From: Oxalobacter sp.
Lineage (GTDB): Bacteria > Pseudomonadota > Gammaproteobacteria > Burkholderiales > Burkholderiaceae_D
Direction: 5' to 3'
Assembly (NCBI GenBank): GCA_017524145.1
Contig: JAFWUI010000047.1
Coordinates: forward strand, 1 to 39,374
Length of the DNA stretch: 39,374 bases
The notes under the pieces were generated by a model. It did not search any database. It had not been told where the DNA came from and saw only the letters and a list, made by a program, of their open reading frames with translations. A program made the translations under genes and the position numbers. Positions 1 through 39,374 of this stretch are shown here, piece after piece. The number at the start of each line of letters is the position of its first letter. Positions within the stretch are counted from its first letter, which is position 1.

Positions 1-148
1 GGTATGTAAAGCAAATGATGTGCCAGTTCAGATTTTCCTGAATATATTTTTCAATGAAACCAGAAATCCAACCATTTCTATTTTCTGGCACGGAAAATGC
101 TTTCATCGAGAATGATCTGAGGAATTTCGGATCTACTCTCTTATTTGA

Positions 149-185
149 GGAAGACTCTTGTAGCTAGGAGCCTTCCTTTTTTTTT
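149..185 (+). terminator. Rho-independent terminator
   Basis: GGAAG at 149-153 pairs with CTTCC at 172-176. An inner CTC/GAG pairing leaves a loop of about ten bases, and nine T residues follow at 177-185. The T-run is on the plus strand, so this ends a transcript coming from outside the left edge, not the minus-strand porin. It is the only classical hairpin-plus-U-tract that I found in the window. Confidence 0.75.
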
Positions 186-226
186 CATCATTCCTTCAGG
201 CCTGTATCAATCGGACCGTCATCGGG

Positions 227-257
227 ATTATCTGTTTTTTCTTTGAAAACAGATAAT
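227..257. repeat. 12-bp perfect inverted repeat (hairpin)
   Basis: ATTATCTGTTTT at 227-238 is repeated inverted at 246-257 with a 7-base spacer. It lies about 140 bp beyond the porin stop codon. Neither side has a U-tract, so it may be an mRNA 3' stabilising hairpin or a weak terminator for the porin rather than a classical one. Confidence 0.45.
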
Positions 258-395
258 TCAAAAAAGAATCTCGAACCTTTCTAAGAAGATGCCTATTGCC
301 ATTCATGTGCCAGCTGGCGCATCTGGGAGGAAAAAGACTGCTGTCTGATGTGGTGGGAAATCCATGTGTGATGACGGAAGATAACAGAACTTATA

Positions 396-1475
396 TCAGA
401 ACTTATGGGTAATGCCGAACTGGACGCCGGTCATCGAATCCTGGATGGTGCCGTTGCTGTTGTAGATCCGGCCGACACCATCATTGGAATTGTCTGTATA
501 CACAGCATGGGCATAAAGTGAAGTCCGCTTGGAAAGGGAATAGAGATAGCCCAGTGCATACCGGTTGGAATGCCCATCAAATTCCCCTTCAGTTTCAGCA
601 CGTCCCCAGTTATAGGATGCCCTGATGGTATGGGGACCGGTGGTGTGCTTGACGGCGGCAATCGCATTTTTCTGCTTCAGAGCATTGTCGTCATCAATCA
701 GGATCTGCACGGCAGCACGTTTGACGGTCACGGCATGGTATCCTGCATAGAAAGTGAACGGGCCTGCCGTATAGGTGGCGCCAGCATCCCAGCTCCAGGA
801 TTTATCGGAATCCGGCAGCCTCTCATAGTCGGCGACAAAAAGGAAAGCCCCGTTTTCGTAGACCAGTCCTGCTGCAAAACCGTCGTTGCCGTAAGCATGG
901 TAATTGATGGCATTTCCATCAGCATTGCGTTTATGGCTTTCCTTGCCCAATGAATAGCTGCCGGAGAAACTGAGCCCATGCCATTGAGGGCTGTCATAGC
1001 GGACAGAGTTGGCAATCTGGCCAGAGTAGGTGATGTCGAAGGCTCCGCCGGAAGCCGCAATACCGTCATAGCCGAAAGGATCGATCCTGCTGTAGTTGCT
1101 GATGGTGATGCTGGTGGTCCTGCCAAAGAGGACAGAACCCCAATCATTGCCTTTCAGCCCGACATTGGCGGCACCCTGCCAGTCAACGCCAGGGGTGCCA
1201 TGCAGCGTATCGACCGCATTGTTGCCGGAGCAGCGTGTGCCATCATTGGGATTCAGGCGGTGTTCAAGGTTGAAGACAGCCTTGGTGCTATTGCCCAGCT
1301 CTTCTGTCCCCTTGAAACGGATCAGGTTATCGTGGTTGCGCCACATACGGGTATCGGAACCGGTTTCCTTCCTGATTCCATTGTCAATCTGACCGGTGAT
1401 GGTCATATTGGACTGCGCAGATGCAGAACCGGCAAAAAGCTCCACAATCAAGGCTGAAAGCAAAAGCTTCTTCAT
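396..1475 (-). CDS. Outer-membrane general porin
   Basis: This encodes a 359-residue trimeric beta-barrel porin for passive uptake of small hydrophilic solutes across the outer membrane. The sequence has a signal peptide (residues 1 to about 20, cleavage after SASA), then GQIDNGI and FKGTEELGN-type segments typical of betaproteobacterial porins. Alternating hydrophobic strands run to the end, and the protein finishes in Phe (FGITHKF), the usual outer-membrane insertion signal. The length matches the roughly 350-390 residues of the Burkholderiales porin family. The start is the only sensible one because it leads straight into the signal peptide, although no good Shine-Dalgarno sequence precedes it. 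The gene stands alone; its leader contains a hairpin and an AT-rich palindrome (1496-1553). Solute preference cannot be read from the sequence. Confidence 0.9.
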   Translation of the reverse strand: MKKLLLSALIVELFAGSASAQSNMTITGQIDNGIRKETGSDTRMWRNHDNLIRFKGTEELGNSTKAVFNLEHRLNPNDGTRCSGNNAVDTLHGTPGVDWQGAANVGLKGNDWGSVLFGRTTSITISNYSRIDPFGYDGIAASGGAFDITYSGQIANSVRYDSPQWHGLSFSGSYSLGKESHKRNADGNAINYHAYGNDGFAAGLVYENGAFLFVADYERLPDSDKSWSWDAGATYTAGPFTFYAGYHAVTVKRAAVQILIDDDNALKQKNAIAAVKHTTGPHTIRASYNWGRAETEGEFDGHSNRYALGYLYSLSKRTSLYAHAVYTDNSNDGVGRIYNSNGTIQDSMTGVQFGITHKF

Positions 1476-1495
1476 AAGACTATAAGATGATATCT

Positions 1496-1516
1496 AAAGG
1501 ATTTGTTGAATCCTTT
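1496..1516 (-). promoter_or_regulatory. Leader hairpin of the porin gene
   Basis: AAAGGATT (1496-1503) and AATCCTTT (1509-1516) form a perfect 8-bp stem with a 5-base loop, 20 bp upstream of the porin ATG. The stem contains the only AAGGA-like sequence near the gene. It is a candidate for post-transcriptional control of the porin, or for mRNA stabilisation. Confidence 0.4.
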
Positions 1517-1535
1517 TATCAGGAAATGAATCAAT

Positions 1536-1553
1536 AATATATTGCAATATATT
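1536..1553. promoter_or_regulatory. 18-bp perfect palindrome upstream of the porin
   Basis: AATATATTG at 1536-1544 is followed directly by its exact inverse at 1545-1553. It lies 60-80 bp upstream of the porin start within a very AT-rich stretch. It could bind a dimeric regulator or a nucleoid protein. No -10/-35 pair could be assigned with certainty. Confidence 0.4.
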
Positions 1554-1668
1554 GATTTTTAACTATTTTATGATATCTATATATAAAATAGGCACATAAA
1601 TCAAGATTGCCTGCCAGTATGAAAAATGGAAGGCATTTTAGTAAAAATTACATAAGATGGAAAGGGTT

Positions 1669-1711
1669 TCTGGCAGGACAGGATATTGGATAGGGTATTG
1701 GTCCTGCCAGA
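1669..1711 (-). terminator. Hairpin after copA, possible terminator
   Basis: TCTGGCAGGAC (1669-1679) and GTCCTGCCAGA (1701-1711) form a perfect 11-bp stem with a 21-base loop, starting 11 bases after the copA stop codon. No U-tract follows on the minus strand, so intrinsic termination is uncertain. An RNA-stabilising role is equally possible. Confidence 0.45.
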
Positions 1712-1722
1712 AGGGAAGCGGA

Positions 1723-1932
1723 TTATGCGATGCCCTTGACTTCAAATCCTGCATCGGTGACAGCATCAGCCAGTGCATCGTCTGGAACCGTACCAGCCAT
1801 ATCAACGATGGCATTCCGGTTCTCCAGGCTGACCTCGACCTTGTTGACGCCTGGGATTGCGGACAGGGCTTTTTCAACAGCCATCCGGCAATGGTTGCAG
1901 TTCATACCTTCAATCTGGATGTTTTTCTGCAT
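1723..1932 (-). CDS. copZ: Candidate internally initiated CopZ-like copper chaperone
   Basis: The last 69 codons of copA form an entire HMA domain of the CopZ/Atx1 type: an N-terminal beta strand, GMNCNHC with C12 and C15 counted from the internal Met, and the helix-strand pattern to the end. The internal ATG at 1932 has AAGGA (complement of 1941-1945) exactly 8 bases upstream, a near-ideal ribosome-binding site. The same frame could therefore give both the long pump-chaperone fusion and a free 69-residue chaperone. Escherichia coli makes a CopZ-like product from copA by another route, frameshifting at the N-terminal domain. Internal initiation here is inferred, not shown. Confidence 0.55.
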   Translation of the reverse strand: MQKNIQIEGMNCNHCRMAVEKALSAIPGVNKVEVSLENRNAIVDMAGTVPDDALADAVTDAGFEVKGIA

Positions 1933-4302
1933 GATGGTTTTCCTTTCTATGGTTCTGATGGATGGGGAGGATACAGGATCATCTACAGTCATGGCTCCAC
2001 CTGCTACAGGTAAAGCGGAGGGGGTAGCGGACCTGAAGAAACGGAGCCTCAGGGCATTCAAGACAACAGATACAGAGCTGAAGCTCATGGCTGCTGCGGC
2101 AACCATCGGATTCAAAGTCATGCCGTTCAGCCAATAAAGTGCGCCTGCAGCAACCGGAATACCGATGATGTTGTAGAAGAAAGCCCAGAAAAGGTTTTGA
2201 CGGATAGTCCGCATCACAGCCTTGCTTAAACGGATGGCAGAAACGGCATCCATCAGGCTGCTTTTCATCAATACAACATCAGCGGATTCCATCGCGATAT
2301 CCGTGCCTGCACCTATGGCAATGCCGACATCCGCCCGGGCGAGTGCGGGAGCATCATTGACACCATCGCCAATCATGACAGTACGGTGTCCCTGTTCCAT
2401 CAACCTACGGACTTCTTTTTCCTTGTCCTGTGGCAGGACTTCAGCCTTGATGTCCTGGATACCCGTTTTCCGTCGGACAGCTTGGGCGGTTTTCAGGTTG
2501 TCGCCTGTCAGCATGATGGCATGGATGCCCATGGATTGCATCGTCTGGATGGCGTCAGGTGTTGTTGGCTTGATCCTGTCGGCAACAGCCAGTATCCCCA
2601 TCAGCCCGCCGTCACAGGCAGCAAACAAGACTGTCTTGCCATCGTCAGACAGGTCATCGGCAAGCTGCCGTTCTGTTTCACTGCAGGCGATGCCCAGGTC
2701 TTTCAAGAGCCGGATATTGCCGACAGCATAACGGTGGTTTTCAATGAAACCGATGATGCCTGCCCCGGGCGTCTGACTGAACCGGGACACATTTCCAAGA
2801 GCCAACTTCTGTCTGATGGCTTCATCAACAATGGCTTTGCCTAATGGATGCTCTGAACAGTTTTCCAAAGAGGCTGCCATCTTCAACAGAAGGGCAGTAT
2901 CGTACCCATCGATGGCAATAAGGTCTGTCAGGACCGGTTTCCCTTCGGTCATGGTGCCGGTCTTGTCCAAGACAACGGTATCGGCACTGCCCAGCAGTTC
3001 AATGGCACTGGCAGACTTGAACAGGATACCGTTTTCCGCCCCACGGCCCGTACCCACCATGATGGCAGTCGGGGTGGCGAGTCCCAGGGAGCAGGGGCAG
3101 GAAATGACAAGGACCGAGACACCAACCGAAACAGCGAAGGCAACAGGATATCCCAGCAGCAGCCAGATGCCTGCCGCTGTCAATGCAACGGCAATGACCA
3201 CAGGTACAAAAACACCACTCACACGGTCAGCCAACCGTGAAACAGGGGCTTTTGAAGAAGTTGCCTCATCGACAAGCCGGATGATCTGCGCCAGCGTAGT
3301 ATCTTCCCCGACACGGGTTGCACGCATCAGGAAATGGCCTGACTGGTTGATGCAGGCTCCAGATACCATTTCTCCAGCCTGTTTTTCAACCGGGATGCTT
3401 TCCCCGGTCAGTGCAGAAGCATCAATCGCGCCCCAGCCTTCAACAATAATGCCATCCACCGGAATCCGTTCTCCTGCACGGACAACCAGGATATCTCCGG
3501 TTTTGACACTTTCAACGGGAACTTTTGTTTCGACGCCATCCTCAAGCTTGACTGCTGTTTTTGGGGCAAGGTCCATCAGCCGGGAAACCGCTTCTGATGT
3601 CTTGCCTTTCGCGCGTGCCTCAAGGAACCTTCCCAGTGTAATCAACGTCAGGATCATTGCAGCAGACTCAAGATACAGATGTGATGCAGCATCTTGTGCA
3701 ACAGCCATATTCCCTGACCCCATGGCGAATGCAATCTGGTAAAGCGAGCAGATGCCGGACACAAAAGCAGCCCCAGAACCGATGGCAATCAGTGCATCCA
3801 TATTTGGGGAAAGGGCGGCCAATGTCTTGAACCCGTTGATGAAATAGCGGAAGTTGATGAAGATGACCGGTACCGTCAAAAGGAACTGTGTGAAAGCAAA
3901 AGCCATCACATTTTCTGGGGCTGACAGGCAGGAAGGCAAGGGCAGGCCAGCCATATGCCCCATACTGAGATAGAACAGGGGAAGCATGAACAATACCGAG
4001 AAAACCAGCCGGAGCCGGACCTGCCTGATTTCGGTTCCAGTGTTTGATGGTTGCTGGGATGTTTTTGAGGGTGTCTGCTGGAATGGGGCGGTCTTCAATG
4101 AAGCGCCATAGCCTGCCTGAGTGACGGCATTGATAATGGCAGGGACATCCGTTTCCTGTTCATCAAAAGAGACCGTCATACTGTTTTTCAACAGGTTGAC
4201 GTTGACCTCGGCAATCCCTTCCAATGCAGAAACAGCCCTGTCCACCCGGTTGGAGCAGGCGGCACATGACATACCGGTGATGTCGAACTGTTCTTTTTTC
4301 AT
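1723..4302 (-). CDS. copA: Copper-exporting P1B-type ATPase fused to a CopZ-like domain
   Basis: This inner-membrane pump exports Cu(I) from the cytoplasm using ATP. The 859-residue protein has an N-terminal metal-binding domain (GMSCAAC, C13 and C16), actuator TGE (299-301), the transmembrane Cu site CPC (402-404), phosphorylation motif DKTGT (446-450), SEHP (483-486), TGDN (599-602), hinge GDGVNDAP (645-652) and a final membrane helix with MSFSSVSVVLNAL (739-751). CopA proteins normally end soon after this helix. Here a linker of about 35 residues leads into a second, complete metal-binding domain (GMNCNHC, 799-805) that looks like free-standing CopZ. The frame stays open up to 4791, but that part overlaps hxlR and has no family similarity. 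The ATG at 4302 starts directly before the first metal-binding domain. It is probably transcribed from the promoter at 4336-4363, divergent from hxlR. Confidence 0.93.
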   Translation of the reverse strand: MKKEQFDITGMSCAACSNRVDRAVSALEGIAEVNVNLLKNSMTVSFDEQETDVPAIINAVTQAGYGASLKTAPFQQTPSKTSQQPSNTGTEIRQVRLRLVFSVLFMLPLFYLSMGHMAGLPLPSCLSAPENVMAFAFTQFLLTVPVIFINFRYFINGFKTLAALSPNMDALIAIGSGAAFVSGICSLYQIAFAMGSGNMAVAQDAASHLYLESAAMILTLITLGRFLEARAKGKTSEAVSRLMDLAPKTAVKLEDGVETKVPVESVKTGDILVVRAGERIPVDGIIVEGWGAIDASALTGESIPVEKQAGEMVSGACINQSGHFLMRATRVGEDTTLAQIIRLVDEATSSKAPVSRLADRVSGVFVPVVIAVALTAAGIWLLLGYPVAFAVSVGVSVLVISCPCSLGLATPTAIMVGTGRGAENGILFKSASAIELLGSADTVVLDKTGTMTEGKPVLTDLIAIDGYDTALLLKMAASLENCSEHPLGKAIVDEAIRQKLALGNVSRFSQTPGAGIIGFIENHRYAVGNIRLLKDLGIACSETERQLADDLSDDGKTVLFAACDGGLMGILAVADRIKPTTPDAIQTMQSMGIHAIMLTGDNLKTAQAVRRKTGIQDIKAEVLPQDKEKEVRRLMEQGHRTVMIGDGVNDAPALARADVGIAIGAGTDIAMESADVVLMKSSLMDAVSAIRLSKAVMRTIRQNLFWAFFYNIIGIPVAAGALYWLNGMTLNPMVAAAAMSFSSVSVVLNALRLRFFRSATPSALPVAGGAMTVDDPVSSPSIRTIERKTIMQKNIQIEGMNCNHCRMAVEKALSAIPGVNKVEVSLENRNAIVDMAGTVPDDALADAVTDAGFEVKGIA

Positions 4303-4335
4303 GAAGGGCTGTTCCACAAGGTTCTTTGGAAGACC

Positions 4336-4363
4336 ATTGTATCCATCAATATATTTTCCGCAA
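4336..4363 (-). promoter_or_regulatory. Candidate sigma-70 promoter of copA
   Basis: Read on the minus strand, TTGCGG (4358-4363) and TACAAT (4336-4341) are separated by 16 bp, about 35 bp upstream of the copA ATG. The match is good and the position is plausible. Confidence 0.5.
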
Positions 4364-4375
4364 GAATGCACTGTT

Positions 4376-4404
4376 TTGATATATAGTATCCAAAAATATA
4401 GTAT
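4376..4404 (+). promoter_or_regulatory. Candidate hxlR promoter with direct-repeat operator
   Basis: TTGATA (4376-4381) and TAGTAT (4399-4404) have 17-bp spacing just ahead of the hxlR start. The 9-mer ATATAGTAT occurs twice, at 4381-4389 and 4396-4404, 15 bp apart; the second copy covers the -10 element. The repeat is a reasonable operator for autoregulation by HxlR and could also influence the divergent copA promoter. Confidence 0.45.
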
Positions 4405-4419
4405 GTTCTCTGAAAGGTA

Positions 4420-4851
4420 ATGATGGCATCCCAAAAAGACAAAACCTATAGCTTGCAGGAACCTGTTTTCTGTCCGGTGGAAACCACCATCGGCCTGATT
4501 GGCGGTAAATACAAACCCCTGATCCTTTGGAAACTGGCAGGCAGGACACTCCGTTTCTCCCAGCTTCAGAAAGAAATCAGTGCTGCGACCCCGAAAATGC
4601 TGACCCAGCAGCTCCGTGAACTGGAACAGGTTGGTCTCGTCAACCGCAAGGTGTTCCCGGTTGTACCGCCCAAAGTCGAATATTCGCTGACAGAACTGGG
4701 CAAGAGCATCTATCCGGTGCTTGAAGCCATGTACCGCTGGGGAACCGGTTACCTCCAAGGAAAAGGGCATACCGTCAACTGCACGATGCATCCCCCGGCA
4801 TCGACTGCTGGTGACAGTTGTTGCTGTTCTGGGGAACCGTTGGTTGGATAA
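4420..4851 (+). CDS. HxlR-family regulator with Cys-rich C-terminal tail
   Basis: This is a 143-residue winged-helix DNA-binding protein of the HxlR (DUF24) family, usually dimeric repressors or activators that respond to redox or electrophile stress. It shows the family start FCPVETTIGLIGGKYKPLIL (17-36) with the N-terminal cysteine C18, then RTLRFSQLQKEI and the TPKMLTQQLRELEQVGLV recognition region (57-74). The C-terminal tail is unusual, with C121, H124 and a CCC triplet at 134-136, which would suit soft-metal binding. It starts at the ATG at 4420 (a second ATG follows at 4423), after AAAGG at 4413-4417. The gene is divergent from copA (117 bp apart) and runs into the helicase gene 11 bp downstream. 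A role as copper sensor for copA is inference from position and cysteines. Confidence 0.85.
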   Translation: MMASQKDKTYSLQEPVFCPVETTIGLIGGKYKPLILWKLAGRTLRFSQLQKEISAATPKMLTQQLRELEQVGLVNRKVFPVVPPKVEYSLTELGKSIYPVLEAMYRWGTGYLQGKGHTVNCTMHPPASTAGDSCCCSGEPLVG

Positions 4852-4862
4852 GGGGCTTCTGT

Positions 4863-6869
4863 ATGGCAGGACAGGAAAAAGAAGGATGTATGGTCTATGC
4901 AGATGACCTCAAACGTTATGAAGCCGAACTTGACCGGTTGATGGGAGAAGGGGGGGCATTTGCAAAATCGGTGGATGGGTACAGCGTGCGTCCCATGCAG
5001 GTTGAGATGGCGAAGTCAGTCACCGAAGCAATCATGGGAGCGGAGACCCTGCTGGCAGAAGCAGGGACAGGAACCGGCAAGACCTATGCCTATCTGATTC
5101 CCGCCTTGCTCTGGGGCGGCAAGGTCATCATTTCCACAGGGACCAAGAACCTTCAGGACCAGCTGTATTTCAAAGACATCCAGACTGTCCGCAAAGTGCT
5201 CAATGCACCGGTCACCACAGCACTGCTGAAAGGGCGGAGCAACTATCTCTGCCGTTACCGTCTTGAGAAAACCAACGCTGAAGGATTGCTGCAGACACGG
5301 CGGGATGTGGCGTTCCTGAAAAGGATTGTCAAGTTTGAAAAGACAACCCAGTCAGGTGACCGGTCAGACCTGGCATCCGTTCCGGAAAATGCCGCTGTCT
5401 GGGATTATGTGACCTCCACCAAGGAAAACTGCCTGGGTTCAGACTGTCCTTATTTCAAGGAATGTTTTGTGATGAAAGCCCGGCAGGAAGCGATGAAAGC
5501 CGATGTCGTCGTCGTCAACCATCACCTGTTCTTTGCGGATATTGCCCTGAAAGACAATGGAATTGCCGAACTGCTGCCGACAGCAAACACCGTGATTTTC
5601 GATGAAGCCCATCAGTTGCCAGACGTTGCAACAGTTTTTTTCGGACAGTTCATCTCAACCCGGCAGCTTCAGGAACTCTGCCGTGACATACAGGTTGAGG
5701 GGCTGGCCCATGCCCGTGATGGGGCAGATTGGGTTTCTTTGGTTGCAGCCATTGACAAAGCCGTCAAGGAACTGCGCCTGGCTTTGCCTGAAAAGGCAGG
5801 GCGGATGGCTGTCCATCAGATTCCCAAGAACCAGGCATTCCTGGAACAGGTTGAAACACTGGTCACCGCTCTGCAGGCCATGAGCGATGTGCTGGAAAGC
5901 CAGGCTGAACGTTCCGAACTGCTCCAGAAATGCTTTGAACGTATCGTTGAGCTGGCTGGCTTTGCAGGTCATTGGCTGTCGTTGGCAAAAGGCGAAGCTA
6001 AAACCGAAGATGTGCTTTGGGTGGAAACCTTCGGTCAGACCTTCCAGCTGCATCTGACCCCCTTGTCGGTTGCCGAGGTCTTCAGCAGGCAGTTGGATGC
6101 CATCCGCTGTGCATGGATATTCACCTCCGCCACCCTGGCGGTCAGGCAGGACTTCTCCTATTTCAGTTCCCGGATGGGATTGGAACATGCCAAGGCACAG
6201 ACATGGCCCAGTCCTTTCCCTTATGGGGACAATGCGTTGCTCTATGTCCCAAAACAGATGCCGATGCCGCAGTCCCCGCAGTACACCGATGCTGTGGTCG
6301 ATGCTGCACTGCCATTGATCGAATCCTGTGCGGGAGGCGTTTTCATCCTCTGTACCACCCTCCGGGCTGTTGACCGGATCGGCGAAAGGCTTGAACAATG
6401 GTTGTCCGGGAAGAAGCTGGAAATCCCATTGTTCATCCAAGGGACTGCCAGCCGCCATGAACTCCTGGAACAGTTCCGCCGGGCAGGGAATGGCATCCTG
6501 GTCGGCAGCCAGAGCTTTTGGGAAGGTGTGGATGTCAAAGGCAGGGCGCTTTCACTGGTCATCGTTGATAAACTGCCGTTTGCTCCGCCCGATGACCCGG
6601 TGCTGGCGGCAAGGCTGAAAGTCCTGGAGCGCAATGGCGGGAACGGCTTCATGGACTATCAGGTGCCAGAAACCATCATCAGCCTCAAGCAGGGGGCAGG
6701 GCGGCTAATCCGGGATGACAAAGACATCGGCGTCCTGATGGTCTGTGATACCCGGCTGGTCGATAAACCTTATGGCGGCAGGATATGGCGCAGCATGCCA
6801 CCGTTTGCCCGAACACGTGATGAAGCAGTTGCCTGTGCATTCCTGAAAGACAAAGTGCCCCTCCTTTAA
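4863..6869 (+). CDS. YoaA/DinG-type iron-sulphur DNA helicase
   Basis: This is an ATP-dependent superfamily 2 helicase of the XPD/DinG group, which unwinds DNA 5' to 3' during repair of stalled forks and R-loops. In the 668-residue product I see Walker A AGTGTGKT (67-74), the TGTKNLQDQ motif (92-100), four cysteines placed to bind a 4Fe-4S cluster (C130, C190, C195, C201), the DEAH box (247-250), and a C-terminal helicase half with SQSFWEGVDVKG and GAGRLIRD. The length is closer to YoaA (about 636) than to DinG (about 716). The ATG at 4863 was chosen because AAGGGG sits 7 bases upstream. That element overlaps the hxlR stop codon, suggesting co-transcription. The gene ends tail to tail with the MATE gene, sharing 4 bp. 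Confidence 0.88.
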   Translation: MAGQEKEGCMVYADDLKRYEAELDRLMGEGGAFAKSVDGYSVRPMQVEMAKSVTEAIMGAETLLAEAGTGTGKTYAYLIPALLWGGKVIISTGTKNLQDQLYFKDIQTVRKVLNAPVTTALLKGRSNYLCRYRLEKTNAEGLLQTRRDVAFLKRIVKFEKTTQSGDRSDLASVPENAAVWDYVTSTKENCLGSDCPYFKECFVMKARQEAMKADVVVVNHHLFFADIALKDNGIAELLPTANTVIFDEAHQLPDVATVFFGQFISTRQLQELCRDIQVEGLAHARDGADWVSLVAAIDKAVKELRLALPEKAGRMAVHQIPKNQAFLEQVETLVTALQAMSDVLESQAERSELLQKCFERIVELAGFAGHWLSLAKGEAKTEDVLWVETFGQTFQLHLTPLSVAEVFSRQLDAIRCAWIFTSATLAVRQDFSYFSSRMGLEHAKAQTWPSPFPYGDNALLYVPKQMPMPQSPQYTDAVVDAALPLIESCAGGVFILCTTLRAVDRIGERLEQWLSGKKLEIPLFIQGTASRHELLEQFRRAGNGILVGSQSFWEGVDVKGRALSLVIVDKLPFAPPDDPVLAARLKVLERNGGNGFMDYQVPETIISLKQGAGRLIRDDKDIGVLMVCDTRLVDKPYGGRIWRSMPPFARTRDEAVACAFLKDKVPLL

Positions 6870-8245
6870 GGTCTGGCTGGGGTATAGCCTTGGACCTTCA
6901 AATGGTTTTCCATCGCCTTCGTCCTTTTCAGAAAGCGGAAAAGGAACATCAGTCCTGCGCTGGTCAATCCAAACGGGAAAGCCATCCAGATGCCCACCAG
7001 GCCGAACCCGAATGTAAAGCTGAAGAGATAGCTCAGCGGCAGGGAAATGACAAAATAGGCGATGAAGGACGAGAACATCAGGAATTTCACATCCATGATG
7101 CCGCGGAGGGCATTCGCAAAGGTAATCTGCAGGCAGTCACCGAACTGATAGACCACCATCGGCAGGAAAAGTCCCGTCAGCAACCAGAGAACCGTCCCGT
7201 TGTCAGTGAACAGGCTGCCTGCAAAGGACCGGACCTGCCAGAATCCCAGATTAAGGACAAACGCCATCGCCAGGATCAGGTGGAAACCGCTGAATGCTGT
7301 CCGTCTGGCTTCAGCAATATCCACCCTGCCCAGGAAATAACTGACCCTGACGGAAGTTGCAGCCCCCATGCCGTAGTACATCATGAAGAATACTGTACTG
7401 ATGGTCAGCATGACCTGATGTGCCGCCAGTGCTTCTGTGCCCAGCCAACCGACCATCACGGCGGTCAGGCAGAATGATGATGTCTCCATTGTCATCTGCA
7501 ATGCCAGTGGCCAACCCAGGCGGTTCAGGGTCTGGAAATCCCTCCCATTGAGAGGCGCGCGGAGAAACCCTTTCAGATAGACCCGGTAGCGGGAACGCAT
7601 CAGGAAAACCATGATGAAAACCAGCAGCATGGCAATCCGGGAAAAGAGAGTGGCAATCCCGGCTCCCAACAGTCCCATTTCCGGGAAGCCCCAATATCCG
7701 AAAATCAACAGCCAGTTGCAGAGGATATTCAGACCATTACCGAATGCCAGTATCCACATCGATGTCTTCGTGTCGGTGATGCCATCCGCAAACTGACGGA
7801 ACGCATTGAACAGCAGGATAGGGACCAGGGATGCCAACAGCACAAGATAATACGGCTTGATCAAAGGCATCAGCTCCTCTGGCTGGTCAAACCGTTCCAC
7901 ATAGCAGTACACGACGGTCATGATGGCGGTGAAAACAATCCCCACCGTCAGGTTGACCCAAAGGGCATTCTTCAACAGCCTGCCGATGCCATGATGTTTT
8001 CCACGTCCATAATAAGAACTGACAAGCGGTGTCAGCCCGTAGGCGAATCCTGTGCTGCCGATGATGACCAGATTGAACAGGTTGTTGACAAACCCAGATG
8101 CCGCCAGTGCCTCGGTGCTGTACCTGCCGATCATGATGGTGTCCGCAAACCCCAGCACAATCATCCCGATCTGCCCGATCATGATGGGGATTCCCAGGAC
8201 CATCAGGTGCCTGTAATGGCTGAGGTATGACTGGATGCGGTTCAT
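6866..8245 (-). CDS. MATE-family multidrug exporter (NorM-like)
   Basis: This is a 459-residue inner-membrane antiporter that expels cationic drugs or metabolites in exchange for Na+ or H+. It has about 12 hydrophobic helices in two related halves. Family-typical segments are the first helix region MVLGIPIMIGQIGMIV, the ADTIMIGRYSTEALAASGF loop, GAGIATLFSR in the middle, and GWLGTEALAAHQV early in the second half. The length matches NorM (457). The frame is open up to 8344, but residues before the ATG at 8245 look unrelated to the family. The start is placed there, though its ribosome-binding site is weak. Substrate is not predictable from the sequence. The gene is convergent with the helicase gene and shares the last bases of both stop codons. 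Confidence 0.88.
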   Translation of the reverse strand: MNRIQSYLSHYRHLMVLGIPIMIGQIGMIVLGFADTIMIGRYSTEALAASGFVNNLFNLVIIGSTGFAYGLTPLVSSYYGRGKHHGIGRLLKNALWVNLTVGIVFTAIMTVVYCYVERFDQPEELMPLIKPYYLVLLASLVPILLFNAFRQFADGITDTKTSMWILAFGNGLNILCNWLLIFGYWGFPEMGLLGAGIATLFSRIAMLLVFIMVFLMRSRYRVYLKGFLRAPLNGRDFQTLNRLGWPLALQMTMETSSFCLTAVMVGWLGTEALAAHQVMLTISTVFFMMYYGMGAATSVRVSYFLGRVDIAEARRTAFSGFHLILAMAFVLNLGFWQVRSFAGSLFTDNGTVLWLLTGLFLPMVVYQFGDCLQITFANALRGIMDVKFLMFSSFIAYFVISLPLSYLFSFTFGFGLVGIWMAFPFGLTSAGLMFLFRFLKRTKAMENHLKVQGYTPARP

Positions 8246-8437
8246 CAGACAGATACGTGAACAACAGGAAATTACGGGTAAGGCTGAGCCTTGAATATTA
8301 GACATTCCTGACACCCACGTCAAAAAGCAGACTGTGTCCGGCATCGATGGACAGGCCGGTAATGTCTTGTGCCAGTAAAGGATATCAAAAAGATATTATT
8401 GGAATCTCCAAATCATTCTTGTTGGATGGGCTGGATA

Positions 8438-8464
8438 TTGGGAATGGGGTAGATATGCCATAAT
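8438..8464 (+). promoter_or_regulatory. Possible promoter of the 77-residue protein gene
   Basis: TTGGGA (8438-8443) and CATAAT (8459-8464) lie 15 bp apart, about 40 bp ahead of the small gene. The spacing is short, so this is only a weak candidate. Confidence 0.3.
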
Positions 8465-8502
8465 CTCCCCTATTGGCAACAATCAGGAAGCAGGGGGCAA
8501 CC

Positions 8503-8736
8503 ATGGGAAAAACCATCAACGAAGCAGGGAAAAAAGCCATCGCAGACTTTGTCCGGGAAAACCTGGCGGGCAATGTCTCAGACCAGACCATCCAGTCCTA
8601 CATCGACATGGCGGAAAGCCGGATGAAGATCCATGGCGGGCTGCCCAGCCTTGAAATCACCATGTGCTGTTCGCTGTCAGGCGACACCGAATACCTCGAA
8701 CTGACTGAAGACCAGGTCACTGAAATCAATGGCTGA
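8503..8736 (+). CDS. Small conserved-looking protein of unknown function
   Basis: This is a 77-residue acidic, soluble protein that I do not recognise. It has no signal peptide or membrane segment. The N-terminal half is predicted helical (NEAGKKAIADFVRENLAG, then SDQTIQSYIDMAES), and the C-terminal half is strand-like (SLEITMCCSLSG) with a Cys-Cys pair, ending in an acidic LTEDQVTEING. The ATG at 8503 has a purine-rich GGGGG element about 6-10 bases upstream, which supports translation from there rather than from the GTG/ATG-like codons before it. The gene stands between the divergent MATE gene and recC, with 154 bp to the recC start. Coding is likely from codon-like composition and the ribosome-binding site, but a partner or role cannot be assigned. 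Confidence 0.6.
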   Translation: MGKTINEAGKKAIADFVRENLAGNVSDQTIQSYIDMAESRMKIHGGLPSLEITMCCSLSGDTEYLELTEDQVTEING

Positions 8737-8890
8737 TGGGTATTCAGGTTTCTGCATTGCTTTGTGATGCTTGTTCCAGAATGAAGCCATTAGCAGAAAG
8801 TGGTAACTTTACCGGAAAAAGTCAATGGCGATGCGATGGAAACAGCAAGAGACAGGCGCCTTGATGCAACAGGCCTGATTGGAAACAGTT

Positions 8891-11800
8891 ATGCTCAACA
8901 TCATTTACAGCAACCGTTATGAGGTGCTCAGGCAGTGCCTGATTGAGAACCTGAGGCTGGATTACAGCAATGCCACCATCGATCCGGTGTTTTCGCCGTT
9001 GCAGGTGATTGTGCCAAGCGATGCAGTGTCGGATGACCTGATGCGGGCAATGGCACGCCATCCAGATGCCAAAGGGGTCTGCATGGGGCTGGAGATGCTG
9101 TGGATGAGTGGCTGGATGCGTCCCTATGGCAGTCTTTGGCTGGGCAAGGGGGAAATCGGCAAGACGCTGGAATGGATGATCTGGGACATCCTGGACAAAG
9201 GGGCTTTGGATAAGGATGTGCTGGGGGAATTGGGGCATTTCCTGGAAAAGACAAAGGCGTTGCCTGTCCGGAAATATGAGCTTGCCATCCGGATTGCGGC
9301 AGTTTTCACCAAATACATCAATTACCGTTTTGACTGGGTGTTGGAATGGCTGGAAGAGGAAGGTGGAACCGGGCAGGGTGTTTCTGCCAGGTTGGAGACC
9401 CAGAGGCAGCTGCGTGACAGGCATCCCGATATGATATGGCAGAAGGCGCTCTGGGAAAAGATCAGGGATGGCCTTGGACAGCGAGGGCACCGGAAACAGG
9501 ATGCCAGGGGGAAGGACCTGATCGGTCTGGTCCGGCGGATTCCGGAAAGCCTGGCGGAATTTGACAGTCAGGATCCACCGGACAGCCGTGCCTTGCATTT
9601 TTTCATGCCGCAGATACTGCCGCCGCTGGCGTTGCCTTTCCTGGCGAAGGAAGCCAGCCATCGGGAAGTCTGGCTTTATCTGATGAATCCCTGCAAGGAA
9701 TATTGGTTTGGCGCAGATGGACGTTGGTTCGGGTCACGGTATGAGGAATGGCAGACAGACAATGCCTTCCTCCACCGGAATGCATCCAGTACCCGTGCAT
9801 TGATTGACCGTATCTGGCGTTTTGCGCCTGAAGAGGTAGGGCAAGTGGTCCCCCTTCATGAGGAGGCGGTGGCGGAAAAGCAGCGGACTGTCCAGAAAAA
9901 GCCGCATGGCATTCCTTGGAATGACCTGACAGAGACCAGGATATCTTCTGTCTGCCAGCTGGACCAGGCGGATACGCCGTTTGTCAACTCCCATATGGTT
10001 TATGTCAGGAGGCAGGGGAAGAGCCTGCTTGACCGGATTGCCGACAGTATCCTGTTTGACAGGCCGCTTGAGGCTGGTGGGTTTGCACCGCAGGAAGACA
10101 GGAGCCTCCGTATCCTGAAAGCGTCGGGATTTGTCCGTCAGGTGGAGGCGGTCATCGATTGGATTCATGCGTTCAAAAGGGATGATCCTGGCTTGAAGCC
10201 GGAAGATATCCTGGTCGTGACGCCGCAGATTGATGAGATGGCGCCTTTGATCCAAGGGGTGATGGCTTCACAGCCGGAAGGACAGCAGATTGCCTACAGG
10301 ATCCTCGGCAGGACGGAGCTGTCTGTCAATACGGTGGCTTCCGCCATCCTGAAGACGGGCAGGCTGGTGTATTCGATGATGTCTGCTGCGGCTTTTTCTG
10401 AAGCGCTTTCGTTGCCGCTGTTGACGGCCTGCTGGGGGATTTCACTGGAAGATGTTCAGGTCATCACCCGGTGGCTTGCTGCGGCAGGATTCCGCTATGG
10501 CATTGATGACGGCCATCTTGAGCGGTTGTCGGCAACAGGGCAGGTCAAGGGTGCTGGGGTATCTGATGGGACCTTGGAAAGGGCGATGGAACGTCTGGTC
10601 CTGGGACGGCTGACCGCAGAGGGGCGTTATCAGCCTTATGGTGATGTCCTGCCGGTCTATGGGACAGAGAACACCGGGTTTGACAGTGTGTCCGATGCGG
10701 AAGGGGCAGAACGTCTGGATGTGCTGACCAATATCTTTATGGCATTGAAGGCGCTTTATGGCCGGACTTTTGAGCAGCAGACGCCTTATGGCTGGTGCCG
10801 TTGGGTGGAAGACCTTCTGGAAAGCCTTTTCCCTGTCGGCATCGACCAGAAGGAGACATTGGCGGATATCGGTTCTTTCAGGAAGACCTTGACGGCAGAG
10901 ACGGAAACCATGGCGGCTGTACTGGGGGATGCGCAGATGCCGTTTGAGGTGTTCTGGATGGCATTGGAAAAAGGGTTTGTGGAAAGTCCCGGGCGGCAGC
11001 ACCCAGATGGATGTGTTACTTTTGCAGGGATGCAGGATTTCCGGGGACTGCCTTTCCGCGCCATCGCGATGGTTGGGATGGATGATGGACCGGTTTTCCC
11101 GGGCGTGAACCGTGCCGAGGAGTTTGACCTGACCCAGCCGCTGGAAAGTATGCCTGAAGCGCAGAAACGGCTGGTCCGGCGCAGGGGTGACCGGGATTCA
11201 CGGGAGGACAACCGGAATGTCTTCCTGGACCTGCTGCTGGCGGCTCAGGACAGGCTGCTGATCGTCTATGATGCGGGACCTGAACCGACGGTTCCGGCAA
11301 AAGCCTTGAATCCGTCTATCGTTGTCCAGGACCTGCTGTTCTGGCTTGGGGAATCAGGCCTTGATACCAATGCCATCACTTCTGTCCTGCCGCTGACCCG
11401 CTATTCAACGGGCAATCTCTGGCATATGGCAGATGATGGTTCCGGGATAGATGATGACGGTGGGGAAAGTGCCATCCGTTTTTTCAGGACATCTGACCCA
11501 CAGATTGAAAGTGCGTTGGGATCCCGTGAAAGACTGTCTGAAGGTATGTTCGTTGCGGGTTCAGGACCACTGGATCCTGTATTCTCTGAAGGGGCCACGG
11601 GTACGGTGATGCTGCCTTTCTCTGCGTTGATGGCGGTCTGGAACAGGCCGGATACCTTTGTCAGGAAAACCATCGGCATGGCGGACGTGGGATGGCTTGA
11701 AAGGGACATGACACCGCAGATCCAGATGCCTGGGGACCGGCTTTTCCAGAAACCATTGGAGAAGAGGATCCTGGCATGTCTGAGAAGGGGGGAAACCGTT

Positions 11801-12526
11801 GATTTCCTGGATGATGACCCCCGGATAGGATGCCAGGATATCCGGCATGACCTGCTTGAGCCGGTCAGGCAGGCCATGGCGGATGCCAATGCGTTGTTGG
11901 AATCGCTGGAGTGTGATGGCTTTGAGAAGCGTTTTTCCCCGGTCCAGGTAGTGACAGAAGGCCTGACTGTGGAGATAGTGGTACCGGAGATGGAACACTG
12001 CAGGGGTGGGATTTATGGCCAAGAAGGATATGTCCGGGTGGCGTCCAGCTCACGGGACAGGACATCGTCATGGCTGCTGCATCTTCTCATCAGTGCTTCT
12101 GACAGGCCGTTGCCGATGTATATCGTCAGTTGGGGCAAAGAGGGGACAGAACTCCAGCGGCTGCCTGTTTTCCCGGAAGCTGAAGCGCGGCAGTTCCTGC
12201 TGGCTTTGTGCCAGCTGTACAGGAAAGTCGTCAATGACAAGACGGTTTTCCCAGACCCTTATTCCAATGGGTTTGGGGGTGGTCCGGAAAGGCCGCGTTT
12301 CAATCCATTCTGGCGGCATGATGAAGCCTGGCAGGATGAAAAGAACGACTTGAAAAAGAAGGCTGACCGCCTCTTGGAGGATGTCCTGTCAATCGAGACG
12401 CTTGAATCAGGTGACCGGAAGAAAGCCGGCCGGTTGAGGGGCGGGAAAAATACTGTTGCGGAGTTGTGTGGGCAGATTATGGAATTGATGGCGGCTGAGA
12501 CAGGACAGGGGCTTGAAGATGCGTGA
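8891..12526 (+). CDS. recC: RecBCD enzyme subunit RecC
   Basis: This is the 1211-residue RecC subunit of exodeoxyribonuclease V, which splits the DNA strands and reads Chi sites during double-strand-break repair and degradation of foreign linear DNA. Family features include the N-terminal start MLNIIYSNRYEVLRQ, the GVCMGLEMLWMS and KGEIGKTLEWMIWDIL segments near the beginning, the ALHFFMPQILPPLALPFL segment followed by NPCKEYW, and FAGMQDFRGLPFRAIAMVGM late in the helicase-like core. The protein is somewhat longer than E. coli RecC (1122). A TTG 12 bases earlier is in frame, but the ATG at 8891 is preferred because GGAA lies 7 bases upstream and the protein then starts like other RecC proteins. 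It overlaps recB by 8 bp. Confidence 0.92.
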   Translation: MLNIIYSNRYEVLRQCLIENLRLDYSNATIDPVFSPLQVIVPSDAVSDDLMRAMARHPDAKGVCMGLEMLWMSGWMRPYGSLWLGKGEIGKTLEWMIWDILDKGALDKDVLGELGHFLEKTKALPVRKYELAIRIAAVFTKYINYRFDWVLEWLEEEGGTGQGVSARLETQRQLRDRHPDMIWQKALWEKIRDGLGQRGHRKQDARGKDLIGLVRRIPESLAEFDSQDPPDSRALHFFMPQILPPLALPFLAKEASHREVWLYLMNPCKEYWFGADGRWFGSRYEEWQTDNAFLHRNASSTRALIDRIWRFAPEEVGQVVPLHEEAVAEKQRTVQKKPHGIPWNDLTETRISSVCQLDQADTPFVNSHMVYVRRQGKSLLDRIADSILFDRPLEAGGFAPQEDRSLRILKASGFVRQVEAVIDWIHAFKRDDPGLKPEDILVVTPQIDEMAPLIQGVMASQPEGQQIAYRILGRTELSVNTVASAILKTGRLVYSMMSAAAFSEALSLPLLTACWGISLEDVQVITRWLAAAGFRYGIDDGHLERLSATGQVKGAGVSDGTLERAMERLVLGRLTAEGRYQPYGDVLPVYGTENTGFDSVSDAEGAERLDVLTNIFMALKALYGRTFEQQTPYGWCRWVEDLLESLFPVGIDQKETLADIGSFRKTLTAETETMAAVLGDAQMPFEVFWMALEKGFVESPGRQHPDGCVTFAGMQDFRGLPFRAIAMVGMDDGPVFPGVNRAEEFDLTQPLESMPEAQKRLVRRRGDRDSREDNRNVFLDLLLAAQDRLLIVYDAGPEPTVPAKALNPSIVVQDLLFWLGESGLDTNAITSVLPLTRYSTGNLWHMADDGSGIDDDGGESAIRFFRTSDPQIESALGSRERLSEGMFVAGSGPLDPVFSEGATGTVMLPFSALMAVWNRPDTFVRKTIGMADVGWLERDMTPQIQMPGDRLFQKPLEKRILACLRRGETVDFLDDDPRIGCQDIRHDLLEPVRQAMADANALLESLECDGFEKRFSPVQVVTEGLTVEIVVPEMEHCRGGIYGQEGYVRVASSSRDRTSSWLLHLLISASDRPLPMYIVSWGKEGTELQRLPVFPEAEARQFLLALCQLYRKVVNDKTVFPDPYSNGFGGGPERPRFNPFWRHDEAWQDEKNDLKKKADRLLEDVLSIETLESGDRKKAGRLRGGKNTVAELCGQIMELMAAETGQGLEDA

Positions 12527-15500
12527 ACATCATGAAGAGGCGGAACACCCTGTGAGGGGAAGGCCTGAAAGGTTCGACCTGGTCAATGAGGAGCTGGTCA
12601 TGAACCAGGCGATGCTGATTGAGGCAAGCGCAGGGACCGGGAAGACCTATTCATTGGAACGGTTGGTTGCCAGGCTGATTGTCGAGAAGGCGGTGCCTGT
12701 CCAGTCATTGCTGATCATGACGTTCACCCGTGCAGCGACAGCTGAGCTGTCTGCCCGTATCCGGAAGATCCTGATGACATTCAGGGAGGACCTGAAAAGG
12801 ATTTCTTCCCCTGATGACCGTCAGCTGCAGGATTGTGATGACCCCAACAACAGGGCGTTGCTGACGAAATGGCTTCAGGAAGAAGACAGGCAGCAGTGCA
12901 TCGACCGGTTGTCCGAGGCGGTGAACCGTTTTGATGATGCAGCGGTTTTCACCATCCATTCTTTCTGCCAGAAGATGTTGACGGATTATGTCTTTTCCCG
13001 GGGTGGTTCGTTTGACATGGCAATCGGGCAGGATGATGCCTTGGTTGGGCAGGTTCTGGATGAGGCGCTTCGGAACACCTATGCGGAACGCCGTGCGGAC
13101 AGGGCTTTCATCAAGGAACTGCGGCAATGGGAAAACTGGGAAGAGAAACTGGGAAAGCTGAAATCCCAGTCTATGGATGATGTGGACCTGGATGTCCTGT
13201 CTGTGGATGAGGGGACGGTCGTCAGCGAGGATATGAAAGCCTGGGTCCAGCAGACATTCAGGAAACTCCCTGACCGGATCAGGGCATTGAAACAGGTGTC
13301 CAAGACGCTGACGTTTGATGACCTGCTGCTTGAGCTTTGGCTGGCGCTCAGGGATAAGGACAGCCAGGCACTGGTCGATAATATCCGGCATCGGTTCAAG
13401 GCGGTCTTGGTCGATGAGTTCCAGGATACCGACCCTGTCCAGTTCAGCATCTTTGAAAGGCTTTTCCTGACGCCGCATGGATCTTCAGGGGATGCTGGAC
13501 AGTATCTCTTTTTTGTCGGGGACCCGAAACAGGCGATTTATGGGTTCCGTTCTGCTGAGCTGGAGACATATCTCAGCGCAAAAAGGAAAATCACACATTC
13601 GAAAGTGCTGGACGTCAATTTCCGTTCGACGCCGGCACTTGTCCATGCCGTCAATACGTTTTTCCAGCAGGCTGACGGTCAGGGTGCTTCCCGTTTCCTG
13701 AATGATGAGATCCGGTATGATCCTGTCGGTTTCAATTCCAGGAAACTGCCATTGATGCGGAAGACACCGTCAGGCTGGGTGCCGGTACCGGCTTTTGAAC
13801 TGTGGACGAATGATTTTGGGAAAGACACCAGGTTTACGGAAAAGCAGGTCAGCCAATGGCAGGCGAAAGCGGTGGCGACCGATATTGTCTCGCTTTTGGA
13901 TGGAACCGTCCATTACGAAGGGAGGCCGCTGGAGGCAAAGGATATCGCCATCCTGGTCAAGAAGCGGGCAGGTGCTGACCGGGTTGTCAAGGAACTGGCG
14001 GCAAGGGGTATCCGTACCCGGCTGAACAGCAATGAAAGTGTTTTCCAGAGTCCGGAAGCCTTGGAGGTCCTTGCGGTGCTTGATGCGATGATTGCACCGG
14101 ATAACCTTGGGGCTGTGACGGCGGCAAGGGCGACCAGACTGATCGGGCATTCCTTGAAGGATATCCAGGAGGATGAGCAGCAGCTGCTGGCGTTCAGGCA
14201 GTCTGTCAAGGCGTCGTCCGTACGGATTGTCAGAGAGGGCATCTATCCGGTGTTCATCGACTTGATGCGCCAGTATGGGACAGTCAGCCGTCTGTTGCCG
14301 TTGCTCAAGGGGGCACGGATGCTTGCCAATTATCAGCAGGTGCTTGAATTGATGCAGGTTGCCCAGCAGCAGCATGGTGACCTGATGGAGATGACGCATT
14401 GGCTGCAGAAAGCTGTGGCAGATGAGCAGGCTGGTTTGGATGAGGATACGGCAAAACTCAGGATCGAGAGCGACGAAAACCTTGTCAATATCGTGACCAT
14501 CCATGCCAGCAAAGGGTTGGAATATCCTGTCGTCTATCTTTGCGATGCGGTGGGAACCCGGGTCACTTCCCGGCAGTCACGTTCTATTTTCCGGGAAGAT
14601 GACAACGGACGGAGACGTTATCTCCTGACAGACCGGCCGATGTCTGTCACCAGGCATGCCCAGACCCGCATACGGGAAGAGCAGGAACTGGTCCGTCTTG
14701 CTTATGTCGGCATGACCCGGGCCTCGGCACGGATGGTTCTGCCGTTGGTATTGGGTGTCGCCCATCAGCGGACCGTGAGTGATTTTTCAAAGTTCTCGAC
14801 AGACAGCATTGCGAGTGCCTATGTCAGGGCTTTGTATGCAGAACCTGTTCCCTATTCAGATAAGACTGGTGGAAAAGCACTTTCAACCAAAGAACGGCTG
14901 CGGAAAACCTTTGGGGCTGCGGTCCAGGGTTGGCGCGACAGTCTTGAAAAGGCAGGGGAACCAGTCAAGGGGCCTGTCCTGTCAAAAGCAGAGGAAGTCA
15001 TCCATATCTTTCAGGAAAGTTTCCATCAGAACAAGGATTATCAGCAATATCCAGGTATTCCACTGAAACAGGATTTGACAGCTGGTGATTTTTATCGATG
15101 GCGTCATGTCAGCGGTCCGGATGATGACCGGGAAATTGCCGTCAATGAGAAAGGTCTCCGGAAGATTTCAAGCCGTTACTTGGCTGATACGCCGAATGAG
15201 ATGCCGAAGACATGGGGCAGGACCAGTTTTTCCAGCATCAACCGGAAGCTGGCGGTTGAAAAGCATTTCCGCAAGGGAAACAATGGTTATGCCGCTTTCC
15301 CGAAAGGGACTGTGGCAGGGGATTTCCTGCATAAGCTGATTGAGAAGGCCATCAGACAGCATATTGCGGTTGACGTTCCAACGATGGGGCTTCGGGCGTT
15401 CATTGAAGGGGAGATGAAGGACAGGCCTTTCTTTGCAGGAAATGAAGACAGGCGTTATCAGAAGGTCTGTCTTGAAAGGTTGGGGTATGGGGACCATGAG

Positions 15501-16169
15501 GGGCCCGCTTCTTTCCTGGAATATTGCACCAGATGGCTTGAGAACTGTCTGCGGACCCTGCTGACGGAGCCGGTAAGGGTTCCGGATGGTCATATCGATA
15601 TCGGCGGGCTTGTCCGGAACAGGCAGGTGGTTCCTGAAATCGATTTCATGCTGACAGCGTTTGGAATCCCTGGTCATGCCTTGGATGTCGGGAGGCTGGT
15701 TGATGGGTTGGAGGACCTGCCTTTGGCTGCTGACCCTGCTTCAGCGGCGGATTCACTCAGGGGTTACTTGACAGGACAGATTGACCTGCTGCTGAGGAAT
15801 ACCGATGGGAAGTACTGGGTCATCGACTGGAAGAGCAATGCCATCGAGACGGAAACCGACTCCTGTGACAATCCGGCGAACTATACGCAGGAAGCGATGA
15901 AAACCGTCATGGATGAGCATCATTACCAGTTGCAGGCACTCTGCTATACGGTGGCGTTGTTCCGTTACCTGCAGCAGCGTCATCCTGGGAAGACGCCCGA
16001 TGAGGTCTTGGATATGATTGGCGGGGCAGTCTATGTTTTTGTAAGGGGACTAGGCCTTCCGGACCAGAACCAGAACCAGAACGGAATCTACTGTATGCCG
16101 ATTGATGAAATCAGGGGCAATGTCAGGATGCTGGACAGTATCCTTGGACAGGACGTTGACGGGAGGTGA
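12519..16169 (+). CDS. recB: RecBCD enzyme subunit RecB (helicase-nuclease)
   Basis: RecB is the 3'-5' helicase and the only nuclease of exodeoxyribonuclease V. The 1216-residue product carries Walker A ASAGTGKT (36-43), TFTRAATAELSARI, the VDEFQDTDPVQ Walker B region, GDPKQAIYGFRSAEL, and VTIHASKGLEYPVVYL in the second RecA-like domain. At the C-terminus the nuclease site looks intact: H938 (GDFLHKLIEKA), D1089 (GQIDLLL), D1103 and K1105 (VIDWKSN), the counterparts of the E. coli His, Asp, Asp and Lys. The ATG at 12519 has AGGGG 7 bases upstream and lies inside the end of recC, implying translational coupling. recD follows after 6 bp. Confidence 0.95.
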   Translation: MREHHEEAEHPVRGRPERFDLVNEELVMNQAMLIEASAGTGKTYSLERLVARLIVEKAVPVQSLLIMTFTRAATAELSARIRKILMTFREDLKRISSPDDRQLQDCDDPNNRALLTKWLQEEDRQQCIDRLSEAVNRFDDAAVFTIHSFCQKMLTDYVFSRGGSFDMAIGQDDALVGQVLDEALRNTYAERRADRAFIKELRQWENWEEKLGKLKSQSMDDVDLDVLSVDEGTVVSEDMKAWVQQTFRKLPDRIRALKQVSKTLTFDDLLLELWLALRDKDSQALVDNIRHRFKAVLVDEFQDTDPVQFSIFERLFLTPHGSSGDAGQYLFFVGDPKQAIYGFRSAELETYLSAKRKITHSKVLDVNFRSTPALVHAVNTFFQQADGQGASRFLNDEIRYDPVGFNSRKLPLMRKTPSGWVPVPAFELWTNDFGKDTRFTEKQVSQWQAKAVATDIVSLLDGTVHYEGRPLEAKDIAILVKKRAGADRVVKELAARGIRTRLNSNESVFQSPEALEVLAVLDAMIAPDNLGAVTAARATRLIGHSLKDIQEDEQQLLAFRQSVKASSVRIVREGIYPVFIDLMRQYGTVSRLLPLLKGARMLANYQQVLELMQVAQQQHGDLMEMTHWLQKAVADEQAGLDEDTAKLRIESDENLVNIVTIHASKGLEYPVVYLCDAVGTRVTSRQSRSIFREDDNGRRRYLLTDRPMSVTRHAQTRIREEQELVRLAYVGMTRASARMVLPLVLGVAHQRTVSDFSKFSTDSIASAYVRALYAEPVPYSDKTGGKALSTKERLRKTFGAAVQGWRDSLEKAGEPVKGPVLSKAEEVIHIFQESFHQNKDYQQYPGIPLKQDLTAGDFYRWRHVSGPDDDREIAVNEKGLRKISSRYLADTPNEMPKTWGRTSFSSINRKLAVEKHFRKGNNGYAAFPKGTVAGDFLHKLIEKAIRQHIAVDVPTMGLRAFIEGEMKDRPFFAGNEDRRYQKVCLERLGYGDHEGPASFLEYCTRWLENCLRTLLTEPVRVPDGHIDIGGLVRNRQVVPEIDFMLTAFGIPGHALDVGRLVDGLEDLPLAADPASAADSLRGYLTGQIDLLLRNTDGKYWVIDWKSNAIETETDSCDNPANYTQEAMKTVMDEHHYQLQALCYTVALFRYLQQRHPGKTPDEVLDMIGGAVYVFVRGLGLPDQNQNQNGIYCMPIDEIRGNVRMLDSILGQDVDGR

Positions 16170-16175
16170 GGACAG

Positions 16176-18062
16176 ATGATGGATGCAGATAGCAAGAATG
16201 TGGAACTGTCTGAAGAAACCGGAGACCCAAGGGCTTCTGACGACAGGCAGCTTGAAAATGTCCGGAATGCCATCAACAGTTATGCAGTCATCCATCTGGC
16301 GATGGCAAGACGCCATCCAGACTGGCATCAGTGGTCAGCCCAGGAAGAGGTTATCGGCAGGGCGCTTGGATGGGTTTATCAGGCGTTGTCAAGAGCCGGG
16401 GCGGATGGCAGTCTCTGTGTGACTTTGAAAACCGTTGCAGGGCAGGTTCCGGTTGAATCATCGATGGCTGCGTTGCAGGAAGCCAGGAAAGCGGTCGACC
16501 TGCTGCTGGCATGTGGTCTGATGCAGGGACAGGAAGATGCGGAAACAGGCAATGTCCCGTTGGTTTATGATCCGGGAAAGACACCGGAATCGTCACGGAT
16601 TTATTTCCAACGTTACTGGCAGATGGAAAAGCGGTTGGCAGGACTGCTGGTGTCGTTTGCAACAGGTTATAAGGCCGGGGAAGCATCGTTCCGGATACTG
16701 GACCGGTTGATACCTGAAGCCGGTGAGCGGAGGCAGGCGGTTGAAAAGACGCTCAACAACAGGCTGTCCATCATTTCAGGGGGACCGGGTACCGGTAAGA
16801 CAACAGCGGTTGCCGGTGTGCTGGAATGCCTGCTGGCATCAGACAGTGGGAGCAGGATTGTCCTGGCGGCACCTACCGGTAAAGCGGCAGGACGTATGCT
16901 GGAATCCATCAAAGGCTCGATTGGAAAAGCGGCAGGGAAATATCCATATCTTCGGGAAAAGGAACCAGAGCTGGTTGCCCATACGATGCATAAATGGCTG
17001 GTTGACCCGCAGGCCAATGGACAGCGTCCTTCCGCTGACAGGCCTCTGGACTGCGATGTCCTGGTCATTGATGAAGCTTCGATGATTGATATCGAACTGG
17101 CGGTCCGTTTCCTGTCGGTGATTGATGCTGGCAGGACCCGTGTCATCCTGTTGGGTGATCCCTACCAGCTTGCCGCCGTCGGTCCAGGGTCAGTGCTTGC
17201 GGATATCTGTGACAAGGACAGTCCCCTGAATGCCTTTGTTTCTGAACTGACGGTCAGTTACCGGTTTCCAGAGGAAAGCCCTTTGGGAAAACTGTCGAAG
17301 CATATCAAAGAGGCCGGGAGCGGAAAACCGGCCTTCATTCCCAGGCATCCAATGATTGCCGATTGTCTTTCATCCGGCGGTCTGCAGGAGGGCCTGTTGC
17401 CGAAACAGGCGGAAGTGTGGATCAGCAGTCATCTGGCCGCCTATTCAGAAGCGGTCAGGGCTTATCCTGGAAACCAGGATGCCAAGGCATTGTGGGATTC
17501 AGGGAAACGCTTTCAGGCATTGGCTGCTTCACGGCATGGAAAGATGAGTGTCGAGGCTGTCAATCGTTATGCGCAGAAATGCCTGGACAAGGGGCTTGAA
17601 GGGGCAGGGTTGCATCCCTTGTCCGGCCAGCAGGTCATCGTCCGTAAAAACAGCAGTGTGCTCGATATTTATAACGGGGATATCGGGATTGTCTTGCCCC
17701 AGGCACAGGAGTCTAACGCCCAGAACCTTCAGGTGTATTTTGGTGACCGTCAGAAAACGCTGGCGTTGGGACGGTTGCCGCAGTATGAACCGGCTTTTGC
17801 CATTACCATCCATCAATCCCAAGGGTCGGAGTATGAGGAGGTTGCCGTTTTCTTACCGGTTGGCAAGGATAACCGTCTGGCGACAAAAGAACTGCTTTAT
17901 ACCGCTGTCACCCGTGTCAGGGCGGATAAGGATGGAACAACCGGACAATTGACGCTTTTCGGTGAGAAAACGGTTTATGAGACAGCTGTCAGACAGGCAA
18001 CAGAACGGACAAGTGGTTTGATTGTACGGCTGAAGGAGGTTTTTGGGCAGAAAGGCGGCTGA
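16176..18062 (+). CDS. recD: RecBCD enzyme subunit RecD (5'-3' helicase)
   Basis: RecD is the fast 5'-3' motor of exodeoxyribonuclease V, which also controls nuclease activity before Chi. The 628-residue product is close to E. coli RecD (608). It shows Walker A GGPGTGKTT (202-210), the APTGKAAGRMLESI motif, VLVIDEASMIDIELA (Walker B), LLGDPYQLAAVGPGSVLADI, VSYRFPEES and, near the end, FAITIHQSQGSEYEEVAV and LLYTAVTRVR. Two ATG codons stand at the start (16176 and 16179), preceded by GAGGTGAGGA, a strong ribosome-binding site. The order recC-recB-recD with overlaps and short gaps indicates one operon. The gene ends 61 bp from the convergent methyltransferase gene, and I see no clear terminator between them. 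Confidence 0.95.
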   Translation: MMDADSKNVELSEETGDPRASDDRQLENVRNAINSYAVIHLAMARRHPDWHQWSAQEEVIGRALGWVYQALSRAGADGSLCVTLKTVAGQVPVESSMAALQEARKAVDLLLACGLMQGQEDAETGNVPLVYDPGKTPESSRIYFQRYWQMEKRLAGLLVSFATGYKAGEASFRILDRLIPEAGERRQAVEKTLNNRLSIISGGPGTGKTTAVAGVLECLLASDSGSRIVLAAPTGKAAGRMLESIKGSIGKAAGKYPYLREKEPELVAHTMHKWLVDPQANGQRPSADRPLDCDVLVIDEASMIDIELAVRFLSVIDAGRTRVILLGDPYQLAAVGPGSVLADICDKDSPLNAFVSELTVSYRFPEESPLGKLSKHIKEAGSGKPAFIPRHPMIADCLSSGGLQEGLLPKQAEVWISSHLAAYSEAVRAYPGNQDAKALWDSGKRFQALAASRHGKMSVEAVNRYAQKCLDKGLEGAGLHPLSGQQVIVRKNSSVLDIYNGDIGIVLPQAQESNAQNLQVYFGDRQKTLALGRLPQYEPAFAITIHQSQGSEYEEVAVFLPVGKDNRLATKELLYTAVTRVRADKDGTTGQLTLFGEKTVYETAVRQATERTSGLIVRLKEVFGQKGG

Positions 18063-18123
18063 GGCTTTTTCTGGTTGAAGGTATCTGCGATGCCTCTTCC
18101 AAAAACGTTTTCTGGGCTTGGTT

Positions 18124-18753
18124 TCAAGGCCGTTCAGGCAGTTGGATGGAGGCGGCTTTCTGCTTGATGTCTTCCGTTATGGTCCACATATAGACGGTCT
18201 TCGGACCGACTTTCTCGATTTTCTCAGCAGGCCATTCCGGTCCCATATCGGATTCATTGGAGACGACCCGGGTGCCGACTTTCAGCTGTTTCCATAGGTA
18301 GGGGCGCAGTTCATAATTGATCTGCTGGGGCAGGTAGAGGGCGACGACCGTGGCATCGGAAAAATCGACCTTGTAGAAGTCGCCGACCTTGAATTTGACC
18401 AGATGCTCGACCTTGGCGGCTTTGGCGTTTTCATTGGCTTCATCGATGCGTTTCGGGTTCAGGTCGATGCCGACACCATGTGCTCCATAAATCTGGGCGG
18501 CGGCAATGACAATGCGTCCATCACCGCAGCCTAAGTCATAGACGACATCGTTCTTGTTGACTTCAGCGGTTTTCAGCATACCTTTCACTGTTTCTGGCCA
18601 GGTGGTGATGAAACCGGCATCCAGCTTGGGGCCTGTCACTTCATCTATCCCATACATGTTCCTGCCGAAGAAGATGACCATCAGATGGACAAGGACGGCG
18701 ACACCGGCTATTACAAGAATGGTTTTCCATTTTCTTTTTTTCGAAGCTTCCAT
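18124..18753 (-). CDS. Membrane-anchored class I SAM methyltransferase
   Basis: This 209-residue protein has one N-terminal membrane helix (residues 11 to about 29) after a basic stretch (KKRKWK), so the catalytic part probably faces the cytoplasm while tethered to the membrane. The Rossmann fold shows motif I VVYDLGCGDGR (70-80) and GVGIDLNP (93-100), and later DATVVALYLPQQIN. This pattern resembles the FAM173/ATPSCKMT-like protein lysine methyltransferases and their bacterial relatives, which also have an N-terminal membrane segment. That placement rests on motif similarity only, and the substrate is unknown. The gene lies 30 bp after the transporter gene on the same strand, so the two are probably co-transcribed. 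Confidence 0.8.
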   Translation of the reverse strand: MEASKKRKWKTILVIAGVAVLVHLMVIFFGRNMYGIDEVTGPKLDAGFITTWPETVKGMLKTAEVNKNDVVYDLGCGDGRIVIAAAQIYGAHGVGIDLNPKRIDEANENAKAAKVEHLVKFKVGDFYKVDFSDATVVALYLPQQINYELRPYLWKQLKVGTRVVSNESDMGPEWPAEKIEKVGPKTVYMWTITEDIKQKAASIQLPERP

Positions 18754-18783
18754 AAATCTGGCGGAACAATTGATGATGAAGGG

Positions 18784-20193
18784 TTATCGGTTTTCTTTAT
18801 GCAACCGCCTGATTATCCCTAGAAGTCCGAGTCCAATCAAGAGGACAGCGACTCCAATCCATGCAGCATTGATGTTGCCAAGGGACTGGTCATAGACATA
18901 AGAGAGGCTGGACCAGAGCATATAGCCGCAGGTCAGGCAGAAGATGATGGGCAGGACAGGGTAGAACGGTACCCGGAAAGCGTTGTCTGCCCGGGGCTGT
19001 TTCCGTAGGATGAACAGGCTGATGCCAGCCAGCAGGAAGAACAGCCAGAAGACGGGAGCCGTGAATTCAACCATCGAATTGAATCCTCCGCCAATCAGGG
19101 TACCCAGGATGACCAGGACAATGGAAGCCAGGCATTGCACGACCAAGGCATTGACGGGGGTATTGCGTTCGGTGTTCCAGACACCGAGTTTCCGAAGGGG
19201 CTTCCAATCCTGTCCCATCGCATAACTGGAGCGGGCACCGACGATGATGGTGGCGTTGATGGAAGTGAGGGATGAAACGGCAATCATCAACGAGATGATT
19301 TTCTCGGCGGCTTCGCCCCAGACAAGCTGCATGGTGTCAGCAGCGATTGTTTTTGAGGAAGCCATGCCCGGCAGACCAAGGCTTGTCCAGTAAGCCCAGT
19401 TGACCAGCAGGTAAAGCAGGGTAATGGCTGTGATGGAGAAGACCAGAGCCCGGACCATGTTTTTCCTGCCGTTTTCGAGTTCTGCGCTGATATAGGCGGC
19501 TTCATTCCAGCCACCGAATGTCAGGAGGACAAACACCATTGCCAGCCCAAACCCTGAAAAGTCCATGGATGGTGCAGCGGTCTGTGGCTGCATCGTCTGG
19601 GGATTGCCATTGCCTGTCAAGGTAAGGTAAACGGCACCACCGATGATAAGCATCAGGCAGATGACTTGGATGGCGGTGAACAGTGCCTGTGTCCGCATGC
19701 CGGTATGGACATTACGGATGTTCAGCCAGGACAGGATGATGACGATGGCAATGGCATAGATGAAAGAACCACATTGGAGGTTGCCGATATCCAAGGAGAA
19801 CAGGCGTTGCATGTAATCGCCAAACACAAATGCGAGCAATGCAATGGAACCGGTTGTGATGACAGAAATGCGTGCCCAGCCAAACAGGAAGGCAACGGAT
19901 CTGCCATATGCCCGTTCAATGAAATGGTAATCGCCACCAGCATGGGGGAAAGCGGTTGCCAGTTCGGCATAGCAGAGTGCGCCAATCAGGGAGACAACCC
20001 CACCAAGTATCCAGGCGATGAACATGCCGGAACTGTTGCCGGTCATTCCGGCAACAGCAGTGGGAGCCTTGAAGATGCCAGAACCGATTACCAGCCCGAT
20101 AATCAGGACGATGGCTTCCAACAGCCGTACTGTCCGGCGGGGAGTTCCCTGTGCGGGGGAATCTTGGGAAGGATGGTTCTCAGGGGCGGGCAT
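18784..20193 (-). CDS. APC-superfamily amino-acid transporter
   Basis: This is an inner-membrane amino-acid permease or exchanger of 469 residues with about 12 hydrophobic helices. The first helix has the substrate-binding signature IGSGIFKAP of the amino acid-polyamine-organocation family. SLIGALCYAELATAFPHAGG follows in helix 2-3, with YHFIERAYGR next, and the pattern resembles the SteT/LAT-like exchangers. The substrate amino acid cannot be fixed from the sequence. ATG at 20193 is preferred to the GTG just before it, and neither has a clear ribosome-binding site. The gene is divergent from the aldo/keto reductase gene and followed after 30 bp by the methyltransferase gene. Confidence 0.88.
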   Translation of the reverse strand: MPAPENHPSQDSPAQGTPRRTVRLLEAIVLIIGLVIGSGIFKAPTAVAGMTGNSSGMFIAWILGGVVSLIGALCYAELATAFPHAGGDYHFIERAYGRSVAFLFGWARISVITTGSIALLAFVFGDYMQRLFSLDIGNLQCGSFIYAIAIVIILSWLNIRNVHTGMRTQALFTAIQVICLMLIIGGAVYLTLTGNGNPQTMQPQTAAPSMDFSGFGLAMVFVLLTFGGWNEAAYISAELENGRKNMVRALVFSITAITLLYLLVNWAYWTSLGLPGMASSKTIAADTMQLVWGEAAEKIISLMIAVSSLTSINATIIVGARSSYAMGQDWKPLRKLGVWNTERNTPVNALVVQCLASIVLVILGTLIGGGFNSMVEFTAPVFWLFFLLAGISLFILRKQPRADNAFRVPFYPVLPIIFCLTCGYMLWSSLSYVYDQSLGNINAAWIGVAVLLIGLGLLGIIRRLHKENR

Positions 20194-20356
20194 CACGTTG
20201 GTGGAAGCAAAGGCTAGATTAAAAAATGGAAAAGCCTATTGTAAACAGAACCGCCGTTTTTCTGAACATAAAGATGGTTTTGGAGGCTTTTTTGAGAAAG
20301 GCGGTAAAAGCGTCCATAATATCTGGAGCCTGTATCTGTCAGAAAGGGATTTCAAG

Positions 20357-21229
20357 ATGGTCAATCAGACAATGACGCTGTCAAACGGTGTTGATGTGCC
20401 GGTGCTGGCATTGGGGACCTGGTTCATCAAGGATGACCGGGCGGCAGAGGCTGTCAGGCAGGCTGTTGCGGTGGGATACCGGCATATCGATACGGCACAG
20501 GGATACCGGAATGAACGGGGTGTCGGAGAGGGCATCCGGACCTGTGGTGTGCCGAGGGGACGGCTTTTTGTCACATCGAAGGTGGCGGCAGAGCATAAGT
20601 CTTATGAAGCGGCAGCGGTTTCGATTGACCGGAGCCTTGCCCTGATGGAACTGGATTATCTGGACCTGATGCTGATCCACAGCCCGCAGCCATGGACAGA
20701 GGTCAACCAGTCTGACAACCGTTATGTTGAGGAGAACCGGCAGGTCTGGAGGGCGTTGGAAGATGCGCTTGCAGCAGGGAAAGTCCGTGCGGTTGGCATC
20801 TCGAATTTCCTGCAAGGGGACATCGACAGCTTATGGCAGACCGCAACGGTCAAGCCGATGGTCAACCAGATTCTCTGCCATATCGGGAATACGCCTTTGG
20901 AACTGATGGCGTATTGCCGGAAAAAGGGCATTGTGCTGGAAGCGTATTCCCCAATCGCACATGGTGAAGCACTCAAGAACCGTCAGATTGCAGGGATGGC
21001 GGCAAAGTATGGGGTGACGGTTCCGCAGCTGTGTATCCGTTATGACCTTCAGCTTGGTATGGTTGTAATTCCCAAAGCAGAAAACCCTGACCATATGAAA
21101 GCCAACAGGGAAATTGATTTTGTGATTTCCGATGATGATATGGACACATTGAGGAATATGGAACGCATCAAGGATTATGGTGAGTTCAGCTATATCCCGG
21201 TTTTTGGCGGCAGGAAACCACGGGGATGA
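20357..21229 (+). CDS. Aldo/keto reductase
   Basis: This is a cytoplasmic NADPH-dependent reductase of aldehydes or ketones, 290 residues long, close to the 2,5-diketo-D-gluconate reductase type (DkgA/DkgB, AKR5 group). The catalytic tetrad is complete: D45 and Y50 in HIDTAQGYRNE, K75 in FVTSKV, H108 in LMLIHSPQPW. The family signatures GKVRAVGISNF and, near the end, VIPKAENPDHMKANREIDF are present; the latter binds NADPH. The frame is open far upstream, but that extension runs antisense into the transporter gene. The ATG at 20357 with AAAGGG 8 bases before it gives the family-typical N-terminus. Physiological substrate unknown. Confidence 0.9.
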   Translation: MVNQTMTLSNGVDVPVLALGTWFIKDDRAAEAVRQAVAVGYRHIDTAQGYRNERGVGEGIRTCGVPRGRLFVTSKVAAEHKSYEAAAVSIDRSLALMELDYLDLMLIHSPQPWTEVNQSDNRYVEENRQVWRALEDALAAGKVRAVGISNFLQGDIDSLWQTATVKPMVNQILCHIGNTPLELMAYCRKKGIVLEAYSPIAHGEALKNRQIAGMAAKYGVTVPQLCIRYDLQLGMVVIPKAENPDHMKANREIDFVISDDDMDTLRNMERIKDYGEFSYIPVFGGRKPRG

Positions 21230-21238
21230 TGTGCGGGT

Positions 21239-21268
21239 TTGAGGAAATTTACTTGATACTGATAAGAT
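21239..21268 (+). promoter_or_regulatory. Possible promoter of the MBL-fold hydrolase gene
   Basis: TTGAGG (21239-21244) and TAAGAT (21263-21268) have an 18-bp spacing, about 57 bp upstream of the start codon. GATAAG at 21261-21266 is an alternative -10. The match is moderate. Confidence 0.35.
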
Positions 21269-21325
21269 AGCAGCGTTATGCGTGGAAATCCTATCGGTTA
21301 TCGGAAAAACAAGTGGAGGAGATGA

Positions 21326-22405
21326 ATGTCAGATTATAAGAAAGTTGCATCAGGGCTGTTGGTTTCCCTGTTGGGGTTGTCTTTGATGGCGCAGGTGCAG
21401 GCTGCCGGGAAGAAATCACGGGCACCCCAGGCGACAGCCAAGAAAGTGCAGCAGCCCCAGTCAGAAGTGGCTGTACCGGAAGCCGTTGCTGAAGAAGGGC
21501 AGGTTCAGCAGGTGCCGGCACAGGTCAAGCAGCAGGTGCCTGGCTATTACCGGATGATGGTCGGCCAGTTTGAGGTGACCGCATTGTTTGATGGGACTTT
21601 CGATTTCCATCCTGACCTGTTGAAGAACATGGACCCAGTCCAGATCAACCAAATCCTGATGCACCATTATGGTCAGACTACCAAGATCCAGTCACCGATT
21701 AATGGTTATCTGGTCCACACCGGAGACCATCTTGTCCTGATTGATGCAGGTGCCGGCAAGCTGTTCGGCAAAGACCAGCAGGGGCATATCATGGAGAACT
21801 TCAAGGCAGCGGGGTATCAGCCTGAACAGGTTGACACCATCATCCTGACCCATCTGCATGGTGACCATACCGGCGGCTTGAGCAAGGATGGCAAGAAGGT
21901 CTTTCCGAATGCGGTTGTTTATGTGAACAAGGTTGACAATCAGTATTGGCTTTCTGAACAGACGGCTGCCAAGGCTCCATTGGAACGCCAGATTTTCTTC
22001 AAGCTGGCACAGCAGTCCACCCGTCCTTATGTGGATGGTGAACACTGGAAGCCGATTGAAGCTGGCACAGAGATTGTCCCAGGCATCAAGGCGGTTGCCG
22101 CTTATGGCCATACCCCTGGGCATTCTGCCTTGGAAATTGAATCCAATGGCTCAAAACTGCTGGTCTGGGGCGATATCGTCCATAGCCATGCCATCCAATT
22201 CGCCCATCCGGAAGTTTCTATTGAATATGATTCCGATACGGAAGCAGCCAAGACAACCCGTTATGCTTTCATGAAACGGGTGGCTGACAGCCATGAACTG
22301 GTTGCCGGAATGCATCTGCCGTTCCCGGGTATCGGGCATGTAGTCCCTGCATCAGAAGGGACATATACCTGGATTCCGGTTGAATATGCACCTTTAGCCA
22401 AATAA
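21326..22405 (+). CDS. Exported metallo-beta-lactamase-fold hydrolase
   Basis: This 359-residue protein has a signal peptide (hydrophobic residues 9-21, cleavage likely after VQA at 26), so it acts in the periplasm or outside the cell. Residues 28-72 form an Ala/Gln/Val/Lys-rich linker. The catalytic domain has the zinc motif HLHGDH (176-181), the later histidine in YGHTPGHSALEI, and an aspartate in VWGDIVHSHA, as expected for a two-metal MBL hydrolase. The overall pattern resembles the lactonase-like branch that includes AHL-degrading enzymes. Substrate and quorum-quenching activity are not proven by these motifs. Start ATG follows GGAGGA by 5 bases. The gene probably stands alone and ends at the hairpin at 22419-22442. 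Confidence 0.88.
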   Translation: MSDYKKVASGLLVSLLGLSLMAQVQAAGKKSRAPQATAKKVQQPQSEVAVPEAVAEEGQVQQVPAQVKQQVPGYYRMMVGQFEVTALFDGTFDFHPDLLKNMDPVQINQILMHHYGQTTKIQSPINGYLVHTGDHLVLIDAGAGKLFGKDQQGHIMENFKAAGYQPEQVDTIILTHLHGDHTGGLSKDGKKVFPNAVVYVNKVDNQYWLSEQTAAKAPLERQIFFKLAQQSTRPYVDGEHWKPIEAGTEIVPGIKAVAAYGHTPGHSALEIESNGSKLLVWGDIVHSHAIQFAHPEVSIEYDSDTEAAKTTRYAFMKRVADSHELVAGMHLPFPGIGHVVPASEGTYTWIPVEYAPLAK

Positions 22406-22418
22406 GCGTATTCCATAT

Positions 22419-22442
22419 CTGCGGGAGGGGATGCTCCCGCAG
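22419..22442. terminator. GC-rich hairpin between convergent genes
   Basis: CTGCGGGAG (22419-22427) pairs perfectly with CTCCCGCAG (22434-22442) around a 6-base loop. It fills the 39-bp gap between the MBL hydrolase and the yhhJ-like gene and can form on both strands. No U-tract follows on either strand. Confidence 0.55.
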
Positions 22443-22444
22443 GT

Positions 22445-23584
22445 TCAGTTCCCTTGGATGACGGACTTCCTGAAGCGAGAGAGGGACAAGGCAAAGAAAA
22501 CAATCCCGACACCTGTCATCGCGAGGAATTCCGGCCAGACAATCGAGATGCCTGCTCCGCGGAACAGGATTGACTGCGCCAGTTTCACATAGTAGGTGGT
22601 CGGTGCCGCCATCATCACGTTCTGCACCCATTCTGGCATACTTTCCTGTGGCGTTGAACCGCCAGACAGCATCTGCAGCGGGATGATGGTCAGGAAAATC
22701 AGCAGGCCCAGCTGGGGCATGGACTTGGACAGGGTGCCCAGGAAAATCCCGATGGCGGCGGCGGCGAACAGATAGACGGTCGATGCCAGCAGGAACAGGG
22801 GAATCGATCCGACAATCGGCACCTGCATCAGCATTTTGACGATGATGACCAGGCCGCCGCTGGCACCAATCAGCACCGCCAGCCCATTCGCCCAGATTTT
22901 GGAAATCATGATTTCTGCCGCTACCAAAGGCATCGCCAGCAAGTGCTCCAAGGTGCCATGTTCCCGTTCACGGATATAGGCGGCACCGACCAGGATGATG
23001 GTCAGCATGGTGACATTGTTGATGACCTGGATGACACCACCGAACCAGAAGCCGGTCATGTTTGGATTGAAGCGGACATGTGTCACCAGGTTGATGGGCT
23101 GGGAGACCGTAGATTCAGTTGTCCGGTTCAGGTATTCATTGATTTCATTGTTGAAGATTGTCTCGATATAACCTGATCCGATGAAGGCTTGGCTCATCAC
23201 AGTGGCATCGATGTTCAGCTGTACGGTTGGTCTGCGTCCGGCAATCAGGTCTTTCTGGAAACTTGGCGGGATGATGATGGAGAACGAATGGTACCCACGG
23301 TCCAGGGATTCTGTTGCCTCATCCGGCTCAACCAGGTCCGGTGTCTTGAAATACGGTTTTGTCAGGGAATTGGCAAGACGCATCGAAATCTGGGAATGGT
23401 CTTGGTCCACGATGGCGACTGGGGCATTATGCAGTTCTTGGGATACGCCCTTGGCAGAACTGTAGATGTTGGCGGTGAACGCATAGATGATCAGCAGCAG
23501 CATGACCTTGTCTGCCCAAAGGCTCTTGAGTTCCTTGAGCCCCAGTTGGTAGATATTGTTCAGGTGTGTCATAAAAGCGTTCAT
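22445..23584 (-). CDS. ABC-2 type exporter permease (YhhJ-like)
   Basis: This 379-residue inner-membrane permease of the ABC-2 family has one N-terminal helix (about residues 20-40), a large periplasmic domain (APVAIVDQDHSQISMRLANS and onwards), then five or six helices including the conserved region REREHGTLEHLLAMPLVAAE. It should pair with the permease half of the rbbA-like protein to form the membrane channel. The ATG at 23584 has GGGAGG about 7 bases upstream; an in-frame TTG directly before it is less likely. It starts 12 bp after rbbA ends and is the last gene of the exporter operon. The order matches yhiI-rbbA-yhhJ of E. coli. Confidence 0.88.
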   Translation of the reverse strand: MNAFMTHLNNIYQLGLKELKSLWADKVMLLLIIYAFTANIYSSAKGVSQELHNAPVAIVDQDHSQISMRLANSLTKPYFKTPDLVEPDEATESLDRGYHSFSIIIPPSFQKDLIAGRRPTVQLNIDATVMSQAFIGSGYIETIFNNEINEYLNRTTESTVSQPINLVTHVRFNPNMTGFWFGGVIQVINNVTMLTIILVGAAYIREREHGTLEHLLAMPLVAAEIMISKIWANGLAVLIGASGGLVIIVKMLMQVPIVGSIPLFLLASTVYLFAAAAIGIFLGTLSKSMPQLGLLIFLTIIPLQMLSGGSTPQESMPEWVQNVMMAAPTTYYVKLAQSILFRGAGISIVWPEFLAMTGVGIVFFALSLSRFRKSVIQGN

Positions 23585-23596
23585 CAAGGCCTCCCG

Positions 23597-26323
23597 TCAT
23601 TTTTCTTGTTTCGGCAACAGGAGCCAGGCAATGAACGTCAGGGCAGGGATGAAGCCTGCCAGACAGCATAAAGGATGGATGACATCAGCAAACTGCAGCG
23701 CTTTGGTGAAAACCCCACGGCTCAGGATGATGAAATGCGATGCCGGAAAGAATTGGCCGATCCAATAGGCACTGCCTTCCAATGAGCCGATCGGGTCTTT
23801 CAATCCTGAAAACTGGGTGGTTGGCAGCATCGTCAGGATGGCGGTTCCAAAAAGCGCTGAAATCTGTGTCTTGGTGAACGTTGAAATCAGCAGTCCCAGT
23901 CCGGTGGTAGAGATGACATAAAGCAGGGCACCGATTGTCATGGCGGCTAGGCTGCCCTTGATGGGGATTTTGAAGAACAGCACAGCACAGGCGGTCATCA
24001 GGATGTAACTGAGCATCGACAGCACGACATAAGGCAGCTGTTTTCCTAACAGGAATTCCAGTTTGGTGACCGGTGTCACATACAGGTTGGTGATGGAGCC
24101 CAGTTCCTTTTCACGGACAACGCCCAATGCCATCAAGACCGCAGGAATCAGCATCAGCAGCAACGGGATGATGGCAGGGATCATTGCAAATTCACTCTTG
24201 AAGTCCTGGTTGTAACGGTAACGCTTGAGCAGGGTTGCCGCTGCCTGGTAATCATTGCCGGATGTCTCTTTGTTCAGTTCGACAAGGTATTTGCCATGGA
24301 GTCCCCGGACATACCCCAATATCGTTTCGCCCCGGTAAGGCATCGCTCCATCAATCCATGCAGCGATTTCCGGTTTACGTCCCTGTATGAGGTCTTTTCC
24401 GAAATCAGGGGGAATCTCAATCGCTACACTGAGCTTGCCGTTTTTCATCCGGGTATCCAGCTCCTGCGCATTGGCAAGAGGTGGCTGTTCGATGAAATAG
24501 CGTGAGCCGGAGATGTTGTGGATATAGTCCCGGGATTGCGGCGACTGGTCATAATCCAGTACAGCGAATTTCAGGTTCTCCACATCCATGGAAATGCCGC
24601 CACCCAGCACAAAGAACAGGATGATGCTGCCAAGGATGGCGAAACTGATGCGGATTGGGTCACGGCGCAGTTCCAGGGATTCCCGGAAGGCATAAGCCAA
24701 CAGCCGGCGTAGGCTGAAAAATGTGTTTTCAGGAGGATGATGGTTTTCTTTGCCGTTTTTTTCATCCATCGAGAAAGACTGCTGTTGCTGGTCACCGATA
24801 TCTTCTTCCAGGTATTCGATGAATGCTTGTTCAAGGGTTGCTGACTGTTTGCGTTGGCGCAGTTCTTCGGGTGTGCCGCTTGCCAGTACCTTGCCGGCAT
24901 TCATGAGTGAAATCCGGTCGCAGCGTTCCGCTTCGTTCATGAAATGGGTCGAGATGAAAATCGTCACATTCTGTTCCCGGGACAGTTCGACCAGCAGCCG
25001 CCAGAAATCATCCCGTGCGACAGGATCGACACCGGAAGTCGGTTCATCAAGGATCAGCAGTTTGGGACCATGTACGACAGCCACCGCCAGTGACAGGCGC
25101 TGCCGTATTCCAAGAGGCAATGATTCAGCGGAAGAGTTGACATAAGGCCCTAACCCAAACCGGTCAACAAGGTGGTTGATGCGCTGTCTGGCTTCATCAC
25201 GGGGGAGGTGGAACAGGCGGGCATGGAGGTCGAGGTTCTGCTGGACAGTCAGCTCCCCATAAAGCGAGAATGCCTGGGACATATAACCGACATCCCGACG
25301 GCTGTCGATATTGTTGGCATCAACCACTTTTCCAAAAGTCTTTGCGGTACCGGATGTCGGTGCCAGCAATCCTGTCAGCATTTTCATTGTGGTGGTCTTG
25401 CCACAGCCATTGGAGCCGAGGAAGCCGAAGATTTCCCCTTGTGGAATCTTGAAACTGACATGGTCAACCGCCACAAAATCCCCAAACTGCTGGGTCAGCC
25501 CATCTGCTTCAATCGCCCAGTCCTGGTTCTGGTTTTCAGGCAGGGGGGGGATGACCAGTTCTTCATAGTCCGCCCGTTTCTCTTCAGGCAGGAATTGGAT
25601 GAACGCCTGTTCCAATGATGCCTTTCCGGTCCGCTGTTTCATTTCATCAGCAGTGCCAGTCGCAATGACCTTGCCGCCATACATTGCAGCAAGCCAATCG
25701 AACTGTTCCGCTTCTTCCATATAGGCGGTTGCCACCAGTACGCTCATCTGTGGACGCCGTTGCCGGATAGAATCAATCAGTTCCCAGAACTGACGGCGCG
25801 ACAGCGGGTCAACCCCAGTCGTCGGTTCATCCAGAATCAGCAGGTCGGGGTCATGGACCAGCGAACAGCAGAGCCCCAGTTTCTGCTTCATGCCGCCAGA
25901 AAGTTTGCCGGCAGGGCGGTCCTTGAATTGGAAAAGCCCTGTCGCAGCTGTCAATTCATCAATCCGCTGCTGCCTTTCAGTGGCATCCTGTCCAAACAAC
26001 CGTGCAAAGAAATCGATGTTTTCTGCAACGGAAAGGGTCGGGTAAAGGTTTTTGCCAAGGCCTTGTGGCATATAGGCAATCCGAGGCAGCAATGCATTGC
26101 GGACATGGCGGTCGCTGATATCGTTTTCCAATACCTGTATCTGTCCCTGCTGGATTTTTTTGGCACAGGAAAGCAGGGCGAGCAACGAAGACTTGCCGAC
26201 GCCATCCGGTCCAATCAGACCGACCATGCATCCACCTGGTATGGTCAGGGTCAGGTCATCCAATGCCTTCACCTTGCCATATTGCAGGCTGACATTGGAA
26301 AGCTGGGCGGCAGGCGGTTTCAT
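23597..26323 (-). CDS. rbbA: RbbA-like fusion of two ABC ATPase domains and a permease
   Basis: This 908-residue protein has two ATP-binding cassettes followed by an ABC-2 membrane domain. The first cassette has Walker A GPDGVGKS (38-45), signature LSGGM (141-145) and Walker B LLILDEP (161-167). The second has Walker A GSNGCGKT (303-310) but a degenerate signature, LPLGI in place of LSGGQ, before [13 protein letters not shown]. The membrane part begins near residue 560 and includes a long periplasmic section with [16 protein letters not shown]. Length and layout match E. coli RbbA/YhiH (911), once described as a ribosome-associated ATPase. The genes here are all export components, so a transport role is more likely. 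It begins 1 bp after the yhiI-like stop codon. Confidence 0.9.
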
Positions 26324-26324
26324 A

Positions 26325-27305
26325 TCACTGTTTCACCTGGAGGTTGGAAGGCCAGTCAGCATCTGCTTTTGTCTTGACCCAACCTGTACCCGGCATACCG
26401 GGCTTTGCAAGGGCACCGTGCGTTTTGATCCATTCGGGGTCAACCTTCAGCTTGACGCGGAACATGAATTTTTCACGTTCGTCTTTTGTTTCGACTTCTT
26501 TCGGTGTGAACTGGTTCCGGGGGGAAACATAGATGACTGTACAGGGCAGAGGGGTATCTGGCAGGGCATCCAATACGATACGCGCCTCACTGCCGATTGC
26601 AACACTGCCGGCATCGGCACTGGACAGATAGACGTACATATAGACATCATTCATATCCAGGATGGAAAAGACTTTCCCGCCAGGGGAAAGGACTTCACCG
26701 GGTTCAGCCAGACGGTACAGGATCCTGCCGTTTACCGGGGCACGCAGTGTCAGGTCATCCAGGTTGCTTTTCAGGGAGGCGACCCTTGCTGTCCGTTCCT
26801 GGACTGCGGCGTCTGCTTCAAGCACCCGGTTCCTGGCACTGGCAAGGTTGGCATTGGCGGTCCGCATTGTGCTGATATCCTTGTCCAGTGCGGCCGCTGA
26901 GATGAACCCTTTCTTGATCAATGCTTCAGTCCGCCGCAATGTGACGGCAGCGAGTTCCTGCTGGCTCTGCATGCTCTTGACGTTTTCACGGGCAACTGAT
27001 GCGGCTTCCTTGGCTTGAATGACAGCTGCTTCCGCTGCCTGGATATCTGCCTTGATTTGGGCATCATCCAGAAGGGCGGCGACTTGGCCTTCTTCAAGGT
27101 CAGCTCCTTCCCTGAACAGGACTTGGACCAGTTTGCCCTGGACTTTCGTAGAGACAGCCGTTTCAGTCGCTTCAAGACGTCCATTCCCAGATGCAAGTCC
27201 CTCTGGTTCGGCCGTTGGTTTCAGGAAACGCCAGGCAACAAACGCCCCGACAATGACCACCAGCAGAATCAGGAGCAGTTTCTTGTTCTTTAGGATAGAA
27301 GTCAT
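26325..27305 (-). CDS. HlyD/YhiI-like periplasmic adaptor
   Basis: This 326-residue membrane-fusion protein links the inner-membrane ABC exporter to TolC. It has an N-terminal membrane anchor (residues 9-27), a lipoyl/barrel half starting with [18 protein letters not shown], a long coiled-coil hairpin (about residues 85-190, rich in Ala, Glu and Gln), and the second lipoyl half with [23 protein letters not shown] at 27305 is preceded by CAAGGAG at about 7 bases, a good ribosome-binding site. The 91-bp gap to the tolC-like gene holds an inverted repeat and a possible separate promoter, so this gene may head its own transcript. The rbbA-like gene follows with 1 bp between them. Confidence 0.9.
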
Positions 27306-27315
27306 CAGGAAACTC

Positions 27316-27388
27316 CTTGAATAAAACTTGAATAATCTTTTATATCATTTAGTTAAAGAATTATCTTAAGAAATTACAATAATTCTTT
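27316..27388 (-). promoter_or_regulatory. Control region between tolC-like and yhiI-like genes
   Basis: AAAGAATTAT (27355-27364) and ATAATTCTTT (27379-27388) form a perfect 10-bp inverted repeat with a 14-bp spacer. Downstream, the 9-mer CTTGAATAA (read on the plus strand) occurs twice at 27316-27324 and 27327-27335, exactly 11 bp apart, about one helical turn. A TATAAA-like -10 near 27340-27345 could start a transcript on the minus strand. Which regulator binds is unknown, and no regulator gene is adjacent. Confidence 0.4.
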
Positions 27389-27396
27389 TATGTTTT

Positions 27397-28701
27397 TCAT
27401 TTTTTCAGTAATAGATTGACATCCTGTAAATCCTCTTCAACCAGCGTACCGGCAGCCCGCTTCAGCCTCAGCCCATAAAGGATGGTTTCATTGCGTGCCC
27501 TTGTCAGGTTCTTGCGGGTTTCATAGAGTTGCTGCTCTGCGTTCAGGACATCGATATTGATGCGTACACCGACTTCATAGCCCAGTTTGTTGGATTCCAA
27601 TGATGAAATGCTCGCTGTTTCTGCGGATTCCAATGCCCGTACCTGGGATAGTCCACTGCTGACACTGAGGAAATACTGCCGTGTCTGCTGGACGGCATTG
27701 CGTTTTGCTGCTTCAAGGTCACTGCGTGATTTCTCTTCCAATGAAACAGATTCCTTGACCCTGCTGGATGTCTCAAATCCGGAAAACAACGGGATGTTCC
27801 ATTGGATGCCAATCATCTTGGAGGAATTGAAGGTTTCCAGCCCACGCCTGCTGTCCATTGTGTATTGGTCATGGTTGGTATGGTTGTAAGCGGCAACCAG
27901 GTCAACAGTCGGTGCATGGGCTGCCTTGCTGATGGCAGTCTGGCGTTTTGCCATTTCATAGGCAAGCTGGGACTCAACGACCTTGTAATTGCCGTTTTCA
28001 GCAGTGGTGACCCAATCAGAGATGATTGCCGGCTCAGGCATCTTCAACAGGATGTTTTCACGCAGGGGATCCAGCAGGCCAGGAGGATGTCCGATGATTT
28101 CTTCCAAGGCGGTTTTCCTGACTTCCAGCTCATTGGTGGCGGCAATTTCTTCTGCTTCTGCAAGGTTGTACCGTGCAACGGCTTCATGGGTATCGGTAAT
28201 GGTCGTGTTGCCGACTTCAAAGTTGCGCCTTGCCAGAGCCAACTGATGGGAAACGGCTTCTTTCTGGATTTCAGAAAATGCCAGGACTTCCTGTGCGGTG
28301 AGGACTGCAAAATAAGCATCGGCGACGCGGATCATCAGGTCCTGCTTTGCTTCAGCAAACTGGGCATCACTCAAGGCTGTTTCCAGCTTGCTGCGTTCGT
28401 AATTCTGATAGGCGGCAATATTGAACAGGGGCTGGGTCAGTGTGATGCCATACTTGTTTTCAGAATATTGGGTGTCGCCGGGATAATTCCTTGCATAACC
28501 GCCTGAGGCGTTCAGGTTCGGCAGCAGCTTGGAAAGCCCCTGGGTTTTCTTTTCCTGTCCTGCAGTATTGGCGGCACGGGCACTTGCATACTGCGGGTCG
28601 TTTGCCAATGCCTCCATATAGACATCCATGAGGTCGGTCGCATAGACTGTGGTGGAAAGCAGGCAACCGGCAAACAATGACAGGGCAGAACAGAATCGCA
28701 T
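27397..28701 (-). CDS. TolC-family outer-membrane efflux channel
   Basis: This 434-residue outer-membrane channel subunit forms the exit duct of the tripartite exporter. A signal peptide (residues 1-21, cleavage after VYA) is followed by DLMDVYMEALANDPQY, the typical TolC opening, and two repeated halves of long Ala/Glu-rich helices with beta-strand parts such as YGITLTQPLFN and IGIQWNIPLFSG. The C-terminal half has LGYEVGVRINIDVLNAEQQLY, a family hallmark. The frame opens at 28767, but the ATG at 28701 starts the signal peptide and has GGAG 7 bases upstream. It is the first gene of the exporter cluster and is divergent from ubiU. Confidence 0.92.
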   Translation of the reverse strand: MRFCSALSLFAGCLLSTTVYATDLMDVYMEALANDPQYASARAANTAGQEKKTQGLSKLLPNLNASGGYARNYPGDTQYSENKYGITLTQPLFNIAAYQNYERSKLETALSDAQFAEAKQDLMIRVADAYFAVLTAQEVLAFSEIQKEAVSHQLALARRNFEVGNTTITDTHEAVARYNLAEAEEIAATNELEVRKTALEEIIGHPPGLLDPLRENILLKMPEPAIISDWVTTAENGNYKVVESQLAYEMAKRQTAISKAAHAPTVDLVAAYNHTNHDQYTMDSRRGLETFNSSKMIGIQWNIPLFSGFETSSRVKESVSLEEKSRSDLEAAKRNAVQQTRQYFLSVSSGLSQVRALESAETASISSLESNKLGYEVGVRINIDVLNAEQQLYETRKNLTRARNETILYGLRLKRAAGTLVEEDLQDVNLLLKK

Positions 28702-28980
28702 GTTTACTCCAAAAAACAGATTGGGGCAGCAGGCTTTCCTGGTTTTGGGTTCAAGGATTGGTAGCATGCTGTTCCAACCGGATGAAGGGAATCATATCAG
28801 TTTCGGACAGTGTCTGGAACATATACTTCCTTGAAATGGCAGGGTAATGCCTTCCAAGGGATTGAAATGGATGTTTTAGGATAATCAGCCAGTCGATGGA
28901 AGACTGTTGTCCGGTCATTTTCCTGGAATGTCAGTCAGTCATTCTGATAATATTGCAGTTTGGAAAAAGGAGCATGAATC

Positions 28981-30009
28981 TTGCAGACAGCACAAGGTAC
29001 TGGAACCCAGAAGCTGGAACTGGTCTGTCCTGCGGGCAGCCTGCCTGCGCTGAAACAGGCCATTGACCATGGGGCGGATACTGTCTATCTTGGTTTCCGG
29101 GATGCGACCAATGCCCGCAACTTCATGGGCTTGAATTTCAGTGACAGACAGGTCGAAGAAGGCATTGGCTATGCCCATGCGCGGAACCGGAAAGTCCTCC
29201 TTGCCCTCAATACCTATCCATTGCCGGATACGGTCGGCCTCTGGCAGGCGGCTGTTGACCGCGCCGCCCGTCTTGGTGTCGATGCAATGATTACTGCCGA
29301 CCCGGGTTTGATGCGTTATGCCTGTGAAAACCATCCAGGCCTGCGTCTGCATCTCTCGGTACAAGGTTCTGCGACCAATTATGATGCAATCAATTTCTAT
29401 GCAAGGAAGTTCCACATCGCCCGGGTTGTCCTGCCCCGGGTACTGTCGATTGAACAGGTTGAAATGGTTGCAAGGCATACGGACGTTGAACTTGAAGTCT
29501 TCGGTTTTGGCAGTCTCTGTGTCATGGTTGAAGGGCGCTGTGCACTGTCCTCATATGTGACTGGAGATGCACCGAACAATAAAGGTGTCTGTTCTCCGGC
29601 GAAAGCCGTCAAATGGGTTGCCACTGCAGCAGGATTGGAATCCCGGCTCAATGGGGTGTTGGTTGACCGTTATGCAGATGGTGAGAAATCAAGTTATCCG
29701 ACTATCTGCAAAGGACGTTATCAAGTCTGTGGTGAACGCTATTATGCGATTGAAGAACCAGCGAGCCTGAATACTTTGGCACTTTTGCCCAGGCTGAAAC
29801 AGATTGGGGTTTCTGCCATCAAGATAGAAGGGCGCCAACGCAGTCCCGCCTATGTTGCGGCGGTGACAAAGGTCTGGCGGGAGGCATTGGACAGTTGCAA
29901 TGCTGATGCAGGCAGTTATCAAGTCAAACCGGGATGGGATACAGTCCTGGCTAGGCAGTCAGAAGGGCAGCAACAGACGCTTGGAGCCTATTACCGGGCC
30001 TGGAAGTAG
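28981..30009 (+). CDS. ubiU: Oxygen-independent ubiquinone hydroxylation protein UbiU
   Basis: UbiU is a U32-peptidase-like iron-sulphur protein that acts with UbiV to hydroxylate the ubiquinone ring when oxygen is absent. Of the 342 residues, C180, C187, C204 and C243 have the same spacing (7, 17, 39) as the four 4Fe-4S ligands of E. coli UbiU. Other family segments are ELVCPAGSLPALKQAIDHGAD near the N-terminus, HLSVQGSATNYDAINFY, GRCALSSY, and IKIEGRQRSPAYVA. The only start giving the correct N-terminus is TTG at 28981, with AAAGGAG 8 bases upstream; a nearby ATG at 28974 is in another frame. ubiV follows after 21 bp. Confidence 0.93.
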   Translation: MQTAQGTGTQKLELVCPAGSLPALKQAIDHGADTVYLGFRDATNARNFMGLNFSDRQVEEGIGYAHARNRKVLLALNTYPLPDTVGLWQAAVDRAARLGVDAMITADPGLMRYACENHPGLRLHLSVQGSATNYDAINFYARKFHIARVVLPRVLSIEQVEMVARHTDVELEVFGFGSLCVMVEGRCALSSYVTGDAPNNKGVCSPAKAVKWVATAAGLESRLNGVLVDRYADGEKSSYPTICKGRYQVCGERYYAIEEPASLNTLALLPRLKQIGVSAIKIEGRQRSPAYVAAVTKVWREALDSCNADAGSYQVKPGWDTVLARQSEGQQQTLGAYYRAWK

Positions 30010-30030
30010 CATTATGGGAAGGAAGACGCA

Positions 30031-30918
30031 TTGAAACTGGCACTGGGACCTGTGCAGTATTACTGGTCAAAAGACAGGTTGAAGGCTTTCTATGAAGCCA
30101 TTGCACAGTCACCCGTGGATATCATCTATCTGGGTGAGACGGTCTGTTCACGCCGGCATGAAATGCGTGAAGAAGATTGGCTGGCATTGGCAGATATATT
30201 GTCATCGGCAGGAAAGGACGTGGTCTTGTCTACCCAGGTCCTGCTGGAATCCGGTGCCCATCTGAATGCGATGCACCGGATTGTTGGAAATGACCGGTAT
30301 ATGGTTGAGGCCAATGATATGGGGGCTGCAGGATTGTTGGAAGGGACTGGACCGTTTGTAGCGGGTCCCCATCTGAATCTCTATAACCCTGAAGCCTTGC
30401 AGATTGTTGCCGGACTGGGTGCAATGCGGTGGGTCATGCCGTTTGAGATGGGTAAGGACAACCTGCGCCAGATGTTGCCAAGACTGCCGGAAAACATGCA
30501 GTCTGAAGTATTTGTTTATGGGCATCTGCCATTGGCCTATTCAGCAAGATGCTTCACCGCAAGGTATCATAACCTCCAGAAGGACAACTGTGGATTCCGT
30601 TGCCTCGGTTATCCGGATGGGCTTCAGGTCAATACCCAGGAAGACAAGCCTTTCCTTCTGTTCAATGGTATACAGACTCTGTCGGTAAAAGTCTATAATC
30701 TGATTCAACAGATACCGCAGATGATGGCATTGGGAGTGGATGTTGTGCGGATTTCCCCCCAATCAACTGATACTCCGGACATTATCCGCTGTTTCAATGC
30801 AGTTATTGAGAAAAGGCTTTCTCCTTCAGAGGGCATGGCAATCCTTCAGCCTTTGATGCATGGTGAGCCGTGCAATGGTTATTGGCATGGTCTGCCAGGT
30901 ATGGATTGGGTGCCGTGA
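30031..30918 (+). CDS. ubiV: Oxygen-independent ubiquinone hydroxylation protein UbiV
   Basis: UbiV forms a heterodimer with UbiU for anaerobic ring hydroxylation in coenzyme Q synthesis. The 295-residue product starts LALGPVQYYWSKDRL, has IYLGETVCSRR with C39, then GHLPLAYSARCFTARY with C174, and C187 and C191 after it. These match the four cluster cysteines of E. coli UbiV in spacing (13 and 4 for the last three). NGIQTLSVKVYNL, RISPQSTDT and the terminal CNGYWHG are further family marks. The start is a TTG at 30031 with GGAAGGAAG upstream. It sits between ubiU and ubiT in one apparent operon. No clear FNR box was found upstream of ubiU. Confidence 0.93.
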   Translation: MKLALGPVQYYWSKDRLKAFYEAIAQSPVDIIYLGETVCSRRHEMREEDWLALADILSSAGKDVVLSTQVLLESGAHLNAMHRIVGNDRYMVEANDMGAAGLLEGTGPFVAGPHLNLYNPEALQIVAGLGAMRWVMPFEMGKDNLRQMLPRLPENMQSEVFVYGHLPLAYSARCFTARYHNLQKDNCGFRCLGYPDGLQVNTQEDKPFLLFNGIQTLSVKVYNLIQQIPQMMALGVDVVRISPQSTDTPDIIRCFNAVIEKRLSPSEGMAILQPLMHGEPCNGYWHGLPGMDWVP

Positions 30919-30943
30919 CAGACAGGAAACAATAGGAAAAACG

Positions 30944-31432
30944 ATGAACCCGTATAACATCCCCAAACCCATCGGCCAGATTGTCTCCTGTCTGCCGTCT
31001 TGGCCTGGATCGGTGGTTTTTGCCACATTGCTCAACCAGATCCTGAAAGACAGGCTGCCAGAAGATGTTGCTGAAGCCATGCTGGGCAAACAGTTCCGTA
31101 TCGCAGTCACTGATGCTGGTGTCCATTTCAATTTCGCTTGGACAAAAGGAGGTTTTGTCCCTGCTTGGGAGGATGCCGGACCTGACCTGACCATCTCTGC
31201 GAGTGCGCAGGATTTTTACCGGCTGGCGAGGCGGGAAGAAGATCCGGATACCCTGTTTTTCAGCCGCCGTCTTGTCATGGAAGGGGATACCGAATTGGGG
31301 CTGATGATCAAGAATACCCTTGATGCATTGGAACTCAATGTCTTTGAACTCTTGAAAGCATTGCCAGCCCAGAAATTTAAATCGCTGTTCCCGGTTTCAA
31401 TGAAGAAAAGCCGTGAATGGCATAAATCATAG
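30944..31432 (+). CDS. ubiT: UbiT, SCP2-type lipid-binding accessory protein
   Basis: This 162-residue protein has a sterol-carrier-protein-2 (SCP2) domain. In the oxygen-independent pathway UbiT is thought to bind hydrophobic ubiquinone precursors and present them to UbiU-UbiV. Family marks are LLNQILKDRLPEDVAEAMLGK, then FNFAWTKGGFVP, ISASAQDFYRLARREEDPDT (82-101) and FFSRRLVMEGDTELGL, followed by KNTLDALE. The frame opens earlier inside ubiV, but ATG at 30944 with AGGAAAA close upstream gives the expected length (E. coli YhbT, about 174). It lies 25 bp after ubiV. Codons for DPDTLFF form part of a 21-bp near-repeat also found in the following ATPase gene. Confidence 0.9.
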   Translation: MNPYNIPKPIGQIVSCLPSWPGSVVFATLLNQILKDRLPEDVAEAMLGKQFRIAVTDAGVHFNFAWTKGGFVPAWEDAGPDLTISASAQDFYRLARREEDPDTLFFSRRLVMEGDTELGLMIKNTLDALELNVFELLKALPAQKFKSLFPVSMKKSREWHKS

Positions 31433-31611
31433 GAAAAAGGTCTGATTGCCCAATCAATTTCATCACCAGTCAGGTTTTTTCAAAAGGAACCGTTATGCTG
31501 TCATCCTTCAAAGTCCATAATTTCCGTTCAATCCAGAAACTTCATCTCAATCTTTCTTTTGCAGAGAAACGTGCTCCAACAGGATATCAGGATTCGGATA
31601 CCCTGTTTTTC
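31241..31611 (+). repeat. 21-bp near-perfect direct repeat in ubiT and the ATPase gene
   Basis: GAT(C/T)CGGATACCCTGTTTTTC occurs at 31241-31261 and 31591-31611, with one mismatch in 21 bases and exactly 350 bp between copies. Both are in the same codon phase, giving DPDTLFF in UbiT and DSDTLFF in the ATPase. The interval given runs from the first copy to the second. Confidence 0.6.
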
Positions 31612-32817
31612 CTGGAACCTAAGAAAAAGGTCCGGCTGGTACCGACACTGGCACTTTTTGGTTCGAATGCATCGGGCAAATCCAATGTCCTGATGGCATT
31701 GCGGGTGTTTGCCGATTGCGCCTTGATAGGGATACAAGGACAGTTCCATCCAGACAAATTGAATAATCGCGGTAACCCGACCTGTTTTGCAGCAGCGTTT
31801 TCCATCAATGGACAGGATTACCGGTTTGAATTGGAATACAACCGCCAGACTATCCTTAAGGAACAGCTGAAAATTGATGGAAAGGAAATTTACCGGATTG
31901 ATACGGCAGACAGGCATTTCAAGGGGCTTTCATCAATAGCCTATCCAGAAGAGCGGTTGCAGGAAATCCACCGGGTTGAGTGCTGTACCCCGCAGAAGGA
32001 ACAGACAGCGACGTTCCTGTCAATCATCGGGAAACGCTATCAAGGTCTGCATGCAGGAATCACTGCGCTCTGTGAGTACCTGATGGAACGGTTTGTTGTC
32101 TTGAATGACAACAGCATCCATCTGTCCCGAGGGGTCAATGCATTGGCAGCTGTCCTTGCGAATGAACATGAACCAGAACCGCTTAAAAGTGCCTTTGAAC
32201 AGATTACGGCATTGCTGGAAAGCCTTGATATCCATATCAGCCGTATGTCGATGGACCGGACCCGGGTCATGCTGGAACATGACAGGAAAAATTCCCAGGA
32301 ATATCTGGAGGCACCGCCAGAGTTCTATAACCGGATCACCAGTGTGGAGAAAGAAGGCGAGAACATTGTCCTGAACGCAGACAGTATCCGTTCTTTCCAT
32401 CAGGATGCTGAAGGCAATGAAGTCGAATTTGATTTCACGACCGAAGAATCGAGTGGTACCCGGATTGTGGCTGGATTGTTGGGGATATTCCTGTCGGTGC
32501 TGAAGACTGGAGGGATTGTGATTGTCGATGAGTTGGACCGTTCATTGCATCCATTGCTTCTGATTGAACTGGTCAGGCTGTTCAAGGAAAAACGCTACAA
32601 CGGAAACAATGCCCAGCTGATTTTCACTGTCCATAATACGGAAATCCTGGACGTTGATATGTTGAGGGTTTCTGAGGTCGGCATTGTCAGGAAGACCCAG
32701 CAGGATGGCACTGAATTGGTCAGGCTGTCTGATTTTGAAGGGGTCAGCAATCTTGCCAGTTTCAGGGAACTGTACCTGAACGGGCAATTTGCTGGAATAC
32801 CTTTCCCTTATATCTGA
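31495..32817 (+). CDS. AAA-type ATPase of the RloA/AbiLi-like group
   Basis: This 440-residue protein is an ABC/SMC-like AAA ATPase (AAA_15/AAA_21 type), a class often paired with nucleases in phage defence. It begins with SSFKVHNFRSI, the usual strand before the nucleotide site. It has Walker A GSNASGKS (56-63), a signature-like EESSG (317-321), Walker B IVIVDE (341-346) followed by LDRSLHP, and the switch histidine H380 in FTVHNTE. The middle part (about 190-310) is the variable coiled or lid region. AAGGA at 31483-31487 stands 7 bases before the ATG. The RloB-family gene follows after 13 bp, so the two form a unit. It lies 62 bp after ubiT and could be read through from it. The target that triggers it is unknown. 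Confidence 0.8.
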   Translation: MLSSFKVHNFRSIQKLHLNLSFAEKRAPTGYQDSDTLFFLEPKKKVRLVPTLALFGSNASGKSNVLMALRVFADCALIGIQGQFHPDKLNNRGNPTCFAAAFSINGQDYRFELEYNRQTILKEQLKIDGKEIYRIDTADRHFKGLSSIAYPEERLQEIHRVECCTPQKEQTATFLSIIGKRYQGLHAGITALCEYLMERFVVLNDNSIHLSRGVNALAAVLANEHEPEPLKSAFEQITALLESLDIHISRMSMDRTRVMLEHDRKNSQEYLEAPPEFYNRITSVEKEGENIVLNADSIRSFHQDAEGNEVEFDFTTEESSGTRIVAGLLGIFLSVLKTGGIVIVDELDRSLHPLLLIELVRLFKEKRYNGNNAQLIFTVHNTEILDVDMLRVSEVGIVRKTQQDGTELVRLSDFEGVSNLASFRELYLNGQFAGIPFPYI

Positions 32818-32830
32818 ATGGGGTACGGTC

Positions 32831-33475
32831 ATGGCTGAAGCAAGGAAATCCCCTTCATTGTCACAAGTTGTGACAGTTGTCTGTGAGGGGCAGTCCGAGA
32901 ACATGTATCTTCAGGAACTGAACCGTTTTTTCAGGGAATACCGGATTCCCCTGACATTCATCCCGCGTACTGTCGGGAACGGTGCCTATAAGGCGGTTGT
33001 CGGGCATTACCGGAGTATCCGGAAGTACCTGCGCTATGAGGAAATCATTATCTGGGTGGACCTGGACATCTATACAAGCAGCGAAGCCAACAATTATGCT
33101 GGCAAGCCGGAGTCTGTTCCAGATTTCCTCTTCTCTGAGATGAATTTCGAGGATTTCCTGATGCTGCATATGCATCCCCAGCAGGTTTTCAAATGGCAGG
33201 CTGCTGCTGAAAGCCATGACCATTTCCTACATCCGATGCCAGCTGCCGTTTATGTTCCGATTTTCAAGACTTTTGGTTTCCATCATTACCGGAAAGGCAG
33301 GATGCCTTTCAAGCTGAATGCCAAGACATTGGGACAGCTGTTCATCAACCTCCATAACAAGAAAATCCGATTCAAGAATGGATTCGGCTCTTTCTTGGAA
33401 AAACGGCTGCGTGCAATGGGATGGCTGGTTGATGGTGAAGAAAAAGCAGAGTCAGATAATGTTGTGATTGCTTGA
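32831..33475 (+). CDS. RloB-family protein, probable TOPRIM-like nuclease partner
   Basis: This 214-residue protein resembles RloB (restriction-linked ORF B), a family found beside AAA ATPases in restriction and abortive-infection loci. The pattern fits a TOPRIM fold: VVCEGQSE with E19 and E23 (15-23), the acidic pair D77 and D79 in IIIWVDLD, and SEMNFEDFLMLH (102-113), which corresponds to the NPCFE-type motif of other RloB proteins. These residues would bind metal for nucleic-acid cleavage. The frame starts earlier inside the ATPase gene, but ATG at 32831 with GGGG about 8 bases upstream is the best start. It is downstream of and coupled to the ATPase gene. Activity and target are inferred, not shown. 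Confidence 0.75.
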   Translation: MAEARKSPSLSQVVTVVCEGQSENMYLQELNRFFREYRIPLTFIPRTVGNGAYKAVVGHYRSIRKYLRYEEIIIWVDLDIYTSSEANNYAGKPESVPDFLFSEMNFEDFLMLHMHPQQVFKWQAAAESHDHFLHPMPAAVYVPIFKTFGFHHYRKGRMPFKLNAKTLGQLFINLHNKKIRFKNGFGSFLEKRLRAMGWLVDGEEKAESDNVVIA

Positions 33476-33489
33476 GTATTGAGGAAGGC

Positions 33490-33522
33490 AATGCTGGATA
33501 TGGCAGGGCCTTATCCAGCATT
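33490..33522. terminator. Hairpin between convergent rloB-like and PLP-fusion genes
   Basis: AATGCTGGATA (33490-33500) and TATCCAGCATT (33512-33522) form a perfect 11-bp stem with an 11-base loop. It lies in the 63-bp gap between two genes that end towards each other, so it may serve both strands. No real U-tract follows on either side. Confidence 0.5.
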
Positions 33523-33538
33523 TATCGAAGTGATGGCA

Positions 33539-35884
33539 TTATCGGTCAATTTTCCGCTTCAACGCGGATTCAAGCTGTTCCAGTGCTTTGACCAAGGTTG
33601 CAGCAGGGCAGGCAATGTTGATGCGTTCAAAGTTTTTTCCATCTGATCCGAAAATTTCACCATGATCAAGCCAAAGCCGTGCCTCATTGATGATGAAGTC
33701 ATCCAGGTCTTTGCCTGAAAGCCCTGTTCCAGAAAAATCCAGCCAGATAAGGTAAGTGCCTTCAGGTTCAATCAATTTCACCCCAGGCAACCGTTCTGCC
33801 GTAAATTTCCGGAGGATATCCAGATTGACGGTCAGGTATGCCAGCAGGGCATCGAGCCATGCTTCTCCGCCTTCATATGCCGCTTGGGTGGCAACAAGTC
33901 CCATAGTGTTCATCTGGTCATAACCGGTTGCATTGAGTGATTGCTGGAACTTGGTGCGGATGTTTTTGTTGGGGATGAAGATGTTCGAAACCTGCAGCCC
34001 TGCAATATTGAAAGTCTTGCTGGGAGAGGTGCAGATGATTGCATGGTATTGGTATGCATCCCCCAGTGTGCCATAAGGTGTATAGGTATATCCCGGAAAG
34101 GCGAAATCTGCATGGATTTCATCAGAAATCACCAGAACATGGTGTTTCAGGCAGATGTCTGCCATCGCTGTCAGCTCATCCCGCGTCCAGAGGCGGCCGA
34201 CTGGGTTATGGGGATTGCAGAGGATGAACAGTTTGACATTGTTTTCAATGATTTTCTGTTCGAAGTCCTTCAGGTCAACTCCATAATGTCCGTCCTTGAG
34301 GACCAGGGGGTTATTGACAAGCTTCCGGTTGTTGTCCTTGATAGCCAGGGAAAAGGGATAATAGACTGGTTGCTGGATCAAGATGGCATCCTTGGGTTCT
34401 GTCAGAGCGCGGATAGCCGTACAGATGGCATAGACTACACCAGGGGTTTTGACCAGCCATTCCGCTTTGGGACTCCAGTGATGCCGTCGAGCAAACCAGC
34501 TTTGCACAGCATCAAAATAACCTGATTTCGGTTCAGTATAGCCATAGATGCCGTGCGTAACAGCTTCCTGCAAGGCGGCTGTTACAGAAGGCGGTACCTT
34601 GAAATCCATGTCTGCCACCCATAAAGGCAGGACATCGGCAGGCTTGCCACGTTGGATGGCATAGTCATATTTCAGGGAACCGGTTCCTTTCCGGTCAATG
34701 AGGGTATTGAATCCGAATTCATCCTTTTCAGGGATTTCATCACCCATTGCCTGGGCAAGGTCGGCAATCAGGTCATCAGCATTTTCCAGACCGACAGACA
34801 ACCGCAGCAGGCGGTTGGTGATGCCACGCGCTACCCGTTCTGCTTCAGGGATTGCGCCATGTGTCTGGGTGGTCGGATAGGTGATAAGGGATTCTGTTCC
34901 TCCCAGGCTTTCTGCAAACTGGATCAGCCTGACGCTTTCCAGGATTTGTTTGACGAGATTTTCACCGCCTGCTTCTTCAGCCAGTTCAAAGGAAATCATG
35001 CCACCAAAGCCCTTGGATTGCTTGAGGGTAGTCTGGTACCCAGGATGGTTTTTCAGGCCAGGATAAAAGACTTTTGAGATTTTTGGATTTGTTTCCAACC
35101 AACGGGCGATTTTCAGGGCGGTCTCTTCTTGCCGCCTGACACGGATGGGCAGTGTCTGGATACCCCGCAAGACCAGCCAGCTGTCAAAGGCACCCAATGA
35201 GGCACCGACAGCATTCTGGATATAGTGTAACCGTTCCGACAGTACTTCTGAATCGCAGACCAAAATACCGGCAAGGGTATCATTATGTCCTGCCAGATAT
35301 TTGGTTGCACTGTGCAGGACAATATTCGCTCCCAGTTTGATGGGCTGCTGGTTGACAGGACTCAGGAAAGTATTGTCAACCAGCAGGAGAAGGTTATGCC
35401 GTTTGGTGATTGATGCAATTGCAGCAATATCATTGACGTGCATCAGGGGATTCGTCGGTGTTTCAATGAAAACCGCCTTGGTTTCCGGTCTGATGGCTGC
35501 TTCAATATTGGCAGGGGCGGAGGCATCGACCCAATCAAAGGTCAGCCCGTTTTTCATTGAGAAATTCTGAAAGAGACGCCATGTCCCCCCATACAGGTCA
35601 TCTGAGGAGATGATATGGTCCCCAGGCTGGAAGAGTTCCATCATCGCGGATGCCGCTGCCAGCCCGGAAGAGAAGGCATAGGCAGCCACACCGCCTTCCA
35701 GCCTTGCCATCGTTTCCTGCAGGACACCCCGGGTCGGGTTCATGCCTCGGCTGTAGTCAAAACCGGTGCTTTTGCCAAGTCCAGGATGGGCGTAAGTGGC
35801 AGTCTGGTAAATCGGGGTGGAAATGGCACCGCTGGAATCAGTGCCGACTTTTCCACCATGAATACAGAGGGATTCGATATCCAT
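33539..35884 (-). CDS. Fused cystathionine gamma-synthase/lyase-type and PatB/MalY-type enzyme
   Basis: This single 781-residue reading frame joins two PLP enzymes. Residues 1 to about 383 are a Cys/Met-metabolism enzyme (MetB/MccB family): GFDYSRGMNPTRGVLQE, AFSSGLAA, and the PLP lysine K195 in HSATKYLAGH. Residues from about 392 are a PatB/MalY-type C-S beta-lyase: FNTLIDRKGTGSLKYD, LPLWVADMDFKVP, CNPHNPVGR, SDEIHADF and PLP lysine K623 in TSPSKTFNIAGL. Both lysines are present and almost no linker separates the halves. Successive steps fit well: cystathionine formed by the first half would be split to homocysteine by the second. Gamma-lyase action of the first half cannot be excluded. The gene lies 42 bp after cysK on the same strand. 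Confidence 0.88.
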   Translation of the reverse strand: MDIESLCIHGGKVGTDSSGAISTPIYQTATYAHPGLGKSTGFDYSRGMNPTRGVLQETMARLEGGVAAYAFSSGLAAASAMMELFQPGDHIISSDDLYGGTWRLFQNFSMKNGLTFDWVDASAPANIEAAIRPETKAVFIETPTNPLMHVNDIAAIASITKRHNLLLLVDNTFLSPVNQQPIKLGANIVLHSATKYLAGHNDTLAGILVCDSEVLSERLHYIQNAVGASLGAFDSWLVLRGIQTLPIRVRRQEETALKIARWLETNPKISKVFYPGLKNHPGYQTTLKQSKGFGGMISFELAEEAGGENLVKQILESVRLIQFAESLGGTESLITYPTTQTHGAIPEAERVARGITNRLLRLSVGLENADDLIADLAQAMGDEIPEKDEFGFNTLIDRKGTGSLKYDYAIQRGKPADVLPLWVADMDFKVPPSVTAALQEAVTHGIYGYTEPKSGYFDAVQSWFARRHHWSPKAEWLVKTPGVVYAICTAIRALTEPKDAILIQQPVYYPFSLAIKDNNRKLVNNPLVLKDGHYGVDLKDFEQKIIENNVKLFILCNPHNPVGRLWTRDELTAMADICLKHHVLVISDEIHADFAFPGYTYTPYGTLGDAYQYHAIICTSPSKTFNIAGLQVSNIFIPNKNIRTKFQQSLNATGYDQMNTMGLVATQAAYEGGEAWLDALLAYLTVNLDILRKFTAERLPGVKLIEPEGTYLIWLDFSGTGLSGKDLDDFIINEARLWLDHGEIFGSDGKNFERINIACPAATLVKALEQLESALKRKIDR

Positions 35885-35926
35885 GAAACATTTCTTTCAG
35901 AAATCAAAAACGCAATCTTATCTTAA

Positions 35927-36865
35927 TCAATCAGCCGGGAACAGGGCAGTTGACAGATACCGTTCACCATTGTCAGGCAGTAATGCGACAATGACTTTGC
36001 CTTTGTTTTCAGGACGTTTTGCCAGCTGGGTTGCTGCCCACAGGGAGGCACCTGAGGAAATACCGACCAGGACACCTTGGGTATGTGCCAGTGCCTGTGC
36101 GGTTTCAAAAGCAGCTTCATTTGGAACCGGGATGATTTCATCGTAAATCTTGGTGTCCAGGACAGCTGGGACAAAGCCTGCTCCGATACCTTGGATTTTG
36201 TGGGGGCCGGATTTGCCGCCAGACAGGACAGGGGAGGTGGCTGGTTCAACGGCAACCACCTTGATGTTCGGGTTCTGTTCTTTCAGGTAGGAACCTGTGC
36301 CGGTCAGAGTGCCACCGGTGCCGACACCAGCCACGAAGATATCGACTTTGCCATCAGTATCTTTCCAGATTTCTGGACCGGTTGTCTTTTTATGGATGGC
36401 TGGATTTGCCGGATTGTCGAACTGCAGCGGGATGAAGCTGTCAGGAATGGTCTGTGCCAGTTCCTGCGCTTTGGCAATTGCACCTTTCATGCCTTTGGCA
36501 CCTTCGGTCAACACCAGTTCTGCACCATAGCCCTTGATCAGTTTGCGGCGTTCAATACTCATGGTTTCCGGCATTGTAATGATGATGCGGTAACCGCGTG
36601 CAGCAGCAACAGCAGCCAGACCAACACCTGTATTGCCAGAAGTCGGTTCAATGATGGTGGATTTACCAGGGACAAGTCTGCCTTCAGCTTCCGCTGCATC
36701 AATCATTGCTTTGGCGATACGGTCCTTGACACTGCCTGCTGGATTGAAATATTCCAGTTTTGCCAGGATAGTGGCTTCAAGGTTATTGTTTGCAGCATAG
36801 CGGGAAATTTCCAGCAGAGGGGTATTGCCGATCAGGTCTGTTGCATTTTTTGCGATGTTTGCCAT
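35927..36865 (-). CDS. cysK: Cysteine synthase (O-acetylserine sulfhydrylase)
   Basis: This PLP enzyme makes cysteine from O-acetylserine and sulphide in the cytoplasm. The 312-residue product shows [10 protein letters not shown], the PLP lysine in [11 protein letters not shown] (about residue 47), the substrate loop [12 protein letters not shown], the phosphate loop [11 protein letters not shown], and GISSGAS near the end. The length is typical for CysK. A related beta-synthase activity with homocysteine cannot be excluded from sequence alone. AAGGAG lies 8 bases before the ATG. The PLP-fusion gene follows 42 bp downstream and should share its transcript; the Rrf2 regulator gene lies 136 bp upstream on the same strand. 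Confidence 0.95.
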
Positions 36866-37001
36866 TTTTAGCTCCTTGTTTAAATGTTTTAAAAATCATT
36901 GAATTGTCAGTTGAAAACAGTCGATAAGATAAAGATTCTGAAAAAAGGATCCATTGCCTGCAAGGTATACATGGGTCAGTATGTTTGCTTATGGCTGACA
37001 G

Positions 37002-37436
37002 TCAGATGACATAGCAGCCACCATTGTCTTCACCCTGTTCAAGGAGGTCCTCCAGTGTTGTCCCCTCCAGGTAATCTGTGATGACCTTTGTCAATCCTTC
37101 CCAGAAGTGCACGGTCGGGCAGGTTTCATAGCGTTCACAGGTATTGGGTGATGATTCCAGGCAGGCAACACAGGTGAAGTTTCCCTCAATCGGGCGGAGG
37201 ATATCACCAATGGTGTACTCATGTGGTGCACGCGCTAGACGGTAACCGCCTTGAGATCCCCGGATACTTTGGATCAAACCCGCTTTACCCAAGGCTGATG
37301 CAATCTGTTCCAGATATTTCAAAGAAACATCCTGGCGGATGGAAACATCTTTCAAGGAGAGATACCGGTCTTTGCCATTCTTTGCCAGGTCAATCATGAA
37401 TCGGAGGGCATAACGCCCTTTAGTTGAGATTTTCAT
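37002..37436 (-). CDS. Rrf2-family regulator with IscR-like cysteines
   Basis: This is a 144-residue winged-helix repressor of the Rrf2 family, the group of IscR, NsrR and CymR. The N-terminal MKISTKGRYALRFMIDLA and the SLKYLEQIASAL recognition helix with IRGSQGGYRLAR wing are family hallmarks. Cysteines C89, C92, C100 and C106 plus H110 in the sensor region resemble the Fe-S ligands of IscR-type members, though C92 to C100 is two residues longer than in E. coli IscR. C141 is extra. ATG at 37436 has AAGGA close upstream, and a TATAAT box lies about 50 bp ahead. Its place just before cysK suggests control of cysteine metabolism (a CymR-like role) in response to Fe-S status or thiols. This is an inference. 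Confidence 0.88.
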   Translation of the reverse strand: MKISTKGRYALRFMIDLAKNGKDRYLSLKDVSIRQDVSLKYLEQIASALGKAGLIQSIRGSQGGYRLARAPHEYTIGDILRPIEGNFTCVACLESSPNTCERYETCPTVHFWEGLTKVITDYLEGTTLEDLLEQGEDNGGCYVI

Positions 37437-37485
37437 GTGCCAGTTCCTTAGCAGTCTGTATAGTTTGATAGAAGGATTGGAGATG

Positions 37486-37580
37486 ATTATAGCAATTCCT
37501 ACCGGAAAAATAGGCTTTATTTCCTATAAATGCGCTAGGAATACAAAAAGTGTTGCTTTTATCTCATATCCTAGGGAATT
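37486..37580 (-). promoter_or_regulatory. Promoter of the Rrf2 gene with repeated half-sites
   Basis: Read on the minus strand, a perfect -10 box TATAAT lies at 37486-37491, with a weak -35 region. Four TTCCTA/TAGGAA-type half-sites surround it: AATTCCTA (37494-37501), TTTCCTA (37520-37526), CTAGGAAT (37535-37542) and CCTAGGGAATT (37570-37580). The first lies between -10 and -35, a classical repressor position. This suggests autoregulation. Confidence 0.5.
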
Positions 37581-37601
37581 TTAGGGTAATGGATTGCCGT
37601 C

Positions 37602-37634
37602 AGAAACTGCCTGATGAAGATGCTGGCAGTTTCT
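37602..37634 (-). terminator. Hairpin after the Sel1-repeat gene
   Basis: AGAAACTGCC (37602-37611) and GGCAGTTTCT (37625-37634) form a perfect 10-bp stem with a 13-base loop, starting 29 bp after the Sel1-gene stop codon on the minus strand. There is no U-tract on that strand. Confidence 0.45.
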
Positions 37635-37663
37635 TAAGGTCTTTCAAGTGAGGGCTGTATCCA

Positions 37664-39040
37664 TCATTTGTTGATGGTTGGTAAAGGTTCGACAACGGCA
37701 TATTGGTTGCGTTTACGTTCAGTTTCCAAGGCTTTCTTCTGCCAGCTGTCTGCCAGCTGGATATTTCGCCGTTGTCCCAATTTCCCATCACGGTAAACAT
37801 CAGCAAGGTATTCCATCGCAGCGGTATTGCCGTTTTCCGCACTTTTCTTCAACCATTGCAGTGCCTGTGCGCCAGATGCATTGATGCCACTTTTTGCAAG
37901 TGCTTCAGGTTGCTGGATATAAAGGATTGCCAGGTTGTATTGAGCGGAAATATTGCCTTTCTGCGCTGCAGTCAGGAAATAACGGGCAGCTTTTGATGGA
38001 TCCATCTCAACCCCCATGCCGTCCAGGTAAGCCATACCCAGGCTGTTGCTTGCTTTGATGGAACCATTCTCTGATGCGACCTTGAACCATTTGACAGCCA
38101 TGCTGTAATCCTGTGAGACACCATGTCCTGTCTGATAAAGTTGTCCCAGGTTGTACATTGCTTGTACGTTGCCTTGTGCAGCAGCGGCTTCGTACCATTT
38201 TTTGGCGGTTACGTAATCTTGGATGACACCGTTGCCATGGTCATAGAGAAACCCTAGATTGTTCTGGGCGGGGGAGTAGCCTTGTTCAGCAGCCTTGGTA
38301 TACCAGCTTGCGGCACGGGCTTCATCCCGTTGGACGCCTTCACCCATTTCATAAAGCTGTGCAAGGGCAGCCTGTGCCGGTGCAAAACCTTGGTCTGCAG
38401 CCCGATAGAACCATTTTGCGGCTTCTGCCATATCCTGTTTGCCATGTTTTCCTTCACTGTACCGTTGTCCCATAACCAGCTGGGCTTTGGCACTGCCGTT
38501 TTCCGCTGCCTTACGGTACCAGTTGTTGGCTTGAGATGGGTTTGTGGCAATGCCAAGTCCTTTTTCATAACAATAGCCGAGTTTATATTGGGCATTGGGA
38601 ATCCCTGCGTTGGCAGCACGGTGATACCATGAAAAGGCTTCTTTGGCATTCTTGCCGGTACCAAGTCCTTTTTCATAGTAGTAACCGGTATAAAGCTGTG
38701 CGTAGGCATGGTTCTGCTTTGCCGCCTTCAGGTACCAGTCAAAAGCTTTCTGCTGGTCAACGGTGACACCCAGCCCCATACTGTACATATTACCCAGAGC
38801 CATCTGGGCATTGGAGTCCTGTTTTTCGGCATCAGCTGTCAGATAGGGCAATGCTTCTGCATATTGCTTTTTCTTATACAGTCCAATCCCGATACTGTCG
38901 GTCTGAGTCTTTTTCTGAGTGGTTTGCGGTGTTGCATCCAGCTTATCTTCGGCTTCTGCAGCATGGGCACACAACGGAACTGATAGGAACATCAGTCCTG
39001 CCATGGCATATGTCAGCAATGAACGGTTAAAGGATTCCAT
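37664..39040 (-). CDS. Secreted Sel1-repeat protein
   Basis: This 458-residue protein has a signal peptide (residues 1 to about 27, cleavage after AHA) followed by about ten Sel1-like (SLR) repeats of roughly 36 residues. They show the pattern A-x-A-Q-x-x-L-G-x-x-Y-x-x-G-x-G-V and W-(Y/F)-x-x-A-A; for example VMGQRYSEGKHG, NNLGFLYDHGNGV, YNLGQLYQTGHGV and NSLGMAYLDGMGV. Such solenoids mediate protein-protein contacts, often in the periplasm or with host proteins. ATG at 39040 is chosen because it starts the signal peptide; an in-frame ATG at 39055 adds five residues and cannot be excluded. No enzyme motif is visible. It stands alone between two hairpin regions. Confidence 0.85.
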   Translation of the reverse strand: MESFNRSLLTYAMAGLMFLSVPLCAHAAEAEDKLDATPQTTQKKTQTDSIGIGLYKKKQYAEALPYLTADAEKQDSNAQMALGNMYSMGLGVTVDQQKAFDWYLKAAKQNHAYAQLYTGYYYEKGLGTGKNAKEAFSWYHRAANAGIPNAQYKLGYCYEKGLGIATNPSQANNWYRKAAENGSAKAQLVMGQRYSEGKHGKQDMAEAAKWFYRAADQGFAPAQAALAQLYEMGEGVQRDEARAASWYTKAAEQGYSPAQNNLGFLYDHGNGVIQDYVTAKKWYEAAAAQGNVQAMYNLGQLYQTGHGVSQDYSMAVKWFKVASENGSIKASNSLGMAYLDGMGVEMDPSKAARYFLTAAQKGNISAQYNLAILYIQQPEALAKSGINASGAQALQWLKKSAENGNTAAMEYLADVYRDGKLGQRRNIQLADSWQKKALETERKRNQYAVVEPLPTINK

Positions 39041-39102
39041 AAGGCAATCAAGCATCAGGTGGTCCCAATGCCTCTATCATATCAGGCAATCCTCCAGCCG
39101 TT

Positions 39103-39137
39103 CATAAAACTTGTTTATGCCATGGAATCAGTCCATG
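39103..39137. repeat. Two tandem small hairpins
   Basis: CATAAA/TTTATG (39103-39108, 39114-39119) and CATGGA/TCCATG (39121-39126, 39132-39137) are two perfect 6-bp inverted repeats, each with a 5-base loop and one base apart. They lie directly after the stop codon of the partial minus-strand gene and before the Sel1 gene. They could be an RNA 3' structure or an operator pair. Confidence 0.4.
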
Positions 39138-39139
39138 CC

Positions 39140-39374
39140 TCAGTTTTCCGGACGTGGGTCTTCAATGGAAAGGCGGTACTGGTATTTCAGTTCAGGGGTT
39201 GGAGCCGGGACTTCCGTCAGGGCACGTGGGTCAAGGCGGACCTTGTACAGCGGTTTCAGGTTTTCTGCCGTGGAATCTTCCGCCCATTCAAAGACAGCAT
39301 AAGGGATTTTCCCCTGGTAGAACATGTCAACCGTGTAGATGCCCTTGAATTCACCATAACGGGTGATCATGGCA
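39140..39374 (-). CDS. C-terminal end of an unidentified gene (runs off the window)
   Basis: A minus-strand frame is open from the right edge to a TGA at 39140-39142, giving at least 76 residues; the 5' end is outside the window. The visible part is soluble and mixed in charge (EFKGIYTVDMFYQG, then AVFEWAEDSTAENLKPLYK) and ends with Pro-rich PAPTPELKYQY and EDPRPEN. I do not recognise a family. A Met at 39370 is present, but the frame continues beyond it, so it need not be the start. Coding is supported by the open frame to the edge and by the compositional bias. Confidence 0.6.
   Translation of the reverse strand, partial: AMITRYGEFKGIYTVDMFYQGKIPYAVFEWAEDSTAENLKPLYKVRLDPRALTEVPAPTPELKYQYRLSIEDPRPEN

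Follow-up and report, generated by a model that had tools for sequence, protein, structure and literature searches.

A predicted MetI-type/PatB-type fusion enzyme in Oxalobacter as a single-chain candidate for forward trans-sulphuration

The closest described counterparts of the locus reported here keep their enzymes apart. The metI-metC (metIC) operon of Bacillus carries consecutive genes for a gamma-synthase and a beta-lyase, both of the trans-sulphuration family and serving methionine, and B. subtilis MetI, MetC, MccB and PatB are listed as separate proteins, with CymR control listed for mccA and mccB, the genes of methionine-to-cysteine conversion (PMC6522883). PatB enzymes, which have also been described with cysteine desulfhydrase activity (PMC11203769), and cystalysin are represented among the solved relatives listed by single-enzyme chains of 377-421 residues. 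Two linked synthase/lyase genes, perhaps SAM-riboswitch-regulated, have been reported in Geobacter (PMC2700814), and multifunctional proteins are described in the sulphate assimilation of oomycetes, where the cystathionine lyases are single genes (PMC2705460). Among the top-ranked results of our search of mainly open-access literature, no natural fusion of such a gamma-synthase and beta-lyase was reported.

The locus lies in the window, by which we mean the whole 39,374-nucleotide stretch of Oxalobacter sp. DNA that was analysed. Here a single minus-strand ORF with an ATG start, as given by the ORF list and its translation, encodes one protein of 781 residues. It resembles the metI-metC operon in its predicted pair of consecutive steps and in the MetI motif of its N half, and differs in that both activities would reside in a single polypeptide ending in a PatB-type half. 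Its C half scores over the TIGR04350 cut-off, like PatB C-S lyases and cystalysin, but those are single-enzyme chains. With the Bacillus MccA-MccB reverse trans-sulphuration pair it shares a cysK-family gene beside a PF01053 gene, but the MccB reference has M rather than Q in the motif discussed below and lacks a PatB half. Also close are separate MetI-type and PatB genes of Bacillota and spirochaetes, whose products, in the best 80 loci, are 39-60% identical (mostly more than 50%) to the halves of the fusion; 32 of these loci also contain a cysK-like gene, and 11 an Rrf2 gene. These genes, however, are unfused. The coding features are as follows.

33539..35884, minus strand: fused ORF of 781 aa, read as MetI-type/PatB-type (ORF list, Pfam, NCBIfam, relatives)
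34745..35872, minus strand: N half, Cys_Met_Meta_PP, residues 5-380, with the MetI-type motif ESLGGTESLITYPTTQTH (Pfam and motif alignment)
35300..35302, minus strand: codon of the PLP lysine K195, in HSATKYLAGH (aligned with solved relatives)
34712..34744, minus strand: linker, residues 381-391 (NCBIfam profile ends; 7 residues longer in two relatives)
33557..34711, minus strand: C half, PatB C-S lyase, residues 392-776 (TIGR04350 over cut-off)
34016..34018, minus strand: codon of the PLP lysine K623, in TSPSKTFNIA (aligned with solved relatives)
35927..36865, minus strand: cysK, cysteine synthase A (TIGR01139, 460.5 bits against a cut-off of 350.95), ending 42 bp upstream of the fusion start
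37002..37436, minus strand: Rrf2-family regulator, IscR/CymR-like but below both cut-offs, ending -CYVI (Pfam, NCBIfam)

Elsewhere in the window, an AAA_21 ATPase gene followed by that of a RloB-like protein just under the Pfam cut-off forms a defence-like pair at 31495-33475; both genes also occur near the fusion in three relatives, and the ATPase gene alone in a fourth. Two Peptidase_U32 proteins and an SCP2-domain protein are encoded in a row at 28981-31432, a trio that we take to resemble ubiU-ubiV-ubiT of oxygen-independent ubiquinone synthesis.

First, the initial annotation had read the ORF as two PLP enzymes from different families in one 781-residue chain, and the Pfam and NCBIfam domains agree. 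The N half matches Cys_Met_Meta_PP (PF01053) at 487.9 bits against a cut-off of 27 over residues 5-380, and the C half matches Aminotran_1_2 at 156 bits, with its best stretch at 417-770, and the PatB C-S lyase model TIGR04350 at 466 bits against a cut-off of 340 over residues 392-776. Both PLP lysines, claimed to be intact, indeed align with those of solved relatives: K195 in HSATKYLAGH matches the motif of the N-half relatives, including a 'cystathionine gamma-lyase-like protein', K623 in TSPSKTFNIA (PSKTFN) matches that of the C-half relatives, PatB and cystalysin among them, and both are retained in all five fusions known to us from the genus. By profile and by its PSKTFN lysine, the C half is a PatB-type C-S lyase with predicted beta-lyase activity. 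The linker, described earlier as almost none, is short (about 11 residues by the NCBIfam profile ends, with 7 more in two relatives) but not absent, and its length and sequence vary and are poorly conserved across the fusions.

The fusion is genuine. A search of 60 genomes, comprising its own and those of relatives, found it full-length and stop-free in 5 of the 13 genus genomes, namely its own (G000), G010 (89% identity), G004 (82%), G011 (71%) and G003 (70%); the assemblies of G003 and G011 consist of one and two contigs, and the G003 copy lies on a single 2.47 Mb contig. An assembly error or a missed stop is thereby ruled out. Pairs among the five fusions differ in 11-33% of residues and in 34-53% of the codons of unchanged residues, with no stop, and since the frame has stayed open in five genomes despite so many silent differences, the junction is not a chance read-through. 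A sixth genus member, G002, shows the PatB half only, cut by a contig end, and the assemblies of G005 and G009 are 62% and 72% complete.

Second, the direction of the chemistry depends on the type of the N half, which the initial annotation had called MetB/MccB-type. The assignment to the PF01053 trans-sulphuration family holds; the MccB part gives way, on the motif, to MetI. Among the best 25 NCBIfam models listed, none reaches its equivalog cut-off on this half: PRK08247 (MetI-type cystathionine gamma-synthase) gives 479.3 bits, below 585, and PRK07671 (MccB; gamma-lyase/homocysteine desulfhydrase) 472.3 bits, below 594. As references we used Bacillus-group proteins from annotated plasmids, on which MetI lies beside metC, homocysteine methyltransferase and metH, and MccB beside cysteine synthase (Priestia); the MetI, MccB and MetC references pass their own cut-offs (PRK08247 at 618.4 bits, PRK07671 at 730.3 bits, and PRK08064, respectively). 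In the alignment, the motif segment reads ESLGGVESFITYPATQTH in MetI, ESLGAVESLISVPARMTH in MccB and VSLGAVESILSYPSRMSH in MetC. All five fusions read ESLGGTE(S/T)LITYP(T/A)TQTH, sharing YPxxQTH with the MetI reference, and the MccB and MetC references carry M where MetI and the fusions carry Q. This pattern of E with Q is found in 77 of 93 N-type rows, 14 others having M and two falling outside the search expression (L037, in which D replaces the second E and QTH is present, and L095, which seems truncated). By the YPxxQTH motif, whose use as a mark of type is our own reading, the N half is most likely MetI-type. In a reference tree of 46 rows chosen by hand, the fusions join clostridial, Veillonellaceae and one Treponema pair genes (96/96), and MccB and MetC belong to another group. 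The tree is no proof of type, however, since it pairs the MetI reference with Globicatella, apart from the fusions, and its outgroup does not form a single clade.

Third, the pathway context bears on what such an enzyme would do. In G000, G003 and G011, three PF01053 genes each score over the cut-off, encoding the fusion, a MetY type (TIGR01326, 604-608 bits against 495.1) and a separate cystathionine beta-lyase (PRK07050, 571-581 bits against 500), the fusion being the sole gamma-synthase-like gene among the three in the complete G003 and G011 as well as in G000. Given MetY, direct sulphydrylation exists beside the route of the fusion, and with the separate beta-lyase also present, neither half is strictly needed in these genomes. 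A MetX-like protein was found in all eight genus genomes searched, at 445-462 bits, under a cut-off of 500 that no genome of 16 and no control passed, and MetH is over its cut-off in all seven searched. Two separate pairs elsewhere also speak for the forward direction. At L072, a Veillonellaceae contig, a T-box precedes the pair with a specifier that reads AUG by position, a position backed by one control T-box (L047), where it reads AUC before a periplasmic-binding-protein gene (PF13458) that we assign to branched-chain amino-acid transport. The pair of Acetobacterium tundrae belongs to a cluster headed by a homoserine O-succinyltransferase-family gene (PF04204, 396 bits), with further PF01053 and cysK-like genes.

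We consider it probable that the fusion is a bifunctional forward trans-sulphuration enzyme, a MetI-type gamma-synthase joined to a PatB-type beta-lyase, that carries cysteine to homocysteine. Motif and gene context likewise favor, by inference, the earlier proposal that cysteine and activated homoserine are turned into homocysteine by halves arranged in pathway order. A MetX-like enzyme would make O-acyl-homoserine, and CysK, encoded just upstream, would provide cysteine; from these the N half, as a MetI-type cystathionine gamma-synthase, would form cystathionine, which the C half, as a PatB-type cystathionine beta-lyase, would split into homocysteine, pyruvate and ammonia, leaving MetH to methylate homocysteine to methionine. 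The activities, their direction, regulation and transfer are what we infer from such comparisons. Each of the two chemical steps is most likely ordinary.

Alternatively, the protein could be a sulphur-scavenging pair of C-S lyases, in which the N half acts as a gamma-lyase on cystathionine or homocysteine and the C half as a beta-lyase or cysteine desulfhydrase, while CysK re-fixes the sulphide and sulphur thereby flows to cysteine. The PRK07671 score of the N half, within 7 bits of that of its best model, would suit such a role, as would the control of mccA and mccB by CymR in Bacillus (PMC6522883), but the N-half motif is MetI-type and not MccB-type, and the fusion clade lies outside the clade with the MccB and MetC references. 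Also in favor of this role, MetY already offers a route to homocysteine, and all five fusion genomes keep cysK adjacent to the fusion, in the order rrf2, cysK, fusion on one strand. Against the role stands what sister species carry in the same slot of the rrf2-cysK group. In G001, the slot holds two genes that overlap by 4 bp: a MetI-type one, for which the top NCBIfam models are PRK07671 and next PRK08247, and a MetC-type one, for which the top model is PRK08064, every score lying under its cut-off. In G006 and G007 the slot holds a MetY-type gene (TIGR01326, 615.4 and 611.5 bits against 495.1), and each of these sets would also make homocysteine. At the same group, G008 has a MetI-type gene on the opposite strand, and the PF01053 gene of G012, where its contig ends, is partial. 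On balance, we regard the scavenging role as unlikely.

Two further explanations have much less to recommend them. It is very improbable that one half has been kept for folding, oligomerisation or regulation with only the other catalytic: E. coli MalY does have a regulatory role besides its lyase activity (PMC11203769), but both PLP lysines are kept in all five fusions, across which both halves are about 70% identical or more (lowest 69.9%). Hardly more credible is that two separate proteins are made, through an internal start or proteolysis of the linker, and that the fusion has no functional meaning, for although an ATG at the linker (Met381) could start the C half in four of the five fusions and the linker sequence is poorly conserved, the joined frame is kept in five genomes, and the G010 copy (L008) has no ATG, GTG or TTG in alignment columns 380-452, which makes a separately started, complete C half unlikely there.

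Fourth, the region upstream of the regulator gene holds a -10-like site and two palindromes, which may link the operon to sulphur supply.

37486..37491, minus strand: TATAAT, -10-like (read from the sequence)
37496..37514, minus strand: operator-like palindrome CCTA-N9-TAGGAA beside the -10-like site (sequence comparison)
37521..37541, minus strand: second, upstream palindrome TTCCTA-N9-TAGGAA, exact (pattern search)

CCTA-N9-TAGG lies upstream of rrf2 in all five fusion genomes, adjoining TATAAT in four and TAATAAT in G004. The exact form TTCCTA-N9-TAGGAA has six sites in the 13 genus genomes, against about 1.3 expected from the base composition of the window, and every one of the six lies at a sulphur operon. 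In G000, G003 and G011 the site precedes rrf2, and in G001 the MetI-type gene; G010 has two, one ahead of a substrate-binding protein gene that a MetY-type gene follows, the other ahead of a CysM-like operon. Ten further sites carry one mismatch, and the two examined (G000 C12:6331 and G010 C3:25671) are at such operons. With one mismatch allowed, the 16 sites compare with 121 for the control, the pattern read backwards; the motif is therefore not frequent against its control, and the case rests on where the sites are located. A looser pattern has three matches in the window, one site being counted on each strand, where chance would give 1.03; three matches were also attained in 12 of 100 shuffles. 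The palindrome is a likely Rrf2 operator, through which the regulator, first in the operon, would probably switch the operon with sulphur supply. As for other genes near such sites, the CysM-like operon (L181 6378-12752 in the own genome; L180 5097-11467) encodes a CysM-like synthase, JAB and ThiF-rhodanese proteins, a family 2A encapsulin shell with a cysteine desulfurase cargo, and a hexapeptide protein that by eye is a serine acetyltransferase; a palindrome heads it, with one mismatch in the own genome. The palindrome also lies upstream of a gene group (L180 721-4789) whose products are an NMT1-like binding protein, a MetY-type enzyme, a DMSP-lyase-like cupin and one protein that has no Pfam match.

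The Rrf2 protein scores 117.1 bits against the CymR model NF047409 (cut-off 195) and 124.8 bits against that of IscR (cut-off 207.55). CysE is anchored in CysK by an isoleucine at its C terminus, and CymR has been counted with such partners of CysK (PMC12895370; PMC4961446); CymR has also been described with CysK (PMC2940859). In our set, 13 of 28 Rrf2 rows have a terminal isoleucine. All 13 are among the 22 rows whose locus has a cysK-like gene, and the six rows from loci that lack one, some of them short, contribute none; the last residue is a different one in two fusion genomes (G003 and G011) and in G001, G006 and G007. In L027, L051, L145 and L071 the pair is directly preceded by a second Rrf2 type, 33-40% identical, with a -FYI or -FFI end, and the Rrf2 before the pair in L148 ends -LNL. 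It is conceivable, if quite doubtful, that the MetI-type and PatB-type sites form one assembly and pass cystathionine directly, with no free intermediate, and that Rrf2 reads the sulphur state through CysK; if so, cysteine sulphur would be committed to methionine without release on the way. Control of the pair by a SAM riboswitch was considered and set aside: a scan of 24 of the 80 pair loci found none, and in the window no Rfam match reached the gathering score.

Fifth, how widespread is the fusion? The survey suggested with the initial annotation was carried out within stated cut-offs and found it in this genus only. In the family, it occurs in 5 of 392 genomes, all five among the 13 of the genus and none among the 379 other members (E <= 1e-130), the sixth match being the half in G002. 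In its own phylum, only its own genome matched among 398 (E <= 1e-120). In the phylum of Acetobacterium, 25 of 398 genomes matched (E <= 1e-130), with no fusion among the matches listed, of which the four longest cross one to three stops and the others are single halves; in that of Treponema, 6 of 392 matched (E <= 1e-150), all with one or two stops and none fused. The family and phylum searches scored the two best candidates per genome, and distant fusions would escape these cut-offs. A GTDB scan confirmed at least 593 loci, and the best 80, analysed for gene arrangement, include no fusion: 54 have the N-type then the C-type gene adjacent on one strand, seven the reverse order, one the two genes further apart, 17 the C-type gene alone and one the N-type gene alone. 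The frames are parted by a single stop codon in 14 of the 54 adjacent pairs (L027 and L043 included), so the step to a fusion is small. A shared frame, considered as a sign of programmed read-through in the separate pairs, is no commoner than chance would give, at 19 of the 54 against an expected third. So far as searched, the fusion is confined to one genus, Oxalobacter-like in that 12 of 13 genomes have an oxalyl-CoA decarboxylase over cut-off, against 1 of 14 controls.

Where, then, did the two halves come from? Nearest to both are clostridial pair genes, at best 57-60% identical for the N half and 57-59% for the C half, and in the trees, N-type genes from genus members that lack the fusion, and from other relatives, are placed elsewhere. 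The N tree used 93 of 106 rows and the C tree 88 of 104, 16 loci (mostly Lachnospiraceae) having been dropped by hand; a long-branched Globicatella row falls with the fusions in the 93-row N tree and with the MetI reference in the 46-row tree. CysK is 72% identical to that of L027, a Clostridiaceae contig with Rrf2, cysK and both genes, and equally so to that of G008 in the same genus, and cysK alone therefore does not tell the origin. A plasmid of Treponema saccharophilum likewise holds cysK, Rrf2 and both separate genes together. The simplest, and most likely, reading is transfer followed by fusion: a cassette common among Bacillota and found in spirochaetes as well would have entered the ancestor of part of the genus, after which its two neighbouring genes would have fused.

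Finally, the fusion is a natural protein in which cystathionine gamma-synthase and beta-lyase may be united in one chain, and a test case for whether flux, or the release of the intermediate, changes once consecutive trans-sulphuration steps are joined. It also presents a two-gene cassette that has become fused within one genus, where sister species fill the same operon with MetI- plus MetC-type genes or with a MetY-type gene, and the operon itself may be a starting point for studying how Oxalobacter-like bacteria control sulphur.
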